Of a DNA stretch of 57,102 nucleotides, positions 1 through 57,102 are shown in pieces. A model generated the notes under the pieces. That model saw nothing but the letters and a program-made list of their open reading frames with translations. It was not told where the DNA came from and searched no databases. The translations under genes were made by a program, and so were the position numbers. How positions within the stretch are numbered: the first letter of the stretch is position 1; each line of letters starts with the position of its first letter. Source of the stretch: an uncultured bacterium (GTDB taxonomy: Bacteria; Planctomycetota; Phycisphaerae; Phycisphaerales; SM1A02); NCBI GenBank assembly GCA_903898755.1, contig CAIUGT010000002.1, positions 1 to 57,102 of the forward strand. Direction: 5' to 3'.

Positions 1-1008
1 AGTATCGGAAATGAAACTTTCACTGAGCAAAATCAAAAGTGCCGCCGCGGCGAACCACTGAAAGCGCGGCGTTTGCCTTCGAATCACGGTTTCTTCTTGT
101 TCAGCGCGCTCCAAATTTCCAATGCTGTCCTTGTACACCTGCGCCATATCAAGTTGCGCCGTGCCCGCAGGAATAAATGCGCCGCCGCCCGCAACAGCGA
201 CTTCACGCAGGGCAACATCGTTCATCTTTGTCCATACTTCCTGACCGTCGTGCACCAACCATCGCGTCGCTTGCGCGCCTTCTGTCACAGGAATGCGCGC
301 GCCGTCACGAGAGTCACCAATGCCAACGGTGAATATGCGAATTCCACTTTCCGTGAAAGCTTTCGCGGCGGCTTCGCTGGGCATGCTTTCCATGTCCTCG
401 CCATCGCTCAGAATAATGATGGCTTTGGCGCCCTTACTTTCAACTGGAAAACTTCGCGCAGCCAAACGGATTGCGTCGCCCAGCAATGTGCCACCGCGAG
501 TGGCCGCCTTTGGTTCCAACTCCACGACCGCTTGACGAAACGCCGCGTAATTCAATGTCAACGGAACTCGAAGCGCTGGTGCGCCAGCAAAATCAATCAG
601 CGCTACGCGATCGCCGCCCAACACCTCGCTGGCGTCAATGGCGAATTGTTTTGCCCGCTCAAGTCGGCTGGGAGTCGCATCGCCCGCCAACATGCTTCGA
701 CTGACATCAATCACAAATGCCACATCAAGCCCGCGTTGTTGCACTTGTTCCACTTGCATTCCCCAGCGCGGATCCATTAATGCCAGCGTCAGGGCGATCA
801 TTCCAAGCGCGCCAAGGAACAATCGGAACCAGCCGCGCGCCAAATTTAAATTTGGAATTAATTGTTGCAGTAGCGGCCACTCGGCAATGCGTTGCAATAA
901 AATGCGTCGCTTGCGCAAGCCAAGGAAAGCGACCAAGACAATCAGGGCGACAAGCCACAACCACGCCAACGCCCAAGGTTGCGCGAATTGGAATGATCCA
1001 CTGTTCAT
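1..1008 (-). CDS. VWA-domain membrane protein (BatA/BatB-like), 3' end outside window
   Basis: The gene reads leftwards off the window edge, so the C-terminus is missing; 336 codons are visible. The start ATG (1006-1008) is preceded by GAGG a few bases upstream and lies 10 bases after the stop of the preceding VWA gene, so the two are cotranscribed. Two membrane segments (about residues 13-30 and 61-78) come first, then a von Willebrand A domain whose metal-ion (MIDAS) motif DVSRS starts at about residue 101. A third hydrophobic stretch lies near the cut end. The order of membrane anchors around a periplasmic VWA domain is that of BatA/BatB proteins in MoxR operons, which are thought to help assemble or protect envelope complexes. 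The exact substrate is unknown. Confidence 0.85.
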   Translation of the reverse strand, partial: MNSGSFQFAQPWALAWLWLVALIVLVAFLGLRKRRILLQRIAEWPLLQQLIPNLNLARGWFRLFLGALGMIALTLALMDPRWGMQVEQVQQRGLDVAFVIDVSRSMLAGDATPSRLERAKQFAIDASEVLGGDRVALIDFAGAPALRVPLTLNYAAFRQAVVELEPKAATRGGTLLGDAIRLAARSFPVESKGAKAIIILSDGEDMESMPSEAAAKAFTESGIRIFTVGIGDSRDGARIPVTEGAQATRWLVHDGQEVWTKMNDVALREVAVAGGGAFIPAGTAQLDMAQVYKDSIGNLERAEQEETVIRRQTPRFQWFAAAALLILLSESFISDT

Positions 1009-1018
1009 GAATGGGACC

Positions 1019-2110
1019 TCATGGAAGTGTCCTGAATTTGGTGTGTGACAAAAGAAGTTCACCCGCGAGCACGATCATGGTCAGCGTCAATAACGAGGGC
1101 CATGCAATTCCAGCGAACTTGAATCCTTCGACGGCCAAATCTTTGGCAAGAATAGTCCGCTTCTGTTCGGTCACTGTTTTTTCAAGTTCATCAATTCGTC
1201 CGTAAATTTTTTCCAGGCTGCTGGTGTCCGTCGCTCGGAAATATTGTCCGCCAGTTGCGGTCGCCATTTTGGTCAGCAATCCCTCGTCAATGTTCACGGG
1301 TTGCTTCACCATTTGAGTTCCAAACGGAGTTTGCACGGGCATCAGCGCTGTGCCGCGTGTGCCCATTCCAATGGCATACAAGCGAATTCCCAATGATTTG
1401 CACAGTTCCGCGGCGGTCATGGGATCAATGTCGCCGGCGTTATTTTCGCCGTCAGTCAGCAGCACTAACACTTTGCTCTTGATGCGGTTGGCCCCATTGC
1501 GATTTTTTCCATCGGTGGCGTCGCGCAATTTTTCCGCGCCAAGCGACACGGCGTCGCCAATCGCAGTCCCATCATCGCCAATTGATGGATCCGCTGGCTT
1601 GATGTCCTTCAGGCCCGCAAGCAACCATTCGTGATCCATAGTCAGGGGGCTGACACTGTCGGCGAAGCGCGCGAATGTGACAAGCCCCACCAAGTCATCT
1701 TTGCGACCAGGCAAATTCGCGCCGCCATCCACAAAGAGATCGACCACGTTTTTCAATGCGGTCAGTCGATCCACAGCGCGACCATTTTGCGTGAAGTCCA
1801 TGGCCAGCATGGAACTTGATCGATCCACAACCAGTTCAATGGCAACGCCGTCGGTCAGCGTGGAGGTTTGCTCGTTAATGCGCACCGGTCGTGCGATGCA
1901 CACAATGAGCAACGCCAATGTTGTCGCGCGCAGTGCATTGGGAAGCCAACGCAATTTCGCGGCCGTTCCCGCTCCCGCAATCTTGGCGCGGTTGACAACG
2001 CTGAAGGTCATGGCGGGTTGGCTACGCCTGCGCCACAAACGCCAAAAAGCAGCTAAAACCAACGGTAAAAGCAGCAACATCCAACCCTCGTTCAATTCAA
2101 AGTGATTCAT
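1019..2110 (-). CDS. VWA-domain membrane protein (BatA-like)
   Basis: This 363-residue protein has hydrophobic segments at about 11-25 and 61-74, a VWA domain with MIDAS motif DRSSS from residue 96, and a C-terminal membrane segment near 335-355. This is the standard BatA layout, with the VWA domain exposed on the far side of the membrane. The start codon overlaps the stop of the upstream gene by four bases (ATGA), indicating translational coupling. It is the first of two consecutive VWA genes, a typical BatA/BatB pair behind MoxR and DUF58. A chaperone-like role in the envelope with the MoxR ATPase is known for the family; the client here cannot be told from sequence. Confidence 0.88.
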   Translation of the reverse strand: MNHFELNEGWMLLLLPLVLAAFWRLWRRRSQPAMTFSVVNRAKIAGAGTAAKLRWLPNALRATTLALLIVCIARPVRINEQTSTLTDGVAIELVVDRSSSMLAMDFTQNGRAVDRLTALKNVVDLFVDGGANLPGRKDDLVGLVTFARFADSVSPLTMDHEWLLAGLKDIKPADPSIGDDGTAIGDAVSLGAEKLRDATDGKNRNGANRIKSKVLVLLTDGENNAGDIDPMTAAELCKSLGIRLYAIGMGTRGTALMPVQTPFGTQMVKQPVNIDEGLLTKMATATGGQYFRATDTSSLEKIYGRIDELEKTVTEQKRTILAKDLAVEGFKFAGIAWPSLLTLTMIVLAGELLLSHTKFRTLP

Positions 2111-3111
2111 GAGCGCGCCTCCTGAGTCGCTTCAGATGGGCTCTCATGTCCATCTTTGGCAACGGTTGGCGCGGACTCGCGAACAAAACCTCGCGCCGCA
2201 TCAAGTCCGCGGTCACATTCGGATGGTCCCGGCCGTTGGGCGGCATACTTCACCATATCGGCGGCGCGCAGGAAAGACGCAAGCAAGCGTTGATGATCAT
2301 CAACGATCTGTGGGTGATGCCGAGCCGCTGTTAAAAATTCCTTGGTGGTCTGCTCTGGTGCGTGAATGCCAAAGCGCCCCTCAACATAGTGGCGCACGGC
2401 GTCGGACAACAAAACATAGAAGTCAAGCACCAATCCCTTGTTCGGCAAGTCACGCGCGGCGAGTTCGTTCAGTTCGCGCAACGCGCGTTCATGTGGCGCT
2501 TCAATAATGGCAGGCGCAATTGGTCGGTGGAACCACCATCGATAGGCTCCAACGCCCATCACCGCGATCAGCACGCATAAGCCAATGATCCATGCCCATT
2601 GTGTTTCAAGAGGCACATCCACTGCGTCTTTAATATCTCGAAATGAGGCCGGATTAAATTGGCCTTCAAGACGTGATTCAACGGCGATGGCAAGCGGGGG
2701 ACTCTTGAGCGAACTTTCCTTGCCCGCGCCGTCGCGCACAGTGACTTCAAATGGTGGCACCTCTATTTTCTCGCCGCTCTCGAAGGTCACCAAGGTCAAT
2801 TGCTCGGCGATGCGATCTGGAAACGCGGTGTTCTTAGGCAGTGGGGCGCTTGCTCGCACTTCAAAATTGCCGACATTCTTGCTGAAATTTGGCATGGTCA
2901 CGCTTGTATCCACGCCGCGATCCACTTCGACCAGGACTTGCAAAGGTTCGCCCACGCGAATTTCAGAATCGGCAGTGGATACACGAAGGGTCACGCCCGC
3001 TTCCGTGGTTTCCACGCTCAACGGCTTTGGCGACTTGGCGTCTTCGCTCTTGTGGCACATGACAAGCGCGCTTGAGAGCGCAAGCGCAATGGCGGCGTGA
3101 GCAAATTTCAT
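2107..3111 (-). CDS. BatD/DUF4381-like membrane-anchored protein of the MoxR operon
   Basis: A 334-residue protein with an N-terminal signal sequence containing a Cys at residue 19 (a poor lipobox, ALVMC), a beta-rich exported region to about residue 165, one membrane helix at about 172-191, and a cytoplasmic tail of about 140 residues rich in charged helices. This arrangement resembles BatD or DUF4381 proteins that sit between DUF58 and VWA genes. The four-base ATGA overlaps at both ends place it firmly in the operon. The assignment rests mainly on context and topology, since no catalytic motif is visible. Confidence 0.7.
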   Translation of the reverse strand: MKFAHAAIALALSSALVMCHKSEDAKSPKPLSVETTEAGVTLRVSTADSEIRVGEPLQVLVEVDRGVDTSVTMPNFSKNVGNFEVRASAPLPKNTAFPDRIAEQLTLVTFESGEKIEVPPFEVTVRDGAGKESSLKSPPLAIAVESRLEGQFNPASFRDIKDAVDVPLETQWAWIIGLCVLIAVMGVGAYRWWFHRPIAPAIIEAPHERALRELNELAARDLPNKGLVLDFYVLLSDAVRHYVEGRFGIHAPEQTTKEFLTAARHHPQIVDDHQRLLASFLRAADMVKYAAQRPGPSECDRGLDAARGFVRESAPTVAKDGHESPSEATQEARS

Positions 3112-3989
3112 CGTGCCCTCCGCGATTCTCGGCGGCGAAAAACTTCCGTGAGCGGCTTCACAAAGTCGCCGCCAGTTTCCACTTCAACAGGATCCATTTT
3201 TAAACGCATGAATGTTTGCTGTAATTGAAGACGGTCTTGCGCCGCTTGGTTGGCAAAGCGCGCACGCACCCCGCGATCCGAAGTGTCCATCATAAATCGC
3301 TCGCCAGATTCTGGATCTTGCACTTCGATCAATCCAACATTTGGCAAACTCTGTTCGCAGCGATCAGAAATCACAACAGGAATGCAATCGTGGCGCCGCC
3401 TTGCGATGGCCATGGAGCGCTCCCAGCCACTGTCTTGAAAATCGCTGATCACAAAAAGAACGCTGCGTTTGCGAACAATGCCCAAGACCTCATCGATGGC
3501 CGCGGCGATTCGAGTTCCCTTGCCCTTGGCTTCTAGCCCCAACAATTCACGCACAATGCGCAAGACATGGCGCGTTCCTTTGCGCGGCGGAACAAATCGC
3601 TCAATGCGATCGGTGAACGCAATCATGCCGACTTTGTCGCCATTGCGAATGGCGCTAAAAGCGATTGTGGCCGCTATTTCCGCCACCATTTCGCGTTTCA
3701 GACTGCCGAGTGTTCCAAAGTCTTGACTGGCGGAAAGATCAACCGCCAACATGACCGTGAGCTCACGCTCTTCCTTGAAAATTTTAATATGTGGGCTGCC
3801 TACGCGCGCGCTGACATTCCAATCAATCGATCGAATGTCGTCACCCACAATGTATGGACGCACTTCTTCAAACTCAATTCCACGCCCGCGAAACGCGGAG
3901 TGATAATTACCCGAAAGCACCTCGCTGGTGATGCGGCTGGTTCGAATTTGAATTCGACGCACTTTGCGAATGAGTTCGGTTGCGTTCAT
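3108..3989 (-). CDS. DUF58 domain protein
   Basis: This 293-residue cytoplasmic protein carries the DUF58 hallmark RPYIVGDDIRSIDW at about residues 44-57, followed by a VWA-like beta strand ending in DLSAS. DUF58 proteins almost always pair with MoxR AAA ATPases and are thought to be adaptors in the same chaperone-like system. The gene starts 28 bases after moxR and overlaps the next gene by four bases. No enzymatic activity is established for the family. Confidence 0.92.
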   Translation of the reverse strand: MNATELIRKVRRIQIRTSRITSEVLSGNYHSAFRGRGIEFEEVRPYIVGDDIRSIDWNVSARVGSPHIKIFKEERELTVMLAVDLSASQDFGTLGSLKREMVAEIAATIAFSAIRNGDKVGMIAFTDRIERFVPPRKGTRHVLRIVRELLGLEAKGKGTRIAAAIDEVLGIVRKRSVLFVISDFQDSGWERSMAIARRRHDCIPVVISDRCEQSLPNVGLIEVQDPESGERFMMDTSDRGVRARFANQAAQDRLQLQQTFMRLKMDPVEVETGGDFVKPLTEVFRRRESRRAR

Positions 3990-4017
3990 GATCTTTCACC
4001 ATTCAAAGCTGCGATCA

Positions 4018-5019
4018 TCAAGGAACGGGAACATGCTCCAAGAGCATCTTGACAATGTCGTCGCTGGTTTTTTCAAGCGCTTCCGCCTCGTAACTCAGCC
4101 CAATGCGGTGTCGCAACACATCAAGCGCCACATCCTTTACATCTTGTGGCGTGACATATCCGCGACCATCCAGAAACGCCTTGGCGCGACTTGCGATCGT
4201 GAGCGCAATGGTGGCGCGTGGACTTGCGCCATATTGAATCAGATCCTTCACAGGAATTTTTACGCTTCCTGGATCACGCGTTGCCACAACAAGATTGACA
4301 ATGTAATCCTTGATGCGCTCATCGATGAAAATGTTGTCAACAATGCTGCGCGCGTTGGCAATGTCCTCCGGCTTCAGCACGGGGCGAATGTTTGACGCCA
4401 TGGAAGTGCGCGCCATGCGGTCCAAAATTTGCCGCTCTTCTTTGGGACTTGGGTATTTCACCACTAATTTCAGCATAAACCGGTCCACTTGGGCTTCCGG
4501 CAAACTGTATGTTCCTTCTTGCTCGATTGGATTTTGCGTGGCCAAAACCAGAAATGGATCGGCCATTGGAAAAGTCTCACTACCAATGGTGACCTGTCGC
4601 TCTTGCATGGCCTCTAGTAACGCGCTTTGCACTTTGGCTGGAGCGCGATTGATTTCGTCGGCCAAAATAATATTAGAGAAGATTGGACCTTTCTTCACCA
4701 CAAAGTCGCCGGTGTTTGCGCGATAAATTAAAGTTCCAATCAGATCGGCTGGCAGCAAATCGGGGGTGAATTGAATGCGCTGGAAATCTGTTTGAATTGC
4801 TTTGGCAAGAGTGCTGACAGCGGTGGTCTTGGCTAGACCAGGAACGCCTTCAATTAAAATATGTCCATTGCCAAGCAAGCCAATCACCAAACCTTCAAGT
4901 AGATCGTGTTGACCCACGATCACTCTTTGCATTTCTCCAATCAAGGCTTGAAATGGTTTGGCGGCGATTGCGACTTGGCGTTCGAGTTCTTGAATGTCGA
5001 CATTGTTGGTTTGAGTCAC
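4018..5019 (-). CDS. moxR: MoxR-family AAA+ ATPase
   Basis: A 333-residue AAA+ ATPase of the MoxR type. Visible motifs are Walker A GVPGLAKTT, Walker B ILADEINRAP with the family-specific NRAP extension, sensor region LATQNPIEQEGTY, and the C-terminal lid helices. MoxR proteins act as chaperones that insert metals or help mature periplasmic or membrane complexes, working with VWA proteins such as those downstream. It is the first gene of the minus-strand operon, with DUF58, BatD-like and two VWA genes following. The 174-base gap to the divergent gene at 5194 should hold the promoter; I could not identify clear -35/-10 boxes there. Confidence 0.95.
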   Translation of the reverse strand: MTQTNNVDIQELERQVAIAAKPFQALIGEMQRVIVGQHDLLEGLVIGLLGNGHILIEGVPGLAKTTAVSTLAKAIQTDFQRIQFTPDLLPADLIGTLIYRANTGDFVVKKGPIFSNIILADEINRAPAKVQSALLEAMQERQVTIGSETFPMADPFLVLATQNPIEQEGTYSLPEAQVDRFMLKLVVKYPSPKEERQILDRMARTSMASNIRPVLKPEDIANARSIVDNIFIDERIKDYIVNLVVATRDPGSVKIPVKDLIQYGASPRATIALTIASRAKAFLDGRGYVTPQDVKDVALDVLRHRIGLSYEAEALEKTSDDIVKMLLEHVPVP

Positions 5020-5193
5020 GATAGTTTTCTCCGTTTTGATTGTGGCGAGTTACGGTGGTTTCTTGAATTGGTTCGCAGAATGCGTTTGGTTCATTGTGAC
5101 AATTATTAGAAAGTGCGTGGTTTGCATGTCCTCCCTATGCAATGAATTTCCCTTGTGTGTGCCGTTTTCTTTCCACCGCTACATTCAAGGGTT

Positions 5194-6090
5194 ATGACAT
5201 CCATACACGCACCGATTGCTTGGATTGGGTTGGGAATTATGGGTACTTCCATGGCCGGGCATCTTCTTGACGCTGGCTACCCTCTGACCATTCACACCCG
5301 AACCAAGTCACGCGCTGAACCTCTGTTGGCGCGCGGAGCGAAGTGGGCGGATTCAAGTCAAGAAGCCAGCGAAAATTGTGAATATGTTTTTTCCATGGTC
5401 GGCATGCCCGCCGAAGTGGATGAGGTATTTCTAGGGGCGCGCGGAATTCTGAAAGTAAAAAATTCGCCGCGTGTGATTGTGAACATGGCCACAAGTTCAC
5501 CCACTCTTGATCGTAAAATTGCGAAGATTGCCAAGGCGCAAGGAATTGGATTTCTTGACGCTCCAGTTTCTGGCGGCGACTTGGGCGCGCGCAATGCGAC
5601 GTTGTCCATCATGGTTGGCGGGGAAGCATGGGCCCTTTCCGAAGTCATGGCTTGCTTTGAGCGCATGGGAAAAACAATTGTGCATCATGGCGATGTCGGC
5701 AGCGGACAACTTTGCAAAGTGGTGAATCAATTATTGGTGGGCGCCAACATGGTCGCCGCCGCGGAGGCCATGATCTTGAGCAAGGAAACCGGACTTGATT
5801 CGTGGAAAATGTTGGAGAGCGTGGGCGGGGGCGCGGCCAGTTCGTGGACCCTTACAAATCTGGTTCCGCGCATGTTGCGGGACGATTGGCACAGCGGTTT
5901 TTCACTGGCATATCTGGCCAAAGACCTGAAAATTGCCATGGAAACTTGCCAGGAATTGGGACTGCAATTGCCTGGATTGGCCCTTTCTCAGCGTCTTTAT
6001 AGCCGTTTAGATGAATTGGGCCATGGCGCTCATGGCACCCAGGCGCTTTTGAAGCTATGGAAGCAGGCGGAGGCTTCTCTTTCTCAGTGA
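5194..6090 (+). CDS. NAD(P)-dependent beta-hydroxyacid dehydrogenase (3-hydroxyisobutyrate dehydrogenase family)
   Basis: The chosen ATG at 5194 gives 298 residues and puts the Rossmann motif GLGIMG near residue 12, as in the family; the longer reading frame from 5155 adds a non-conserved stretch. The substrate-binding motif DAPVSGGDLGA and the catalytic-lysine region GQLCKVVNQ are present. Family members (3-hydroxyisobutyrate, tartronate semialdehyde, or GLYR1-type succinic semialdehyde reductases) oxidise or reduce beta-hydroxy acids using NAD(P). Which substrate is used here cannot be decided. The gene stands alone, divergent from moxR and followed after 76 bases by a small basic protein gene. 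Confidence 0.9.
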   Translation: MTSIHAPIAWIGLGIMGTSMAGHLLDAGYPLTIHTRTKSRAEPLLARGAKWADSSQEASENCEYVFSMVGMPAEVDEVFLGARGILKVKNSPRVIVNMATSSPTLDRKIAKIAKAQGIGFLDAPVSGGDLGARNATLSIMVGGEAWALSEVMACFERMGKTIVHHGDVGSGQLCKVVNQLLVGANMVAAAEAMILSKETGLDSWKMLESVGGGAASSWTLTNLVPRMLRDDWHSGFSLAYLAKDLKIAMETCQELGLQLPGLALSQRLYSRLDELGHGAHGTQALLKLWKQAEASLSQ

Positions 6091-6166
6091 TTGGCACCAC
6101 TTGGCGAAAGTCAACATTTTGGCTACATTTTGTGGCTCGCCGCATTCTGCGGCATTAGGAGATTTC

Positions 6167-6496
6167 ATGGCCACTGCAACAGCTTCAATCAAACCCGGAA
6201 CAAAAGTAACTTACAAGGTCATCAAGATGCCCGCCGCTGAAAGTGTGCGCAAGACCATCTTCCGCCTGATGCGAATGGAATCACGCGTTCAGAAGGCGCT
6301 TGATCTTCTTGCAAAGCGCCGCGCAAAGACCGACAACAAACATAATCAGCGCGGTGGTCGCACGTGGATCAGCCGCAAGACCGCCAGCCGTGTGGTGGTG
6401 TTGAAGCCAGGTGTTTCATTCACCATCTCCTACACCAATCAATTGGCGCCAGATATTCGAAGCGTGCAAAAGTATCTGCAACAAACTTCGAAGTAA
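6167..6496 (+). CDS. Small basic protein of unknown function
   Basis: A 109-residue, strongly basic protein that I do not recognise. The ATG at 6167 is chosen because TAGGAG lies 7-12 bases upstream; the frame continues upstream to 6101 but that part looks non-coding. A central Lys/Arg-rich segment (KRRAKTDNKHNQRGGR) sits between two hydrophobic-alternating stretches that could form beta strands, suggesting a nucleic-acid or ribosome-associated role, but this is only a guess from charge. A rho-independent terminator follows directly, so expression is self-contained and possibly high. Confidence 0.8.
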   Translation: MATATASIKPGTKVTYKVIKMPAAESVRKTIFRLMRMESRVQKALDLLAKRRAKTDNKHNQRGGRTWISRKTASRVVVLKPGVSFTISYTNQLAPDIRSVQKYLQQTSK

Positions 6497-6524
6497 TTCG
6501 CGGGTTTGAAAACGAAAATAAATC

Positions 6525-6550
6525 AACGCGTCGCAAGACGCGTTTTTATT
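6525..6550 (+). terminator. Rho-independent terminator after the small basic protein
   Basis: Perfect 8-bp stem AACGCGTC / GACGCGTT closed by the stable tetraloop GCAA (6525-6544), followed by a T-rich tract. It lies between two convergent genes and ends the 6167-6496 transcript. The minus-strand side also has a T-rich flank, so it may serve both. Confidence 0.88.
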
Positions 6551-6557
6551 TTTGAAT

Positions 6558-7304
6558 TCATCGGCTCAAGATGGCGTTGCGAATGGGAACAAGCACGCTT
6601 GGAATAACGCGTTCCTCCGCAAGCCGCTCGGCGTGGCCAGCCAGCGCCGCCATGGCGGCCGACAAATCTTCCAGCTTGGCAATGGGAGAAGTTCGACGCA
6701 CGGTCAGAAACACGCTAATGGGTTCGCTTGGAAATCGCAGCGGCGTCATGTCCAGTCCCTTCGTGCGGCTTTTGATTTCCACAAAGGCTTTCACGCCTTC
6801 TTCTTGGTCAAGGGAAAACCCAATGAATGGTTGAATATCCGAAGGCTCATCGCGGTCTTTTTCAATCAGTCCACCAAGAGGGCTGTCCGCAAGAAGCGCG
6901 TCAAAAATAATTGCGTCTCGGTTGCCTTCGGCCTCAAAGTCAAAGCCAAAGACAAGCTCCAAATGATCTATATCCAAGGGTCGAATTGACAAAAACCACG
7001 GCGCCGTTTCCAGAACCAATCGATGCAATCGATAGGCCTCGCTGAGATCGGATGGATTGACCGAACCACTGCGCAGACTTGTTTGACGAAGCGCCACCCA
7101 TGAATAATTTCGCTGATCGTCCTCGGCGCTCTCCAATGAAATTTCGTGCTCGTAGCGTTTCAGTTCCTGCAGCGAAGGCATGCCCACGCGCAAGCGATCA
7201 AACAGTTCCAGCACGGACTCGCGTCCCCAGGGCAAATCCATTTTCATGGTCAACTTTTGGTTGACATAAAAGTCGCGGCAAACATTGTGCAATGAATCCG
7301 TCAT
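6558..7304 (-). CDS. Conserved-looking protein of unknown function
   Basis: The ATG at 7304 is used (248 residues) because the upstream part of the frame lies inside the HAD phosphatase gene. The protein is acidic and soluble, has no signal peptide, and contains no motif I recognise. The middle shows alternating hydrophobic strands (DIDHLELVFGFDFEAEGN, IQPFIGFSLD), suggesting a compact alpha/beta fold, and the end is helical. It starts only 23 bases after the HAD gene, so the two are probably cotranscribed. The general style (acidic, mixed alpha/beta, no catalytic signature) is shared with the unknown protein at 29155, but I see no direct homology between them. Confidence 0.72.
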   Translation of the reverse strand: MTDSLHNVCRDFYVNQKLTMKMDLPWGRESVLELFDRLRVGMPSLQELKRYEHEISLESAEDDQRNYSWVALRQTSLRSGSVNPSDLSEAYRLHRLVLETAPWFLSIRPLDIDHLELVFGFDFEAEGNRDAIIFDALLADSPLGGLIEKDRDEPSDIQPFIGFSLDQEEGVKAFVEIKSRTKGLDMTPLRFPSEPISVFLTVRRTSPIAKLEDLSAAMAALAGHAERLAEERVIPSVLVPIRNAILSR

Positions 7305-7327
7305 TGAAGTTGCAGTGTACGAAAGCG

Positions 7328-8020
7328 CTAGCGTCGATGTTGCAGCAACCACTGCACAATGGGTTCCACTGGCGACAGCGATGCGACCACCCAATCCGCG
7401 TTGCAGGCGGTGAGTTGTTCCACGGAAAATTGCCCCGTTGCAACCGCCAAGCAGAGACACCCATTGTGATGCGCGCAATCCACATCGTGCGGAGTGTCTC
7501 CAATAATGATCACGCGCTCGCGTTCAATATCGCGGCCATGTTTTTCGCGGTAGCGGCGCAAGGCAATTGGAGGAAGATCGCGCCGCGTGGTGCCGTCGCC
7601 CGCGAAAGCATTCACTTCGAAATGTTCCGGGCGCAAGCCGGCGAATTCCACTTTCAGTCGACCAGTCGCCGGATAATTTCCCGTCAGTAGACCAAGTTCA
7701 ACATTGGGCTCTTGCACAAGCCGTTCCACCAATTCAGCCACGCCATCAAACGCTTGCACCGTGTTGGTTTTTTGCAATCGCTTGGTCAAATGGCGTTGGT
7801 AGGTTTCGCGGAAAACCTCATGTGAATCCGCATCCTCGGCGACTTCGTGGCGTCGCACCATGTCTTTCCAAATCAAAGAGTCAAGGCGACCTGCGATATC
7901 AATGCCATCAAATGAAAATGTTTTTCCGATATGCATCTCTTGAAACGCGTCCACCATGGCGTGCATGCCGGCGTGTTGGCTTTGCAAGAGAGTTCCATCA
8001 ATGTCAAAGAGGACAAGCAT
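7328..8020 (-). CDS. HAD-superfamily hydrolase, phosphoglycolate-phosphatase-like
   Basis: A 230-residue HAD hydrolase with all main motifs: motif I DIDGTLL near the N-terminus (nucleophile Asp), a helical cap domain at about residues 15-80, motif II LLTGNYP (Thr), a Lys in the RYREKHG region, and motif IV IIGDTPHDVDCA (acidic metal ligands). The C1-cap and length fit phosphoglycolate phosphatase (Gph) or related small-molecule phosphatases. The substrate cannot be told from motifs. It lies 45 bases downstream of sucC on the same strand. Confidence 0.9.
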   Translation of the reverse strand: MLVLFDIDGTLLQSQHAGMHAMVDAFQEMHIGKTFSFDGIDIAGRLDSLIWKDMVRRHEVAEDADSHEVFRETYQRHLTKRLQKTNTVQAFDGVAELVERLVQEPNVELGLLTGNYPATGRLKVEFAGLRPEHFEVNAFAGDGTTRRDLPPIALRRYREKHGRDIERERVIIIGDTPHDVDCAHHNGCLCLAVATGQFSVEQLTACNADWVVASLSPVEPIVQWLLQHRR

Positions 8021-8065
8021 GAGTTTGCTCCGAAAGAATGTGGCGTGAAGACGTGTGAGCGCAAG

Positions 8066-9262
8066 TCACTTTGTGGCTGCGACAATTTTCATCGCCGCAT
8101 CCGTGAGATCCGCGGCGGTCTGCATCATTGGAATTTCTTTCTTGGCGGCCTCAAGCAACTTGCGCGCCTCGATGACATTGGTGCCTTCCAAGCGCACCAC
8201 CAAAGGCACTTGAAAACCTACGGTTTTTGCCGCGGAAATAATGGCGCGCGCAATACGGTCGCACTGCATGATGCCGCCAAAAATATTCACCAAAATTCCC
8301 TTCACTCGGGAATCGGAAATGATAATTCGAAACGCCTCTGTCACGGCCTCTTCCGAGGCGCTGCCACCAACATCTAAAAAGTTCGCGGGGTCACCGCCAT
8401 GCAACTTGATGATGTCCATGGTGCTCATGGCAAGGCCTGCGCCGTTGACAAGGCAACCAATCGAACCATCGAGCGCCACATAGCTCAAGCCAAATTCATT
8501 GGCTTTGATTTCGGCCGGATTTTCCTCTTGCGCGTCAAACAGGGCGGCGACAGCGGGATGGCGAAAGAGCGCGTTGTCATCAAATGTGAACTTTGCGTCA
8601 ATAGCCATCACGCGGCCATCTGTATTTTTGGCGTCGGGCAAGGTGAGCACCAGTGGATTGATCTCCGCCATGGTGGCATCTTTTTCCACGAACACCTTGG
8701 CCAATTTCAACAAGGCGTCCGTGGCTTGCGCAATGGCTTTGCCTTTGAAACCAAGATCAAACGCCATCTTGCGCGCCATATAAGGATGCAATCCCAATTG
8801 CGAATCCAGCGGTTGTTTCAAAATGGCCTCAGGGCGAGTCTCCGCCACATGCTCAATTTCCACGCCACCTTCGGCGCTGGCAATCAACATATTCCGACGA
8901 GTGGCTCGGTCGGTGAGCACGGCCACATAAAATTCTTTTTGAATATCAACGCCCGCGGCCACAAGTAGGCGGCGAACTTCCAGGCCCTCTGGTGGAGTCT
9001 GCGGACTTTTCATGCGATTGCTCAACATGAATGCGGCAGCTGTCTTGACCTCCTCGATGTTCTTGCACACTTTCACAAAGCCAGCCTTGCCGCGGCCACC
9101 AGCGTGCACTTGCGCTTTCACCACCGCGATGGAATTGCCTGATGAAAAGATTTGCGTGGCTGCCGCAACGGCCTCATCGACCGTGACCGCAACGCCACCA
9201 CTTGGAACTTGAACGCCCGCATTGGCCAGCATTTCTCTGGCTTGAAATTCATGAACTCGCAT
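8066..9262 (-). CDS. sucC: Succinyl-CoA ligase (ADP-forming) beta subunit
   Basis: Full-length (398 residues) SucC. It begins with the typical MRVHEFQARE start, has an ATP-grasp region including KAQVHAGGRGKAG, the metal/nucleotide segment AEINPLVL, and the C-terminal CoA-ligase flavodoxin-like domain with the NGAGLAMSTMD and VNIFGGI motifs. SucC partners SucD to make ATP from succinyl-CoA in the TCA cycle. Unusually, no sucD lies next to it: the flanking genes are terC upstream (29 bases) and a HAD phosphatase downstream. The alpha subunit must be elsewhere in the genome. Confidence 0.96.
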   Translation of the reverse strand: MRVHEFQAREMLANAGVQVPSGGVAVTVDEAVAAATQIFSSGNSIAVVKAQVHAGGRGKAGFVKVCKNIEEVKTAAAFMLSNRMKSPQTPPEGLEVRRLLVAAGVDIQKEFYVAVLTDRATRRNMLIASAEGGVEIEHVAETRPEAILKQPLDSQLGLHPYMARKMAFDLGFKGKAIAQATDALLKLAKVFVEKDATMAEINPLVLTLPDAKNTDGRVMAIDAKFTFDDNALFRHPAVAALFDAQEENPAEIKANEFGLSYVALDGSIGCLVNGAGLAMSTMDIIKLHGGDPANFLDVGGSASEEAVTEAFRIIISDSRVKGILVNIFGGIMQCDRIARAIISAAKTVGFQVPLVVRLEGTNVIEARKLLEAAKKEIPMMQTAADLTDAAMKIVAATK

Positions 9263-9291
9263 TGGGCGAGTGTAACCAACGGCGGCGGGAA

Positions 9292-10362
9292 CTAGTGGGA
9301 AGCGTCAGGAGTGGGTGGCTTCTTGTGCGGAAAGAGCAAACTTCCGAAAATGCCGGCGCAAATCACGCCGAAGACAATGATTAAACTCCAGTGAATTGGC
9401 ATCATTGGAGCGGCAAACCACCAATTCCAGACCATTTTTACGCCAACAAATGCCAACACAATTCCCAAAGCTGGCTTCAGCAAATAGAAGCGATCAACCA
9501 CATTGGCCAGCAGAAAATACATGGCGCGCAGACCAAGAATGGCCGCGATATTGGAAGTGATGGCCACGATGGGTTCCTTTGTGATGGCCAGCACGGCGGG
9601 CACGCTGTCCACGGCGAAAATAACATCGGTCATTTCAACTACCACCAACGCGGCGAACATGGGTGTGGCGACCCAGCGATGATTGATGCGGCTGAAGAAG
9701 TGCGAGCCATTCAACTCGTTAGTCATGGGCATGAGTTTGCGCAAAATTTTGTAGCCAATACTGTGTGAAGGATCGGTGTGATCTTCTTGTCCAGACTTCC
9801 ATACGAGCTTGCCGCCTGTGACCAACAAGAAAACTCCCAGAACAACAACCAGCCATTCGAAGCGGTGGATGAGTTCAATTCCCGCCGTGATAAACAGAAT
9901 TCGAAGAATGACTGCGCCAATGATTCCCCAAAAGAGAACGCGATATTGCAGTCCACCTGGTATGGCGAAGTGCCTGAAAATAATCACAAACACAAATAGA
10001 TTGTCGACACTTAAAGAGAGTTCAATGATGTAACTCGCCAACCATTGCAAGCCAATTTCATTCGCCACGCCGTTGACTGTGTATGAGCCATCTTTTTTAA
10101 CAAACTCGCTGCCTGCCAGAACACTTGGATCGGCGTTGAGCCAGCCCTTGCAAAGCCACCAGAAGAACACATTGAATGCCAGCGCCAAGGCTGTCCACGC
10201 AATCACGTTTTTCAGCGCGGATTTCCAGTGAATCACTTTTGTGGAGCGATGAAGGACGCCCAGATCTAGCGCCAGCAACACCGCAATGCCCAGAAAAAAG
10301 AGTCCCATGAAGCCGCCGTAGTTCGATAGCGGGAAAATATGTTGTGCGTTTGCCAGATGCAT
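9292..10362 (-). CDS. TerC-family integral membrane protein
   Basis: A 356-residue, multi-spanning membrane protein (about eight to nine helices) of the TerC family. The two family signatures with charged residues buried in helices are present: ELSLSVDNLFVF and EMTDVIFAVDSVPA. TerC proteins are linked to tellurite resistance in some bacteria and to manganese export or loading of exported enzymes in others. It starts three bases downstream of the DedA gene, so both envelope proteins are made together. A yybP-ykoY manganese riboswitch often precedes such genes; I see none here, because the upstream space is occupied by dedA. Confidence 0.94.
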   Translation of the reverse strand: MHLANAQHIFPLSNYGGFMGLFFLGIAVLLALDLGVLHRSTKVIHWKSALKNVIAWTALALAFNVFFWWLCKGWLNADPSVLAGSEFVKKDGSYTVNGVANEIGLQWLASYIIELSLSVDNLFVFVIIFRHFAIPGGLQYRVLFWGIIGAVILRILFITAGIELIHRFEWLVVVLGVFLLVTGGKLVWKSGQEDHTDPSHSIGYKILRKLMPMTNELNGSHFFSRINHRWVATPMFAALVVVEMTDVIFAVDSVPAVLAITKEPIVAITSNIAAILGLRAMYFLLANVVDRFYLLKPALGIVLAFVGVKMVWNWWFAAPMMPIHWSLIIVFGVICAGIFGSLLFPHKKPPTPDASH

Positions 10363-10365
10363 GAT

Positions 10366-11073
10366 TTAGCCCGCCGCTTTCTTGCGAATATGTTTCCACC
10401 ATTCAAGCGCGATTGGTAAAAGACTGATTGCAATGATCACCAGCACGACTTTGCTGAAGTGCGCTTTGACAAACGGTAGATTTCCAAAACCCCACCCGGC
10501 GAACACAAAGATTCCAATCCATAGAAAACTTCCCAGCGTGCTCATAAGCAGAAAGCGCCTGTAGTTCATGCTGCCAACGCCTGCGACAAACGGCGTGCAT
10601 GTTCGAATGATCGGGGCGAAGCGGGCCAGCACAATGGCTTTGCCGCCATGTCGCCGAAAGAAATCCCGTGTGCGCTCCAAATTTTTTGCGTTGAGAAAAC
10701 GGACTTTGCGGTCAAACGCAGCTGGTCCAACCGCGCGGCCCACCCAATAGTTCAGCGAGTCGCCCATGACGGCGGCGCTAAATAAAGCCAGCGCCATGAT
10801 CCCAACGTGCACCGGCGCGTTGTCAACGGCGCACACGGCGCCCGCCGCGAAGAGCAGGGAGTCGCCAGGCAGAAATGGCATGACTACCAAGCCGGTCTCG
10901 CAAAAGATGATGAGAAATAAAATCAGGTACGTCCAGACCCCAAAGTCGCGGACCAAGTCCGTCAAGAACACATCGAGATGGACGAATAAATGGGGAACTT
11001 CACGCTGCAGCCATTGCCAGGAACTTTCCTGAACCACGGCGTCAGCGAAGGCAAGAACAAGTTGGTGGATCAT
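10366..11073 (-). CDS. DedA-family membrane protein (SNARE-associated/VTT domain)
   Basis: The ATG at 11073 gives 235 residues; a GTG at 11106 would add 11. Hallmarks are the FCETGLVVMPFLPGDSLLFAAGA segment (E and FLPGD are signature residues) and the later GGKAIVLARFAPIIRTCTPFVAG region with the conserved Arg residues, followed by several membrane helices. DedA proteins are thought to flip undecaprenyl phosphate or phosphatidylethanolamine and to support membrane potential and drug tolerance. Coupling to terC suggests a shared envelope or ion-homeostasis role. No convincing ribosome-binding site decides between the two starts. Confidence 0.93.
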   Translation of the reverse strand: MIHQLVLAFADAVVQESSWQWLQREVPHLFVHLDVFLTDLVRDFGVWTYLILFLIIFCETGLVVMPFLPGDSLLFAAGAVCAVDNAPVHVGIMALALFSAAVMGDSLNYWVGRAVGPAAFDRKVRFLNAKNLERTRDFFRRHGGKAIVLARFAPIIRTCTPFVAGVGSMNYRRFLLMSTLGSFLWIGIFVFAGWGFGNLPFVKAHFSKVVLVIIAISLLPIALEWWKHIRKKAAG

Positions 11074-11198
11074 GTGCGGGGAAAGCGTAACGCATTTCCA
11101 CAGCACCCCGCTAAAGTCCGGCGCAATTTCTTGGTGATGGAACAGGGGCGCCGCGGCGCAACCTCGCTACACTGCTTGCTCACTAATGTTGGTGCCTT

Positions 11199-11288
11199 GG
11201 ACAGATGGCCGAGTGGCTGAAGGCGCTGGTTTGCTAAACCGGTGTACAGGGTAATTCTTGTACCGCGGGTTCGAATCCCGCTCTGTCC
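11199..11288 (+). tRNA. tRNA-Ser(GCT)
   Basis: The 90-base cloverleaf has a 7-bp acceptor stem (GGACAGA with TCTGTCC), a D-arm, an anticodon loop TTGCTAA giving anticodon GCT, the long variable arm typical of serine tRNAs, and the T-arm GGTTCGAATCC. CCA is not encoded, and a run of T follows at once. It reads AGC/AGU serine codons. Confidence 0.96.
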
Positions 11289-11440
11289 TTTTTTTCTTTC
11301 GAACATGCAAGGTCCCTCAGACATGAGCGACCTTGCTGTGCGGAGTGCTTTCAAAATTTGACCCGTGGGTTCAAATTCATGGATGAGCTGTCGTGAAGTG
11401 CAGGGGGCGAGTGTTACGCCGCGGCCCTTGACTCGCGGAG

Positions 11441-12055
11441 TCATTGCTGAGGTGGATTTTCAGTTCCAAGCAGTTTGGAAAAAATTTCAATGCTTGATCC
11501 ACCCATAGAAAGAAAGCGTTCTGAAATTCCATCAAATTGAACAATAAATTCCAACATGGATTCAAGACGTTTGCGCTGCGCAACCACTTCGCTGGTGTCC
11601 GTGCCCTTGAGCGTGTTTGTCAGCGCTTCCAACGTGGATGCAAGCGGCTCTAATTCACGTCGCTTACGTGCCCGAGCGACAGTTGAGAAAAGCTTCCAGA
11701 CATCTTGCTCCGCCGTGTAATAATCCTTGCGGTCATCGCGCTTGTGTGTGCGGGTGACAATGCCCCAATCCAAAAGAGTGCGCAGCGTCATGCTGGCGTT
11801 GCCTCGGCTTATGGAAAGTTTCTTCATGATTTCATCGGTGTTCATTGGTTCACCAACGATATAAAGCATGGCGTGCAATTCAGTCATGCTTCGTGGAACA
11901 CCCCAACGCGCTCCCATGTCGCCCCAAAGGGCTATGAATTTTTCCTGCCCCTGGGCCACAATTTCCAATGAAACGGTGTCGGGGTGTTGGGAGTGGTTTT
12001 CAGTTTTGGAGTTAGGCACGTGCAGACAATAGCCAAGATGTTTGGGGCAATCCAC
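11441..12055 (-). CDS. GbsR/MarR-family winged-helix transcriptional regulator
   Basis: A 204-residue protein with a GTG start. The N-terminal half is a winged helix-turn-helix with the GbsR-type phrase GEPMNTDEIMKKLSISRGN and the wing region THKRDDRKDYY; the C-terminal half is a long helical dimerisation region. GbsR proteins repress osmoprotectant (glycine betaine/choline) genes in Bacillus, but relatives control other stress genes, and no such target is adjacent. The extreme N-terminus has a Cys/His group (CPKHLGYCLH) that could bind metal or be an unconserved extension. It is transcribed alone. Confidence 0.86.
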   Translation of the reverse strand: MDCPKHLGYCLHVPNSKTENHSQHPDTVSLEIVAQGQEKFIALWGDMGARWGVPRSMTELHAMLYIVGEPMNTDEIMKKLSISRGNASMTLRTLLDWGIVTRTHKRDDRKDYYTAEQDVWKLFSTVARARKRRELEPLASTLEALTNTLKGTDTSEVVAQRKRLESMLEFIVQFDGISERFLSMGGSSIEIFSKLLGTENPPQQ

Positions 12056-12096
12056 ACATATTTGAAATCATTGAAATGAAATTGCGGCGCGTAAAA

Positions 12097-15000
12097 TTAA
12101 CCGCCAGTGTCAAGCGGCGGATTCATTTGAATAAAGATCTGATCCCAGAACGTTCGGTATGCGCCAATGACGCCAAAGCCGAATGTGAGGAAACGTGTGT
12201 ACAGGACTTGCTGATTTCCCTCTGTCACAACAAAGTCTTGTGGGTTGAATCCAGTGGAGGACAACGTTTGGTTTAAATTTGGTATGCCAGTGGTTTCAGG
12301 GGCGATGCCGTTTATAAACCCATAGTTGAGATAAATCCAGCGATTTGCCCTTTGGTTGTAGGCGTACATAATTCCAATGGCTTGACCCGTGCTGGAGTTG
12401 GTTCCAGTTGAAGTAGAAGCTCCACCAGTCACCATTGCGTAGCCTTGAACACGGACGTCATTGAGCAGGGAAATATCGTCAATGAGAAGTTGCGAGCGAA
12501 CTTGAATGTCCGTTGCCTGACCCATTGAAACATATTGAAGCGATGGTCCATAGCCCGCACCGCGGCTTCCGCGGCCCGTTTGTTGAGCTTGGATTTGCAT
12601 GAACTTATTGTTCAGCGTTCCAAGTGCGAACTTGTTTCCACTGATTCGGGTTCCTGTGATCACTTGCACATCAAATGGAGTTCCACCAGGGTAGGACTCA
12701 TTGATAAATACATTTTCCAAGCACACATTGGCCAGCGGGAACCCACCAACATTGTGATTGGTTCCTGTTCCAGATGCTTGAATATCTCCATTGGCGACCA
12801 CAAATGGCTCATCGCTAATGGTTGAAGTAAGCGGAGCACCGGGAGCAAATCCGCATTGCGTGATCACGCTACCCAAGTAGGCGCCAGTTGGCTCGCCTTG
12901 CGTATTGGTGGCCACGTTGTTCAGAATGTTGCGGAGGCGTTGAGTTCCAATACTGCTTCCAAACAGTTGTTCAGAGAACCCGTTCAAGGAACCAACCAAG
13001 CCGGCGATCATGGCGCATGCGCCGCTGGTCTGACCAAAGTTGGCTTGGTAGTTTTTCTGAGGAGTTGCGGGAAGAACAGCCGTTGCGTCATTGAACAAAG
13101 TTCCTTCACCCAATGTGCAGATAGAAGTTCCCCAACCCGCCACATCAATACCACCATTGCCGATGGTTGATGACCAGTTGCTAGAACGGAAGCGGCAATA
13201 TTGATAACCAGGGTATGGCACACCACCTGCAATAAGCTGATTTTTACCGCCGTATGGAACAGGAGTTTGCGCGCCAGGCCACACCGCACCAACGGTAATT
13301 GCGATTGGTGCTTCAACTTGTTGCACTTCAAACCCGCCATTGCCCGCTGGAATAACAACAGTCGCACCCAAAGAATCAATCACGCTGAACAACTGATTTA
13401 CAAATACGTCGCTTGCCAAGGTGTAACCAGCGCCGTACTCCAGCGGAACACACAACACATCACCATCTGTAAATAGTTCGCCAGCTGATACCAACGCTGA
13501 CACAACGCGACCGCCTTGAGCCAGGGTGACAGCAGGGAAGAACGTGGCACGCGCGCGCGGCAGCAAGCCAGTAATTCCAAAGCCGTTGTCCGCGGCCACC
13601 AAGACTCCCAACACGGCCGTTCCGTGATCGGGATTAATCAAAGTAGAAGTTCCCGTAGCAGGAATAACAATAGTTTGACCAGGTTCAACAGAGACTTGCC
13701 CCAAAAGATCAATGTGGTCCACGATTGCGGAGTAGTCAATCACGCCAACTTGAGTGAGTGATCCAAGAATGCAAGTGCTATCCACGCCAATGCCTGTTGT
13801 GAAAGCCTCCATGCCTGCGACGTCAATTCCGCCGCCGGCAAAACCATTGTTGATGAATGCATACGAGTCATTCATTGGCAGTGGAATGCTGGTAGCGGTA
13901 GCCGTGCCAGTGCCCGATCCAGTACCAGTTGCAATAAACAAAGTTCCAACAGTATTTGTTGTGGAACCAATGGTTGTCCATGTCGTGGTTCCAAGAGTTG
14001 TAATTTTGTAGCACTGACCAACAACAAAAGATCCCGCCGTGGTTGGAGCTGGAGGCGCTTGCGCATATGTGTTTGAGACTGGTGAAATGCCTGGCACCGC
14101 ATTCGCGGTTGCTACGCCTGTTCCATCAGCTGGTGTTCCATTTCGAATAGAGGTGAACACAACGCCAACAGTGTTGCTGCTCGCGCCGAAGGTGGTCCAA
14201 TTCGTAGTTCCAACTGTTTTAATGGTGTAACTGAGATCAATTTTCAAGTCTGGTGCATTGGTTAATGAACCGCGGGCAATGAGTTGGATTTGACTGTTGT
14301 ATTCAGCAGTTGTGAGAACGTTTGGCAATTTGGTTCGGAACAAGCCCAAGTTTCTTGCGCGAAATGGCGTGGATGAAGTTTCCACAGGTACTGGGTCAAA
14401 GTTGGGAACGCCTGGTGGTGGCGGGGGAACTGTCCAAGCAGCGGTGGCAGTAGTAGTAAGCGCACCAGATTGGCACAAGGTGGTGTTGCTTCTGGCCGCG
14501 TTCACGCATGCGGCATCCCAGCCGTTGGAGCAGCACGAGGAATCATTCACGCACACATACACGCAACATGGAGTGGTGTAGCAACCAGGAATGTTTGATT
14601 CGGTTGAATTGAAGCAATCATGTGAAAATGTATAAGGCAATGATTTGAAAGCATTGTCAAATTCCGCATAGCTTGCGTTGGATGCGTCTGTTGGATCAAG
14701 CAAGTTGAGAAGCTGTCCGCCTTGAAGGAATTGTGAAGATACGGCGGTGATGTTGAGACGTACACCGGAGCAAGGAACGCCAGTGGCAAATGAGGTTGCG
14801 GTTGCAGGTGTTGGAAGGACTTGTTGAAGGAAGCAATACCCAAATAGCGATTGACCTCCAGTGAAGCCCCATGGTCGAATGCCGTCGCCGTTGCCAATGT
14901 CGGTATATCGTAAAATTCCTGCTGTTCCAGTTGAAGTCGGAAGGGCTGGTCCGCGTAATGTGAAGCATGCGTCATAGACTTCGGCGTCGTCAAATGCGTA

Positions 15001-16332
15001 CGTGGATGGTCCCGTGTACGAAACGCCGTAACACTTTTGCGTGGCCAAATCAACTTGGAGCATGCCTACGCTGAAACTAATGTTGTTGTAGGGAGTTGGC
15101 TCGTTAATGATTGTTGGGCAATAAATGTTTGCAAGCGTTGCGCACGTGCTGTCCCAACCAGTGGTCTTTGCCTGATCAATGCAATCAGCAAATCCAAGTG
15201 TCGTGCCTAAGTAATCGGCGCACGCGTTATCACTGCAACCGTATTGACATGTCGGATGGGAAGTGAAACCAGTTGGAGGATTTTCGCAGAAAGAAGCGTT
15301 ATTGCAGTTGGGACTGCAATCCCAACGAGCAGTTGGAAATACAGAAGGTTCTGTGTACGTTGTGCAATTGGTGGTTGTATATGGGAATGAAGAACCATAC
15401 CCAGCCCAACGCGATGGACGATGACAACTAATGGCGCCAAGTCCGCCTGTTAAACTTGCAGCCGATCCATTGATTACAAAAATAGGTCCTGGTGGATTGC
15501 AGGGAATTGTGGTTCCAAGGGCGTCCGTGACGGTTTGACAATTAATGCCAATGTCTGCGCCTTCGCTTGCAATGCCTTTTTGCAAACTTAAATCTCTATC
15601 AGGGCAACCTTGTTGCGCAGGAATAGGCAGGTAATCCACTTGCGCAAATTCAACGCAATCAAGTTCGTTGAACGCTTCCGCAGCGGAAGTAAGCGCGGAA
15701 GGTTCCACAGTGACATACATGTATCCAGCCAAATCAGGCTGAGCTTTGCGGCTTTTGGCGGCTGCCTTCTTTTCCAAAGCGGCCAACTGCTCGGCGGATT
15801 TGTTGATGGCTGGTTGAACTGATCCACTAAATCGATCAACCAATGCAATGGCCGATGCGATTGGGTTGTGTTGATAGGCGGTGGCTCCGTTGCCCGCGGC
15901 AATCGCCGCGCGAGTTGAGGCGCATGTCAGCACATTTCCAGTCACGCCCGCACTGCAGCGGACCAACAGTTCATCCTTGAATTTGACGGCAATGCGACCT
16001 GAACGAACGCCGCGGTTTACGCCACCTGCGGACATGACCGCATCCATGGAATCTGGACCGGTTGTTTTCAATTTGTTGGCAAGTAGACGCGGCTCAAGAA
16101 TGATGTCGGAGTCAGCTTCATTTGGAATTTCGTTGGTGGTGGTTCCCAATCCAGGCAACTTTGTTACTTGCTTGGAGGTGATCAAGTCACCGCCATTGTT
16201 GGAACTGGTTTTGGAAGTCGAAGTGGGAGTGGCTGTTGTCGCGGCGGCGCTCACTCCGGAAGCCTGTTGGGTTGCCACTGTCAAAGTAATAATCAACACG
16301 AATAAAGCGAATGAGCTTGACAAGCGGAACAT
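12097..16332 (-). CDS. Giant secreted subtilisin-like (S8) protease with Cys-rich and phage-tail-like inserts
   Basis: The ATG at 16332 (GGAGAC nine bases upstream) gives 1411 residues with a clear signal peptide (about 1-29). A propeptide-like region follows, with a segment (about 140-230) resembling fungalysin/I9-type strands. A Cys-rich middle contains CC.NGWD..C-type repeats seen in planctomycete surface proteins. Next come two similar repeats (about residues 694-818). The S8 catalytic domain then has Asp866 (VIDYS), His903 (PDHGTAV) and Ser1103 (GQTSGACA), with the oxyanion region IPAGNGG. The C-terminal 200 residues look like a beta-sandwich. It is likely exported to the cell surface or outside; the large insertions are unusual for S8 enzymes. 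Confidence 0.87.
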   Translation of the reverse strand: MFRLSSSFALFVLIITLTVATQQASGVSAAATTATPTSTSKTSSNNGGDLITSKQVTKLPGLGTTTNEIPNEADSDIILEPRLLANKLKTTGPDSMDAVMSAGGVNRGVRSGRIAVKFKDELLVRCSAGVTGNVLTCASTRAAIAAGNGATAYQHNPIASAIALVDRFSGSVQPAINKSAEQLAALEKKAAAKSRKAQPDLAGYMYVTVEPSALTSAAEAFNELDCVEFAQVDYLPIPAQQGCPDRDLSLQKGIASEGADIGINCQTVTDALGTTIPCNPPGPIFVINGSAASLTGGLGAISCHRPSRWAGYGSSFPYTTTNCTTYTEPSVFPTARWDCSPNCNNASFCENPPTGFTSHPTCQYGCSDNACADYLGTTLGFADCIDQAKTTGWDSTCATLANIYCPTIINEPTPYNNISFSVGMLQVDLATQKCYGVSYTGPSTYAFDDAEVYDACFTLRGPALPTSTGTAGILRYTDIGNGDGIRPWGFTGGQSLFGYCFLQQVLPTPATATSFATGVPCSGVRLNITAVSSQFLQGGQLLNLLDPTDASNASYAEFDNAFKSLPYTFSHDCFNSTESNIPGCYTTPCCVYVCVNDSSCCSNGWDAACVNAARSNTTLCQSGALTTTATAAWTVPPPPPGVPNFDPVPVETSSTPFRARNLGLFRTKLPNVLTTAEYNSQIQLIARGSLTNAPDLKIDLSYTIKTVGTTNWTTFGASSNTVGVVFTSIRNGTPADGTGVATANAVPGISPVSNTYAQAPPAPTTAGSFVVGQCYKITTLGTTTWTTIGSTTNTVGTLFIATGTGSGTGTATATSIPLPMNDSYAFINNGFAGGGIDVAGMEAFTTGIGVDSTCILGSLTQVGVIDYSAIVDHIDLLGQVSVEPGQTIVIPATGTSTLINPDHGTAVLGVLVAADNGFGITGLLPRARATFFPAVTLAQGGRVVSALVSAGELFTDGDVLCVPLEYGAGYTLASDVFVNQLFSVIDSLGATVVIPAGNGGFEVQQVEAPIAITVGAVWPGAQTPVPYGGKNQLIAGGVPYPGYQYCRFRSSNWSSTIGNGGIDVAGWGTSICTLGEGTLFNDATAVLPATPQKNYQANFGQTSGACAMIAGLVGSLNGFSEQLFGSSIGTQRLRNILNNVATNTQGEPTGAYLGSVITQCGFAPGAPLTSTISDEPFVVANGDIQASGTGTNHNVGGFPLANVCLENVFINESYPGGTPFDVQVITGTRISGNKFALGTLNNKFMQIQAQQTGRGSRGAGYGPSLQYVSMGQATDIQVRSQLLIDDISLLNDVRVQGYAMVTGGASTSTGTNSSTGQAIGIMYAYNQRANRWIYLNYGFINGIAPETTGIPNLNQTLSSTGFNPQDFVVTEGNQQVLYTRFLTFGFGVIGAYRTFWDQIFIQMNPPLDTGG
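13876..14250 (-). repeat. Two tandem phage-tail-like repeats inside the S8 protease
   Basis: Two successive segments of about 50 residues share the pattern Y-x-I-x-x-x-G-T-T-x-W-T-x-x-G-x-x-x-N-T-V-G, followed by a Gly/Thr-alternating strand (for example GTGSGTGTATATSI). This pattern is familiar from tail-fibre and structural proteins of marine phages. The second copy also has the preceding VGQCYKI. The repeats are part of the reading frame, not separate elements. Confidence 0.7.
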
Positions 16333-16559
16333 TGAAAGGGGTCTCCAAGAGGGGCAAAAACCATGCAGCAACACAACGCAGGCATACTTGCAAAATGCCA
16401 GTAAGCCATTCCGTCCAAAGGTAGCCGCAAGTTCCAGAATCCTCAAGGATTTGGGAAGATCAATTCAGTTAAATATGTGGGTTTGCGGGCAGGGTGAATT
16501 TGAAATCCCGCTTCACATGGCGATGCGCAAGGCTGGGGTTGCGATGCAAAAACAAGCCT

Positions 16560-17918
16560 TTAATGAGCTGATTGAGTGGTGTTTTTCAGCACGCGTTGCC
16601 CAATATCGTGGCGAAAGAAGGCGCCTTGGAAGTGAATGTCGCTGGCGGCTTGGGTGGCAAGTTTGCTGGCCTGCTCTAAATTGGCGGCAACAGCGGTCGC
16701 TCCAATGACGCGCCCGCCAGCGGTCACAAGTACGCCAGCGGTTCCGGCAGCCGTTCCAGCGTGGAAACAAATCACTTTTTCACGAGCGCTGCCAAGATTT
16801 TCTGCGGCTTCAATGCCAGAAATAGAGTCGCCTACACGTGGCTTTGCTGGATAGCCCTCGGCGCACACCACGACGCAGCAACTGGTGCCGCTTTCAAAAG
16901 AAAAGTCGGCTTGATCAAGTTGGCCAGAGGCGGTGAGCCACAGAGTTTCCAGAAGGTCGCCCTTCCAACGAGTCATCAGCGTTTGCGTTTCGGGGTCGCC
17001 AAAGCGGCAATTGAACTCAAGCACCTTGGGGCCGCCGTGGGTCAAAATAATTCCAGCGAATAGCACGCCGCGGAAATCAATCTCTTCGCGGCGCAATGCG
17101 TCCAACGTTGGCACAAACACATCGCGCTCAATCATGCGCAGCACGTCATTGGTTGCCAGCGGAGTGGGCGAGTACGCGCCCATGCCGCCCGTGTTGGGAC
17201 CAGTGTCGCCTTCGCCAACTTGCTTGTGATCTTGACACGCGTCAAGCATCCAAATTGTTTTTCCATCCACTAAAGCGAGCACGCTTATTTCTTGGCCGTG
17301 CAGGCGTTCTTCAATGACAATGGTGGCGCCCGAGTCAACATGCGAATTCTTTTCCAACGCGGCGGTTGCAGCGGCGATGGCTTCTTCTTTGGTGGAGCAC
17401 ACGGTCACGCCCTTGCCGGCGCACAGTCCGTTTTGTTTAATAACAACGGGATCTCCGCGGCTTTGAATGTAATTCAGCGCGGCGTCCAATTGCGTGAATG
17501 AACGTCCTTCCGCCATGGGAACGCCTGCGGAGCGCAGCACTTGTTTACACCACGCTTTGTCCCACTCTAATTTTGATGCCGACTTTGTGGGACCAAACAC
17601 CAATCGGTTTGGCGGGTCGTGATATTCATCCACGAAGCCATCGGCAAGCAATGTTTCTGGACCGACCACGACCAAGTGAATGGATTCTTTTTCTAGAAAA
17701 CGTCTGAAGTGAAATTTATTTTTTGGGTCAAGGCTTTGCGGGCACGCCTGCCCTAATTGGAGCAGGCCCGCATTGGCTTTGGGGTCAACCCATAATTTCC
17801 CCAAGCGCGGACTTTGCTTCAGTTTCCATGCCAAGGCATGTTCACGACCACCGGAGCCAGCGATAAACACATTGCACTTGGCGGGACATGGAAGCGGATT
17901 TGATTTGGATTTGCTCAT
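16560..17918 (-). CDS. purD: Phosphoribosylamine-glycine ligase (GAR synthetase)
   Basis: The ATG at 17918 is preferred: it gives 452 residues, beginning shortly before the family N-terminus NVFIAGSGGREHALAWKL. The frame extends upstream to 18098 but this adds about 60 unconserved residues. The enzyme joins phosphoribosylamine and glycine using ATP in purine synthesis. Visible signatures include the ATP-grasp segment VIKQNGLCAGKGVTV, GTGG-type loop GPNTGGMGAYSPTP, and the metal-binding region VLEFNCRFGDPETQ. Its C-terminal domain is complete. It is divergent from the secreted-protein gene at 18058. Confidence 0.95.
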   Translation of the reverse strand: MSKSKSNPLPCPAKCNVFIAGSGGREHALAWKLKQSPRLGKLWVDPKANAGLLQLGQACPQSLDPKNKFHFRRFLEKESIHLVVVGPETLLADGFVDEYHDPPNRLVFGPTKSASKLEWDKAWCKQVLRSAGVPMAEGRSFTQLDAALNYIQSRGDPVVIKQNGLCAGKGVTVCSTKEEAIAAATAALEKNSHVDSGATIVIEERLHGQEISVLALVDGKTIWMLDACQDHKQVGEGDTGPNTGGMGAYSPTPLATNDVLRMIERDVFVPTLDALRREEIDFRGVLFAGIILTHGGPKVLEFNCRFGDPETQTLMTRWKGDLLETLWLTASGQLDQADFSFESGTSCCVVVCAEGYPAKPRVGDSISGIEAAENLGSAREKVICFHAGTAAGTAGVLVTAGGRVIGATAVAANLEQASKLATQAASDIHFQGAFFRHDIGQRVLKNTTQSAH

Positions 17919-18057
17919 GAATGCTGTACCGTCGCGCCTTGCTTGGAATTGCGCAGGGTTGCACAGCGCCACAAAGCCAAGGGCGGCGAGTTTAGCGACC
18001 ATCCGCTTGATCGTGAGAGGGTGGTTATGATTTCCGCTCTTGCAAACCGAGACATCC

Positions 18058-19644
18058 ATGCCCATTCGATTCGCACTTTTTATTGTTCTTGTGTTCAACG
18101 CCGCCTTTAACGCGTTGGCAATCGCCCAAGATTCGCCTGCCCAAACGCAAGAAGCTGTTCCAGAAGTGGCGCCGGCAGAGCCCGAAGTGAAGCCGGCGGC
18201 AAAGCCAGTGGCACCAAAGAAAGCGCCAAGCGCGGCCGCAGGTCAAAGTAAAAAAAACGCTGCGAGCGCTAAAAATGCCGAGGCATTGAAGGAACTGAAT
18301 TTATTTTGGAAGGGCGTGAGTGAAAAAAATCGCAGCGCCTCATTGATTTTTCCGGCGTGGATTGCCGCCACGCCAATGCCAAGCTCCGTGGCCCCATCGC
18401 CAGAAAATATTTGGCCTGGCATGGAAGGATTTGCGGATTGGAAAAAATGGGTGGTCGCCAATCCGGCGTTGCGTGACGCCATTGTGAAATCGCAAAATTG
18501 CTTTGTGCTTGGCATTCCTTATGGAACGGATGGGCTGGATGCAAAGTGGAAAGCCAAGGGAATTGCGGCGCTTCCTGGCTCAGCGCCTGGCGAGGCGGCG
18601 TTTGGATATCTCAACGCAATGCGTGGGTTGACCGCGTTCGCCACGGTCTGCATGTATGTGGATGCGGAGAATAAAAAGTTTGACGCCGCGTTTGATGTGT
18701 CGCTTGGCATGTTGCGCGTGCTTCGACAAGTGAGCGAGCAACGCATGGAGGCGGAGAAATTATTTGGCATGAACATGATGTCGCGCTTGCTGGAGGCCAA
18801 CCGCGTGTTCATGGCAGCCAACATTGAAACTTTGCCAGTAGCCACGTTGCAACGAGTGGCGCTGAAGGGATACGCATTTATTAAGCCGGGCGACAATGAG
18901 CGATTGAAGCGGTTGGAATTGCCAGAAGGCGATCGCGTGATTCTGACGGAGTCCATGCAGAACGCCTTCGACAGCGCGGGGCAACCCGACGAAGCGTATT
19001 TCGCCAATGAATTTGGCTCGATTCAATCGGTCAACGCACCGTTGACCAGATTTGGCGCGACCGCGCGTTGGCGTCAATTGGCCACGGTGCACGGGCCTTT
19101 GGTTGCCAGTCAGGAAAAGTTGGTCGCCGTGTATGACGATTGGTGGCGTCGCTGGAGAATGCGTTTCTACGATCCGATTTTGGATAGCCCGACGCAATTT
19201 TCAAAACTGAATCAAAGCAAGTACGCGTTGGTCACATTGTTTGTGGAAAATTTGCAGCAAGTGTTCGACGCTCGCTTGCGCTTGATCGCGGAGATTGACG
19301 GCACCGCGATGTCGGCGGCGTTGTGCGGATTTTATGTTGACAGCGCCAAACAATGGCCGCGCGATTTGTCATCCGCGTTTCCAATTTATGGAATGCGTCG
19401 CATGAATTTTGATCCGTTCGCCAAGGACTATGGCAATTTGAATTACAGAAATCTTGGCGAGAAGTCGCAGCCTCTTGGGACGCCGTGGGGGCAGGTGTCT
19501 GTCACGGGCGCGGTGTTGTGGTCAGTTGGACCCGACCACGAAGACGATGGATTTGACCAGCATGATCCAGCGGACGGCACAGGGGATTTGGTGTTTTGGC
19601 CGCCTCCGCGTTTTCTTGCCCGCAGCGCCGGGCTTTTAAAATAA
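18058..19644 (+). CDS. Secreted protein of unknown function
   Basis: The ATG at 18058 gives 528 residues starting with a good signal peptide (cleavage after ALAIAQ, about residue 23), followed by an Ala/Pro/Glu/Lys-rich linker to about residue 70 and then a largely helical domain. I recognise no family. The linker followed by a helical body suggests a periplasmic protein tethered or spaced from its export site. It lies 25 bases upstream of trxB on the same strand, so the two may share a transcript. A type II secretion or envelope role is possible, but unsupported. Confidence 0.8.
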   Translation: MPIRFALFIVLVFNAAFNALAIAQDSPAQTQEAVPEVAPAEPEVKPAAKPVAPKKAPSAAAGQSKKNAASAKNAEALKELNLFWKGVSEKNRSASLIFPAWIAATPMPSSVAPSPENIWPGMEGFADWKKWVVANPALRDAIVKSQNCFVLGIPYGTDGLDAKWKAKGIAALPGSAPGEAAFGYLNAMRGLTAFATVCMYVDAENKKFDAAFDVSLGMLRVLRQVSEQRMEAEKLFGMNMMSRLLEANRVFMAANIETLPVATLQRVALKGYAFIKPGDNERLKRLELPEGDRVILTESMQNAFDSAGQPDEAYFANEFGSIQSVNAPLTRFGATARWRQLATVHGPLVASQEKLVAVYDDWWRRWRMRFYDPILDSPTQFSKLNQSKYALVTLFVENLQQVFDARLRLIAEIDGTAMSAALCGFYVDSAKQWPRDLSSAFPIYGMRRMNFDPFAKDYGNLNYRNLGEKSQPLGTPWGQVSVTGAVLWSVGPDHEDDGFDQHDPADGTGDLVFWPPPRFLARSAGLLK

Positions 19645-19669
19645 CCGCGCGCAAGAACTACATGGAGCA

Positions 19670-20653
19670 ATGATGAGCGATTCAAATGTTGAAAAAGTTG
19701 TGATTATTGGCAGCGGGCCCGCTGGTTGGACGGCGGCTATTTACGCGGCACGCGCCAATTTGTCACCGCGTTGCATCATTGGTGTGCCCCGCAGCGACCC
19801 ATCGCCGGTGTTGCCGGGAGGTCAGTTGATGCTGACGACTGAAGTTGAAAATTACCCTGGGTTCCCAGAAGGAATTCAAGGACCCGAGATGATGCAAAAG
19901 TTTCGCGAGCAGGCGGAGCGCTTTGGCACCAAGATTTCCGAAGCGGATGTTGTGAAGTGCGATTTTTCAAAACGGCCCTTCAAACTTGAATTGAGCGAAG
20001 GCGCGCCCGTGTTCGCGCAAAGCGTGATCTTGTCCACGGGCGCAACTGCGAATTGGATTGGTCTGAAAAATGAAATGCGACTTGCCATGAGTGGCGGGGG
20101 CGTGAGCGCGTGCGCGGTGTGTGATGGCGCGTTGCCCGCCTATCGCAATCAAGAGCTTGCCGTTGTTGGTGGCGGCGACAGCGCAATGGAGGAGGCGAGT
20201 TACTTGCTGAAGTTTGCCAGCCATGTGCACATGATCATTCGCCGCGATTCACTGCGCGCAAGCAAGGCCATGCAAGCGCGCTTGTTGGGCAATCCCAAAG
20301 TCACCATGCATTGGTTCACGGTGGTTGCGGACGTGCTTGGTCAGGACAAAATTGAGTCCCTGCTTTTGGAAGACGTGCGCACCAAAGAACAGCGAAATTT
20401 GCCTGTGAAAGGCTTGTTTTTGGCCATTGGGCATTCGCCAGCCACCAAGTTTTTACAAGGCACCGCGGTGGAGCTTGATGAGAAGGGCTATGTGAAATTA
20501 CGCAACCGCGATAGCCGCACCAATATCGAAGGCGTGTTCGCCGCGGGCGATGTCGCTGACGCGCACTATCGACAAGCCATCACTGCGGCTGGAATGGGTT
20601 GCGCGGCGGCGCTTGATTGCGAGCGTTGGCTTGCGGCTCAAGGCGTGCATTAA
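19670..20653 (+). CDS. trxB: Thioredoxin reductase
   Basis: A 327-residue FAD/NADPH enzyme. It has the FAD dinucleotide motif GSGPAGWTAAIYAARA near residue 14, the redox centre CAVC (Cys148/Cys151), the NADPH motif VVGGGDSAMEEASYL, and the C-terminal FAD motif VFAAGDV. It keeps thioredoxin reduced. There are two adjacent ATG codons (19670 and 19673), with GGAG just upstream; either can start the protein. A strong terminator follows the gene. Confidence 0.96.
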   Translation: MMSDSNVEKVVIIGSGPAGWTAAIYAARANLSPRCIIGVPRSDPSPVLPGGQLMLTTEVENYPGFPEGIQGPEMMQKFREQAERFGTKISEADVVKCDFSKRPFKLELSEGAPVFAQSVILSTGATANWIGLKNEMRLAMSGGGVSACAVCDGALPAYRNQELAVVGGGDSAMEEASYLLKFASHVHMIIRRDSLRASKAMQARLLGNPKVTMHWFTVVADVLGQDKIESLLLEDVRTKEQRNLPVKGLFLAIGHSPATKFLQGTAVELDEKGYVKLRNRDSRTNIEGVFAAGDVADAHYRQAITAAGMGCAAALDCERWLAAQGVH

Positions 20654-20672
20654 AATTGACTCACTGAAATTT

Positions 20673-20711
20673 AAAAGACGCGCGGAATAATTTTCCGCGC
20701 GTCTTTTATTT
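20673..20711. terminator. Bidirectional rho-independent terminator between trxB and aspS
   Basis: Perfect 15-bp stem: AAAAGACGCGCGGAA (20673-20687) pairs with TTCCGCGCGTCTTTT (20693-20707) across a five-base loop. The A-run on one side and T-run on the other make it work for both convergent genes. Confidence 0.95.
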
Positions 20712-20729
20712 TACATATCAACAAATAGA

Positions 20730-22532
20730 TTATGCCGGTGCTTTGACCGTGGCGGCGCGGCGCACATGCAACTCCTTGAGTTGCTCATCGTCCACTGGAC
20801 CAGGGGCGTCGATCATCAGGTCGCCGCCAGACTGCGTCTTTGGAAACGCGATCACGTCGCGAATGTTGTTGGTGCCACACAAGTGCATCACCAAGCGGTC
20901 AAGACCAAACGCCATGCCTCCGTGCGGCGGCGCGCCGTGGCGCAACGCGCTGAGCAGGAATCCAAACTTGCGGTCCGCGTCTTCTTGCGTGAGGCCGATG
21001 AGTTTGAAAACTTTCTCTTGCACATCGGTACGGTGAATACGAATGGAGCCACCGGCGATTTCACTGCCGTTGAGAACCATGTCGTAACCCGCGCTCACAC
21101 AGGCGCCGGGGTCGCTCTCTAAAAGATCAAATTGATCGGGATTTGGGCTGGTAAATGGATGATGCATGGCCACCCATCGTTGGCCTTCCTCGTCAAAATC
21201 AAACATTGGAAAATCAATCACCCACAGGAAATTCCACTTGTCCGCAGGAATAGCTTTGAGATCGTCAGCCACTTTCAGGCGCAGTTCGCCCGCGGCCTTG
21301 ACGGCAATTTCCCAGTGGTCAGCGACCATGAGAATGGTGTCGCCAGGTTGCGCGTTCAATGCGGCCTTGAACTCCGCGGCAATGGGCTCCACAAATTTTG
21401 CGATGCCGGTTTCAAAAGTTCCAGTGGCGGAAATTTTGGTCACGGCAACGCCGCCGGCTTTGAAGGCCTTCACGAATTCCGCGTAACTGTCGGTCATCTT
21501 GCGCGTGAGTTGCCCCAGTGACGCGGGCACAACAATGGCCTTCACGCAACCAGATTTTCCAAGTCGAGATTTAGCCAATGCCTCATCAAAAACTTTGAAG
21601 CCACACTTGGCGGCAAGCGCGCTGATGTCATGAAGCTCAAGACCAAAGCGAGTGTCTGGTTTGTCGCTGCCAAAGCGATTCATGGCGTCAATCCAAGTCA
21701 TGCGCGTGATGTTTGGAACATCCACGCCCAACATTTCTTTCCATAAGCCTTGCACGAAACCGCTCATGACATCCATGACATCGCTGCGGTCGACAAAGCT
21801 TAATTCAAGGTCAATTTGGCTGAATTCCGCTTGGCGATCGGCGCGTGGATCCTCGTCGCGCAAGCAGCGGCAGATTTGAAAATAGCGTTCGCAACCAGCC
21901 ACCATTAAAATTTGCTTGAACAGTTGGGGGCTTTGCGGAAGCGCGTACCAATCGCCAGGGTGCAAGCGCGATGGCACAAGAAAATCGCGCGCGCCTTCAG
22001 GCGTGCTCTTAATAAGAAGCGGGGTTTCAATTTCCGTAAAGCGCTGGTTGGAAAAATACTGGCGTGTGTATTGCAGCACGCGATGGCGCTCGCGCAAAAT
22101 CTTTTGCATGGATGGGCGGCGCAAGTCCAAGTAGCGATACTTCAAGCGAATTTCTTCGTTGATCTTTGGCGCGTCGTGGTCATCGGGAAGAATTGGCAAA
22201 TCAATCGCCTTGTTGAAGACCTCAATCTCCGCGGCAAGAAGTTCCACTTCACCAGTCGCAAGTTTCAGATTTGGATCGCCAGCGCGCTTGCGCAGCAATC
22301 CCTTCACCGCAATGCAGTCCTCGCGTCGCAAACTTCGCGCGGCCGAGACAACATGCGGCGGCGCATCTTCCAAATCACACACCACTTGGCACAGGCCGTC
22401 GCGGTCGCGAAGATCTAAAAACACAAGTCCCTTGCCTTGATCTCGATAGGTATTCACCCATCCGCAAAGTGTGACTGTGTTGCCAGCGTGTGTGGCGCGA
22501 GGTTCTCCGCAGGTGTGTGTTCTTTTAAGCAT
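20730..22532 (-). CDS. aspS: Aspartyl-tRNA synthetase
   Basis: The ATG at 22532 gives 600 residues; the frame upstream of it is not part of the family. Order: OB-fold anticodon-binding domain (CGWVNTYRDQG, about 23-33), class II catalytic core with motif 2 region RCLRDEDPRADRQAEFSQ, the bacterial-type insertion (GAD) domain around residues 280-420, and motif 3 GLDRLVMHLCG near the end. It charges tRNA with aspartate (possibly also tRNA-Asn). Divergent from lpxB, with only 55 bases between the two starts. Confidence 0.97.
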   Translation of the reverse strand: MLKRTHTCGEPRATHAGNTVTLCGWVNTYRDQGKGLVFLDLRDRDGLCQVVCDLEDAPPHVVSAARSLRREDCIAVKGLLRKRAGDPNLKLATGEVELLAAEIEVFNKAIDLPILPDDHDAPKINEEIRLKYRYLDLRRPSMQKILRERHRVLQYTRQYFSNQRFTEIETPLLIKSTPEGARDFLVPSRLHPGDWYALPQSPQLFKQILMVAGCERYFQICRCLRDEDPRADRQAEFSQIDLELSFVDRSDVMDVMSGFVQGLWKEMLGVDVPNITRMTWIDAMNRFGSDKPDTRFGLELHDISALAAKCGFKVFDEALAKSRLGKSGCVKAIVVPASLGQLTRKMTDSYAEFVKAFKAGGVAVTKISATGTFETGIAKFVEPIAAEFKAALNAQPGDTILMVADHWEIAVKAAGELRLKVADDLKAIPADKWNFLWVIDFPMFDFDEEGQRWVAMHHPFTSPNPDQFDLLESDPGACVSAGYDMVLNGSEIAGGSIRIHRTDVQEKVFKLIGLTQEDADRKFGFLLSALRHGAPPHGGMAFGLDRLVMHLCGTNNIRDVIAFPKTQSGGDLMIDAPGPVDDEQLKELHVRRAATVKAPA

Positions 22533-22587
22533 TGTGGGTTCCGTGTAAGGAGGCGAAGGGTACTTGAAATGACGAATCGGGTATGGT

Positions 22588-23778
22588 TTGGTTGTGGACG
22601 CCGTCAAAAATACGAAAGATCATTCCTCCGCGAAAGCCACCGTGCTGTTCACAGCATTTGAGCCGTCGGGTGACGCGCATGCGGCGCCAGTGATCGCGGC
22701 ATTGAAGGCCATGGCGCCAGAAATTGAAATTGTCGCGTGTGGTGGACCACAGATGGAGCGTGCGGGCGCCATCATGATCGAGCGGACCGCGGATGATGGA
22801 GCCATGGGATTGTCGGCGTTATCCAAAATTGCCTCGGTGAAAAAAACGCAGAACGCGATTCGTCAATGGGCGCAGGCGCGTCGAGTGAATGTGCATGTGC
22901 CGGTGGATTCGCCAGCCGCAAACTTTGCCATTGCCAAATTCATGAAGGCGCGCGGAGTGCGCGTGTGTCATTTGGTGGCGCCGCAATTGTGGGCGTGGGG
23001 ACCGTGGCGCTTGAACAAATTGCGTCGTTGCACTGATTTAGTGCTGTGTTTGCTGCCTTTTGAGCAAGAGTGGTTTCGCTCGCGGCGCGTGCCGGCGAAG
23101 TTCATCGGGCACCCGGTCATCAATCGAATTTTGGATCAGTCGCAAATGGATGCGTATGTGAAGGAGTTGCCCACGGGTTCGCCCAAAGTGCTTTTGCTCC
23201 CAGGCAGCCGCAGCAGCGAAGTGACACGCAATCTGCCGTTGCTGTTGAAAGTGTTCAGCGATATTCAACACAATCATCGACGCGCAATTGCCATTATGGT
23301 TACGGCCAACGACTCATTGGCTCGCTTGGTTCGTGAGCACGTGCCAACGCTGCCGCCAGGGGTGTTGTTGATGACAGGAAAATTGGACGCCGCAATTTCG
23401 TGGAGCGAGATTGCGTTGTGCGTCAGCGGCACGGTGAGTTTGGATTTGCTGCGCCAAGCCAAGCCAATGGTGGGCATGTATCGCACTGGATTGTTGTCCG
23501 TGGTTGGCGGCAACATTATGTTGTCCATGCCAAATCGATTGTTGCCGAATATTTTGGCGGGCAAGCGCGTGGTGCCAGAGTTTGTGCCATGCCTTGGGCG
23601 AGCGGGACCCATTAGCGCTGCGGTGGAAAATCTCTTGGTCGATCAGTCACGGCTGCGCGAAACCGCAAACGCCTTGCGCGCTCTTTTGCCCGCATTTCAA
23701 GGCAAAAAACCTGATATTGAGGCGGCCGAAGCCATCATTGCGTTCGCGTCCGGCCGCAGTCCGCTGGACAACAAGTGA
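22588..23778 (+). CDS. lpxB: Lipid-A-disaccharide synthase
   Basis: A GT-B glycosyltransferase of 396 residues. LpxB joins UDP-2,3-diacylglucosamine and lipid X in lipid A synthesis at the inner membrane. Family features are FEPSGDAHAAPVIAALK near the start, CGGPQMERAGA, the VAPQLWAWGPWR segment, and LLPGSRSSEV in the donor-binding half, then VPEFVP near the end. The start is a TTG (22588) or GTG (22594), with no strong ribosome-binding site to decide. Its presence indicates an LPS-type outer membrane. The other lpx genes are not in the window. Confidence 0.92.
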   Translation: MVVDAVKNTKDHSSAKATVLFTAFEPSGDAHAAPVIAALKAMAPEIEIVACGGPQMERAGAIMIERTADDGAMGLSALSKIASVKKTQNAIRQWAQARRVNVHVPVDSPAANFAIAKFMKARGVRVCHLVAPQLWAWGPWRLNKLRRCTDLVLCLLPFEQEWFRSRRVPAKFIGHPVINRILDQSQMDAYVKELPTGSPKVLLLPGSRSSEVTRNLPLLLKVFSDIQHNHRRAIAIMVTANDSLARLVREHVPTLPPGVLLMTGKLDAAISWSEIALCVSGTVSLDLLRQAKPMVGMYRTGLLSVVGGNIMLSMPNRLLPNILAGKRVVPEFVPCLGRAGPISAAVENLLVDQSRLRETANALRALLPAFQGKKPDIEAAEAIIAFASGRSPLDNK

Positions 23779-23889
23779 ACTGATGCAGCCGCTGCTTTGA
23801 AAATGAATTGGAATCAGCGCGCGCTGCGCAGAAAATTCGCAGAGACTCTATTATCAAACTTCGTTCGCATACTTGAACAGGAACCCATC

Positions 23890-25101
23890 ATGTTGAAAAA
23901 AATCGCCGCCGTATTTCTTCTTGCATTCGCAGTCACGCCATCTTTGGCGCAAACCGAAAAGCCTGAGAAAGTTTTGAAAATTATTTCCAGTTTGCCACGC
24001 ACCGGTAGCGCCAACGCGCAGACCACCACCATGGTCAACGGAATTCAATTGGCTATTGATGAGGTTCATGGAAAAATTGGCGACTACACCATTGTGTATG
24101 AGGACATGGATGACGCCAGTCCACAGCGTGGAAATTGGGACCCAGCTGTTGAGGCGCAAAATGCCAACAAAGCCGCGCGTGATGAGAGTGTGATTGCGTA
24201 CATCGGAACTTTTAATTCCGGAGCCAGCAAAATCAGCATGCCAGTTTTGAACAAGGCAGGTTTGCTCATGATTAGTCCTGCGGCAACGTATCCCGGCCTG
24301 ACGAAGCCAGGAAAAGGCGAGGCGAATGAGCCAAAGATTTATCGTCCAACTGGAAAAATCAATTTTTTCCGCGTGGTGCCCGCGGATGATTTGCAAGGAT
24401 TTGTGGCTGCGGAATGGGCCAAAGACATGGGCGTGAAGAAGGTGTACATACTTGACGATCGCGAGTTGTACGGCAAGGGAATTGCCAATGTGTTTGAGAA
24501 TCACGCCAAAGAAATTGGTATCGAAGTGCTTGGCCGCGAAGGTATTGATCCAAAAGCGTCAAACTTTAAATCCCTTGCCACCAAGATCAAGGCTGCTGCG
24601 CCAGACATGGTCTATTTTGGCGGCACCACGCAAAATAGCGCGGGGCAAATTGCCAAAGATTTGCACACGGCTAACGCAACTCCAAAATTCATGGTGCCAG
24701 ATGGGTGCTTTGAGAAAGCGTTCATTGAAGCCGCGGGTGCTGAAAATGTGAATGGCAGCGCGTACATCACCTTTGGTGGATTGCCCGCGGACAAGCTCAC
24801 GGGTCGTGGCGCCGAATTTCGCGCGGCTTATAAGAAAAAATATAATTTAAAAGAGAACGAGGAGCCCGAGGGATACGCCGTGTACGGCTACGAGGCGTGC
24901 AAGGTGTTGCTTGACGCAATTCCAAAGGCCAAGACCAAGGATCGCGCGGGCATTTTGCAGGCTGTGTCGGAGACAAAAAACTACAACGGCGCGCTTGGAA
25001 TTTGGAGTTTTGACGAGAACGGCGACACCACCAATACAACCATGAGCGGCAACACAGTTGAGAATGGCGAATTTAAATTTGTCAAGGTTCTTGGCAAGTA
25101 A
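23890..25101 (+). CDS. livK: ABC transporter substrate-binding protein (branched-chain amino acid type)
   Basis: The ATG at 23890 gives 403 residues beginning with a textbook signal peptide (MLKKIAAVFLLAFAV, cut after SLAQ). The rest is a periplasmic-binding-protein type I fold: GSANAQTTTMVNGIQLAIDE, then GTFNSGASKISMPVLNKAGL in the ligand cleft. It feeds amino acids (or possibly urea or short amides) to the permeases encoded next. First gene of a complete five-gene HAAT-family operon. Ligand identity cannot be read from sequence. Confidence 0.93.
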   Translation: MLKKIAAVFLLAFAVTPSLAQTEKPEKVLKIISSLPRTGSANAQTTTMVNGIQLAIDEVHGKIGDYTIVYEDMDDASPQRGNWDPAVEAQNANKAARDESVIAYIGTFNSGASKISMPVLNKAGLLMISPAATYPGLTKPGKGEANEPKIYRPTGKINFFRVVPADDLQGFVAAEWAKDMGVKKVYILDDRELYGKGIANVFENHAKEIGIEVLGREGIDPKASNFKSLATKIKAAAPDMVYFGGTTQNSAGQIAKDLHTANATPKFMVPDGCFEKAFIEAAGAENVNGSAYITFGGLPADKLTGRGAEFRAAYKKKYNLKENEEPEGYAVYGYEACKVLLDAIPKAKTKDRAGILQAVSETKNYNGALGIWSFDENGDTTNTTMSGNTVENGEFKFVKVLGK

Positions 25102-25122
25102 TGCATTGAGGCGTTTTCAAAA

Positions 25123-26184
25123 GTGAATCCAGCAACGCACGGTTCAATGTGTGAAACACTTGTCGCCATGATTTTGTCGCAAACGACGGCGGGAGCGACC
25201 TCCGTTGCAGGCGCGCAAGTGGCCATGGGTTGGAGCGATGTTCTTTCGCAGCAACTGATCACTGGCGTCTCGAACGGAATGATTATCGCGTTGATCGCCA
25301 TTGGATACACCATGGTGTATGGAATTATTGAACTGATCAATTTCGCTCACGGAGATTTGTGCACGCTTGGATCATTCTTGGCGCTCACTTTGGTGGGAGC
25401 GTTGGGCATGGAGGCGTGGTCAGGCATGGGCGGAACTGCGGCGGTGATCACGTTGCTGATCAGCGCGGCGATTTTTTGTGGCGCTCTGAACTGGACAATT
25501 GACCGCGTGGCCTACCGCCCGTTGCGTGGCAAACCAAAACTTGCGCTGCTTGTGAGCGCCATTGGGTGCTCTTTCATTTTGGTGAATATTGCCTTGTTTT
25601 GGGGCGGTTTGCCAATGGAAGTCTTTGGCGGAGGAAATCAGGCCGCGGCCCCGAAAGATTTTCCGTCACTCATCTCCAATGAAAATTTGTTGGGCGCACG
25701 ATCGGCCATCACCGTCACATGGCGCGACTTGTTCGTGGTGATTGTGACGGTGCCATTGATGATTGGTTTGACCTGGTTGGTGAAGTCCACACGTTTGGGC
25801 AAAGCCATGCGCGCCGTGGCGCAGAATCCAACAGCGGCCGCGCTAATGGGTATTGATGTGAACCGTGTCATTGGTTCAACATTTCTTATTGGCGGTGCGC
25901 TTGGAGGTTTTGCCAGCGTGATTTACGCGCTCTACAACAATACGATTTCATTTCAGATGGGCTATCGAACCGGCATGGACGCGTTCACCGCGGCGGTGCT
26001 TGGCGGCATTGGCAGTTTGCCCGGCGCGGTGGTGGGCGGAATTGTGATTGGCTTAGTGCGCGCGCTCAGCGATGGTTACATTGAGGCGCGCTGGACTAAC
26101 TCCGTTGTGTTTGGCATTCTCATTCTCACACTTGTCTTTCGACCCAGCGGAATTTTGGGCGCCAAACTTCGGGAGAAAGTGTAA
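25123..26184 (+). CDS. livH: Branched-chain amino-acid ABC transporter permease LivH
   Basis: A LivH-type permease with about eight membrane helices. Key segments are IALIAIGYTMVYGIIELINFAHGDL, and the coupling-helix region GKAMRAVAQNPTAAALMGID, with FTAAVLGGIGSLPGAVVGG near the end. Start is uncertain: GTG at 25123 gives 353 residues, whereas homologues begin near ATG 25225 (MGWSDVLSQQ). It lies 21 bases after livK and its stop overlaps the livM start by one base. Confidence 0.94.
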   Translation: MNPATHGSMCETLVAMILSQTTAGATSVAGAQVAMGWSDVLSQQLITGVSNGMIIALIAIGYTMVYGIIELINFAHGDLCTLGSFLALTLVGALGMEAWSGMGGTAAVITLLISAAIFCGALNWTIDRVAYRPLRGKPKLALLVSAIGCSFILVNIALFWGGLPMEVFGGGNQAAAPKDFPSLISNENLLGARSAITVTWRDLFVVIVTVPLMIGLTWLVKSTRLGKAMRAVAQNPTAAALMGIDVNRVIGSTFLIGGALGGFASVIYALYNNTISFQMGYRTGMDAFTAAVLGGIGSLPGAVVGGIVIGLVRALSDGYIEARWTNSVVFGILILTLVFRPSGILGAKLREKV

Positions 26185-27266
26185 TGAGCGCTACACCCAT
26201 ATGGAAAAAATTCTTGCGCGTTGACATCGCGTTGTTGATCTTGGCGTGCTTGTTGCCAGTGGTGGATCAACGTTTGCACTTGGACATGGTCGACCCAATG
26301 CGCGGCGTCATGGTTTTCGCAATTTTGGCGCTCGGCCTGAATATTGTCACGGGCTTTACTGGGCTTTTGCACTTGGGAATGGCTGCTTTTATGGCGATTG
26401 GCGCCTACGCCTTCGCCATTAGTAGTTGCGACATTTATCCCTTTCAACTTGGTTTTTGGTGGGCAATTCTTTTCACGGCTATCGTGGGCGCGTTCGCTGG
26501 CGTTTTGCTTGGAGCCCCAACATTGGGTTTGCGCGGCGACTATCTCGCCATTGTCACGCTTGGCTTTGGAGAGATCACTCAAGACGTGTTGAAAAATTTG
26601 GATGTTATTACAAAAGGAACGCAAGGCATCAACCCGTTGCCATCGCCACATGTTCCATGGTGGACCGCGACAGGATTTGGCATGCTTGAATTCACAAGCG
26701 AACAGGAACTTCCGTGGTATTGGTTGTTTCTTGCATTCGTTGTGTTGGCAGTTGTGGTGTGCAGAAATCTGGAGCGCAGCCGAACGGGTCGCTCATGGCT
26801 TGCAGTGCGCGAAGACGAACTTGCAGCGCGGTGCATGGGTATCGCGCCAGTACCCGTGAAAATGATCGCCTTTGCAACTGGCGCCGCGCTTGCCGCTGTG
26901 GCCGGCGGACTTTGGGTGAGCATGTATTCAAGCACTGGTGAGCCAGGCAACTACGATTTTCAAGTGAGCATTTTGGCGCTGTGCATTGTGATCGTTGGTG
27001 GAATGGGTTCCATCAACGGAGTGTTGGTTGGATCAATCGCAATGCTTGGTCTTGCCAACATCGCGCTACCCAAGATTGCCAGCGCCATGCAGAGCGCGGG
27101 ATGGGTGAGTTCAGGCAGCGTGTTTGGCAGTCCAAACAACTGGAAATACCTTGTATTTGGCTTGGTTTTAGTGGTCATGATGCGCTTCCGTCCAGATGGT
27201 TTGTTGCCCGCGAAGTTGTCCATTGTGAATTCCAAAAAGAAAAAAGTTGTGGAGCCAGCGTCATGA
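26184..27266 (+). CDS. livM: Branched-chain amino-acid ABC transporter permease LivM
   Basis: A 360-residue LivM-type permease. It contains LGLNIVTGFTGLLHLGMAAFMAIGAYAFA, the GDYLAIVTLGFGEI loop, the EAA-like coupling region RSWLAVREDELAARCMGI, and GGMGSINGVLVGS. It pairs with LivH to form the membrane channel. The end overlaps the livG start by four bases (ATGA), so translation is coupled. The C-terminal tail is Lys-rich (KKKKVV), facing the cytoplasm. Confidence 0.94.
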   Translation: MSATPIWKKFLRVDIALLILACLLPVVDQRLHLDMVDPMRGVMVFAILALGLNIVTGFTGLLHLGMAAFMAIGAYAFAISSCDIYPFQLGFWWAILFTAIVGAFAGVLLGAPTLGLRGDYLAIVTLGFGEITQDVLKNLDVITKGTQGINPLPSPHVPWWTATGFGMLEFTSEQELPWYWLFLAFVVLAVVVCRNLERSRTGRSWLAVREDELAARCMGIAPVPVKMIAFATGAALAAVAGGLWVSMYSSTGEPGNYDFQVSILALCIVIVGGMGSINGVLVGSIAMLGLANIALPKIASAMQSAGWVSSGSVFGSPNNWKYLVFGLVLVVMMRFRPDGLLPAKLSIVNSKKKKVVEPAS

Positions 27267-28321
27267 GTGTGGCTGAGCACATTCAAGATCCAATCTTGGA
27301 AGTGGACGCGGTCACCATGCGTTTTGGTGGGCTTGTGGCCAACGATTGTGTTTCATTTCAAGTGAAGCGTGGCGAAGTGTTCGCGCTCATCGGGCCCAAT
27401 GGAGCCGGCAAGTCAACATTGTTCAATGCCATCACGGGCGTGCACCAAGCAACCGAAGGGCGCGTTCGATTTGAAGGCAAGGAAATTCGACGCGATTGGA
27501 GCGCCACTATTTTTGCGCGCATGATGCTGAACGGAATTGTTCTGGCGTTCTTTGTCACGCTCGCTCTTCGCGCCACCACGTTTTGGAAAGATGTCATAGT
27601 GGCCAATTACATTTACGACGAACCTTTTCCAATCGCGCAAGCCCTACGTTCCTTCGGACCAAGCTTGGCAAGCATTGGATTTTGGGGAGTTGCGTTGCCG
27701 GCGCTGATTGGATTTGTGGTGGGAGCGGGCGGATATGTCACGTTGTGGTCGCGCGCTCGGCGCACGCCCGATTTGATCGCGCGCTCAGGCATGGGAAGGA
27801 CGTTTCAAAACATCCGACTGTTTGGCGAGTTAAGCGTGATTGAAAATGTGTTGGTTGGAATGCACGCCAAATTGCATTGCGGCTTTCTGACAAACATGCT
27901 GCGTTTGCCTAGATTTTTCAGGGAAAACGTGGTCGCTCACCAGAAAGCGTACGAGTTACTTCGCTTTGTTGGACTGGAAGCTCGCGCTGGAGAGGCCGCC
28001 CGAAATTTGCCATACGGTTTACAGCGGCGCTTGGAAATTGCGCGCGCACTTGCTGGCGAGCCGCGCATTTTATTGTTGGATGAACCCGCGGCGGGAATGA
28101 ATCCAACTGAAACTGGAACATTGATGGAATTGATCCGCCGAATTCGCGACTCGGGTGTGACTGTGTTGTTGATCGAACACCACATGCGCGTTGTGATGGG
28201 TGTCAGCGATCGCATTTGCGTGCTGAACTTTGGAAAACAAATCGCGCAGGGAACGCCTGAACAAATTCGCAACGACCCCGCATGCATCGAGGCCTACTTG
28301 GGCAAGGAGGAATTGGGTTGA
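27263..28321 (+). CDS. livG: ABC transporter ATPase LivG with an inserted transmembrane hairpin
   Basis: At 352 residues this is about 100 longer than normal LivG (around 255). The ATPase motifs are intact: Walker A GPNGAGKS (44-51), Q-loop Gln182 (RTFQNIRLF), signature NLPYGLQRRLEIA (248-260), Walker B ILLLDEP (269-275) and H-loop His306. The extra residues (about 79-168) lie between Walker A and the Q-loop, exactly where homologues go from the beta strand to PxxIARxG. They form two hydrophobic helices (about 87-103 and 137-162) with basic flanks and a 33-residue loop between. It is a single unbroken frame within an operon, so not an assembly fusion. The insertion would anchor the ATPase in the membrane. 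Confidence 0.93.
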   Translation: MSVAEHIQDPILEVDAVTMRFGGLVANDCVSFQVKRGEVFALIGPNGAGKSTLFNAITGVHQATEGRVRFEGKEIRRDWSATIFARMMLNGIVLAFFVTLALRATTFWKDVIVANYIYDEPFPIAQALRSFGPSLASIGFWGVALPALIGFVVGAGGYVTLWSRARRTPDLIARSGMGRTFQNIRLFGELSVIENVLVGMHAKLHCGFLTNMLRLPRFFRENVVAHQKAYELLRFVGLEARAGEAARNLPYGLQRRLEIARALAGEPRILLLDEPAAGMNPTETGTLMELIRRIRDSGVTVLLIEHHMRVVMGVSDRICVLNFGKQIAQGTPEQIRNDPACIEAYLGKEELG

Positions 28322-29046
28322 ACACGCATTCCGCTCCAGTTCTTTTAAGCGTGCGTGGCGTGCGAACAGGCTATGGTCCTGCGGATGTTCTGCATGATGT
28401 CTCGCTTGAAGTTCGCGAGCGTGAAATTGTCACGCTCATTGGCGCAAATGGCGCAGGAAAAAGCACCACATTAATGACTATCTCGCGCATTCAGCGTTTG
28501 CGCGCGGGAGTCATCGAATTCGCGGGCCATGACTTGGCCACAACGCCACCCGATCAAGTTGTGGCAATGGGTTTGGCGCAGGTGCCGGAAGGTCGAAGAA
28601 TTTTCCCCCGGCTCACGGTGCGAGAAAATTTGGAAATGGGCGGATTTCTTCGCCGTGATCAATCCGCAATGGCCCGCGACTTGGAGCGTGTGTACGCGCT
28701 GTTTCCAATTCTCAAGGAACGCGATCGTCAGCAGGGCGGAACACTTTCCGGTGGCGAGCAACAAATGTTGGCCATCGGTCGCGCGCTGATGAGCGAGCCG
28801 CGTTTGTTGATGATGGATGAACCAAGCATGGGCATCGCGCCAATTTTAGTCGTGCGTATTTTCCAAGCCATCAAGCAACTGCGCGATGAAGGCATGACTA
28901 TTTTATTGGTGGAACAAAATGCGCGCGCCGCGTTGCGCTTGGCTGATCGCGGCTATGTCATGGAGACTGGCTCCATCACTTTGTCAGGCTTGGGTCGTGA
29001 GTTGCTTGATGATCGTCGGGTGCAAGAGGCGTACTTGGGCGACTAA
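28318..29046 (+). CDS. livF: ABC transporter ATPase LivF
   Basis: The second ATPase of the operon, 242 residues. A TTG start (28318) overlapping the livG stop is chosen because AGGAGG lies seven bases upstream. Motifs are Walker A GANGAGKST, signature LSGGEQQMLAIGRAL, Walker B LLMMDEPSMGI and H-loop VEQNA. Unlike livG it has normal length and no insertion. Together with LivK, LivH, LivM and LivG it makes a complete importer. Confidence 0.95.
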   Translation: MNTHSAPVLLSVRGVRTGYGPADVLHDVSLEVREREIVTLIGANGAGKSTTLMTISRIQRLRAGVIEFAGHDLATTPPDQVVAMGLAQVPEGRRIFPRLTVRENLEMGGFLRRDQSAMARDLERVYALFPILKERDRQQGGTLSGGEQQMLAIGRALMSEPRLLMMDEPSMGIAPILVVRIFQAIKQLRDEGMTILLVEQNARAALRLADRGYVMETGSITLSGLGRELLDDRRVQEAYLGD

Positions 29047-29154
29047 TTCACGCGCCTGAACCAGTCTTCAAAAAGCCCTCAATATCAGCCTGAAACGCTG
29101 TTTTGTCCGTGGGCGTTGGGCAGTTACCATCTGTGTTGGAGAATTTTCTGTCAG

Positions 29155-30132
29155 ATGCGCGAATACAAAATACGAAATGATTTAGAGCGCGCCGTCATAG
29201 ATGGCTTCGCGCTTCCGCTTGGAATTCAGCCCATCAATTTGCCAAGTCCCAACCAGGGCTACACGCTTGAATTTCATGAGGGCGAGGACGGCGATCCCGA
29301 CACATTCTCATTTCATATTGTCACCAGCCATGATCGCATGTTGGGTCTTGTGCGCGAGGCGCTTGGTTTGCTGCCCGAGCAAGTCACGCCCATCATGGAA
29401 GTTGGAAGTCGCGACGCCTATCGCAGCGTGGATGTGTTCATGGGCCGTGAAGAAATTTCCTTCGAGGCGTTCCTTGAAATTTGGGAGGGCTTCGAGCCCG
29501 TCATCATGGAGGACGCCAGCATTGGTGTTGGCGCCAACGCGGAGGAGCCATTTGTTGAAGTGTTCCTGGATTCTTGGAAGGGTTTGCTTGTGCATGTGGC
29601 CGCCGACAACAAGGAAACGGTGGAGCGCATGTTGCGCCGTCATTCGCTGCATGAAGTAGAGGAGACCTGGCCTGATTCACTTGATGAAGTTTTGTCGCCG
29701 CCGTCGCATGTGCGCGATGTCTTGGCGATCGAGGACGATCAAAGTCCCGATTTAGACGAAGTGCTTTTGCAGGTTCGTGAATGTTGGGGCCTTGAACTAG
29801 ATGTCGACCCCGACACCAATGTTGATGACGCCGGTCGCGAGCTTGGCAGCACGTTGTGGCACTCCATTGCGGTGTGCTTGGATCTCAACAGCGACGAGTC
29901 AAGCGATCATCCTTCTGGTGGCTACATCACATTTTGGATTACAGCCAAAAACACGGCGGAAGTAGAGCAATTGGCGCGCGAGCGTTTGCAAAAAGAAAAT
30001 CGCTGGTTGCTGCAAAGTTTTTACACGCTCGACCGCGTTGCCTTTGATGAGCGACCGGAGGCGTTGGATCATCTGCCAATGAAGGGTAGAAAATCCGAGG
30101 TGCATTTGGTTGAGGAAGATCCCTGGGGCTAA
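29155..30132 (+). CDS. Acidic protein of unknown function
   Basis: A 325-residue, very acidic soluble protein, without signal peptide or membrane helix. I recognise no domain. Runs of aligned hydrophobic and acidic residues (VDVFMGREEISFEAFLE, WHSIAVCLDLNSDESSD) suggest two alpha/beta lobes, each of about 130 residues, joined near residues 180-200. GGAGA precedes the ATG at a longer than usual spacing. It follows livF by 108 bases and may be separately transcribed. Confidence 0.75.
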   Translation: MREYKIRNDLERAVIDGFALPLGIQPINLPSPNQGYTLEFHEGEDGDPDTFSFHIVTSHDRMLGLVREALGLLPEQVTPIMEVGSRDAYRSVDVFMGREEISFEAFLEIWEGFEPVIMEDASIGVGANAEEPFVEVFLDSWKGLLVHVAADNKETVERMLRRHSLHEVEETWPDSLDEVLSPPSHVRDVLAIEDDQSPDLDEVLLQVRECWGLELDVDPDTNVDDAGRELGSTLWHSIAVCLDLNSDESSDHPSGGYITFWITAKNTAEVEQLARERLQKENRWLLQSFYTLDRVAFDERPEALDHLPMKGRKSEVHLVEEDPWG

Positions 30133-30213
30133 GGGTTCCTTGCGTTGTGTGCGTGTTCAATCGCGCGTTGTGTGAATGAAATGTCAACACCGCTTTGTGC
30201 GCCGCTCCACTCC

Positions 30214-30834
30214 TTACATATAAAGTGAATGCTGCTTGATGTACGCGTTCACCGCTGGATCAATCAGCGTTTCATCTAGCGGTGCGCCCGCCTTAAGGTT
30301 GCCGCGCAGTTGCGTGCTTGAATCCGCCGCGGCTTCAAGTGGAAGAATCCACGGGCGCCACACGTTTGCGGTGGCAGCGTCTTGACGCGCAGCAATCTGT
30401 TGCAAAAGGTCATGCGCATTCAGCGGTGCCCGCGGCACAACCACCGGCGTGGCAAGCGCAAGAATTCCTTGCGGGTCTTTCCATGAATAAAAGTTCAACG
30501 CTTGATCGCCGCCAAGCAACAGAAAAAACTGCGCGGTCGGAAATTGCGCGCGCAAATTGTTCAGCGTGTCCACAGTGAAACTCGCGCCGCCGCGCGCGAT
30601 CTCTTGCGTATCAATCACGGCGCGCGCTTCGCCCGCAAACGCGATCCGCAACATGGCCTCGCGGTGGTGCGCGGCGGTGGTGGGTTGCTCTTGCCGCTGC
30701 GGATTGATATTGGCGGGAATCACGCGGATTTCATCGGCGCCAATAGCCGCCGCCGCTTGTTGCGCCAATGAAACATGGCGGCGATGCGGCGGGTTAAACG
30801 AGCCACCAAACACAAGCACTTTGCGCGCGCTCAT
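30214..30834 (-). CDS. nadD: Nicotinate-nucleotide adenylyltransferase
   Basis: The ATG at 30834 (GGAGCGGAC upstream) gives 206 residues starting right before the nucleotidyltransferase motif VFGGSFNPPHRRH, where the HxxH-type pair binds the phosphates. The GGDQALNFYSWKD region and closing residues fit NadD, which makes deamido-NAD from nicotinate mononucleotide and ATP. The usual C-terminal ISST(R)xR motif is replaced by SSTQLRGNLKAG, a modest variant. It lies about 70 bases downstream of the nucleosidase gene and may be cotranscribed with it. Confidence 0.93.
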   Translation of the reverse strand: MSARKVLVFGGSFNPPHRRHVSLAQQAAAAIGADEIRVIPANINPQRQEQPTTAAHHREAMLRIAFAGEARAVIDTQEIARGGASFTVDTLNNLRAQFPTAQFFLLLGGDQALNFYSWKDPQGILALATPVVVPRAPLNAHDLLQQIAARQDAATANVWRPWILPLEAAADSSTQLRGNLKAGAPLDETLIDPAVNAYIKQHSLYM

Positions 30835-30904
30835 GAAGTCCGCTCCATCAATTTGTATTGCATTCCACGCGCATGCAGGCAACGCATTTGCGCGCAGATT
30901 GCGC

Positions 30905-31612
30905 TCATGAAGGCAACTCCATCAACGCGCGCTCAACAATGTCGCAGGCGTTGTTCATGGCCAAAGTGCATTTTTGCCCCAAGTGCCGCAGCAATGGAAT
31001 TTGCCACGGATGCGTGGCAACATGCAGCGCGATAGCCAAAGGGCGCGGGGCGCCCGCGGCGTTGACAAAGTTGAACACGCCAGGGGGAAGTTGCGTTTGA
31101 ACATCGTCACTCACGCCACGGACAATCAGCCATCGCCAACCGGCTTGCGCCGCGGCGCGCGCAAAGTGCGCGGACTCCATGTCCACCATGTCGCAAGAAA
31201 ATTGTCGCGCGGTTTGCGCTTTCACATGCGTGTCGGCCAGTAAAACATCCGCGCAAAAAAGCGGCAGCGCCGCGGAATTCATGGGTGTATCAACAGACGA
31301 AAATTCCTTTGACGCAAGCGGGGGCGTGTTCACGCCACTCGGCATCCACGGCGCGGGTATCACGCTGCCATTGGGCGCGGTCACGTGCGATGCGACATAC
31401 GCCTGCCCCAACTTGGCGCGCGCGCTTAATCCGCCGGCGAGGCCGCACAAGATCACGTTTGTTCCCGCGCCAAATTCATTGGCCAAATCTTTCAGCGCAT
31501 GCGCGCAATGTTCGCCAACTCCAATGGTGCGGATCACGCAGCGGTTGCCCAAGCGCTTGCTGGCAATGTCGCTTTCAAAATTCATGGCGCACAACATCAA
31601 GGTGGTGGACAT
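30905..31612 (-). CDS. Purine-nucleoside phosphorylase/MTA-SAH nucleosidase family protein
   Basis: The ATG at 31612 gives 235 residues. The phosphorylase-family-1 hallmark MVDMESAHFARAA, with the acidic residue that contacts ribose, is clear. Also visible are the early LCGLAGGL turn and RGVSDD, the aspartate of which activates the base. The family includes MTA/SAH nucleosidase, futalosine hydrolase and the hopanoid-linked HpnG, and the motifs do not settle which. No mqn or hopanoid genes are nearby. Confidence 0.85.
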   Translation of the reverse strand: MSTTLMLCAMNFESDIASKRLGNRCVIRTIGVGEHCAHALKDLANEFGAGTNVILCGLAGGLSARAKLGQAYVASHVTAPNGSVIPAPWMPSGVNTPPLASKEFSSVDTPMNSAALPLFCADVLLADTHVKAQTARQFSCDMVDMESAHFARAAAQAGWRWLIVRGVSDDVQTQLPPGVFNFVNAAGAPRPLAIALHVATHPWQIPLLRHLGQKCTLAMNNACDIVERALMELPS

Positions 31613-31767
31613 ATCAATTACGGTATCCGATCTCGTCAGTGCAGCGGTTAGAGTGCGGCAAGATCGGGGAAAGCCCAAGCCAATCATCACGGCTTGAAAT
31701 AAATCAAAGAAATAGGCCAGCCTAGAAAGCGCTCCACGCGCTCAATTTCAGCGCATTGTCAAGCGAT

Positions 31768-31795
31768 TTGTGGCGTTGAACTTGCTCGCTATACT
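31768..31795 (+). promoter_or_regulatory. Promoter candidate for tRNA-Glu(CTC)
   Basis: TTGTGG (31768-31773) and TATACT (31790-31795) are separated by 16 bases and lie about 50 bases before the tRNA. They match the sigma-70 consensus at most positions. Confidence 0.6.
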
Positions 31796-31845
31796 CTTTC
31801 CGCTACTGAATTGATCCGTGAATCTGTTTGTATTGCCGCTTGTTT

Positions 31846-31920
31846 GGCCCCATCGTCTAGCCCGGCTTAGGACATATCCCTCTCACGGATGGAACAGGGG
31901 TTCGAATCCCCTTGGGGTCA
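31846..31920 (+). tRNA. tRNA-Glu(CTC)
   Basis: A 75-base cloverleaf: acceptor GGCCCCA with TGGGGTC, discriminator A, anticodon loop CTCTCAC giving CTC, T-loop GGTTCGAATCC. It reads GAG. CCA is not encoded. Confidence 0.96.
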
Positions 31921-31947
31921 CTTTCACTTCACTGTTCGCAAGAGTCG

Positions 31948-31977
31948 TTCGACGATTTCGCTCGTTCACTCTATAGT
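31948..31977 (+). promoter_or_regulatory. Promoter candidate for tRNA-Glu(TTC)
   Basis: TTCGAC (31948-31953) and TATAGT (31972-31977) with an 18-base spacer, ending 12 bases before the second tRNA. The pair of tRNA genes therefore seems independently transcribed. Confidence 0.55.
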
Positions 31978-31989
31978 CCATTGTTCGCC

Positions 31990-32064
31990 GGCCCCATCGT
32001 CTAGCCTGGCTTAGGACACCACCCTTTCAAGGTGGCTACAGGGGTTCAAATCCCCTTGGGGTCA
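31990..32064 (+). tRNA. tRNA-Glu(TTC)
   Basis: A 75-base tRNA closely similar to the preceding one except in the anticodon arm and D-stem: anticodon loop CTTTCAA gives TTC, reading GAA (and GAG by wobble). The T-loop has GGTTCAAATCC. Confidence 0.96.
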
Positions 32065-32128
32065 TTTCTTCACTCGCGGATTTCATGCAATTTTAATAAT
32101 TGCAGAATACCCGCGCTCCGTTGCGTGC

Positions 32129-33943
32129 ATGACAATCGGCGCAATTCAAATGGCAGAAAATAGAAAACCATTTCGCGTCCGACCACCGCGCGCAAAAATC
32201 GCAAATTTTCTTTGGCCCATCATTCGGATTATCACGGGCATCTGCCGCGTTGAAGATGTGGTTGAGAAGTCGCACCAAATTGTTGGTGATGGAAAATTGC
32301 TTGACGCGTTGAACCGCGCCTCTCGCATTTACCTGGATTGCTCAGTGGAGGATCGCGAGCGTATTCCTAAAACTGGCGCGCTGCTTGTGGTGGCCAATCA
32401 TCCAATGGGTGCGCCTGACGCGCAACTGATTTCCACGCTGATTGATTCGGTTCGAAGCGATGTGAAATTCATTGCCAATGAACTTTTGTGTCAAATTCCA
32501 GTTGTCGCGGAGCGTTCGCTGGGCGTGAAAATTATTGGCAAGCCAACCGTCACCACCAACATGAATACGCTGCGGGAAGCGCTGCACTGGCTTTCCAATG
32601 GCGGATGTCTTTGCGTGTTTCCTTCGGGTGAAGTCAGCCATTCCACATGGAGTCGTTGGCGCGCCGTGGATGCTTTGTGGCAAACGCAAATTGCAAAATT
32701 GGCGCGCATTACCCAGCCCACCGTGTTGCCAGTGTTTATCGCGGGGCGAAATCCATGGTGGTTTCAAATCGCGGGTTTGATTCATCCAATGTTGCGCACA
32801 GCGTTGTTGGCGCATTGCTATCCAATTCAGTTTGATAAGAAACTTCCCGTAGCGGTCGGCACGCCTATTCAAGCCAGTGAAATTGAGGCCTTTGAGAGCG
32901 ATGAAGAATTGATTGGATATTTCCGCTTGCGCACGTATGTGTTGCGCGCTCGGCTGGATGAAAAAGCCGCCAATACAGGCGCCATTACCTACACAACACC
33001 GTTGCTTGAAATGCCGCAACATGCGCCGGAGGAATTGGCCGCCGAAATTTCAGGTTTGCCGCAATCCGATTTGTTGCTCAAGCAAGGCGAGTGCGAAGTG
33101 TGGTGCACGCAAAGCGAAAAAATTCCGTTGACCATGTTGGAAATTGGCCGCTTGCGTGAGGAGGCCTTCCGCGCCGTTGGCGAAGGCTCGGGCAAAGCCA
33201 TTGATATAGATCGCTTTGACCGCCACTATCGGCAATTGTTGGTGTGGAACACGCGAACGCAAGAAGTCATGGGAGGCTATCGAATGGGATTGACCGATGA
33301 AATTCTTGCCGCCCACGGAATTGACGGTTTGTACACCAGCACGCTGTTTGATTATTCGCCAAGCATGTTGCGGTCACTTGGACCAGCGCTTGAACTTGGA
33401 AGAAGTTGGGTGGCGCGCGCGCATCAAAAAAAACCATTGCCTTTGTTGTTGCTTTGGCGTGGCATTGCGCGCTTTGCGTTGCAGCGGCCGCAGTATGCAA
33501 TTCTGCTTGGGCCAGTCAGTATTTCAGACGCATACCAAAGCATGTCCAAGCGGCTCATCATGGCGTTTCTGAAAACGCATCACGCCATTGATCGATTCGC
33601 CAAAGATGTGAAGCCGAAAAATCCGCCGAACATGGAGCCGTTTCTCGATTGGGATCCTGCGCACACGCACGCCGCGGTTCGCAATGTCGCCGATGTGGAT
33701 CGACTTATTCAAGAAGTGGAGGCCGATGGGCGCAAAATGCCGGTGTTGCTGCGGCAATATCTCAAGCTGAATGCGCGCTTGATCGCCTTCAATGTGGATC
33801 CGGAATTTGGAAATGTGGTTGATGGACTCATGTTCATGGACTTGCGAAAGATGTCCACGCGTATTCAGGATTACTACTTTGGGCGCGAGCAAGCCGATCA
33901 ATTCCGAGCGTTTCACGCACGTTCCAACGCGCCGGTTGCTTGA
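32129..33943 (+). CDS. Fused acyltransferase: PlsC-like plus OlsB-like GNAT (bifunctional ornithine/amino-lipid synthase type)
   Basis: A 604-residue two-domain protein. The N-terminal half is a glycerophospholipid-acyltransferase domain: NHPMGAPD (motif with catalytic His91 and Asp) and FPSGEVS (about 165). The C-terminal half (from about residue 310) resembles the hemolysin/OlsB N-acyltransferase fold, with LTMLEIGRLREEAFRAVGEGSG and YRMGLTDE. Joining these two is the layout of OlsF-type enzymes that make ornithine lipids in two acylations. No ornithine lipid has been shown here, so the amino acid could differ. The start may be ATG 32129 or 32150. It stands alone between tRNA-Glu and aroB. 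Confidence 0.85.
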   Translation: MTIGAIQMAENRKPFRVRPPRAKIANFLWPIIRIITGICRVEDVVEKSHQIVGDGKLLDALNRASRIYLDCSVEDRERIPKTGALLVVANHPMGAPDAQLISTLIDSVRSDVKFIANELLCQIPVVAERSLGVKIIGKPTVTTNMNTLREALHWLSNGGCLCVFPSGEVSHSTWSRWRAVDALWQTQIAKLARITQPTVLPVFIAGRNPWWFQIAGLIHPMLRTALLAHCYPIQFDKKLPVAVGTPIQASEIEAFESDEELIGYFRLRTYVLRARLDEKAANTGAITYTTPLLEMPQHAPEELAAEISGLPQSDLLLKQGECEVWCTQSEKIPLTMLEIGRLREEAFRAVGEGSGKAIDIDRFDRHYRQLLVWNTRTQEVMGGYRMGLTDEILAAHGIDGLYTSTLFDYSPSMLRSLGPALELGRSWVARAHQKKPLPLLLLWRGIARFALQRPQYAILLGPVSISDAYQSMSKRLIMAFLKTHHAIDRFAKDVKPKNPPNMEPFLDWDPAHTHAAVRNVADVDRLIQEVEADGRKMPVLLRQYLKLNARLIAFNVDPEFGNVVDGLMFMDLRKMSTRIQDYYFGREQADQFRAFHARSNAPVA

Positions 33944-34065
33944 AGTGCTCCTCGTTCAAGCGTCGGCTTGTGCGGATCTGTTGCGCAACCCATCTCTCCG
34001 TTGACGCGCGGTGAATTTAAAAATTCGCACTTGCTGAATTCATCGCAAGGGGCGAGTATGCGCCT

Positions 34066-35217
34066 ATGCAAGCGATCTCTGTGCAAAGTGCGCATGGTAA
34101 TTACGACATTCAAGTTGGTGACGCGCTGTTGCAAAGTGTGGGCGCGGTCATCGCACAAAAAATTCCAAAGGCTCGCGTGGCGGTACTGGTGGTGGATCAG
34201 GCCATTGAGCTCACATGGGCGCGTGAAGTTGCGGCTTCGCTTCAAGCGGCTGGCTTGCGAGTGGTCACGCATGTTGTCCATGCCAGCGAGGACAATAAAT
34301 CCATCGCGCAAGTTGAAAAAGTTTGGCGCTTGCTGCTTGCGGAGCGCGTGCAACGCAGCGATGTCTTATGCGCAATGGGCGGTGGAATTGTGGGCGATAT
34401 GGCTGCTTTTGCGGCATCCACGTACATGCGTGGCATTGCCACGGTGATGATTCCCACCACATTGCTTGCAATGGTGGACGCCGCGATTGGTGGCAAGACA
34501 GCGGTGAATCTTCCACTGTCCAGCGACCCGCTTGATGCAGGTCATTCCAAAAACTTGTCGACAAACTTGTCGACAAACTTGGCGAAAAATATGGCGGGAA
34601 CTATTTGCGCGCCGGCTTGGGTGGCAAGCGATGTTCGCACGCTGACAACGCTTTCCACGCGCGAGTTTCGCTGCGGTCTTGCGGAGTGCGTCAAGCACGC
34701 GCTACTTGTGGATGCATCAATGTTGGCCTGGCTTGAAACACATCGCGAAGGGTTGCGCGCCATGGATCCGGCGCGACTTGTGGAACTGGTCCATCGATCA
34801 GCTTCTGTCAAAGCGGCAATTGTTTCGCGAGACGAGCGTGAACAAGGCGAGCGTGCGCACTTGAATTTGGGGCACACATTCGCGCACGCGATTGAATCTC
34901 TTTTGCATGATCAGGTTCACCATGGTGAGGCCGTTTCCATAGGGTTGGTGGCCATGGCGGCGGCAAGTCAGGCGGCGGGTTGGTGGCCTGATGCTGACAA
35001 ATTCCAACTTTCCAAGCGACTCACCGATTTGGGCTTGCCAGTTCGTATGCCTGCCAAGGTTGATCGGGAACAGCTTAAAAACGCTATGAAACTCGATAAA
35101 AAGGGGCAATCTGGAGCTGTTCGATTGGTGCTTCTCAAGGGTCTAGGTCGCCCTGGCGTGCTTGATGCGGCCAGTGAGCAAGTGATCAACGCCGGCCTTG
35201 ACGCCATTGGCTCTTGA
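34066..35217 (+). CDS. aroB: 3-dehydroquinate synthase with a small repeat insertion
   Basis: A 383-residue enzyme of the shikimate pathway that cyclises DAHP using NAD and a divalent metal. Signatures are CAMGGGIVGDMAAFAASTYMRG, PTTLLAMVDAAIGGKTAVN, and the metal site LNLGHTFAHAIE, HHGEAVSIG. Between GGKTAVN and KNMAG, where homologues have roughly HPLGKN, about 20 residues are added, including a triplicated NLS/TNL segment from a 12-base DNA repeat. No arginine-rich or bifunctional fusion is present. Its closest neighbours are functionally unrelated. Confidence 0.94.
   Translation: MQAISVQSAHGNYDIQVGDALLQSVGAVIAQKIPKARVAVLVVDQAIELTWAREVAASLQAAGLRVVTHVVHASEDNKSIAQVEKVWRLLLAERVQRSDVLCAMGGGIVGDMAAFAASTYMRGIATVMIPTTLLAMVDAAIGGKTAVNLPLSSDPLDAGHSKNLSTNLSTNLAKNMAGTICAPAWVASDVRTLTTLSTREFRCGLAECVKHALLVDASMLAWLETHREGLRAMDPARLVELVHRSASVKAAIVSRDEREQGERAHLNLGHTFAHAIESLLHDQVHHGEAVSIGLVAMAAASQAAGWWPDADKFQLSKRLTDLGLPVRMPAKVDREQLKNAMKLDKKGQSGAVRLVLLKGLGRPGVLDAASEQVINAGLDAIGS
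34551..34586 (+). repeat. 12-base in-frame tandem repeat within aroB
   Basis: AAACTTGTCGAC occurs twice in a row (34551-34562 and 34563-34574), followed by a variant copy, AAACTTGGCGAA. It encodes the repeated NLST/NLAK stretch in a surface loop next to the NAD site. The exactness of the two copies indicates a recent duplication. Confidence 0.9.
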
Positions 35218-35401
35218 GCAAAGAAGCGTTGTGGGCATGCCTGAAATCCTACGGATCTCATCCAAAGAACTCTCAATAACTTTGGAAGAACTCGGACCGA
35301 AACAACCGATAAGGCAGGGCACTCATGCGAAGCCGGAGGCTTCAAAAGTGTGCGACCCTCGGCCTGGGTTTGGCTGACTTTCTTGAGACGACCTGAGCAG
35401 G

Positions 35402-36391
35402 ATGCGTAGCGTCGCAATTGTGAATCAAAAAGGTGGCTGTGGCAAAACCACAACCGCTATCAATTTGGCGGCAACGCTTGCGGCAAAAAATCGCCGCACG
35501 CTCTTGGTGGATATGGATCCGCAAGGTCATTGTGGAATTGGTCTTGGTGTTCCAGAAGATCGAATTGAACACGGCTTGGCGGAGGCGTTGTTATCCGATC
35601 CACCAGGCGGCGCGGATCCCGACGCGATGTTGTGGGAAGTTGCAAAAAATTTACGCTTGGCCCCAAGCACCCTTTCTCTTGCTGGCCTTGAAGCTGCGCG
35701 TGGCGGTCTGGCGCATTTACCCGATCGCGACGCGCGGCTTTCACAATTTCTTGATCGCGTTGCGGATCGATTTGATTGGTGCGTGATTGATTGTCCACCA
35801 ACGATTGGCTTGCTTACGTTCAACGCGTTGCGCGCCGCGGATGAGGCGATTATTCCAGTGGAAACTGGCTTCTTTTCGCTCAAAGGCAGCGAGCGTCAAG
35901 CTGCCGCAATTCAAGCAATGTCCACGCGTCTAGAGCGCGAATTGCCGCTGCGCATTTTGCCCACGCTGCATAGACCAAGCGCCAAACTGGCCACTGATCT
36001 ATTGGCGGCCATTGAGCGTCGCCATGGAATGCTCACCATGCCACTTGTTATTCGTGAGCATGAATCTTTGCGCGAGGCGGCTGGCTTTGGTCAACCCATC
36101 ACCGAGTACGCGCCGGGCTCGGAAGCCTGTCTTGATTTTATTGCGCTGGTGGAATGGCTTGACGCGAATCCAGTTGTGTGCACGCGTCAAAAAATAAATG
36201 CAGCGTTTGCTCCGCGAGGAGAGCTTGCGCTCGATGACGCTGCGCCTGTCAGTTCAGCCGCCGCATCTGGTGAACGCATGGCGGATTTGTTGTCGCGCAT
36301 TCGCCAGCAAGCCAGTGCGCCCATGACGCCAGTCTTATCCGTTGAAAGCGTTGTGCACATTGAATCTCCAGTAAGTGGAGATCAAAAATGA
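35402..36391 (+). CDS. parA: ParA/Soj-family ATPase
   Basis: A 329-residue P-loop ATPase. Deviant Walker A KGGCGKTTT (with the signature lysine) sits at residue 10, Walker A' VDMDPQGHCGIGLG follows, and Walker B VIDCPPTIGLLTFNAL. These proteins bind ATP as dimers and position chromosomes, plasmids or protein complexes. The start ATG at 35402 is preceded by GAGCAGG. The neighbour is not parB but an unknown protein with a four-base overlap, so chromosome segregation is not assured. The 184 bases upstream hold several possible short hairpins but no riboswitch I can name. Confidence 0.93.
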   Translation: MRSVAIVNQKGGCGKTTTAINLAATLAAKNRRTLLVDMDPQGHCGIGLGVPEDRIEHGLAEALLSDPPGGADPDAMLWEVAKNLRLAPSTLSLAGLEAARGGLAHLPDRDARLSQFLDRVADRFDWCVIDCPPTIGLLTFNALRAADEAIIPVETGFFSLKGSERQAAAIQAMSTRLERELPLRILPTLHRPSAKLATDLLAAIERRHGMLTMPLVIREHESLREAAGFGQPITEYAPGSEACLDFIALVEWLDANPVVCTRQKINAAFAPRGELALDDAAPVSSAAASGERMADLLSRIRQQASAPMTPVLSVESVVHIESPVSGDQK

Positions 36392-37629
36392 GCGAATTTG
36401 ACGAGAGATTTGACCGTTTAACCTCGCTGTTTTTAGGCGATACGGCTTCGAATGATGCCAATGAAACACGCTATGAACCCGTGAAGCAAGCGCCACTGCG
36501 TGAAAGTTTGATCACGCCGCTGCTCGCTGGAAATTTGCCCGTCATGGCGCATCCGTGGCTCACACATGTTGCGGCCCGTTTGCGCGAGGGACCCGCAGCT
36601 TTGTTGCGAGTCAGCGCCGACGGAATTCAGTGCTCGCTGCTTGAGACCAAAGGTCCCGCTGAAAGCGAGGACAAGGATTTCGCCATGTGGTTGTTGCGCG
36701 CCGCGGGCATGGTGAGGCATTGGTTTGTCACGCCAGCAGGCGCGCAAGGCGCGGAAGAAATTGCAGTCATGGATGTCGAAGAAGTTGTCATCGCCTCTGG
36801 TGGCGATGAGGCGGCGACCGTTGCCGCATATCAATTGGTTCGACGCGTTGTTGAATGCGCGCGTAAAAATAATCGTGTCCCGCCGCTCACACCAATCGCG
36901 TTGGTTGGTTGCTCCGCTGAATCCGCGCATGAGGCGATTGCCACTATTTCAACTGCGGCGCAAGCGTTTTTGCAGCAGCCAGTGCCATTGGCTGGAACTT
37001 ATCCAAAGCTTGAACGCACCCATGTTGCGCAGCAAGCATTTTTCGCCGGCGGATTTTCCGTTGCGGAAATTTTTGAGGCCATTCGTGCTGCAGAATCAAC
37101 GGTGGAAGGCAGTCGACGCGCGCCACAGTCAGCGACGCATGTCTCAACGCCGCCGTGCACGCCATCACCAACACCAACGCCAGCTCCAACAGCAAGCGCC
37201 ATTCCTTCAACACATGCCAGCGCAGCATCCACTGACTTCTCAAAACAACCGTTGCAAGTGCAAATGCGACCGGGTTCTTATGCGGCCATCATTTCTGGTT
37301 TGTGGCCCATTGCGCTGCGTTACCCCAACAACGCGCTGATTGAATTTGCAACGGACCATGCGGGACAGTTGCATGTGATCGCGCCAGTGGAGCAAGCCGC
37401 GTCCATTCGCCAAGCCGCCGCTTGGGCGCTACGCAACTCATCATTAATTCGTCTTGGTTTCCCTGGCTTGGCCGCGGACCCGCTTCCAATTGTCGAGCGA
37501 ATTATTTTCACCGACGCCACGCAAGCCGTGGACTGGCATCACTGCGGCGTACGACTTGATTTAGTTCTGCGCGCACAAGACAAATTTATCCATGTGTCGC
37601 TGAATGATGAACGAACATTGAAGCCTTGA
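36388..37629 (+). CDS. Unknown partner of the ParA-like ATPase
   Basis: This 413-residue protein begins within the parA stop codon (ATGA), so its synthesis is coupled to parA. It has three parts: an N-terminal region to about 95, a middle region (to about 240), and, after a Pro/Thr/Ala-rich linker (about 250-285), a C-terminal domain of about 130 residues. The middle region's phrase ALVGCSAESAHEAIATI followed by AFLQQPVPLAGTYPK resembles the C-terminal part of MinD/FlhG ATPases, which have a strand, then 'FL..P...LG.IP', but there is no P-loop. This is only a resemblance. It could be a cofactor protein that the ATPase positions. Confidence 0.72.
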   Translation: MSEFDERFDRLTSLFLGDTASNDANETRYEPVKQAPLRESLITPLLAGNLPVMAHPWLTHVAARLREGPAALLRVSADGIQCSLLETKGPAESEDKDFAMWLLRAAGMVRHWFVTPAGAQGAEEIAVMDVEEVVIASGGDEAATVAAYQLVRRVVECARKNNRVPPLTPIALVGCSAESAHEAIATISTAAQAFLQQPVPLAGTYPKLERTHVAQQAFFAGGFSVAEIFEAIRAAESTVEGSRRAPQSATHVSTPPCTPSPTPTPAPTASAIPSTHASAASTDFSKQPLQVQMRPGSYAAIISGLWPIALRYPNNALIEFATDHAGQLHVIAPVEQAASIRQAAAWALRNSSLIRLGFPGLAADPLPIVERIIFTDATQAVDWHHCGVRLDLVLRAQDKFIHVSLNDERTLKP

Positions 37630-37722
37630 GATCGACGGAGCATCGCAGACTGATAGAGGGTGGTTCGCGCGACAAGGCGTGACAACTTCAGCAATCACGC
37701 ACAGTTGAACAACTTGTGCGAC

Positions 37723-38721
37723 TTAACTTTTTGGAAGCGAAGCCCGAAGCACTCGAAGCCAATTTTCGCTGCGAAATCCAGCGATTTCCGTAGATGGAAA
37801 GCCTGCTTGGGTAAGCGCCGTTTCGATCGCCGCAACATCCTCGGGGCGCCGCGCATTCACAGGACAATCTTCGGGGGTGAAGCCGCCATCGAAATCGCTG
37901 CCTAAAGCAAGGCATTCCACTCCGCCCACTTCACGAACATGTTTGACATGTCGCACGACATCATCCATTGTTGCAACGCGGTCGTTGGCCAAAAACTTTC
38001 CATACAAATTTAAACCGCACACGCCCTTGCGCGTGGCGATGGCGCGAATGGTTTCGTCTGTGAGATGCCGTTGATTGCCAGGCACAAGACTGCGGCAATT
38101 GGAATGACTTGCCGCGATCGAACCTTTAGCCAGTGTGATCACTTGCGAACATGCTTCGTCCGACAAATGTGAAAGATCATGAATCATGCCAACAGCATCA
38201 AGGGCTTGAATCATTTTTTTTCCGGCCGCGGTCAACTCTCCCGGCGCCGTATTCCCGCCCGCATAGCGCGAACCTTTGGCCCAAGTCAAACCAACCATGC
38301 GCACGCCTTGATCAAACCACCACTTGGCGCGCTCTGGCGACTCAATTGGATCCGCACCCTCCATTAAAATCACCACGCGAGTCGGTCCAGTTGAATTCCA
38401 TTGCAATAGATCCGCTTGCGTGCGCACAATACGAATGACGCCGCGCGATTCAAGGCCCTGATACAGACGCAACTGCAAGCGCGCCGCACGCGCGGCGGTA
38501 TCCACATCGTCAAAATTGGCGTAGCCCCACGCTTCATCGCAACCCACTTCCGTGAACAACGTGGCAAAAACCATTTTGCATGAACCAGCTCGAAGCGCCG
38601 GGAAATTCACGCCAAAGCGCGCGCGATCTGGCGATTGCGATTCAAGATCAATTCCTTGCATGGCCAGATAGGCCAAATCAAGATGTCCATCAATGCGATC
38701 GTGGCTGGATGTGCTTTGCAT
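37723..38721 (-). CDS. Membrane dipeptidase (peptidase family M19)
   Basis: The ATG at 38721 gives 332 residues, starting just before the DGHLDLAY motif with zinc ligands. The later segments ILMEGADPIE, DLSHLSDEA, IAASHSNCR and LALGSDFDGG supply the other metal and catalytic residues of the amidohydrolase-like barrel. Members hydrolyse dipeptides, including D-amino-acid-containing ones, at a dinuclear zinc site. No signal peptide is seen from this start; a start further upstream (38910) would add 63 unconserved residues. Divergent from the DUF2752 gene. Confidence 0.9.
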   Translation of the reverse strand: MQSTSSHDRIDGHLDLAYLAMQGIDLESQSPDRARFGVNFPALRAGSCKMVFATLFTEVGCDEAWGYANFDDVDTAARAARLQLRLYQGLESRGVIRIVRTQADLLQWNSTGPTRVVILMEGADPIESPERAKWWFDQGVRMVGLTWAKGSRYAGGNTAPGELTAAGKKMIQALDAVGMIHDLSHLSDEACSQVITLAKGSIAASHSNCRSLVPGNQRHLTDETIRAIATRKGVCGLNLYGKFLANDRVATMDDVVRHVKHVREVGGVECLALGSDFDGGFTPEDCPVNARRPEDVAAIETALTQAGFPSTEIAGFRSENWLRVLRASLPKS

Positions 38722-38788
38722 TGGGGCATTCTGACGTGTTCGGCGTTCAGTGTCTAGCGCGCCGCGACTGTAGTTACACTCTTGAGTC

Positions 38789-39232
38789 ATGGCTGAAGTT
38801 GCTTCAATCAATGCATCGACCCGCGGATTGGTTTTGCTTTTGGCGGCGGCGCTTCTTGCGCCGTTAATTGTCGCCGCCACTCTGACGCCTGATCCTCGTG
38901 GACTTGGCACCCATCAACAACTTGGGTTGCCAGTGTGTTCATGGCCAGCGGCGATGGGAATTCCATGTCCAAGTTGCGGCATGACCACTGCGTTCGCTTA
39001 CGCCGCGCGCGCTGATTTCATCTCGGCATTTGTGGCGCAACCCATGGGCGCACTATTGGCCATTGCAGCTGCTATTGGTTGCATAGTTGCCTTGGGCGTT
39101 TCATTTACGGGTTATCAATTTCAAAGATTGTTCGATCCGCTTCTGAACAAATGGTGGTTCAGCGCGGCCGTCTTTTTGTTTTTTGCGGCTTGGTTTTGGA
39201 AGTTCACATGCATGCCGGGAGAGATGCAATGA
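38789..39232 (+). CDS. DUF2752 membrane protein
   Basis: A 147-residue protein with three hydrophobic segments (about 13-31, 83-105, 123-140) and the DUF2752 signature PCPSCGMTTAF at about residue 60, including two conserved Cys. No function is known for the family. The start of a four-gene plus-strand unit linked by four-base overlaps; the next gene's ATG sits inside its stop codon (ATGA). Confidence 0.88.
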   Translation: MAEVASINASTRGLVLLLAAALLAPLIVAATLTPDPRGLGTHQQLGLPVCSWPAAMGIPCPSCGMTTAFAYAARADFISAFVAQPMGALLAIAAAIGCIVALGVSFTGYQFQRLFDPLLNKWWFSAAVFLFFAAWFWKFTCMPGEMQ

Positions 39233-39915
39233 AGAACGTGCTTTCAATGAGGGCTTGCATACGGGCGCAAATTGCTTTGTGCGGCGTGATTGCGCTTGGA
39301 TTTATTTCCAGTTGCCAAGTGTTCGGCATCGCGTCGGCGATCGGGCAAAATATTGAGCGCGACAAGAAGATTGAAGTCCTTGCCAAGTACGCCGGATTAG
39401 ACAACAAGCGTGTCGCCATTCTTGTGAAGGCCGACATGGGCACGGTCTATGAGCATCCGACCGCCGTTCCAAATATTTCTGTCAACTTGGCGCAGCGTCT
39501 GCAGGAAAATGTTCCAGGCATTAAAATGATGAATCCGCTGCTGTGTTTGAATTATCAACATCAAACGCCAAATTGGTCCGCGCAACCCTTGGGGCAAGTG
39601 GCAGAGGAGTTGGACGTGGATCGTCTTGTCATTATCGATTTGTACGAATATCGGCTGAATCCACCGGGAAATCGCTTTCTATGGGATGGCGTCGCCGCGG
39701 GCAATGTCGGCGTGGCCGAGCGTGATGGCCTTGACGCGGATCAAACGGTGGATCAGTGGAATGTGTCGGCGCAATTTCCGCTTGATGCGGGAGTGACGCG
39801 CGAGTCCATGTCAATCACGCTTGTGCAAAAAGGTCTTTTATCCGCGTTCGTTCGAAATGCCGCGTGGGTTTTCTTTGATCATATTGAAGACAAATATCCA
39901 GACACGAAAAAATAA
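39229..39915 (+). CDS. Lipoprotein of unknown function
   Basis: The ATG at 39229 overlaps the previous stop and gives 228 residues. A signal peptide ending in a lipobox (GFISSC, modified Cys near residue 29) marks an outer- or inner-membrane lipoprotein. The body alternates strands and helices and contains ELDVDRLVIIDLYEYRL, a pattern seen in CsgG-like or LptE-like folds. It precedes another lipoprotein with only one base between them. The two share a similar layout (lipobox, KxVAILV or KTVVFVDD strand, then DRLVIIDLYEY or DMIIYVQIRDF strand), so may be distant paralogues. Confidence 0.82.
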   Translation: MKNVLSMRACIRAQIALCGVIALGFISSCQVFGIASAIGQNIERDKKIEVLAKYAGLDNKRVAILVKADMGTVYEHPTAVPNISVNLAQRLQENVPGIKMMNPLLCLNYQHQTPNWSAQPLGQVAEELDVDRLVIIDLYEYRLNPPGNRFLWDGVAAGNVGVAERDGLDADQTVDQWNVSAQFPLDAGVTRESMSITLVQKGLLSAFVRNAAWVFFDHIEDKYPDTKK

Positions 39916-39916
39916 A

Positions 39917-40594
39917 ATGCTATTCATACTTCATGATCGTTTCATCAAATGCATTTGCTCATTCGCGGGCTTGCTCTTCCTTGCGGCTGGTTGCAACTAT
40001 CTTGTGCCCGCGGCCTACATCATTGATGGTCCGCCTTCTATTGATGCGAAATATGATTTGCCAGATCGAAAGACGGTCGTCTTTGTGGATGACCGCACGA
40101 ATATTCTCAGTCGAACACAGCTTCGAGCGGTCATCGGTGACAAGGTCGCTGCGGACTTGATGAAAAAAGGTTTGATCACGGAGACCATCGCCAGTCGCGA
40201 TGCGCTTGCCATGGCGCGCAAAGATGAGACGGTGGACAAGCCCATGCCCATTAGCGAAATCGGCCAGCGCGTTGGCGCGGACATGATTATTTATGTGCAA
40301 ATTCGCGATTTCAAACTTGCGGATCCAGGCGGCGATTCGCTTCCTTCAGCCCTTGCCTCCGTGAAAGTGATCGATGTTTCAGGGCGATCGAGGCTGTTTC
40401 CGGCGCCAAGTGAATTAACGGGCGAGCCCGTGGCAACCGACATGCGCGAAGTGAGCGCAGACTTGTATCAAAGCACTTCTGGGCGCAGGCAAGTTGAAGA
40501 TTTGCTGGCCGCTGAAATTGGTTCTGAAGTGGCGAAATTATTTTATAAACACGAGCGAAAAGAACTGGGTAAAAATTTGGGTGTGCGCAAGTGA
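39917..40594 (+). CDS. Lipoprotein of unknown function
   Basis: A 225-residue protein. Its signal peptide ends in a clear lipobox (FLAAGC, Cys near residue 25). The body has KTVVFVDD, VAADLMKKGLI and GADMIIYVQIRDFKL, again as in CsgG- or LptE-like envelope proteins. It overlaps the next gene's GTG start by four bases (GTGA). Together with the preceding lipoprotein it could form part of an envelope assembly, but no partner complex can be named. Confidence 0.82.
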   Translation: MLFILHDRFIKCICSFAGLLFLAAGCNYLVPAAYIIDGPPSIDAKYDLPDRKTVVFVDDRTNILSRTQLRAVIGDKVAADLMKKGLITETIASRDALAMARKDETVDKPMPISEIGQRVGADMIIYVQIRDFKLADPGGDSLPSALASVKVIDVSGRSRLFPAPSELTGEPVATDMREVSADLYQSTSGRRQVEDLLAAEIGSEVAKLFYKHERKELGKNLGVRK

Positions 40595-41754
40595 GTTTTC
40601 GGTCACAAATTGTTTGCGTAACAGATCCACTTGGGCCCGGTGCTGGCGCCGCCACTCTTGCCGCATGCGCCCAAGCTGTGCGTGCTCTTGAGGATAAAAT
40701 TGGAGCAGGCCGCGTTGAAGTTGGCGTGCTTGGAACAAAATTGTCAACGCAACTTGCAATCGAATGCGGTCTTGCGCCCGCCTGGAGAGTTCCTATCCCT
40801 TGCGGAAATTTGCGGCTGGCCGAGCCAGCGTTATCGCGGGTTTTAAATCACTCAACGCCCAGCGTTGTATTGGCTTGGGGAGCGCGAGCGGCGCAGTTGG
40901 TTTCGCGCACCATGCGCGACACTCCTTTGGTGGTGGTCATGGACGCTCCGTTTGAATCCAAGAGCGTGATTCACGCTGAATTAGCGGAAGTTTTGTGCAT
41001 GGGTGATTTGATGGCAGACCACGCATGCGCTTTGGGTTGGCTTCCTATTCGAATTCGCACGGTCTTGCCAGCGATGCCATCGTGGCAGCAAGATCCATCG
41101 CATGACCGCAATTCATTGCGCAGGCAATGGGGTGCAACCGATCAGGATTGTGTCATGGGCGTGTTGCCAGTGTCCTCAGGTCGCGCGGACGCATTGTTCG
41201 CGTTTCATGCCATGGGTCGGGTTGCATTCGCGGGGCACGGCGCGCATTTGGTTCTTGATCCGAACCTTGGCAACGCAAGTGGTGTTCGTTCCATCGCGCG
41301 TAAACTTGATTTGAATGCAAGAGTGCATTTTGATTCAGCTCTGTCATGCCCTTGGAAATTATGTTCGGCAATTGATGTCTGGATTTCTTTGCGCGACGAA
41401 CATGTTGATGAATCCGCCATGCACCACAGTTGCGCGGCTGCGCTTGGGGCGCCCCTTGTGGCGCAAAGCGGTAGTTTTGCCGCGGCTTGCATTGAACATC
41501 AAGTGGACGGAATAGTCGCTGGAGAAGGGGTCAATGCGTTGGCGTTTGAAATACTGCAAATAGCGAAAAATCCAGCACGAATTGAGGCAATGGCGACTTC
41601 AGGGCGCGTGAAATACGCGGCAAAAAATGTCCGCGATGGATTCTTTCTTGCGATTCAGGAATGCGTGGGGCGCGTGTGCCCCGAGGTATTTGCGGTTCGC
41701 GAGTCTTCGAATTTTTTTCCGGCGGATACAAAATTCGCCGCGGCGTCGACATAA
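40591..41754 (+). CDS. Glycosyltransferase-like protein
   Basis: GTG start overlapping the preceding stop; 387 residues. It resembles a two-lobed GT-B fold: an N-terminal Rossmann-like lobe (VVLAWGARAAQLV, TPLVVVMDAP) and a C-terminal lobe with ELxxAL-like pattern AALGAPLVAQSGSFAAACIEHQVDGIVAGEG, typical of the nucleotide-sugar site in GT4 enzymes (E..G.PVV....G....v..g..G). The usual second glutamate is in a weak form. The activity is uncertain. Its last 100 bases overlap the convergent amidohydrolase gene. Confidence 0.75.
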   Translation: MSFRSQIVCVTDPLGPGAGAATLAACAQAVRALEDKIGAGRVEVGVLGTKLSTQLAIECGLAPAWRVPIPCGNLRLAEPALSRVLNHSTPSVVLAWGARAAQLVSRTMRDTPLVVVMDAPFESKSVIHAELAEVLCMGDLMADHACALGWLPIRIRTVLPAMPSWQQDPSHDRNSLRRQWGATDQDCVMGVLPVSSGRADALFAFHAMGRVAFAGHGAHLVLDPNLGNASGVRSIARKLDLNARVHFDSALSCPWKLCSAIDVWISLRDEHVDESAMHHSCAAALGAPLVAQSGSFAAACIEHQVDGIVAGEGVNALAFEILQIAKNPARIEAMATSGRVKYAAKNVRDGFFLAIQECVGRVCPEVFAVRESSNFFPADTKFAAAST

Positions 41755-42815
41755 AGCGATTTCAATAAGTTGGGTCGCAAATTTTGCCCACGTAGGCGCG
41801 GGGCATCGAGCGCGGTAAAGCGTTGTGGATCCACCATTGCAAGATCAGGATCCGCGATTGGGCTTTCGCCATCGAAGTCGCTTTCCCACATTGTTCGCAA
41901 AGCCCAATAGCGACTGGCGTAGAGATCAAATGCGTCTTCCGGGCGGCTCGCTTTGGCGGCCATTTCACTTTTGGCGTCGCCCGCGGACATGTGTTCGTCC
42001 GTGGTGACAATGTCGCTTCCAAAAAGAATGCGCCCGCGGAAGCGCTCTAGAAAAGTTTCCATCGCGCCTTGCGGATGTTTGGAAATCTCTCGCAGCATCC
42101 ATTTGGTGGCGCTTGTATCCAAAAATAAATTTGGGTGACGATCAAGAATTCCAGCAAGAAAATGCAGGTCTTCTGGCCAGCCACCCATGTGTGCCGCTAG
42201 CCATGGCGAGGTAAATCGATCAAGCAGCCTTTCAAGGGGAAGATATTGCGCGGACTTTGTTCCGTATCGCGCTGCATCGCTGTAGCGAGTTTGAAACCAG
42301 GTGTCGGGGTCCGCGATATGCACCATGAGCGACATTCCCAAACTGTTTGCCAATTCCATGGCGGCTACTCGCAGCGGCGCGTCTAGTTGAAACATCGTCG
42401 CATCGCCAGCTTCAATCGCAAACTCAACGCTGCGCGGCGCCGCCCAAATTTTGCACAGACGAGAACCAAGTTCGTGATATTTTTCAATGCGTTCAAGAAA
42501 GCCCGCGCCTAACGAATGCTTGCGATCTTTCGAAGCGAAATCTGGAACGGCGATCAAGCGAAGTCGATCACCAAGTTCCTCCCGCACCACGGGCACTTGT
42601 TCCAAATAGGTCATGGACCAAATCGAACCAATGCCATACAAGTCCATCGCTTCACGAAGAATTTTGCAGGCGCGCGCGCCGTTCACGTGTGAATGAGCGT
42701 CCGTGATGGCGAACGGCAATGTAGGAAATTGCTTAGAAAGCGCGCGATAATCCCATCCAAATCGATTGGAAGGGTTCACGTTTTGATGCGAATGAATATG
42801 TGTTGATTGCGTCAC
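41655..42815 (-). CDS. Amidohydrolase (amidohydrolase-2 family) protein
   Basis: A 386-residue predicted TIM-barrel hydrolase. Visible metal-ligand motifs are DAHSHVNGA near residue 39, MVHIADPDTWF, WLAAHMGGWPED and LFGSDIV (about residue 265). These are the positions of the zinc-binding His residues and the catalytic Asp in amidohydrolase-2 proteins such as ACMS decarboxylase. The N-terminus is a His/Gln-rich leader. The substrate is unknown. Its C-terminus runs 100 bases into the oppositely directed glycosyltransferase-like gene. Confidence 0.85.
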   Translation of the reverse strand: MTQSTHIHSHQNVNPSNRFGWDYRALSKQFPTLPFAITDAHSHVNGARACKILREAMDLYGIGSIWSMTYLEQVPVVREELGDRLRLIAVPDFASKDRKHSLGAGFLERIEKYHELGSRLCKIWAAPRSVEFAIEAGDATMFQLDAPLRVAAMELANSLGMSLMVHIADPDTWFQTRYSDAARYGTKSAQYLPLERLLDRFTSPWLAAHMGGWPEDLHFLAGILDRHPNLFLDTSATKWMLREISKHPQGAMETFLERFRGRILFGSDIVTTDEHMSAGDAKSEMAAKASRPEDAFDLYASRYWALRTMWESDFDGESPIADPDLAMVDPQRFTALDAPRLRGQNLRPNLLKSLYVDAAANFVSAGKKFEDSRTANTSGHTRPTHS

Positions 42816-42854
42816 GCGTTCAATCGTAACTCGCGTTTGAAGTGCGCGGAGACA

Positions 42855-43442
42855 TTAATGAGCGCGGCGGGGGCGTGATTTATTTCGAGTCGCCAATCGA
42901 GCGCCCTCGGCTTTGGTTTTTGGAGTTTGTGTGACACGTTTTTTAATCACAGTACTTGTTGTCGCGTTTGGTATGACCGCATTTCGACCGGCGTGATGAA
43001 TGCATCCAATATAAACTTCGTGATCCGCTTCAATATCAAAGTGACGAACGATTTCACAATCAAACCAAGCCGTTGCACGCAGCGGTACTGGCGCACCAGA
43101 TGGCGTCTTCATGCAAGGAATTGAAATCATTGGATCTTGCGTGTGTTCCGGAATTTGGCGGAAGAGGCGCGTGCACACTGGATCATTTGCGGCGATCAAA
43201 CATAATGCAAAACCTCTTGAATCGCGAATGATTGGACTCAGTGGTTGACCTTTTTCAATTGCAATGACAAGCATTGGTGGTTGCGAAGCGACTTGTTGCA
43301 CCCAGCGCACAAGAGCTCCGCCGCGCATGTCGCCAAATGCGCCAGTTAAAAGAAAAACACCACTGGGAATTTGATCTAAAAGATCACTAATGCCAGAACG
43401 TTCAATTGGGGTCCAATCGCTTCTTGGTGCCATTGCACACAC
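42855..43442 (-). CDS. Flavin reductase-like FMN-binding protein
   Basis: A 195-residue protein with the split-barrel flavin-reductase fold. The region RGGALVRWVQQVASQPPMLVIAIEKGQPLSPIIRDSRGFALCLI matches the FMN-binding part of the HpaC/flavoredoxin family (S.P..v......t...I...g.F.vnvl). The last 30 residues are Lys/Arg-rich and may be an added tail. The start may be GTG 43442 (GGGAT upstream) or ATG 43433. It may supply reduced flavin to a partner; none is visible. It faces away from mraZ. Confidence 0.85.
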   Translation of the reverse strand: MCAMAPRSDWTPIERSGISDLLDQIPSGVFLLTGAFGDMRGGALVRWVQQVASQPPMLVIAIEKGQPLSPIIRDSRGFALCLIAANDPVCTRLFRQIPEHTQDPMISIPCMKTPSGAPVPLRATAWFDCEIVRHFDIEADHEVYIGCIHHAGRNAVIPNATTSTVIKKRVTQTPKTKAEGARLATRNKSRPRRAH

Positions 43443-43570
43443 AATATCCCGAAATAAAACAATATCTAGTTTAAATCCATAATTTACAAGTATTTATATA
43501 AATATAGGACGCGTTATGGTGGGGATTGAAATTGTTCTAAGACTAAAAATTTAAAGATTTTTGATCATAT

Positions 43571-43611
43571 GTGGGGCAAAGTGTTGCAAAGTGGGGAAAT
43601 TAAGTTATTCT
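43571..43611 (+). promoter_or_regulatory. MraZ operator repeats overlapping the mraZ promoter
   Basis: Three consecutive 10-base units start at 43571, 43581 and 43591: GTGGGGCAAA, GTGTTGCAAA and GTGGGGAAAT. MraZ is known to bind direct GTGGG repeats spaced by five bases, so units 1 and 3 fit exactly and the middle one is degenerate. A promoter is superimposed: TTGCAA (43584-43589), 16 bases, TATTCT (43606-43611). The start codon follows at 43629 with no clear ribosome-binding site. This is classic autorepression layout. Confidence 0.82.
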
Positions 43612-43628
43612 ACTGACACAGGTGTCCC

Positions 43629-44093
43629 ATGCTTTTTCTAGGCGAATTCGAACATTCTCTCGATGCGAAACAGCGACTGGCTATTCCATCGGAACTGCGC
43701 AATTGCTTGCCCAACGAGGGCACCGATGCGGTGTTTGTTTCAGCGCCTGGTCCCAATGGTTTTCTTTGGTTGTGGCCAGAAAAAACATTCGCGGATTTAT
43801 CCAACGCGCTCGGTGGTTCATTGTTGGGAGACGAGGGAGTTCAGAATTTCGAGCGGTTGATTTTCAGTCAGTCTTCGCGTTGTCCGTTAGACAAAGCGGG
43901 GCGCGTGCGCGTTCCGGATCGAATGCTGGCTCGCTACGGATTGTCGGGAAATGTAATGATTCTTGGTGTTCGAGATCATCTGGAACTGTGTACGAGCGAC
44001 AAGTGGAAGGAAGAACGTGAATTACTTGAGCCCGCCGCCGCGGATATTTGGCGACGTGCTCGCGAGACAATTCGAAATCGAACTTCGAGTTGA
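43629..44093 (+). CDS. mraZ: Transcriptional regulator MraZ
   Basis: A 154-residue protein with two AbrB-like half-repeats, each with the MraZ loop motif: DAKQRLAIPSELR (about residues 12-24) and DKAGRVRVPDRML. MraZ normally heads the dcw cell-wall/division cluster (mraZ-mraW-ftsL-ftsI...), forms a ring and represses its own promoter. Here no dcw gene follows: a long intergenic stretch and then csrA come next. The operator repeats upstream are intact, so autoregulation is likely to have been kept. It may control genes elsewhere, or the intergenic RNA. Confidence 0.94.
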   Translation: MLFLGEFEHSLDAKQRLAIPSELRNCLPNEGTDAVFVSAPGPNGFLWLWPEKTFADLSNALGGSLLGDEGVQNFERLIFSQSSRCPLDKAGRVRVPDRMLARYGLSGNVMILGVRDHLELCTSDKWKEERELLEPAAADIWRRARETIRNRTSS

Positions 44094-44114
44094 TCTTTGG
44101 AAAAACTTTTAACT

Positions 44115-44375
44115 CGTCGCATGCGCGACGATTTGATTCAAGACTTGCGTTGATGCCAAGGATGGCCCAACGCGGGAGAGCAACGAATGGTCCCCTCACT
44201 GCGCCAAGGACGGCGAAGTGGGAGCCGTTCGAACAGAACAAACGAGCCAGGGACGGCTCGTTGAGAAGGGTTTGATCCGCCAAGGATGGCGGCAAGGACT
44301 CTGGAACCCTGTTTTTGGGGTTCTATCCGTCGTCGCCCCCGTACCGTGACCCGGTACGGGGGCGTTTTTGTTTTT
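44115..44375 (+). ncRNA. Candidate CsrA-binding small RNA (CsrB/RsmY-like)
   Basis: Between mraZ and csrA. Four hairpins carry hexaloops with GGA. H1: outer stem GCGTTG/CAACGC and inner GCC/GGC around AAGGAT (44147-44173). H2: CTCACT/AGTGGG, then CGCC/GGCG, around AAGGAC (44195-44222). H3: AACGAGCC/GGCTCGTT around AGGGAC (44241-44262). H4: CCGCC/GGCGG around AAGGAT (44277-44292). All loops fit A-R-G-G-A-Y closed by C-G, the CsrA preference. Additional GGA triplets are single-stranded (AAGGAC at 44294). A short hairpin CGTCGC/GCGACG (44115-44130) precedes, and a rho-independent terminator follows. The 5' end is not defined, as no clear promoter was found. The RNA could instead be a long csrA leader, but the terminator argues for a separate transcript. 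Confidence 0.8.
44334..44375 (+). terminator. Strong rho-independent terminator ending the structured RNA
   Basis: Perfect 13-bp, GC-rich stem (CGCCCCCGTACCG at 44334-44346 with its complement at 44352-44364) with a five-base loop, then TTTTTGTTTTT. It separates the RNA from csrA. Confidence 0.95.
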
Positions 44376-44404
44376 AAATTCACATTGTTTGGGTAGACTG
44401 ATCC

Positions 44405-44420
44405 TTCGGAAATTTCCGAA
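44405..44420. promoter_or_regulatory. 16-base perfect palindrome upstream of csrA
   Basis: TTCGGAAATTTCCGAA is its own reverse complement. It lies about 80 bases before the csrA start and just after a possible -10 (TAGACT, 44394-44399). It could be an operator, or form a hairpin in the csrA leader; the leader continues with a GGA-containing stem-loop (CGCGG/CCGCG, 44444-44465). Confidence 0.55.
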
Positions 44421-44498
44421 ATGCAGACTTGATCGCATGGATTCGCGGAGGCTTGGAGCACCGCGGCGAGATGGTCTCAGGCAATGAGGTCCTAAGCA

Positions 44499-44741
44499 AT
44501 GTTGGTCATTACCCGTCGAGAAGGTGAAGAAGTTGTGATTGGCGATCCAGCAGCCCCGCTGGGAATTGTTCGCATTGCCTCCATCAAAGGCGACCGGGTT
44601 CGAATTGCATTTGAGTTTCCGCGCGAAATTCTGGTGCACCGTCGGGAAGTGGCAGATCAAATCAACGCGACGGAGATTGGCAAGGACGGCAATCCTATTG
44701 TTGGTCAAATTCGGCCAGCTTCTGGCGGCGAAACTCCGTAA
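44499..44741 (+). CDS. csrA: Carbon storage regulator CsrA (translational regulator)
   Basis: An 80-residue CsrA/RsmA. It begins MLVITRREGEEVVIG, the first beta strand with the RNA-binding Arg residues, and continues with the FPREILVHRREV segment, which contains the conserved Arg of the second binding surface. The family is usually 60-70 residues; here the tail is somewhat longer and disordered (RPASGGETP). CsrA binds GGA in mRNA leaders and blocks translation. GAGG lies 10-13 bases before the start. No fliW or flagellar gene is adjacent, so control by FliW is not suggested. The structured RNA just upstream is the likely antagonist. Confidence 0.95.
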   Translation: MLVITRREGEEVVIGDPAAPLGIVRIASIKGDRVRIAFEFPREILVHRREVADQINATEIGKDGNPIVGQIRPASGGETP

Positions 44742-44919
44742 CAATTTCAAATTGAACATGAATGTCTTCCTTCTCGGACAATTGGTTCAAGAAGGGATGA
44801 CGCTGTTGACTAGAAGTATTCGCCGCTAGACTCGCATCATGAAATTGCGTTCATGTCGATGGACTTGGATTTCCCGTGAGATTGCCCCTGGAACTTTACA
44901 CACGCGGGTGACCAAACGA

Positions 44920-46368
44920 ATGAAACAATTCAATGTCCAAGTTGTGGCCCAGACTTTTGCGCAACTGTTTGTGGTTTGCGTGCTCAGTGCGTGCGCCGTT
45001 TCGGCGGGCAAAGATCCAATGAAATCGCTGTCAAATCCAGAGTCATTGCCCGTGGTGCAAGTGGCGGCTATGGAAAAATTAGACGAGACGCCAACGCCTG
45101 AGTACATCTCCGCGTTGAAGCGCATGATGTGGCAACCAGGATTCGCGGAGTCCACGCGATTGGCGGCGTTTGAGCGGTTGGTGAAACTGGATGAGCCTGG
45201 CTTAAAGGAAATTCTGCGGCTGCAATTGCCAAAATTAATGGCGTTGGCTTGGAGACAAACGTTGTGCGAACTCATTGTCACACATCAATGGGTGGATATG
45301 ACCCCAACACTTGTGCGCGCGTGGAGTGTTCCAATGGCGTCTTGGATAGAGCAAGACAAGGATCGTCCAGAACGCATTGCCATTGAGCAGTTGAATGGAA
45401 AAGATCAATTGACGGATGTATTGGTGAAGATGTTGGTGGAATCCAATCCGATCACAGAGGCGAACTTGCGATTGCGATGTTGGGAAATGTTGCAGAAGAT
45501 TGGACAAAAGGAGCGCTTGGTGAAATTGCTCGCGGATGCTTCGGTGAAGCCCGAAGATCGGTTGCTGTCCAATTTGCGAAGTTGTGCTGGCGAACTTGGA
45601 ATTGTGCCAACGACGAAGGAGGAAATTTTATGGCTTCAAGCGTTGCTTGAAACTAAAAATATTTCATTTTGGGAGCAAGCCAAATCTGCAGCCATGCAAC
45701 TTCCACCAGAAGTACGCCTGAAATTGGAAATTCGTGAACTGCCCATCGCGGTGGCCGTGTCCACATTCAAGCCCGAATTGTTATCAAAAACCACCGCGGA
45801 GCTTTATCAAATTGTGGAGGCGCGCCGCCAAGCGAAGGGCTCTCGCATTGTCAGCCCAAGTTTTGAAGGCTATGGCGGGGATCACACGGAAAATTTGTAC
45901 GAGATGCGCAACAAACTTTCATGGGGCGATTTAGCGTCCATGGCCATCGCCATGGAAATTTTCGACTCGCCCATTCTTCGTCAGCAAATGTTTGATCTTG
46001 CCGATCGCGACATGGCCGATCGCGACACGGAATTTGGTGGAGTGATCCGCATCAAAAGCGATGGGAAACCGGCGATCGAGGAAATGAAACCGAGGGTGCA
46101 AGGAAATGATTTGCGCTATGAGTCCTCTCAAAAAATGTTTGACAATGCCTACACGGGATTGTTTCATTTTCATTTGCATTGTCAGAGTTACGACAACATG
46201 CAATATGCCGGGCCGCACTTGGGCGATTTCGCCTACGCCGAGAGCACGCGCGCCAATTGTTTGGTTTTTAGCTTTGTTTCCCGCAAGGAATTGAATGTCG
46301 ATTTTTATCGCCATGGTCCAATGGTGGTTGATTTGGGTTGCATTGCGCGACCAAGGAATGATGGTTAA
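44920..46368 (+). CDS. Lipoprotein of unknown function
   Basis: Starting at ATG 44920 (the frame continues upstream to 44839) gives 482 residues with a signal peptide ending at a lipobox (VLSAC, Cys near residue 25). The N-terminal two thirds are helical, resembling HEAT-type repeats (ELIVTHQWVDMTPTLVRAW, CWEMLQKIGQKERLVKLL). The C-terminal 100 residues include HFHLHCQSYDNMQYAGPHLGD, a His-rich stretch loosely similar to JAB1/MPN metalloprotease H-x-H...D motifs; this is only suggestive. It ends three bases before dapF. Confidence 0.72.
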   Translation: MKQFNVQVVAQTFAQLFVVCVLSACAVSAGKDPMKSLSNPESLPVVQVAAMEKLDETPTPEYISALKRMMWQPGFAESTRLAAFERLVKLDEPGLKEILRLQLPKLMALAWRQTLCELIVTHQWVDMTPTLVRAWSVPMASWIEQDKDRPERIAIEQLNGKDQLTDVLVKMLVESNPITEANLRLRCWEMLQKIGQKERLVKLLADASVKPEDRLLSNLRSCAGELGIVPTTKEEILWLQALLETKNISFWEQAKSAAMQLPPEVRLKLEIRELPIAVAVSTFKPELLSKTTAELYQIVEARRQAKGSRIVSPSFEGYGGDHTENLYEMRNKLSWGDLASMAIAMEIFDSPILRQQMFDLADRDMADRDTEFGGVIRIKSDGKPAIEEMKPRVQGNDLRYESSQKMFDNAYTGLFHFHLHCQSYDNMQYAGPHLGDFAYAESTRANCLVFSFVSRKELNVDFYRHGPMVVDLGCIARPRNDG

Positions 46369-46370
46369 TC

Positions 46371-47291
46371 ATGCAATTCACCAAGATGCATGGGCTTGAA
46401 AATGATTACATCTACATTGACACATTCCAAGAGCAGGTTGCAAATCCCGCCGAATTGGCGCGTGTAGTCAGCGATCGGCACGGCGGCATTGGAAGCGATG
46501 GTTTGATTTTGGTTGGCGCAGCCGACGCGCACGCCGCGGCCGACTTACGCATGCGTATCTTCAATGCAGATGGCGGCGAGGCGCAAATGTGTGGCAATGG
46601 TATTCGCTGCGTAGCCAAGTTCGCCATTGAGCGCGGATTGGCCAGCCGGAATCCGCTGAGCATTCAAACCGGCAGGGGAACTCTGACCGTGTCATGGCGC
46701 GCCGACGCCAATGCCCTTGTGCGAGAAGCGTCAGTTGACATGGGATTGCCTATTTTAAAAATGTCACAAATACCCGCAAAAATTGAGGGATTTTCAGCGG
46801 ACGACCATGTTGTTGGCGCACAGTTGCCAGCATCATGGTGTGCGTTCAACACAAATCCACATTGGAAACATGCATGTAGATATGACGAAAAGTTAACGCT
46901 TGTGAGCATGGGAAATCCACACGCCATTTTTTGGTGCGATGATGTTTCAAAAGTGCCGCTTGAAATTGTTGGTCCATTGATAGAGCATCACCACGCATTT
47001 CCAGAGCGCATCAATGTGCATTTTGCGCAGCGCGAGACACAGAGCCGCGTGAAAGTTCGAACATGGGAGCGTGGCAGTGGTATTACGCGCGCCTGTGGAA
47101 CCGGAGCATGCGCGGTGGTTGTGGCTGGCGTGCTTGAAGAAAAGTTGTCTTCAAAATGCGAGGTCATGTTGATGGGCGGCGCGCTGCAGGTGGAGTGGGC
47201 TGGCCTTGGTCAATCGGTCATCATGACAGGACCGGCCGTTGAAGTTTGCCGCGGAACAATTTCCAACGAAATCATGGAGAAAGCCAAGTAA
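46371..47291 (+). CDS. dapF: Diaminopimelate epimerase
   Basis: A 306-residue enzyme that converts LL- to meso-diaminopimelate for lysine and peptidoglycan. Both catalytic cysteines are in their motifs: AQMCGNGIRC in the first half and RACGTGAC in the second. The start is the FTKMHGLENDYIYID family N-terminus. It is some 30 residues longer than the usual length, with an extra stretch around residues 150-175 (CAFNTNPHWKHACRYDE). A four-gene-like context follows: the M20 peptidase begins right after its stop. Presence indicates DAP-type peptidoglycan or lysine synthesis. Confidence 0.95.
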   Translation: MQFTKMHGLENDYIYIDTFQEQVANPAELARVVSDRHGGIGSDGLILVGAADAHAAADLRMRIFNADGGEAQMCGNGIRCVAKFAIERGLASRNPLSIQTGRGTLTVSWRADANALVREASVDMGLPILKMSQIPAKIEGFSADDHVVGAQLPASWCAFNTNPHWKHACRYDEKLTLVSMGNPHAIFWCDDVSKVPLEIVGPLIEHHHAFPERINVHFAQRETQSRVKVRTWERGSGITRACGTGACAVVVAGVLEEKLSSKCEVMLMGGALQVEWAGLGQSVIMTGPAVEVCRGTISNEIMEKAK

Positions 47292-48518
47292 ATGTCTTTG
47301 AAATCCATTGAAAGTGAAATTGTCCAATTCGTTTGCGCGCAGCAATCCGCCATGGAAATCCGCTTGGCTGACATGGTCGCCATTGCCACTGGACGTGATG
47401 ATCAAAAAGGTTTGAATTCCATGCGCGCATTGTTGAGCGCCAGATTGAAATCCATGGGCGCCGATGTGCATGAACTTGCCGCGGCGCCGCGCCCGGCATG
47501 GATTACCCAGAATGACACAGGCCAAATCGGTTCCCCAACATTGGTCGCGCGGCGAGTGCAAGGGCGAAGTGGCCCCACGTTGTTGATCGCCGGCCACATG
47601 GACACCGTGCATGACCCCAGCGGTGAATTTCAAAAGCTTTCGCGGCTTGATGACAAGCGCGCCACAGGTCCTGGCGCCGCGGATATGAAGGGCGGACTTG
47701 AAGTGGCGCTGACCGCTTTAGAAGCGCTGGAAAAACATGAGCCCAACGTGCGCTGGATTTTTGTCATCAACGCCGATGAGGAGGCTGGAAGTTTTCGCTC
47801 CGCGGCGCACTTGGCGGACATTGCCAAGGAATGTGATGCGGGATTTATTTTGGAGCCGGCGCTTCCCAATGGCGGGCTGGTTGTGGAGCGTCCTGGCAGC
47901 GGGCAATTCCTGATTGATGTGGTGGGACGCGCCGCGCATTCGGGGCGCGATTTTGCAAATGGCATTAGCGCGGTTAACGCGCTTGCTCAATGCATTCTGA
48001 AAGTCACCAGTCTGAGCGATGTGCAACGGCAACGCATTGTGAATATTGGTCCGCTGCAGGGTGGTGATGCCACAAATATTGTGGCTGATCATGCGTGCGC
48101 ATGGGGCAATATTCGTTTTGCCAACGACAGCGATGGCGCGCAATTAAGCGGCGCAATTGCGGCGATCGCGTCTGGCGACGCCCACAACTTGCCCCACATC
48201 TCCGTTGAAATGTCTTTGAATCGCCCACCCAAACCATGCACCGAGCAAGTTGCATTGCTGGCGGACATTGCGTTGACGGTGGGGCACGACATTGGGTTGC
48301 ATCTTTCAACTGGAAAAACTGGCGGCGTGAGCGATGCAAATTTAATTCAGGCTGCGGGAGTTCCTTGCTTGGACGGCTTGGGAGCGCGTGGCGGCAATCT
48401 TCATCGAACGGATGAGTTTATTGAGCTTGAGAGTTTGTCAGAGCGTGCCACTCTGCTCGCATTGTTGTTGCTGCGAGTTTCCGCCGACACTGGCAAAAAT
48501 ATTTCACGTGCAAAATAA
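47292..48518 (+). CDS. M20-family metallopeptidase (carboxypeptidase/DapE-like)
   Basis: A 408-residue enzyme with the M20 metal sites: AGHMDTVHD (His and Asp), GAADMKGG (bridging Asp), INADEEAGS (catalytic Glu and metal Glu), and a late His in GNLHRTDEF. The dimerisation domain occupies about residues 190-300. Its overall feel is of glutamate carboxypeptidase (CPG2), but adjacency to dapF hints at succinyl-DAP desuccinylase, and sequence alone cannot separate the two. The ATG directly follows the dapF stop. Confidence 0.87.
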   Translation: MSLKSIESEIVQFVCAQQSAMEIRLADMVAIATGRDDQKGLNSMRALLSARLKSMGADVHELAAAPRPAWITQNDTGQIGSPTLVARRVQGRSGPTLLIAGHMDTVHDPSGEFQKLSRLDDKRATGPGAADMKGGLEVALTALEALEKHEPNVRWIFVINADEEAGSFRSAAHLADIAKECDAGFILEPALPNGGLVVERPGSGQFLIDVVGRAAHSGRDFANGISAVNALAQCILKVTSLSDVQRQRIVNIGPLQGGDATNIVADHACAWGNIRFANDSDGAQLSGAIAAIASGDAHNLPHISVEMSLNRPPKPCTEQVALLADIALTVGHDIGLHLSTGKTGGVSDANLIQAAGVPCLDGLGARGGNLHRTDEFIELESLSERATLLALLLLRVSADTGKNISRAK

Positions 48519-48600
48519 TTGATTCAGGGCAATTTCTTGCCGCACTTCCAGACGAATGGATGCCACATATCACGCACAAGTCTGGATGGCGTGTATTGGA

Positions 48601-49782
48601 CTATTCCCCAATATCTTTTTTCTCTTCGCGACTTGCTCCAACTCTTCCAATTAGCGTTGTGAGTGTTTGGCAGACGTCATCAATTTCGCGTTCGGAAATG
48701 TTCTCGTAAAAAGGGAGCGCGATTGTTCTGTGGCTCAGGCGCTCCGCCAATGGAAAATCACCAACTTGATGACCAGTTATTTTTCGAACATGGGGAAGAA
48801 GAGCGGCGCATGGCCACCAATCCGCGGCGCCAATATCAAGTCGATGCATGCCGTCGATGATTTGATCGCGGTCGTCTTTGGTGAAGCGATCCGACAGGCG
48901 GACCACAAAGTTGGACCAACTCATTGTGCATTCTGACGGCGGATTCAGCAGTAAAATGTCGGATTCGCCACCAAGCCGCTTGGTGTAACTCTGCGCCACT
49001 TCGGCGCGACGTGCGATGGTTTGATCAAGTCGTTGCAACTGACTCAGACCCAACGCGGCATTCATTTCTGGAAGGCGACCGTCGTAGCCGTCGTAGACGT
49101 GCTCCATTTTTGTTCCCAGATCCATGGATTGATGGGGGAAAGAAATTCGATCGACGCGTCCTTGGTGACGCATTGCGCGGCACGCCGCTGCTAGATGATC
49201 ATCGTGCGTCACAATCATGCCACCTTCACCAGTGGTGATTGGACGGCTGGCGAAAAAACCAAAACAAGCGATGCGTCCGAAGCGCCCAACATTGTCCATG
49301 CCGTAGGTTGATCCAAGTCCCTCGGTTCCATTTTCAATCATGGGAATTTCTAGACGCGAGCACAATGCGATGAGATCGGGAAAGCCGGCGGGGTTTCCAA
49401 ATGTTTCGGCAACCAACATGGCTTTGGTTTTAGGCGTGGCCTTGCTCTCAGCGGCGACTGGATCCATGTTCATAGTGCGTGAATTGACATCCACAAAAAC
49501 TGGAGTGGCTCCAACATGCAAAACAGAATTCACGTTTGCGCTATAAGCGAAAGCGCTGAGAAGAACTTCATCACCAGGCCCAATGCCCAATGCGCGCAAT
49601 GAAATTTCTATGGCCAGCGATCCAGAGTTCACGCCAATGGCGTGCGTGCGGCGTGTTTTGTGGGCCATTTGACGCTCAAACTCGAGCAGTTTGGGGCCCA
49701 TGGTTCCGCAACCAGATCGCAAAGAATCAAGCACGGAATCAAAATCACTTTGTGTGAATGAAGGTTGGTAAAGAGGGATCAA
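48601..49782 (-). CDS. DegT/DnrJ/EryC1-family protein lacking PLP-binding residues
   Basis: The TTG at 49782 (GGAG eight bases upstream) gives 393 residues and removes overlap with the next gene; an alternative start at 49905 exists. The fold signature is clear: VNSGSLAIEISLRALGIGPGDEV, TPVFVDVNSRTMNMDP and FASRPITTGEGGM. But the catalytic lysine that should precede ITTGEGG is Arg180, and the aspartate in IEDAAEALGS, which holds the pyridine nitrogen, is Asn151 (IENGTEGLGS). So it probably does not act as an aminotransferase. A sugar-amino-transfer regulator or structural role is possible. Sugar-biosynthesis genes are not nearby. Confidence 0.82.
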   Translation of the reverse strand: MIPLYQPSFTQSDFDSVLDSLRSGCGTMGPKLLEFERQMAHKTRRTHAIGVNSGSLAIEISLRALGIGPGDEVLLSAFAYSANVNSVLHVGATPVFVDVNSRTMNMDPVAAESKATPKTKAMLVAETFGNPAGFPDLIALCSRLEIPMIENGTEGLGSTYGMDNVGRFGRIACFGFFASRPITTGEGGMIVTHDDHLAAACRAMRHQGRVDRISFPHQSMDLGTKMEHVYDGYDGRLPEMNAALGLSQLQRLDQTIARRAEVAQSYTKRLGGESDILLLNPPSECTMSWSNFVVRLSDRFTKDDRDQIIDGMHRLDIGAADWWPCAALLPHVRKITGHQVGDFPLAERLSHRTIALPFYENISEREIDDVCQTLTTLIGRVGASREEKKDIGE

Positions 49783-49844
49783 CTGATTTTCTCCAGAACA
49801 TGATTTTGAAAGTGAGGGTGAAGGCGGAGCATGATATGTATGTG

Positions 49845-51332
49845 TTAGCGGGTGAGTTGCGTCGTTGCGTCTTTGTCTCGCTTGGCATACTTGAGATAGA
49901 GCCATGCCGCTTGAATTTGTGAAGACTCGTCCACTTTGCCACCACCCGAGGCGACCATGCCAAGTTCCGTAATTTCCTCCGCGGTGAGAGGGGTTGAATT
50001 CTTGGCCAAGGCCAATAGCGCCATGGAGTCGCCGCGACGTGGAAGTTTTCCGCGAACACTTCGTGCAAATGTGGCGGCATCGGCGTTGGATGAATCGGCC
50101 ACGACGGACATGATGATTTCCAAAAGTTCGATATTTTTATCCGCGCTCTGCAAAGCGATTGCACGAAGTTGATCATGTGTTTCGGGCATGCGCAGAAGTT
50201 GCTGCACGGCAAGCAACGTGGCGATTTGCTCTTCGCTGCGTATGGAATTTCGCTTCGCGGCCGCATTGAGCACATTGAGAAGCAATGGCTTGGAAATATC
50301 CGGCGGCAAAGTGGGAGTGATGCTGAGCACGAATTCGCGCGTGGCGCGATTCCCATTTTCAAGCAACGTGGTTATGGCGCTTGCTTGGTCCGCCGATTGA
50401 TTGCGCATCGCCACGCCAGCGTTGGCCATTGCTTCAACCAGTGGATCGCCATTTCGCAGCACATCAAAGTCGGCCGCTACAAACCCTGATTTGGTGGACA
50501 GCATCAACAATCCCATTTTGACAAGGTTGGATTGTGAACGATCTGCTTTTATTTTTTCAAGCACAACCCCACGGCCAATTGTGGGCGAAAGACTGACCGC
50601 ATTTACGATGGCTGCTTGGCGATCGGCGCCATTGGAGTCCTTGGTGATTTGGAGAAGGGGTTCCACCGCGGCGGTGATGCGATATTGTCGCGCCGCATTG
50701 GCCATTTGAGCGAGCAATTCGACTTGTTGATCTGGTGAAAGTGTTTGGCATTTTCGTGTGAATCCAAGCCAGCCACCATTGTCGGAGCGCTCCAACAAAA
50801 GCATGGAGGCAAGGCCAGCAACCTCGGCGGCTTCATCAGTTGGAGCGTTCGCAAGCAGCGACTTATCCCAAGGTTGCTCCTGTCGATTCAGTTCCGCAAC
50901 AAGTAAGGAGCGTTCATAATTGGTGAGATCCTGCTCTTGCAAAAAAAGATTCAGCGCCGCGGGCTTCAGCAAATCAAGTCCAAGCGCTTCGGTGATTAAA
51001 AGTCGTCGCAGCGCCGGATCTTTCAGTTGATTGACTCGCTGAGCATTCAAACTTTTGTCAGCGCTGACCAAGGCAATTCCCATGAATCCATCTATGCGTA
51101 GAGGCACGTCTTTACTCTTGATCAAGGATTCAAAGAGGGGATTCATTGCGGGATCGGCCAGCAAACGCAGCGACACCCAACGAAAATGTTGAATGCCCGT
51201 GGTGCTTGGCGTCATGGCTTTTTGAATTTGCGTGACGGCGGTGTCGTAGGGCGTTGCGCGGGCGTATTGGGCGCTTGCCAATGGAGCAAAAAACCAAAGA
51301 GTGGCAACAAGCAAAGTGGCCGCAGATTTCAT
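49845..51332 (-). CDS. Secreted helical-repeat protein of unknown function
   Basis: The ATG at 51332 gives 495 residues starting with a signal peptide (KSAATLLVATLWFFAPLASAQ). The rest is almost all helix, with repeated hydrophobic heptads (RRLLITEALGLDLLKPAALNLFLQ, LLLNVLNAAAKRN), as in HEAT or TPR-like solenoids. I recognise no named family. It lies 78 bases downstream of dnaA on the same strand, with the DegT gene beyond it. Exported repeat proteins with this shape usually act as scaffolds. Confidence 0.78.
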   Translation of the reverse strand: MKSAATLLVATLWFFAPLASAQYARATPYDTAVTQIQKAMTPSTTGIQHFRWVSLRLLADPAMNPLFESLIKSKDVPLRIDGFMGIALVSADKSLNAQRVNQLKDPALRRLLITEALGLDLLKPAALNLFLQEQDLTNYERSLLVAELNRQEQPWDKSLLANAPTDEAAEVAGLASMLLLERSDNGGWLGFTRKCQTLSPDQQVELLAQMANAARQYRITAAVEPLLQITKDSNGADRQAAIVNAVSLSPTIGRGVVLEKIKADRSQSNLVKMGLLMLSTKSGFVAADFDVLRNGDPLVEAMANAGVAMRNQSADQASAITTLLENGNRATREFVLSITPTLPPDISKPLLLNVLNAAAKRNSIRSEEQIATLLAVQQLLRMPETHDQLRAIALQSADKNIELLEIIMSVVADSSNADAATFARSVRGKLPRRGDSMALLALAKNSTPLTAEEITELGMVASGGGKVDESSQIQAAWLYLKYAKRDKDATTQLTR

Positions 51333-51410
51333 TCGGCGAGTGTAGCCACAGCGCATTCTCTTTGGTGGATCACTTGAAATCACGGGCGCACAAGGCGTGT
51401 ATGGCGGGCT

Positions 51411-52910
51411 TTAAGCGCGAACTTGGCGCGGCGCGTTTCGCTGGCTGTTGTGTTGGGGTTTCTGCTGACTGTTGCGCAGGGCTTGGCGCAAGCGCTCCAG
51501 AATTTCCACGATCATGCAAGTGCCCGCGGTTCCAGCATCAACCGTGGCCTTTTTTTGAATCAAGACTTCGATGCGCGTGGCGCCACTATGGATGGCCGAG
51601 TGTGAATTCCGTTTCATCGCGCGCGCAATTTCTGGAAAACTCATGGACGTGTGATGTCGCGCAAGCCACGCGATCAACGCGCGCGCCAACGTGATGTGCC
51701 GATGACGGCTTTCGCCCGCAAGTTGCGCCGCATCAATGCCCATGATCAAGCACACTTGTTCAATGATGTCCGACAGCCGTACTGGAATAGTTCCACGCGT
51801 TGCATTTTCGCGGCGAAAAAGCGTTTCAATAATTCCGCATGAAATCTCATCGCGGCTTTGCGTATGCAGTGTCGTCAGTGGATTGTCAGACTGCATCGAA
51901 TTTTGCGCCAAACGCATCGCTTGCAAGCTGGCGAACGCGCCTTCGATTTCGCGCGCGCCATTGACGCAATGGCACGCCATGGCGTCCACGGCCTCGCTTG
52001 AAAGCACGATGGATTTGCGCAACGCCACGGATTTCACCAACGCTTGTCGCAGCGCAAGATCCGGAGCGTCAATGCGCACGACCATTCCGGCGAGCATGCG
52101 GCTGATGAGTGATTGACTGAGCCGTCGAACCAAGTGCGGGTGCTCATCGGAGGCGAGCACCACTTGTGAGCCAGAAAGTTGCACCGCATCCAGAGTGTGC
52201 AAGAACTCGGTCTGTGTCGCGGTTTTGCCCGCAAGAAAATGCACATCGTCAATTGCCAAGACATCCACGCGACGAACGCGCGCGCGAAATGCGTCAATGG
52301 TTCCGTGGCGCACCGACTGGATGTATTCATTGGTGAATTGCTCGGCCGTGACGTAGCGCACGCGTTGTTGCGTGCGCGACTCGCGCCGGCGCCGGCACAA
52401 TGCTTGCAGCAAATGGGATTTGCCAACGCCGCAACTTCCGTGAATGACCAGGCAATTTCCAATCACGTTGCCTGAGGCAAAACTGCTGGCGGCATCGAAC
52501 GCCATTTTGTTGGTTGGACCCACCACAAAGTCCTCAAGGCGGCGCCAGGCTTCCGTAGTCCGTGGACGAGCCGTAGGCGTGACGAAGACTGGGCGCTCGG
52601 AGGCTGGATCGGATGTTTCAGTGGAGCGAGGAGGCGCATCCATGCTCTGGGTTGGGCACAGTTGGACCACGCGCAAATCGAAATCGTCGCGGCCCAAGGC
52701 CTCTTGGGAAACGGCGCGCAAGTCTCCGCCGAAATTCTTGCGAATCCAATCCGCCGCGAAGGAACTTTCCGCGTCAACGGCTAGTTTTCCGCTTTCAACA
52801 CGCACCGTGGATGCGGAATCAAACCACATGTCAGCGCGGCGGTTTCCCAACCGCTGGCTGAGCAAGTTTCGAATTCGGCTGGGTAATTCCAAGGTGCTTT
52901 CTGGGGACAC
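51411..52910 (-). CDS. dnaA: Chromosomal replication initiator DnaA (divergent)
   Basis: The GTG at 52910 (GGAG 10 bases upstream) gives 499 residues; the frame runs upstream to 53129 but without conservation. AAA+ motifs: Walker A GSCGVGKSHLL and Walker B VLAIDDVHFLAG, sensor and the arginine-rich LVRRLSQSLISRM region. Domain IV retains ITLARALIAWLARHHTSMSFPEIARAM. However, the recognition-helix phrase is KRNSHSAIHSG where most bacteria have GRDHTTVLHA, so the D-H-T residues that read the DnaA box are N-S-H. The C-terminal tail (30 residues) is Gln/Arg-rich. It opens DNA at oriC with ATP. oriC-like DnaA boxes lie upstream. Confidence 0.92.
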   Translation of the reverse strand: MSPESTLELPSRIRNLLSQRLGNRRADMWFDSASTVRVESGKLAVDAESSFAADWIRKNFGGDLRAVSQEALGRDDFDLRVVQLCPTQSMDAPPRSTETSDPASERPVFVTPTARPRTTEAWRRLEDFVVGPTNKMAFDAASSFASGNVIGNCLVIHGSCGVGKSHLLQALCRRRRESRTQQRVRYVTAEQFTNEYIQSVRHGTIDAFRARVRRVDVLAIDDVHFLAGKTATQTEFLHTLDAVQLSGSQVVLASDEHPHLVRRLSQSLISRMLAGMVVRIDAPDLALRQALVKSVALRKSIVLSSEAVDAMACHCVNGAREIEGAFASLQAMRLAQNSMQSDNPLTTLHTQSRDEISCGIIETLFRRENATRGTIPVRLSDIIEQVCLIMGIDAAQLAGESRHRHITLARALIAWLARHHTSMSFPEIARAMKRNSHSAIHSGATRIEVLIQKKATVDAGTAGTCMIVEILERLRQALRNSQQKPQHNSQRNAPRQVRA

Positions 52911-53140
52911 GGACGATCGACTCCAACTGATTGAAAGAGTGTTGAAACAGGTTGACGGGAAATGAGAAATCCAAGCTGGCGCAGAAGGTGAATCAAGTGG
53001 AACCACAAGCAATAAGACAACCAACCGAATTGATTTCAGTTGATCCCCATGGCTTTTGGCGTCGTCCGTTCCTGGGTCACGACAAACTTGAAAGTTGGTC
53101 GCAAACATTTCCGCGTCCTGCGGAGTCAAGGCAGATTAGT

Positions 53141-53280
53141 GCGATTTATTCTTTACGCAAGGCAAATAGTGATACATTTTTTATTCCGGTCACAAAGCCT
53201 TGCATTGATGGGAGTTCGCTCTGAAATTAACTTGTGCACGCACATTTATGCACAACTGTCCACATCATGTGGAGAATTTC
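53141..53280. other. Candidate replication origin (oriC) with DnaA boxes
   Basis: The 354 bases between dnaA and the acetyltransferase gene hold a cluster of DnaA-box-like sequences at 53246-53276: TTATGCACA (one mismatch to TTATCCACA), CTGTCCACA (two mismatches), and the inverted TGTGGAGAA (one mismatch). An A+T-rich segment lies at 53143-53186. Further upstream of dnaA I see no other boxes. TCCACA-TCA-TGTGGA (53259-53273) is also a short inverted repeat, which could double as a terminator. Confidence 0.6.
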
Positions 53281-54191
53281 AAACTTGACAAAGCAAGCGC
53301 CACTCTGCGGCTGATCACGCGGAAACCTCTCGAGACATACAAGCGCAAAGCGGGGGAATTACGCTCATCCACCGCAAGCATAATGCTGCGTTCACTATGT
53401 TTTGCGGCAAGACACAACGCATGGTCAAGTAAATGCGCGCCAAATCCCTTTCCGCGCGCATGTTTTGCCAAGCCAAAGTACGTCACTTCAATGCAATCGG
53501 CGGCGGGAGTGCGATTCAAAATAGCAACGCCCGCATTCACTCCGTTGATTTGCATCACGGTCCAAAGTTGCGGATCAAAATTTCCGCCGCGTCGATGGCC
53601 ATCTAAAATATCTTTTTCATGGCGCAATGCGGACAAGCCAGGGCAATCAAGCGAGTCTTCGTATGTAGAGCGCAACAACGCAAGCATTGCGTCATCATCT
53701 ATAGAAGTGGAGGTCAGCACCACATCCGCTTTCGCAAGCGGAGGCTTAACGTGGCGAGAATTTGAGCGCTCCATAGAAACCAATGTGGCCAAGTCCATAA
53801 AGTCGGCGTCTTTGAGAACGGAAAGTTCCAAGTCGTCATCGGGTTCCGCCAAATATTGAATCAAGTCGATTTTTCCAACACTCAACGCATGGCGCGTCAT
53901 GGCTTTCAAGAGCGCGACGGTTTCGGCGGCTTGCTCACGATTATGAATTGGCGACAGCGCCAAAGACGCGGTTTTCCCAGGATTGACGGACAAAAGACCG
54001 ACTGCCGCCAATTGTCCTCGCTGATCAACCCGCTTCCATAAGTCCTGCAGGGATAAACCCTCGCGGTACGCCGCTTTCAGAAATCGACTGCTTTCGGCGC
54101 GCCGCTTTCCCAAAAGTTTTTCCAGCGCCATCAGTCGATCTTCCGGTCCGACAGGCTGCGAACGGTCGTCAGGTGACTGGCTTGAACTCAC
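53265..54191 (-). CDS. GNAT-family acetyltransferase
   Basis: A 308-residue two-domain protein. The C-terminal half is a GNAT domain, with the acetyl-CoA loop ARGKGFGAHLLDHAL and MLAVDERNSPALRLYVSRGF at the typical final strand-helix. The N-terminal half is also mixed alpha/beta and may be a degenerate GNAT copy, as in mycothiol synthase-type proteins. The acceptor is unknown. Its last bases overlap the DnaA-box cluster. It is divergent from the secreted-protein gene at 54239. Confidence 0.87.
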   Translation of the reverse strand: MSSSQSPDDRSQPVGPEDRLMALEKLLGKRRAESSRFLKAAYREGLSLQDLWKRVDQRGQLAAVGLLSVNPGKTASLALSPIHNREQAAETVALLKAMTRHALSVGKIDLIQYLAEPDDDLELSVLKDADFMDLATLVSMERSNSRHVKPPLAKADVVLTSTSIDDDAMLALLRSTYEDSLDCPGLSALRHEKDILDGHRRGGNFDPQLWTVMQINGVNAGVAILNRTPAADCIEVTYFGLAKHARGKGFGAHLLDHALCLAAKHSERSIMLAVDERNSPALRLYVSRGFRVISRRVALALSSLKFST

Positions 54192-54238
54192 GGAATTAAG
54201 CCTAGCAACATTCCAAGGTTCCTTGCGTATTGGTTACC

Positions 54239-54874
54239 ATGACCCGAATGCTTCTCCTTGTATTTCTTTCCATGGTTGCACTTGATGATGCAACCGCAAC
54301 CGCTCAACAAACTCCGGCTCCGAAGCCGCCAGCCGCGCGCAGTCGCGCCGCGGATCAATGGGAACTTGATTATCAAGTTGGGCCACTGCGCCTGTATAAA
54401 GATGGCGAATCGGGCGAGGCATTTTGGTACGCCACCTACACCATTGTCAATCGAACTGGTCGCGATCGAAACATCGCGCCACAGTGGACCATTCTTGACG
54501 AGGAGGGTCGCCTCTTCAACGCGGGCGAGGGAGTTTCTCGGCGCGTTCAGCGAGCGGTGCAAGCGCTGTTGGCGAATCCACTGCATGAAGATCAATCGGC
54601 CGTCATTGGCGACATCATGACTGGCGAGGAAAATGCCAAGAGCGGTTTTGCAATTTGGAAAGCTGGACCTGAAGTGCGGCGTTTCTCGATTTTGGTCACC
54701 GGTCTTTCCAACATTAAAAAAGTGTCCGACGATCCTGCCACCAAGAAGCCGATTGTTTTGAAGAAGACGCGCAGGATTGACTATCAAATGGCCACCGACC
54801 GAGCCACGCTTATCGGCGAAGTGCCCATGGTGCCTTCCGGCGCGGAGCAGAATCCACGTTGGATTATGCGTTAA
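54239..54874 (+). CDS. Secreted protein of unknown function
   Basis: The ATG at 54239 gives 211 residues with a signal peptide (MTRMLLLVFLSMVAL, cut near TATAQQ), a short Pro/Ala linker, then a compact beta-rich domain (WYATYTIVNRTGRDRNIAPQWTILDEEG). The pattern resembles immunoglobulin-like or transglutaminase-associated folds, without clear family. A 164-base gap with a promoter and leader separates it from rpmA. Confidence 0.78.
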   Translation: MTRMLLLVFLSMVALDDATATAQQTPAPKPPAARSRAADQWELDYQVGPLRLYKDGESGEAFWYATYTIVNRTGRDRNIAPQWTILDEEGRLFNAGEGVSRRVQRAVQALLANPLHEDQSAVIGDIMTGEENAKSGFAIWKAGPEVRRFSILVTGLSNIKKVSDDPATKKPIVLKKTRRIDYQMATDRATLIGEVPMVPSGAEQNPRWIMR

Positions 54875-54925
54875 GTAAATTGCGGGTGTTTTGAAGGCAC
54901 TTTGAGCCGTGCCGGGCATGATGGC

Positions 54926-54954
54926 TTGGGTGCATTTCATGGCTTGCATAAAAT
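54926..54954 (+). promoter_or_regulatory. Promoter candidate for rpmA
   Basis: TTGGGT (54926-54931), a 17-base spacer and TAAAAT (54949-54954), predicting a transcript start near 54961 and a leader of about 80 bases. Confidence 0.6.
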
Positions 54955-54969
54955 GGACAATGGGGCTTT

Positions 54970-55016
54970 GCGAAATCCAAGAATTTCGCTAAACTGCCCG
55001 ACCCAGAATTTCTGGG
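54970..55016 (+). promoter_or_regulatory. Two inverted repeats in the rpmA leader
   Basis: GCGAAAT (54970-54976) pairs with ATTTCGC (54983-54989), and CCCAGAA (55002-55008) with TTCTGGG (55010-55016). Both would be hairpins in the leader RNA upstream of the ribosome-binding site AAGGAA. They may be an autoregulatory element of the ribosomal-protein type. Confidence 0.5.
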
Positions 55017-55039
55017 AACGCATTTGAAGGAACCAAACT

Positions 55040-55282
55040 ATGGCACACAAAAAAGGTCAAGGCTCAACTGAAAACGGTCGCGACTCGAACGCGCAACACT
55101 TGGGCATTAAACTTTACGGCGGTCAAGCTGCCCGAACTGGCTGCATCATTCTGCATCAGCGCGGAACCAAGTGGAAGCCAGGCAAGAATGCATTCCGAGC
55201 CAAGGACGACGCCATCATGGCGGGCGCCGATGGCAAGGTTGCTTTCCGCGGACGCTTTGTAGACATTCTTCCGTCAAACTAA
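55040..55282 (+). CDS. rpmA: 50S ribosomal protein L27
   Basis: An 80-residue L27, starting [19 protein letters not shown], with [10 protein letters not shown] and the [10 protein letters not shown] loop. The N-terminal residues reach the peptidyl-transferase centre. No cleavage extension is seen. It is usually preceded by rplU (L21), which is missing here: an exported-protein gene stands in its place. obgE follows after 86 bases, as usual. Confidence 0.97.
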
Positions 55283-55293
55283 ATTTCACGCAC

Positions 55294-55355
55294 TGCGGTT
55301 GTTCCAGCAAATGTGGTCGAACACATTTGGTTCACCGCAATTGACCCTTAGGGTC
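55294..55355 (+). other. Structured spacer between rpmA and obgE
   Basis: A two-tier stem (TGCGGT/ACCGCA at 55294-55299 and 55334-55339; inner CAAATGTG/CACATTTG at 55308-55315 and 55322-55329) is followed at once by a second hairpin GACCC-TTA-GGGTC (55343-55355), 14 bases before the obgE start. No T-tract follows, so it is not a classical terminator; it could limit obgE expression or be an mRNA-processing site. Confidence 0.5.
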
Positions 55356-55368
55356 GGATAGATGAAAC

Positions 55369-56403
55369 ATGCTTGTTGATCGTGCGCAAATCATGGTGCG
55401 ATCTGGCAAGGGCGGCAATGGCGCAAGTCATATGCGCCACGAGAAATCCAATCCCAAGGCGGGTCCCGACGGCGGTGACGGAGGCGACGGAGGTAGCGTG
55501 ACAATCGTGACCGACGCGCACTTGGACACACTGCTTGCGTTTCGCTATCAACGACATTTTTTCGCGACCGATGGTGAGAAGGGGCTTTCTAAAAGTTGCC
55601 ACGGCTCCAACGGTCAATCCGTCATTGTGCGAGTGCCTTGTGGAACCCTGGTGTTTGATGACACCACCGGCGAGTTGTTGTCCGACATGGTGTTGCCGGA
55701 TCAAGAATTGGTCGTGGCCAAAGGTGGCAAGGGCGGACTTGGCAACGAGAATTTTAAAACCAGCACGCATCAATCGCCGACGGAGTTCACGCCTGGCGAA
55801 CCCGCCATTGAGCGCATGTTGCGCTTTGAATTGAAACTAATCGCCGATGTTGGGTTGGTTGGTTTGCCCAACGCCGGCAAAAGCACAATGCTTTGCGCGT
55901 TAACGCGCGCTGAGGCCAAGATTGGCGCCTATCCATTCACCACGCTTTCGCCGCAGCTTGGCATTGCGGAATTGCCGGGCGATCGACGTCTTGTATTCGC
56001 GGATTTGCCGGGATTGATCGAGGGCGCTTCCGAAGGCGCTGGCTTGGGATATGAATTTCTGCGCCACATTGAGCGCACGCGCGTCATCTTGCATTTGGTG
56101 GACATGGTTCCCGATGATGGTTCTGATCCGATCGCAAATGTGGAGTTGATCCGCAATGAGCTCGCGGTGTTCAGCGCCGAACTTGGTTCAAAGCCCGAGT
56201 TGTTGGTGTTGAACAAAGTGGATTTAATTCCGGAAGCCGAGCGCGCAAAGAAAGTCATGAAAATGTGCAACGCATTGCGCGTGCCCGCGGCGCGTCGCGT
56301 GGTGGTCAGCGGCGCCACCGGCGAAGGCTTGCGCGACATGCTTGAGGCGTGTTGGAAATTGGCGGAGCATGATGTCGCCGCTCCGTGGCGCGCGATTTCT
56401 TAA
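55369..56403 (+). CDS. obgE: GTPase ObgE/CgtA
   Basis: A 344-residue Obg-family GTPase of ribosome assembly and stress signalling. The Gly-rich OBG fold occupies about residues 1-155 (GGKGGLGNENFKT, GPDGGDGGDGG), followed by the G domain with GLPNAGKST (G1), DLPGLIEGA (G3), and NKVD (G4). It ends at the G domain, without a C-terminal OCT extension. It is transcribed after rpmA, a common order. Confidence 0.97.
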   Translation: MLVDRAQIMVRSGKGGNGASHMRHEKSNPKAGPDGGDGGDGGSVTIVTDAHLDTLLAFRYQRHFFATDGEKGLSKSCHGSNGQSVIVRVPCGTLVFDDTTGELLSDMVLPDQELVVAKGGKGGLGNENFKTSTHQSPTEFTPGEPAIERMLRFELKLIADVGLVGLPNAGKSTMLCALTRAEAKIGAYPFTTLSPQLGIAELPGDRRLVFADLPGLIEGASEGAGLGYEFLRHIERTRVILHLVDMVPDDGSDPIANVELIRNELAVFSAELGSKPELLVLNKVDLIPEAERAKKVMKMCNALRVPAARRVVVSGATGEGLRDMLEACWKLAEHDVAAPWRAIS

Positions 56404-56448
56404 ATTGAAATGTAGTTTCTGGGGGGCCGTGACAATGAGCGTTGTCAA

Positions 56449-57012
56449 TTAATCGCCGTGTTTTTGGCGCAATCGACCTGAAAGCCGAAGCAGCAGTTGC
56501 ACGCGCTCAAATTCATTCAGCCACTCTTGCAGGGTTTCCGCGCCTTCATCAGCAGGAAGCGCAACTCCCGGCACGGGACAAGAGAAACCAAGTTGCTTGC
56601 GCGCGATGGAGCGATAGCGGCTCAATGTGCGATCGCCAAGCATGGAGACAAATTCAAAGTCTTCCGCCATCCATACCACCACGGGAACACGCGCGCCGCC
56701 ACACACTTTGGTGTGCTCGGTCAAATCCGGGCGAGCGTCGCGATCGATCCAGCGCAAATCTATCTGTGGACATGCTTTGGCAATGGCGTGCAGCATTGGA
56801 CCTTGCTGCGCGCAGTCGCCGCACCACACGCCGCTCACAACAAGCACAGGCATGTGGCGCACAAAAGATTTCAGAAGTGTTTCTTGCTCGCTGGTGAGCC
56901 GCACACTTTTTTCCACGCTGCGCCAAGCACCGGCGCGGCCAGGATCGCTTTCTAAATAGCGATCGTAGGGCAGTGACTGTTCAAATGCGCTTTGCAGAAG
57001 GGTTGCGTTCAT
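56449..57012 (-). CDS. Thioredoxin-family protein
   Basis: A 187-residue protein with the redox motif WCGDC (about residue 63) and a following cis-proline phrase GGARVPVVVWMAEDFEFV. The N-terminal 50 residues are a helical extension, and the C-terminal 30 are charged. No signal peptide, so cytoplasmic. It is probably a thioredoxin-like reductase; the partner TrxB lies at 19670 but is not adjacent. It is convergent to obgE. Confidence 0.9.
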   Translation of the reverse strand: MNATLLQSAFEQSLPYDRYLESDPGRAGAWRSVEKSVRLTSEQETLLKSFVRHMPVLVVSGVWCGDCAQQGPMLHAIAKACPQIDLRWIDRDARPDLTEHTKVCGGARVPVVVWMAEDFEFVSMLGDRTLSRYRSIARKQLGFSCPVPGVALPADEGAETLQEWLNEFERVQLLLRLSGRLRQKHGD

Positions 57013-57102
57013 GGCTTAAGAGTATGCAATCACGAAAAAATAATCGAGCGTGAAATGGCGGGGATCAATTTGAAAGGTGATGGAATTGAAGTGATTGTGC
57101 TC
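57013..57102. other. Terminal non-coding stretch, no feature recognised
   Basis: Ninety bases remain to the window edge. They are A+T-rich and likely hold the promoter of the thioredoxin-like gene, but no element can be named. Confidence 0.4.

Follow-up and report, generated by a model that had tools for sequence, protein, structure and literature searches.

Conserved GGA-loop hairpins behind mraZ as a candidate CsrA sponge in planctomycetes

Introduction

The 57,102-nt stretch of planctomycete DNA analysed in this study (the window) carries four hairpins with GGA-bearing loops between mraZ and csrA, which raises the question of whether they belong to an RNA that holds CsrA away from its messages, and, if so, from which promoter it is made. 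A sequence-only reading of the locus had proposed such an RNA antagonist, linked to mraZ and adjacent to csrA. According to a passage of PMC4333381 (2014), Gammaproteobacteria were the only group in which sRNAs that sequester CsrA had been identified, besides two predicted cases in other bacteria; the abstract of PMC4005645 describes these sRNAs as widespread in bacteria at large. Since the two statements differ, published opinion on their spread, at least in these passages, is not uniform. In the part of PMC4682653 (2015) consulted, FliW and BarA-UvrY are described as strongly anti-correlated and nearly exclusive, and the Planctomycetes are listed among the groups that may use FliW instead. 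No report of a CsrA-sponge RNA in planctomycetes, or of mraZ together with a CsrA sponge, was found among the matches listed in literature of mainly open-access coverage.

Results

The hairpin region of the window

All features of the locus lie on the forward strand. The mraZ gene (43629-44093; 154 aa) matches PF02381 with an E value of 6e-16, above the Pfam cut-off, and TIGR00242 with an E value of 1.2e-18 at 67.4 bits, below the cut-off of 98.35. The csrA gene (44499-44741; 80 aa) is a paralogue that does not adjoin fliW and matches PF02599 (E 5.1e-14, above the Pfam cut-off); its product is regarded as a divergent paralogue because matches to the NCBIfam CsrA models fall below their cut-offs. 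Downstream of csrA, a 509-aa ORF (44839-46368) with no Pfam match (E 0.001) and no NCBIfam match (E 0.01) is followed by a diaminopimelate epimerase-like gene.

The description of the region given by the sequence-only reading was borne out. The four hairpins (hexaloops AAGGAT, AAGGAC, AGGGAC and AAGGAT) are present within 44144-44292, all four closed by a C-G pair; the eight GGA triplets counted in about 170 bases fall within 44154-44320; and the terminator hairpin of 13 perfect pairs occupies 44334-44364, followed by TTTTTGTTTT, the intrinsic terminator with its T tract extending over 44334-44374. Hairpin 1 (44144-44176) has a two-part stem, consisting of a 3-bp inner stem around the hexaloop that starts at 44158 (gcc-AAGGAT-ggc) and a separate outer stem. 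The loop of hairpin 2 (44195-44222) starts at 44206 on an inner stem of 4 bp (cgcc-AAGGAC-ggcg), to which the MFE fold adds an outer stem of 6 bp that is absent from the genus consensus structure. Hairpin 3 (44241-44262) carries its loop from 44249 on 8 bp (aacgagcc-AGGGAC-ggctcgtt), and hairpin 4 (44277-44292) from 44282 on 5 bp (ccgcc-AAGGAT-ggcgg). In loops 1 and 4, the MFE fold pairs the outer A with the T of AAGGAT and so shows an AGGA tetraloop.

Two further hairpins stand at the ends of this set: a leading hairpin (44114-44131), whose loop lacks GGA in the window species and whose counterparts have a GGA loop in some congeners, and a hairpin without GGA 5' of the terminator (44303-44324). 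A long-range stem (44184-44190 with 44327-44332) is predicted to enclose hairpins 2-4. Its 3' side falls within ATCCGTCG (44325-44332), located 5' of the terminator, after the last hairpin, and invariant within the genus in 7/8 columns, a conservation that the long-range stem explains only partly.

Chance does not readily produce such a region. Within 44094-44380 there are four ANGGAN hexaloops on stems of 3+ bp; 24 of 5000 dinucleotide shuffles had two, and none had more. The MFE was -133.6 against a shuffle mean of -97.5 (sd 5.07; z -7.1; 200 shuffles). On stems of 4+ bp, the entire window contains eight ANGGAN hexaloops over both strands, and the three within the RNA region are the only ones on the forward strand.

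Conservation and covariation in the genus

Each of the four loops keeps its A and its GGA in 14/14 aligned sequences of the genus, and the stems vary. Loss of the hairpins in close relatives keeping both mraZ and csrA, which the sequence-only reading had named as grounds against its proposal, was thus not seen in the genus. The genus structure of 65 pairs is paired in 97.1% of the cells of the 14 sequences and shows double changes at 21/65 pairs (71 cells), a level reached in 0/500 shuffles, a control that ignores the relatedness of the 14 sequences. Further pair types numbered 45 against 45.8 in the shuffles and were therefore not above them. Sliding the structure by one column lowered pairing to 41-43%, although this control favours the genus structure because it was derived from the same alignment.

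The double changes are distributed over the leading hairpin (helix 1, 4/7 pairs), hairpin 1 (helix 2, 3/11), hairpin 2 (helix 4, 1/4), hairpin 3 (helix 5, 2/7), the hairpin 5' of the terminator (helix 8, 4/7) and the terminator (helix 9, 5/13). Hairpin 4 (helix 7) shows none, with 4/5 pairs invariant. The long-range stem (helix 3), paired in 97.6% of cells with zero double changes, is for that reason weakly supported. It is very likely that the region encodes a conserved RNA with high-affinity sites of the CsrA type.

Hairpins behind mraZ in named loci

Of 163 relatives found in a scan with an MraZ alignment, the best 80 were used; by most titles these are planctomycete MAGs, often Phycisphaerales or Phycisphaerae, with some otherwise labelled and several near duplicates. 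Five loci with less than 400 nt past mraZ were omitted, leaving 75. A strict hairpin was defined as an ANGGAN hexaloop on 5+ perfect pairs within 400 nt 3' of mraZ. In this set from the best 80 of 163, at least one strict hairpin was found in 70/75 loci, at least two in 50/75 and exactly one in 20/75; over the same 400 nt, L088, L092, L093, L134 and L145 had none. The strict hairpins number 140 on the mraZ strand and 0 on the reverse strand. Their density is 4.67/kb past mraZ versus 0.01-0.04/kb upstream of mraZ and more than 800 nt downstream, and mraZ coding DNA contains 12 strict matches on its own strand (0.34/kb). In 1500 shuffles (20 per locus), 21 strict matches arose, none with two.

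When hexaloop hairpins of the form NNxyzN (5+ bp) were counted in the 75 loci, GGA accounted for 144, the next triplet for 19 and the median triplet for 4, and the first loop base is A in 140 of the 144 NNGGAN loops. The full set of 80 loci, including the short ones, contains 103 distinct hairpins; 99 of these are closed by C-G, and the second stem pair varies (CG 45, TA 30, GC 19, others 9). A passage of PMC4005645 proposes as the high-affinity CsrA/RsmE site an ANGGAX hexaloop placed directly on a stem, and this consensus, as worded there, is the motif found behind mraZ. The CsrA SELEX consensus quoted in a passage of PMC7652899 is RUACARGGAUGU.

Breadth in the class and association with CsrA

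The class of the window, which the data suggest to be Phycisphaerae, was sampled evenly. MraZ was found in 55/61 genomes, and scanning all 55 over 600 nt revealed a hairpin behind mraZ in 40/55 at 4+ bp and in 33/55 at 5+ bp. Among the 47 CsrA-positive genomes (PF02599), 39 carry a hairpin at 4+ bp (80 forward, 1 reverse), leaving 8/47 without one at this stem length and 15/47 at 5+ bp. A hairpin (4+ bp) is present in 1/7 CsrA-negative genomes and in 0/1 with a marginal CsrA match. The Fisher p value for this association (7e-4 at 4+ bp, ignoring relatedness) overstates it because the CsrA-negative genomes span two families and six of the seven come from one, f88, in which all six lack the hairpin. 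No CsrA was found in G198 of family f86 (87% complete, 720 contigs), yet it has four hairpins; another f86 genome, G190, has CsrA. The hairpin count ranges from one to seven in relatives having the RNA, with seven at 4+ bp in one genome (G029). In family f4, with four CsrA-positive genomes, hairpins were found in 0/4 at 5+ bp and 1/4 at 4+ bp, and an ARGGATC heptaloop is present in three.

Outside the class, the best 30 MraZ loci were taken from a sample of the phylum in which 128 genomes carry MraZ, one of the 30 falling inside the class. Within this selection, a hairpin (4+ bp) was found in 1/29 mraZ loci; CsrA is present in 12/29 genomes and the hairpin in only one of those 12. CsrA alone is therefore insufficient to bring the RNA. 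The expectation that the RNA would be lost together with CsrA of the window type did not hold: in family f5, of the same order, the FliW-linked CsrA is the sole one, and hairpins behind mraZ persist in 3/4 genomes.

In addition, each of the four f5 genomes has, some 25 nt before mraZ and close to its SD, an ANGGAN hairpin on 4+ bp (L147 2338, L148 1620, L149 2331, L151 1579); among named loci, the 60 nt preceding mraZ contain such a hairpin in 0/78.

Position of csrA and the CsrA protein

A CsrA match was obtained in 41/41 genomes searched, and a close match (E 6.4e-18 or better) in 36/41, the window's genome included; a close match is missing from all four f5 genomes and from G003, which is 73% complete. 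mraZ was found in 41/41 genomes, and it lies within the stretch in 21 of the 30 csrA loci fetched. The two genes share a strand at a distance of ~405-455 nt in 14 loci of the genus and in one of another genus. In six further genera, csrA is convergent with mraZ and the GGA hairpins stand behind mraZ on the mraZ strand; csrA is convergent also in many named loci. In families f2, f3, f5 and f6, csrA is not in the mraZ locus, and the hairpins behind mraZ are kept. In these genera and families, with csrA in convergent orientation or outside the locus, the hairpins stay behind mraZ; it is therefore mraZ that the RNA accompanies. Of the placement proposed by the sequence-only reading, the link to mraZ thus stands, and the adjacency to csrA turned out to be incidental.

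In a 20-row alignment of 19 relatives and E. coli CsrA, the residues T5, R6, R7 and R48, which we take to be the RNA-contact residues, are invariant. The SD of window-type csrA lies within a GGA-loop hairpin (for example, GGGC-AGGAG-GTCC) in 15/30 loci (L003-L032), compared with 11% of random 38-mers that were not SD-matched; this is not so in the window itself. These SD-covering hairpins suggest a putative autoregulation of window-type csrA. Apart from this, seven planctomycete genomes of families f32 and f73 in the phylum sample have 7 to 17 CsrA matches each versus the usual one or two.

FliW and the fliW leaders

FliW is present in 37/41 relatives; the window's genome has fliW next to its second csrA, and the four f5 genomes have it next to their sole csrA. 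On stems of 4+ bp, fliW leaders contain ANGGAN in 11/20, AGGAN in 14/20 and either in 18/20 relatives (reverse strand 1/20), one of the two misses being a 164-nt stub. GCGAC-AGGAG-GTCGT covers the fliW SD in 7/20 relatives (L271-L290) and in the window's genome, there at about 40226-40209 of G000:C41 (L165). The fliW-csrA pair is likely under CsrA control, and the leader hairpins suggest that this lineage may use the GGA-loop code in mRNAs as well.

Signals of a possible mraZ transcript

Upstream of mraZ in the window, three MraZ-box-like GTG(G/T) repeats follow at 10-bp spacing (43571-43594). GTG repeats with this spacing occur within 300 nt upstream of mraZ in 68/77 loci from the best 80 of 163, three of the 80 having been omitted for too little upstream DNA; in the same 77 loci there were 0 on the reverse strand and 0 in the 300 nt downstream of mraZ. 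They resemble the Mollicutes MraZ site, given as (AAAGTGKN3)3 in a passage of PMC5282649 (see also PMC8475190, in part). A strict scan found a terminator in 49/74 loci, always past the first hairpin, and none in 25/74; seven of these 49 have another hairpin past the terminator. Taken together, the MraZ-box-like repeats and the terminator favour a transcript driven from mraZ. According to part of PMC6156199, RNA pieces are carved from mraZ and its operon in E. coli, which would be a loose precedent, by analogy, for the planctomycete RNA.

Discussion

This study supports, at the level of sequence, the proposal that the locus encodes a CsrA antagonist: the hairpins are conserved behind mraZ, their stems covary, and in the class sample their presence is associated with CsrA. 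We put the probability that the RNA acts as a CsrA sponge, whichever promoter drives it, at roughly 0.78. That this sponge would be carried on the mraZ transcript, taken as a separate point, appears slightly better than an even bet. In the mechanism considered, MraZ would control its own promoter via the MraZ boxes, and transcription would pass from mraZ into the four ANGGAN hexaloop hairpins and end at the strong terminator. The hairpins would then make up the 3' portion of this transcript, possibly subject to processing, and would hold CsrA dimers off their mRNA targets by binding and sequestration.

The candidate shares with CsrB/CsrC and RsmX/Y/Z of Gammaproteobacteria several stem-borne ANGGAN loops (four ANGGA loops directly on stems in the window), a single short terminated RNA and the presumed sequestration of CsrA, but differs from them in belonging to another phylum, in standing behind mraZ and in having FliW in the same genome. 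Rfam gave no match at the gathering threshold in the RNA region, the best on the same strand being rsmX (22.1 bits versus 56, E 0.062). A known Rfam family was ruled out, and the ncS025 match (28 versus 46 bits) is on the opposite strand. GacA/UvrY-type control acts through an upstream palindrome, TGTAAGN6CTTACA; none was found in 42738-46135, and the window holds 10 matches with up to three mismatches versus 9.49 expected. The RNA may therefore be said to work like CsrB/RsmZ, and membership of that family is unsupported by the covariance model and by the control element.

Two other kinds of CsrA-binding RNA are comparable. In Campylobacter jejuni, as stated in part of PMC4894983, the flaA mRNA is a CsrA sponge; it resembles the present case as a message that also titrates CsrA (presumably so here) in a FliW-bearing bacterium, but it is a flagellin message and the main target of CsrA, whereas in the planctomycete several hairpins follow a regulator gene. 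The RNAs TwoAYGGAY (RF01731) and Bacillaceae-1 (RF01690), predicted CsrA binders in a passage of PMC4333381, likewise stand outside the classical families and have GGA loops predicted to be of the CsrA type, but belong to other lineages; neither matched the window, the RNA region (E up to 10) or 14 relative loci (E up to 5).

The main competing view concerns the promoter only. If the RNA came from an sRNA gene of its own, transcribed from a promoter within the 3' end of mraZ, it would have the same sponge function, and there is room for such a promoter since the hairpins start close behind mraZ. E. coli offers a parallel, as CsrB and CsrC are made from the csrB and csrC promoters under BarA-UvrY (PMC7652899, in part). 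However, a scan limited to the sigma-70 consensus found zero promoter-like sites in 43400-44900, synonymous-site conservation shows no clear rise at the 3' end of mraZ (on only 4 sites), and the RNA remains behind mraZ where csrA has moved away. We regard an independent promoter as possible yet less probable than transcription from mraZ. The hairpins might instead act in cis, as a 3'UTR through which CsrA or another factor sets mraZ mRNA stability with no meaningful titration of CsrA. The RNA follows mraZ on the mraZ strand as such an element would, and the single strict site in 20/75 loci, few for a sponge, fits it too; but the two or more strict sites in most loci, and the seven at 4+ bp in G029, would exceed the needs of a cis switch, and this explanation is considered unlikely.

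Two remaining readings carry far less weight. An autoregulatory leader or attenuator of csrA would agree with the genus, in which csrA follows the terminator in the same orientation, but the convergent csrA of six other genera and many named loci, together with families f2, f3, f5 and f6, which keep the hairpins with csrA outside the locus, already refutes it for most loci; a read-through role could apply in the genus alone, and we hold the leader reading to be very improbable. Chance hairpins or a mobile REP-like repeat may be practically dismissed. Further copies were sought in the genome with one stem-specific pattern and with the RNA region's own DNA; single GCCANGGANGGC-like palindromes do occur elsewhere, and SCCANGGANGGS has 25 genome matches versus 6 for the reversed control. 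However, the four matches at the mraZ-csrA locus are the sole cluster among the 25, the strand bias of the strict hairpins is 140 to 0, and the stems differ among hairpins and species while the loops persist.

Returning to a CsrA sponge on the mraZ transcript, we see an even chance that, across the class (Phycisphaerae by inference), the mraZ message is a dual-function RNA that encodes MraZ and whose 3' portion is an old CsrA sponge acting in trans, beside FliW, with MraZ autoregulation setting the level of free CsrA. If this is true, a regulator of division and the cell wall would be coupled to global post-transcriptional control. An RNA antagonist and FliW would also coexist in one cell, despite the near-exclusive occurrence of FliW and BarA-UvrY stated in part of PMC4682653. 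A table in PMC9029176, also seen in part, counts 8 described sRNAs for the PVC group versus 345 for Proteobacteria, and in this group, for which few sRNAs have been described, the candidate RNA offers a starting point for tests. As a class-wide candidate in Planctomycetota, it would extend the CsrA-sponge system to another phylum and tie it to mraZ.
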